Source: Candidatus Rokuibacteriota bacterium
Lineage (GTDB): Bacteria > Methylomirabilota > Methylomirabilia > Rokubacteriales > JACPHL01
Assembly: GCA_016188625.1 (NCBI GenBank)
Contig: JACPHL010000146.1
Location: 1 to 7,451 of the forward strand
Direction of reading: 5' to 3'
DNA: 7,451 bases
Shown: positions 1 to 7,451 of the stretch, in pieces
Position numbering within the stretch: position 1 is the stretch's first letter
Layout: each line of letters starts with the position of its first letter
Position numbers and translations under genes: made by a program
The notes under the pieces: model-generated
What the model was told of the DNA's origin: nothing
What the model saw: the letters and a program-made list of their open reading frames with translations, nothing else
The model's database searches: none

Positions 1-803
1 CCAAGCCCCCGCGGGTCCTTGGGGTCGAGGAAGAGGTTCTTCTTCCCCGCAAGGTCCCAGAGGGAGACGTGGAAGTGACTGCCGTTGCCGGTGAGCCGGG
101 CGAAGGGCTTGGGCATGTGGGTGGCGATGGCCCCGAAGCCCTGGGCCACCTGGTTCGTCATCATCTTGAAGAAGGTGTAACGATCCGCGGTGGTCAGGGC
201 GTCGGAGTACTTCCAGTTGATCTCGAACTGGGCGTTGGCGTCCTCGTGGTCGGAGGCGTAGGGTTCCCAGCCGAGCTGCTCCATGTAGCGGACGAGCGTC
301 CGGAGGTACCCCATGTTGGCGGCGAGGCTCTTGAAGTCGTAGCAGGGCTTCTCCATGGTGTCCACGCCGGCGGGATCGAAGGGGACGACGGTCCCGTCCG
401 GGAGCCGCCGCACCAGCATGTGCTCGGCCTCGACCCCGACGTTCATGATGTAGCCCTCGCGCCGGAGCTCGGCCAGGGCCCGCTTGAGCGCGGTCCGGGC
501 GCAGTAGGGCCACGGCTCGCCGTCCACGGTGATGTCGCAGGCGAAGCGGACCACCCCCTCCTCCCACGGGACCGGGGTGTAGGAGTCGAGGTCGGGGACG
601 GCGATCATGTCGTGGGAGTGCGGCCCCTGCCCCATCCCCCACACCGCCGCCCCGGCGAACCCCGCGCTCCCCTCGACGAAGAGGTCGAAGGCCCGGGCGG
701 GGACCCCCTTGCAGCGCGGGGTACCGTGGATGTCCACGTACTGGGCCAGGAGGTAGTCCACCTTCTCTTTTTTGAGCCGCTCGCGCACGGCCTCCTTGGT
801 CAT
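1..803 (-). CDS. Type III glutamine synthetase (GlnT/GmaS-like), 3' end outside window
   Basis: I translated this gene by hand: it reads open from ATG at 801-803 to the left edge, giving 267 residues with no stop. Family members are about 430-450 residues, so roughly 60% is present. Type III-like features are the N-terminal LLAQYVDIHG (18-27), AGFAGAAVWGMG (47-58), the catalytic metal-binding ExE of GVEAE (E125, E127), DHEDANAQFEIN (185-196) and the ATP-site segment GNGSHFHVS (239-247). Such enzymes ligate ammonia or methylamine to glutamate using ATP: GlnT makes glutamine and GmaS makes gamma-glutamylmethylamide. The sequence alone does not separate these for me. It lies 27 bases after soxB with a purine-rich ribosome binding site touching the ATG, so it is the last visible gene of the operon. 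Adjacency to Sox/Mgd-type subunits makes the methylamine-ligase role attractive, as an inference. The family call is firm; the substrate is not. Confidence 0.9.
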   Translation of the reverse strand, partial: MTKEAVRERLKKEKVDYLLAQYVDIHGTPRCKGVPARAFDLFVEGSAGFAGAAVWGMGQGPHSHDMIAVPDLDSYTPVPWEEGVVRFACDITVDGEPWPYCARTALKRALAELRREGYIMNVGVEAEHMLVRRLPDGTVVPFDPAGVDTMEKPCYDFKSLAANMGYLRTLVRYMEQLGWEPYASDHEDANAQFEINWKYSDALTTADRYTFFKMMTNQVAQGFGAIATHMPKPFARLTGNGSHFHVSLWDLAGKKNLFLDPKDPRGL

Positions 804-816
804 CTCCTCCTCCTCC
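804..816 (-). promoter_or_regulatory. Ribosome binding site of the glutamine synthetase gene
   Basis: On the minus strand four GGAG units run together (GGAGGAGGAGGAG) directly up to the ATG at 801-803. The upstream units lie at a suitable distance for 16S pairing, which supports this ATG as the start. Confidence 0.7.
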
Positions 817-830
817 GTCCCCGGCCGGCC

Positions 831-2042
831 TCAGTGCGACACCGCCGCGGCGGCCTTCTCGCCGACCAGGGTATCGTCGTAGAACCGCGTCAGGGAAAAC
901 GGCTTGATCAGCTCCGGGGTCCGGCCGGTCGCGATCAGCTCGGCGATCCGCTTCCCGGCGACCGGGCCGGCCTTGAACCCGTAGGTCCCCCACCCGACGT
1001 CGAGGATGAACCCCTTGAGCCCCGGGACCTCCCCCAGGATGGGGCTGTAGTCCGGGGTCATGTCGCAGATCCCCGCCCACTGCCGGAGCACCCGTACCCG
1101 GCGGAGGCAGGGGAAGAGCTCGAGGGTGTGGGCCGCGGTCGCCTCCAGGAACGGCAGGGTGGAGCGGGAGCTGTAGGAGCTGTAGGGGTCGATCTCCGAG
1201 CCGATCACCAGCTCCCCGCGGTCGGTCTGGCTCACGTAGACGTGCAGCGTCGCCGAGACGATCACCTTGTCGAGGAACGGCTTGAGCGGCTCGGTCACGA
1301 AGGCCTGGAGCGGGTGGGTGACGATGGGGAGGTGGAGCCCCACCATCTTCGCCACCGTGGAGCAGAAGCCGGCGGTCGCGTTGACGACCACCCCGGCCCT
1401 GATCTCCCCCCGGCTGGTGAGCACCGAGGTGACCTGGCCGTTGGAGGTCCCGATCCCCACCGCCTCGGTGAAGGGGTGGATCGCGATCCCCATCCGGTCC
1501 GCCCCGCGGGCGTAGGCCCAGACCACGGCGTCGTGACGGATGATCCCGCCCGGCGGGTGGTAGAGGGCGGCGAGCACCGGATAGCGCGGGCGCGGGGAGA
1601 GGTCCAGGGCGGGGACGAGCCGCTGGATCTCCTCGGGCCAGATGAGCCGGCTCTCCACGCCCATGAGCTGGTTGACCTCGGCCCGGACCCGGAGGCCGTT
1701 GATGGCGCTGTCGGTGTGGGCCAGGGTGAGGTGCCCCTGCTGGGAGAAGAGCAGGTTGTAGCCGAGGTCGGCCGCGAGCCGCTCGTAGAGCTTCACCGAC
1801 TCGTCGTAGAAGCTCACCCCCTCGGGGGTCCGGTAGTTGGAGCGGATGATCGCCGTGTTCCGCCCGCTCGCCCCGCTCCCGAGGTACGACTTCTCCAGCA
1901 CGCAGACGTCGCGGACCCCGGCCCGCCCGAGGTAGTACGCGGTCGCCAGGCCGTGGACCCCGCCCCCGATGATGACCACGTCGTAGCGATCCCTGAAGGG
2001 GCGCGGGCGCCACATCGGCGTCTTCCGGAAGAGCTGCCACAT
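831..2042 (-). CDS. soxB: Sarcosine oxidase beta-subunit-type FAD oxidoreductase (SoxB/MgdA family)
   Basis: This 403-residue protein matches the usual length of heterotetrameric sarcosine oxidase beta subunits. In that family the beta subunit holds the FAD where the N-methyl amine is oxidised, and carries a covalently bound FMN at the interface with alpha. Visible features are the Rossmann motif IIGGGVHG (24-31), the FAD-contacting stretch SGRNTAIIRSNYRT (59-72), and RHDAVVWAYARG (169-180), whose H170 corresponds to the FMN-linking histidine. Near the C-terminus are WAGICDMTPDYSPILG and GWGTYGFKAGP, the conserved substrate and flavin site. ATG at 2042 lies 6 bases after the soxG stop, and a GGAG in the last soxG codons can serve as ribosome binding site. 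The gene appears intact. The same fold is used by MgdA of N-methylglutamate dehydrogenase and by dimethylglycine-type enzymes, so the substrate is inferred rather than shown. Confidence 0.93.
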   Translation of the reverse strand: MWQLFRKTPMWRPRPFRDRYDVVIIGGGVHGLATAYYLGRAGVRDVCVLEKSYLGSGASGRNTAIIRSNYRTPEGVSFYDESVKLYERLAADLGYNLLFSQQGHLTLAHTDSAINGLRVRAEVNQLMGVESRLIWPEEIQRLVPALDLSPRPRYPVLAALYHPPGGIIRHDAVVWAYARGADRMGIAIHPFTEAVGIGTSNGQVTSVLTSRGEIRAGVVVNATAGFCSTVAKMVGLHLPIVTHPLQAFVTEPLKPFLDKVIVSATLHVYVSQTDRGELVIGSEIDPYSSYSSRSTLPFLEATAAHTLELFPCLRRVRVLRQWAGICDMTPDYSPILGEVPGLKGFILDVGWGTYGFKAGPVAGKRIAELIATGRTPELIKPFSLTRFYDDTLVGEKAAAAVSH

Positions 2043-2048
2043 CGCGGG

Positions 2049-2759
2049 CTACTCCGGGCCGAGGAGCGGCAGGGCGGCGGTCCCGACCGGACCGAGGCCG
2101 AGCTCGCGCCCGGCCTCGAGAACCGCCCCCCAGACGTACTCGGCGACGTCGCGGGCGACCAGGAGGAGATAGCCGGGGTGCGGGCCGGGATCGTGCCGGA
2201 CGACGATGGCGTGCACTTTAGCGAGTGGCGCCTGGGCCACGGCGAGGTTCGGGAACGCCTCCGGGGAGAGGTCGAGGGGCAGGAGCCTCGGCAGCAGCTC
2301 GGGCGCTCGAGGGCCGGCCACGCGGAGGGCGGCGAGCGCCGAGGTGAGGTCGGTGAGATGGGCGCAGGCCCCGGCCAGCCGGTCGGCCAGGCGCGCGGCG
2401 AGCCGGCGGGGGTCGCCCGGGGCGGTGAGGAGGAGCCACTCATCCGGGGCCAGCGGCAAGGCCAGGGCGGCGACTGGAGCCTCCCCATCGAGCCGGAGCC
2501 GCCGGGCCAGCCCGTTCAGCCTGCCGTTCCCCGAACCGCCGAGGAGGGCCGCCGCGTCGCGGCCGCGGAGGGCGAGCTTCCCGAGGGCGCTCGCATCGAG
2601 GAGCCCGATCCCCTCGCGCACCCTGGCGGCCTCCGCCTCGGGCGCGGTGTAGCTCCGGGGGATCCGCCAGCCGTCCGCCTCGGTCCAGACGACGCCGAGG
2701 GGTTCGTGGACCTCGTGGAGGGCCGAGCGCCGGATCGGGGTGAAGGTCGCCGCCTGCAT
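2049..2759 (-). CDS. soxG: Sarcosine oxidase gamma subunit (SoxG/MgdD family)
   Basis: A 236-residue GcvT-fold protein. I chose ATG at 2757-2759, 5 bases after the soxA stop, because it gives a family-like length; the frame stays open to an ATG at 2927, but that extension would lie inside soxA and reads as low-complexity sequence. Typical stretches are EGIGLLDASALGKLALRG (49-66), LTDLTSALAALRVAGP (135-150) and LDLSPEAFPNLAVA (162-175). Each has a counterpart in the C-terminal part of SoxA (IDVSTLGKLEVVG, VTSAYAAVNLAGP, LDLSPGAFPYMAV), as expected because gamma is structurally related to the aminomethyltransferase-like half of alpha. Gamma is a small structural subunit of the complex, with no catalytic motif of its own visible. 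No strong ribosome binding site precedes it, so translation is probably coupled to soxA, which is notable given that soxA is frame-broken. Confidence 0.88.
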   Translation of the reverse strand: MQAATFTPIRRSALHEVHEPLGVVWTEADGWRIPRSYTAPEAEAARVREGIGLLDASALGKLALRGRDAAALLGGSGNGRLNGLARRLRLDGEAPVAALALPLAPDEWLLLTAPGDPRRLAARLADRLAGACAHLTDLTSALAALRVAGPRAPELLPRLLPLDLSPEAFPNLAVAQAPLAKVHAIVVRHDPGPHPGYLLLVARDVAEYVWGAVLEAGRELGLGPVGTAALPLLGPE

Positions 2760-2764
2760 GGCCG

Positions 2765-5206
2765 CTAACTCTTGAGCCGGGCCCCGTCGGGGTCGTAGAA
2801 GGGGCGCACGACGACCCGGCCGCGAGTGAGCCGGCCCGCGCTCCGGATCCGGATCTCCACCCCCTCCTGCGCCAGCTCCGGCGGGATCCAGGCCATCCCG
2901 ATCCCCCTTCCCAGGGTCGGGCTCCACTTCGAGCTGGTCACCCGCCCGATCGGGCGGCCGTCCGCCACCACCGCGTCCCCCTCACCGGGGACCACGCCGT
3001 CGAGCAGCTCGAAGCCGACCAGCCGCTGGCGGAGGCCCCGGGCCCGGGCCGCCTCGAGGAGGCGCCGGCCGATGAAGTCGGGCTTGTCGAGCTTGACCGC
3101 CCAGGCCATGTCGGCCTCCAGCGGGTTCGACAGCGCGTCGGTGTCGTGGCCGGGGATGAGGTGGAGCTTCTCCAGGCGGAGGACCCGCTGGGCCTCGACC
3201 CCGAAGGGGCGGATCACGTGCTCCCGCCCGGCGTCGAGGAGGAGATCCCAGAGCCAGGCCCCGTACTCGGCGGGGGCGTGGATCTCGTAGCCGAGCTCCC
3301 CGACGAAGCCGATCCTGAGGAGCAGCGCGGGCACGCCCCCCACCAGCGCCTCCCGCACCGCCATGTACGGAAAGGCCCCGGGGGAGAGGTCGAGGTCGGT
3401 GAGCCTGGCCAGGACCTCGCGGCACTTCGGCCCAGCCAGGTTGACGGCCGCGTAGGCCGAGGTGACGTCGGCGACGTGGACGCAGCGCCCCGTCCCGGCC
3501 AGCCACCACTCGAGCCACTGCCCCACTGCCTCGAGGCTGCCGGTCCCGGTGGTGACAAAGAAGCGATCCTCGCCGAGCCGCGCGGTCGTCCCGTCGTCGA
3601 GGATGATCCCGGCGTCGTCGCACATGACCCGGTAGCGGATCCGCCCCACCGCGAGGTCGGCGACCCGGCCGGGGTGGATCCACTCGAGGAAGGCCGCCGC
3701 CTCCCGGCCCACGACCTCCAGCTTGCCGAGGGTGCTCACGTCGATGACCCCGACCGCCTCCCGGACCGCCCGGACCTCGGCCTCCACCGAGGTGTAGAGG
3801 AGCGGGCGCTTCCAGGCCCCCATGTCCATCCAGGTGGCGCCCAGGGCGGCGTGACGCGCGTGGAGCGGGGTGCGCCGGACCGGCTCGTGGTGCGGCCCCG
3901 CCAGGACGCCCAGGGGGACCGGCTGGACCGGCGGGCGGGCGGTGGTGGTCCCGGTCTCGGCCATCCCCCGCCCGGTGAGCCTCGCCGTCACCCCGATAGC
4001 CGGGAGGTGGCACATCTTCCCCTGGCAGGGGCCCATGGTCACCGTCGTGTAGCGCTTCAAGGTCTCGAGGTGATCGAACCCCTCCCGCACCGCATCGGCG
4101 AGATCCTTCTCGGTGACGTCCTCGCAGAGGCAGACGAAGCGCTTGCGGCCGACGGAGGGAACGCTCGTGAGCTGGCGGACCCGGAGCCCCCGGCGGAGCC
4201 GGGCCCGGTGGGCCTCGACCTCGGCGCGGAGCGTTGCCATCCGCGAGGCCTCCCCGCCGCCCAGTCCGAGGGCGGACGCCGCCTCGAGCCCGGCCAGCCT
4301 GCCGCCCAGGAGGGCGAACCCGAGGTCCGAGAGGCCCGTGACCGCGCCGGCCGCGTGGACCGAGGAGGCCAGGGCCTGCGGGACCACGGCGTCCAGGGCC
4401 GGGTCGTAGCCGAGCCGGCCGTCGGCCTGGGCCAGGAGGGCGCCGGCCGGCTCCGGGGTCGTCGAGACCGCGATGAGGTCGCAGGCGATCAGGCGCTCGC
4501 TCCCCGCGACGGGATCCCCACCCGCATCGAGGCGGACGAGGAGCGCGCCCTCGACGTGGCGGCGCCCGCGGGCGTCGTGGATGGTCGCTCCCGCGAAGCA
4601 CTTCACGCCGGCCGCGGCCAGGGCCTCGGCGGCCGGCGGTAGCTCGGGCCGGGCCTCGGCCACCGCGGCGACCTCCACCCCGACGGCCAGGAGGTCCTGC
4701 GCCACCGCCCAGCCGTGATCGGCGTTGGTCACCACGACCGCGGCCCGGCCGGGGCGGACGCCGTCGAGGGTGATCAGGCGCTGGAGCCCGGTCCCGAGGA
4801 AGACCCCGGGGAGGTCGTTCCCCTGGAAGACCAGGGGGTGCTCGAACGCACCGGTGGCCACGATGAGCTGTCGCGGTCGGACGCGGTAGAGCCGGCGGCC
4901 CTGCATCACCCCGAGGAGCAGCCCCTCGTAGACCCCGAAGGCGGTGGCGGTCTGGAGGCGCTGGATCCTTGGCTCGCCCTCGACCTCGGCCGCGAGGCGG
5001 CGGGCGGCCTCCCAGCCCGCGAGGCCGGCGAGCCCGCCGGGACCGTCCACCCGGCCGAGGCGGGTCCTCAGCGCCCCGCCGAGGAGTGGCTGGTCATCCA
5101 CGAGCAGGACCGACGCGCCGAGGCGCGCTGGACGGTCTCGCCGCGCGCCCCGGGAGTCCGCTCGAGGTCCAGCTCCCCGAGCCCCGCCAGGTGGCGGAGG
5201 ACCCAT
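2765..5206 (-). pseudogene. soxA: Sarcosine oxidase alpha subunit, large 3' fragment of a frame-broken soxA
   Basis: This open frame (813 residues from an ATG at 5206) carries most of SoxA. Its first 28 residues are low-complexity out-of-frame sequence; homology begins at LGASVLLVDDQPLLGG (29-44), the second strand of a Rossmann fold whose leading GxGxxG is missing. Then come VATGAFEHP (116-124), LPGVFLGTGLQRLI (132-145) and VHAAGAVTGLSDLGFALLGG (283-302). A BFD-like [2Fe-2S] site follows with C359, C361, C394 and C399 (CxC, 32 residues, Cx4C). The remainder, from about 455 to the end, is a GcvT/aminomethyltransferase-like folate domain with GFVGELGYEIHAP (633-645) and LEKLHLIPGHDTDALSNPLE (678-697). 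In this family alpha binds NAD, shapes the FMN interface and transfers the methyl-derived carbon to tetrahydrofolate. The ATG at 5206 has no ribosome binding site and is unlikely to be a real start. It could be a decayed gene or an assembly or sequencing deletion. Confidence 0.85.
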
Positions 5207-5619
5207 TCATAGGCCGGCCAGAGCCGCCGGGGATGGATGAACGTCTTGTAGTAGAAGCCGACCGGGAGGAGGCGATCGAACTTGTCGATGACGGAGAACA
5301 GGTCGCGCTCGAGGGTGGGCCAGGCGTTCTGGTGGCGGACCCGCATCCCGTCCCGGACCGGCTCGACGCAGGTGCGGACGCTCGGGGTGCCGTCCACGTT
5401 CATCAGGCAGTTAGGGCAGCGCCCGGCGCAGCAGAGGAGGCCGCGGGGGCGGTGGTACTTGAAGCCGCGGCTGAAGATCCTGATCCCGGCCGCGTAGAGG
5501 GCCGCCGCCACGCTCTCGCCCTCGCAGGCGGGGATCGGCCGCCCCTCGAAGTCGATCGTGACCCGCCGGGCGCGATCGACGAGCTGGGCGGGATGGGCCG
5601 GGAGCCGGGGGTCGCTCAC
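5068..5619 (-). pseudogene. soxA: Sarcosine oxidase alpha subunit, N-terminal [2Fe-2S] fragment of frame-broken soxA
   Basis: This is the true 5' end of soxA, starting at GTG (5617-5619) behind an AAGGTGG ribosome binding site and stopping at 5068 after 183 codons. Residues 1 to about 150 look like the ferredoxin-like Fer2_4 domain that opens SoxA proteins: VTIDFEGRPIPACEGESVAA (20-39), FSRGFKYHRPRGLLCCAGRC (49-68), then QNAWPTLERDLFSVIDKF and FYYKTFIHPRRLWPAYEWVL. C63, C68, C71 and C84 form Cx4Cx2Cx12C, the spacing of plant-type [2Fe-2S] domains in HcnA-like and opine-oxidase-like dehydrogenases. Past about residue 155 the frame reads as unrelated sequence (GETVQRASARRSCSW) and stops, while the neighbouring frame takes up SoxA homology. 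From 5619 to 2765 is 2855 bases (about 951 codons, not a multiple of three), against roughly 965-1000 residues for intact SoxA. As it stands the fragment would lack the FAD/NAD and folate domains. Confidence 0.85.
5120..5160 (-). other. Deletion/frameshift junction inside soxA
   Basis: The N-terminal frame loses SoxA character near 5160-5125 and the C-terminal frame gains it at 5122. The linker and first strand-loop-helix of the Rossmann domain, including the expected GGGPAG motif, are not encoded in any of the three minus-strand frames here. A net loss of about 30-40 codons with a length of 1 modulo 3 fits. The inverted repeat GGCGCGC (5143-5149) / GCGCGCC (5122-5128) sits exactly at the junction. 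Confidence 0.75.
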
Positions 5620-5623
5620 TGGT

Positions 5624-5630
5624 CCACCTT
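5624..5630 (-). promoter_or_regulatory. Ribosome binding site of soxA
   Basis: The minus strand reads AAGGTGG, 4 bases before the GTG start at 5617-5619. It decides the soxA start and is partly covered by the 3' arm of the hairpin at 5628-5660. Confidence 0.65.
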
Positions 5631-5660
5631 GGGGGGGAGCGGCGTCGCTCCTCCCCCAAG
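5628..5660 (-). promoter_or_regulatory. Strong GC hairpin between soxD and soxA overlapping the soxA ribosome binding site
   Basis: On the minus strand CTTGGGGGAGGAGCG (5660-5646) can pair with CGCTCCCCCCCAAG (5641-5628), giving 14 base pairs with one bulged A and a 4-base loop (ACGC). The 3' arm ends in CCCAAG, so the A-A-G of the soxA ribosome binding site would be paired. There is no following T-run, so it does not look like an intrinsic terminator. It may limit soxA translation or stabilise an mRNA end; the role is inferred. The rest of the 94-base gap (5620-5713) holds only GC-rich sequence with no gene I can see. Confidence 0.55.
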
Positions 5661-5713
5661 CCCCCCCACCGCCCGGGGCCGCAGTGGGGTGGCGACAGGG
5701 AGAGGCGGGTGGC

Positions 5714-5986
5714 TCATCCGGCGCCCTCCGGCTTGTCCTCGGGCCAGAAGGCCTCCAGCACCGCGTTGGTCCGGGTGTCGCGGACGGCGAGGAACCAGCG
5801 CCGGCACCCCTGCCGGTGGTACCACCACTCCTTGGCGGGCCCGGCGACGTTCCGGCGGGCGTAGAGGTAGTCCGCCCACTCCTGGTCGGAGACCGTGGGC
5901 GGCGGCCGCCGCTGGAACTCCCCGCCGTAGCGGAACTCGTAGACGTCGCGCGGCCCGCAGTGGGGGCAGGGCACCAGGAACGACAT
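5714..5986 (-). CDS. soxD: Sarcosine oxidase delta subunit (SoxD/MgdB family)
   Basis: A 90-residue protein, close to the usual 85-110 residues for delta. Delta is the small zinc-binding subunit that packs against alpha in the heterotetramer. It opens with FLVPCPHCGPRDVYEFRYGG (3-22), the family signature. C7 and C10 (CPHC) with H57 and C61 (HRQGC) supply the four zinc ligands known from the crystal structures of the complex. WADYLYARRNVAGPAKEWWY (37-56) is also characteristic. The ATG at 5984-5986 is preceded by GGAG with a 6-base spacer, and the gene begins 32 bases after the creatininase-family stop. It comes first among the sox genes here, whereas soxB usually leads. The gene is intact, and its identity is secure despite the small size because the zinc set and core motifs all agree. 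Confidence 0.93.
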   Translation of the reverse strand: MSFLVPCPHCGPRDVYEFRYGGEFQRRPPPTVSDQEWADYLYARRNVAGPAKEWWYHRQGCRRWFLAVRDTRTNAVLEAFWPEDKPEGAG

Positions 5987-6018
5987 GCGTTACTCCACCA
6001 TCCTTGCGCGCGCGTGAC

Positions 6019-6810
6019 TCACCGTGGCGGCTGGCTGTAGTAGTCGGTGAACTCGCCGCGTTGCAGCTTGCCCGCATAATGGCTGACCCGGTCCACGATT
6101 GCGGCGAAGAAGGCCTTCCCGGCCGCGGCGCTGGCGTGCTCCGGGTGCCCGATGATCCCCGAGTGCCGGTCGGGCCCGATCCAGGCCCGCCACAGCAGCA
6201 CGGGGGGCTGATGGTCGCCGAGATCCCACCCCGCCGGGAGGCGGTTGGCGGCCCGGATCGCCTCGAGGTTCACCCGCTCCGGCCGGAGGTGGAGTTGCAG
6301 GGACGTCTCGAGCTCGCAGGCGTGGGCCATTCCGCCCCGATCGGATTTCCGGAGACGATTGATCTCATCACGGGCGATCTCCCAATAGGAGCCGGTGGCC
6401 AGGACGAGATCCGGGATCTCCGAGTGGAAGCGGTCCATGGTGCTCCGGGCCACCGTTTCCATGATCGAGTAGTTGTGGCGGTGACCGTTCAACATGAAGA
6501 GCTTCCGAAGGCCGGTCCGGATCAGCGATTCGAGGATATCGGACAGCACACGATCCAGGGTGTCGGCCTTGAGCGTGAGGGTGCCGGGATAATGCGTCCA
6601 GGTGGAGGAGTAGCCGTACGAGACCGTCGGGGCCACCAAGGCCCCGGCCTGCTCCCCCACGGCCACGGCGATCTCCCCCACGGTGTGCGCGTCCACGTCG
6701 AGGGGCAGCCCGGGGCCGTGGGCCTCGACGGTGCCGATGGGAATGATCACCACCGGGTTGGCCTTCACGGCCTCCTCCACTTCAGGCCACGAGAGGTCTG
6801 CGAGTCTCAC
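6019..6810 (-). CDS. Creatininase-family metal-dependent amidohydrolase
   Basis: A 263-residue protein, within the 240-270 usual for creatininase-family hydrolases, which use two divalent metals to open cyclic or linear amide bonds. Metal ligands visible are E29 and H31 in IPIGTVEAHGPGLPLDVDAH (23-42), D40, H110 in MLNGHRHN (106-113), and E166 in MAHACELETS (161-170, the family HAGExETS). Where creatininase has H-x-E after the asparagine-glycine pair, this protein has H110-R-H112, so one site may be coordinated differently. The start is GTG at 6808-6810, overlapping the livF stop as GTGA, with AAGGAGGTG upstream. Creatininase itself turns creatinine into creatine, a precursor of sarcosine, which would suit the sox genes, but no creatinase is present in the window and family members act on many substrates. 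The substrate is therefore open. The protein is probably cytoplasmic; no signal peptide is visible. Confidence 0.88.
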   Translation of the reverse strand: MRLADLSWPEVEEAVKANPVVIIPIGTVEAHGPGLPLDVDAHTVGEIAVAVGEQAGALVAPTVSYGYSSTWTHYPGTLTLKADTLDRVLSDILESLIRTGLRKLFMLNGHRHNYSIMETVARSTMDRFHSEIPDLVLATGSYWEIARDEINRLRKSDRGGMAHACELETSLQLHLRPERVNLEAIRAANRLPAGWDLGDHQPPVLLWRAWIGPDRHSGIIGHPEHASAAAGKAFFAAIVDRVSHYAGKLQRGEFTDYYSQPPR

Positions 6811-7451
6811 GACGGCACCTCCTTGCGGACGGCTCGGTCCACCGACGCGCGCCTGGCCCCGAGATAGGCGCCCAGGACTTTCGGATCGTCGAGCAGGTCC
6901 GCCGCGCGACCTTCCCGGACGATCTTGCCGTGCTCCAGGACATAGGCCCGGTCCGCGACCCCCAGGGCGAGACGGGCCATCTGCTCCACGACGAGCGTGG
7001 TCACGCCCTGCCGCCTCAAATCCTCGATCACCCCGAAGATCTCCCGCACAAGGAGCGGAGCGAGGCCCAGAGAAGGCTCGTCCATGAGGAGCAGTCGGGG
7101 GCGGGACATGAGTCCGCGGGCGATGGCCAGCATCTGCTGCTCGCCTCCCGAGAGGGTCCCCGCCAGCTGCCGCCGACGCTCCCGGAGTCGCGGGAAGAGG
7201 CTCACGCAGCGATCGAGATCCTCGCCCGCTTCCCCTGGCCTCCGGCTGTACGCTCCGAGGAGCAGGTTCTCATGGACGGTCAGATGCCCGAAGACTTGCC
7301 GGCCTTCGGGCACGAGGGAGAGGCCGCGCGCCACCACCTCGTAGGCCTCCCGGTTGGCGATGTCCCGTCCTTCGAACATGATCGTGCCCCTTTGGACCCT
7401 GAGGAGACCCGCGATCGCCTTCATCAGGGTGGTCTTCCCTGCCCCGTTCGA
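6807..7451 (-). CDS. livF: Branched-chain amino-acid ABC transporter ATPase (LivF family), 5' end outside window
   Basis: The frame runs open off the right edge, giving 214 residues; about 30-40 N-terminal residues are missing. It begins within Walker A (SNGAGKTTLMKAIAGLL). It continues with PEGRQVFGHLTVHENLLLGA (Q-loop side, LivF-like), the ABC signature LSGGEQQMLAIARGL, Walker B and D-loop RLLLMDEPSLGLAPLLV, then VTTLVVEQMARLALGVADRA and VLEHGKIVREGRAADLL near the end. EGRQVF and the VVEQ ending of the switch region point to LivF of the HAAT uptake class rather than LivG. The protein would power import of amino acids or related amine or amide solutes with LivG, LivH, LivM and a binding protein, which should lie to the right. 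Its stop overlaps the next start by four bases (GTGA), so transporter and catabolic genes are translationally coupled. Confidence 0.93.
   Translation of the reverse strand, partial: SNGAGKTTLMKAIAGLLRVQRGTIMFEGRDIANREAYEVVARGLSLVPEGRQVFGHLTVHENLLLGAYSRRPGEAGEDLDRCVSLFPRLRERRRQLAGTLSGGEQQMLAIARGLMSRPRLLLMDEPSLGLAPLLVREIFGVIEDLRRQGVTTLVVEQMARLALGVADRAYVLEHGKIVREGRAADLLDDPKVLGAYLGARRASVDRAVRKEVPS
6816..6824 (-). promoter_or_regulatory. Strong ribosome binding site of the creatininase-family gene, inside livF
   Basis: The minus strand reads AAGGAGGTG, nearly a perfect anti-16S match, 5 bases before the GTG start at 6808-6810. It also encodes Lys-Glu-Val near the livF C-terminus. It fixes the GTG start and shows that the overlap is functional. 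Confidence 0.8.

Follow-up and report, generated by a model that had tools for sequence, protein, structure and literature searches.

Methylamine is a common source of nitrogen and C1 units in soil and in the sea. In the N-methylglutamate (NMG) pathway of methylotrophic Proteobacteria, for which the plasmid cluster of Acidithiobacillus caldus serves here as a stand-in, the genes are arranged in the order soxBDAG-gmaS-mgsABC, and purU and folD adjoin them. The synthetase of this pathway, GmaS, differs from glutamine synthetase (GS) in that Asp50' is replaced by Ala48 and the Glu-flap Glu by Trp300, with Asp177, Glu186 and Arg312 as catalytic residues (PMC7948447). In Rhizobium, glnT lies near dimethylamine monooxygenase genes. 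The NMG pathway has been reported in a few Binatota genomes, and the same study mentions methylamine oxidation signatures in Rokubacteria and Chloroflexi in general terms only (PMC8262859). The multimeric sarcosine oxidase of SAR202 has been read as an element of choline degradation (PMC5395668). A limited literature search, which is weak evidence, returned no relevant report of an iron-sulfur methylglutamate dehydrogenase and no paper that treats SAR202 and N-methylglutamate together.

The window analysed here comprises all 7451 b of contig C283, from a fragmented MAG (2.6 Mb, 344 contigs, 84% completeness), and the record holds nothing to the left of base 1. With a probability of roughly 82%, judged from sequence, the window covers the downstream half of an operon for the NMG pathway in a Rokubacteriota bacterium. 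All of its genes lie on the minus strand with short gaps between them, in the order livF, creatininase-like gene, soxD, soxA, soxG, soxB and type III synthetase. The livF-type ABC transporter ATPase gene (6807..7451) is cut at its 5' end by the contig end, and its best NCBIfam matches, LivF (1.7e-63) and UrtE (4.6e-55), are both below the cut-off; the gene for a creatininase-family amidohydrolase follows (6019..6810; PF02633, 3.7e-62). Profile matches to all four subunits indicate that a SoxBDAG-type heterotetramer is encoded, comprising a soxD/mgdB-like delta subunit (5714..5986; PF04267, 5.7e-31), a soxA/mgdC-like alpha subunit (2765..5619), a soxG/mgdD-like gamma subunit (2049..2759; PF04268, 1.9e-5; PF01571, 6.3e-28) and a soxB/mgdA-like beta subunit (831..2042; TIGR01373, 1.7e-132), the last also recognized by its alignment to 2gag_B. 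The first-pass annotation had described a D-A-G-B order with a type III synthetase directly after it, and the gene calls and profile matches bear this out; its view of the order as "rotated" has to be given up, because members of this clade normally have D-A-G-B.

The genes that would complete the pathway were found both in relatives and in the genome of the window. Two genomes, G003 and G030, as well as five Chloroflexota loci carry mgsA-mgsB-mgsC immediately ahead of soxD-A-G-B-gmaS, and in G003 and G030 all eight genes (gmaS, mgsABC and mgdABCD) stand together. The order is mgsABC-soxDAGB-gmaS, in contrast to that of A. caldus, whereas the gene set, the GmaS residues and the domain architecture are alike. 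In the window's own genome, a split mgsB-mgsC is located on contig C142; after it come a PuuE-like deacetylase-family gene, livK and, interrupted by the end of the contig, the first part of livH. Given that livF is the first gene of the window, C142 and C283 may adjoin each other across about 2-3 kb of absent liv genes; C142 would most likely lie on the upstream, right-hand side of the window. Every NMG pathway gene except mgsA was seen in this genome; C142 starts inside the cluster, and mgsA has probably been cut off there. Contig C339 opens with the last 45 residues of a GmaS-type protein, and because the genome contains no other synthetase of this type, C339 probably continues the window. 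Its direct junction with the left end of the window is likely, but a gap of roughly 0.4 kb would remain. Both joins (C142-C283 and C283-C339) are deduced from broken genes and homology. The first-pass annotation had expected the genes to the left to decide the pathway; an mgs module does exist, adjoining soxD in relatives, but to the left of the window probably lies the gmaS C-terminus on C339. A search for one-carbon genes, proposed at the same time, found FolD in the genome; purU and folD adjoin the NMG genes in A. caldus, whereas neither is adjacent here.

The synthetase gene encodes the first 267 aa of the protein (3..803; TIGR03105, 6.3e-96), the remainder being lost at the contig end, and its key residues and position in trees identify the product as a predicted gamma-glutamylmethylamide synthetase. 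With residue numbering and roles taken from the study of RhGmaS (PMC7948447), 15 of the 16 key positions that can be read carry the RhGmaS residue. These include the pocket residues Lys30, Glu179 and Asn188, the catalytic Asp177 and Glu186, and Ala48, which stands in place of the ammonium-binding Asp50' of GS. Tyr147 of the pocket is likewise shared with RhGmaS (7cql) and 9qur, both of which have lost Asp50'. Arg312 and the Trp that replaces the Glu-flap Glu lie past the window's cut and are found in intact relatives. The sole mismatch is Gln175 of the amine pocket, which is Ala in the window, in all Rokubacteriota and in most D-A-G-B Chloroflexota copies of GmaS. The amine may therefore not be methylamine; the pocket could be wider, or the substrate a different amine. 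When the intact G003 homologue (L014) was compared with PDB chains using phmmer, 9qur, a "Glutamate--methylamine ligase" (1.6e-126), and RhGmaS 7cql (1.3e-105) outranked every ammonia-using GS. The tree of GmaS and GlnT proteins that the first-pass annotation had called for, built without the genome's two other GS copies, which have very long branches, gave the same picture: the window synthetase clusters with 7cql, 9qur and plasmid GlnT, with other Rokubacteriota as its nearest neighbours, and the ammonia-type GS outgroups are separate.

The modules of the NMG pathway also co-occur across the 59 genomes of the order. GmaS, a stand-alone MgsB and a strong SoxA A3 domain are found in the same seven of the 59, and the chance of two genes sharing 7/59 genomes is about 3e-9 by simple counting, a figure that kinship makes too small. 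The soxDAGB set is kept together with gmaS and mgsB in six of the 58 relatives. Taken together with the mgs module, GmaS and FolD, these data support the earlier suggestion of an N-methylglutamate pathway, with a substrate predicted from gene content.

It should be noted that the alpha subunit, and not the gene order, is what appears from its sequence to distinguish this NMG system. The window soxA encodes Fer2_4 (1e-30), a damaged Rossmann domain, a BFD/A3 domain, GCV_T and GCV_T_C, and it carries eight of eight cluster-type cysteines. Four belong to an N-terminal ferredoxin-like domain with the motif C-x4-C-x2-C-x12-C (5368..5433, minus strand, located by alignment with relatives) and four to a BFD-like domain with C-x-C and C-x4-C (approximately 4000..4140, minus strand; Fer2_BFD, PF04324, 1.6e-9); they would bind two [2Fe-2S] clusters. 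All eight are present in every complete alpha subunit aligned from Rokubacteriota, Chloroflexota/SAR202, Latescibacterota and Verrucomicrobiota. In contrast, none is present in A. caldus and Acinetobacter, the plasmids of which also carry gmaS, and all eight are replaced in Rhizobium, Neorhizobium, Paracoccus, Ruegeria, Azospirillum, a planctomycete and a proteobacterium. Six positions could be read in a cyanobacterial alpha subunit and seven in that of sarcosine oxidase 1vrq, with none kept in either. Correspondingly, Pfam detects the domain Fer2_BFD in L014, L041 and the window, with no match in L119 and L156. The cysteine-bearing proteins form one clade (SH-aLRT 100), and the cysteine state changes once on the tree. 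The classical alpha subunits keep the domain without the cysteines, which suggests a loss in their lineage, on a tree that is insufficiently rooted for proof. Thus, the window alpha is not of the cysteine-free type of gmaS-bearing Proteobacterial loci, and the window dehydrogenase is predicted to be a variant rather than a typical MgdABCD member. The alpha subunit of two-cluster type described in the first-pass annotation is thereby confirmed at the level of sequence, but the window soxA is not one open frame.

Alignment with five relatives indicates that the window soxA is short by a net 64 nt near 5120 (approximately 5105..5165, minus strand), so that the reading frame shifts and the FAD domain no longer has its GxGxxG. 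This would be expected if soxA were a pseudogene in a decaying cluster and the pathway were non-functional in this organism. However, the remainder of the gene keeps all of its domains and the eight cysteines, its divergence is not unusual, and in the SoxA tree, measured against the GS tree, its branch does not clearly exceed those of intact relatives in length. In addition, the MAG is fragmented, and the SoxA frame is also broken in the relative G034, as expected of assembly errors. The missing 64 nt or so may thus be an error of this kind, and gene decay is considered unlikely. The opposite strand of the GC-rich window contains an open frame of 921 codons, and therefore the length of a frame carries no weight as evidence in this case.

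Two other readings would leave the cluster intact and assign it to a different metabolism. The four subunits could form a sarcosine oxidase that belongs to a creatinine-creatine-sarcosine route supplied by the neighbouring creatininase: the creatininase-family gene is directly upstream, SoxBDAG is named for sarcosine, and His173 and His270 of the TSOX beta subunit are conserved in the window soxB. Compared with heterotetrameric sarcosine oxidase (1vrq, 2gag), the beta subunit is indeed homologous from end to end and keeps the FMN histidine (TSOX beta-His173), and the alpha subunit, with its folate domain, is homologous as well; nevertheless, the alpha subunit of that enzyme is without cluster cysteines, and its gene neighbours differ. 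Moreover, the creatininase-like protein reaches only 140 bits against the TIGR04448 equivalog cut-off of 235, His takes the place of the Glu by which true creatininases complete their NGHxEN motif, and the domain search of the genome found no Creatinase_N domain. The creatinine route was therefore rejected. Since, in addition, none of the 58 order-level relatives searched has the creatininase-like gene and six keep soxDAGB with gmaS and mgsB, the sarcosine route is highly improbable. The synthetase, in turn, could be an ordinary ammonia-using GSIII (GlnT), which would dedicate the cluster to nitrogen assimilation or to an N-methyl amino acid other than methylglutamate. NCBIfam labels the intact relatives "type III glutamate--ammonia ligase" above the cut-off, the Ala at position 175 is as in the GS outgroup 8oow, and in G035 urease genes follow gmaS. 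This is very unlikely in view of the loss of Asp50' and, in intact relatives, of the Glu-flap Glu, of nearest solved structures that are methylamine ligases, and of the presence of mgsB and soxA in each of the seven genomes with gmaS.

In the NMG pathway proposed for the window, GmaS would convert methylamine, glutamate and ATP to gamma-glutamylmethylamide, and MgsABC, encoded on another contig, would transfer the methylamine onto 2-oxoglutarate to yield N-methylglutamate. The SoxBDAG-like heterotetramer would act as N-methylglutamate dehydrogenase, operating in the oxidative direction: oxidation of the N-methyl group would yield methylene-tetrahydrofolate or formaldehyde and regenerate glutamate, setting free the nitrogen and a C1 unit. 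The two predicted [2Fe-2S] clusters would receive electrons from the flavins and hand them on to a respiratory acceptor in place of O2. As a guess, the creatininase-like enzyme, the PuuE-like enzyme and the liv transporter might import an N-methyl amide and release methylamine; an Amt (methylamine/ammonium) transporter was not found in the 84%-complete genome.

The NMG pathway itself is known, and what appears to be new is the iron-sulfur type of dehydrogenase, with a function predicted from sequence. The full gene set in both Rokubacteriota and SAR202-type Chloroflexota would widen the range of the pathway to uncultured groups of high abundance. It also corrects the habitual annotation, in which such genes are labelled sarcosine oxidase and glutamine synthetase, and the cysteine-bearing alpha subunit represents a clear, testable difference in enzyme chemistry. 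A more tentative generalization, to which slightly less than even odds are given, is that a large uncultured clade (Rokubacteriota, Chloroflexota/SAR202, some Latescibacterota and Verrucomicrobiota) possesses an NMG dehydrogenase with two [2Fe-2S] clusters in the alpha subunit, which passes flavin electrons to a quinone or a soluble carrier and not to O2. If this were true, methylamine oxidation would be wired to respiration in a manner undescribed for known MgdABCD. Loci of SAR202 and of other Chloroflexota share the soxDAGB set that was assigned to choline degradation (PMC5395668), whereas in the loci studied here it is accompanied by gmaS and usually mgsABC; the SAR202 "sarcosine oxidase" might then largely be methylglutamate dehydrogenase.

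Several further genes were observed around gmaS. On C339, a gamma-glutamyltransferase gene (L018:145-1782) begins about 6 nt past the gmaS stop codon, and its product might cleave gamma-glutamylmethylamide, undoing or regulating the first step. In G019, a short MetE-like methionine synthase gene (L012:9995-11017) follows gmaS, making a link to C1 transfer possible. In G035 (L036, L017), the genes upstream of mgsA encode a UrtE-type ATPase, an aliphatic amidase, a GcvH-like protein and a CDC48-like ATPase, and the urease genes stand on a different contig from mgsA. The shared theme of the accessory genes could, as a guess, be the import and hydrolysis of amides that feed methylamine to the pathway. 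In sulfate-reducing Desulfobacterota (L089-L098, L116), gmaS occurs with mgsA and mgsC, and in most of these loci mgsB and sox genes were not detected nearby. Lastly, a PuuR-like XRE regulator recurs next to gmaS clusters in several phyla (L041, L044, L070, L071, L076, L087, L088, L097, L100 and L106).
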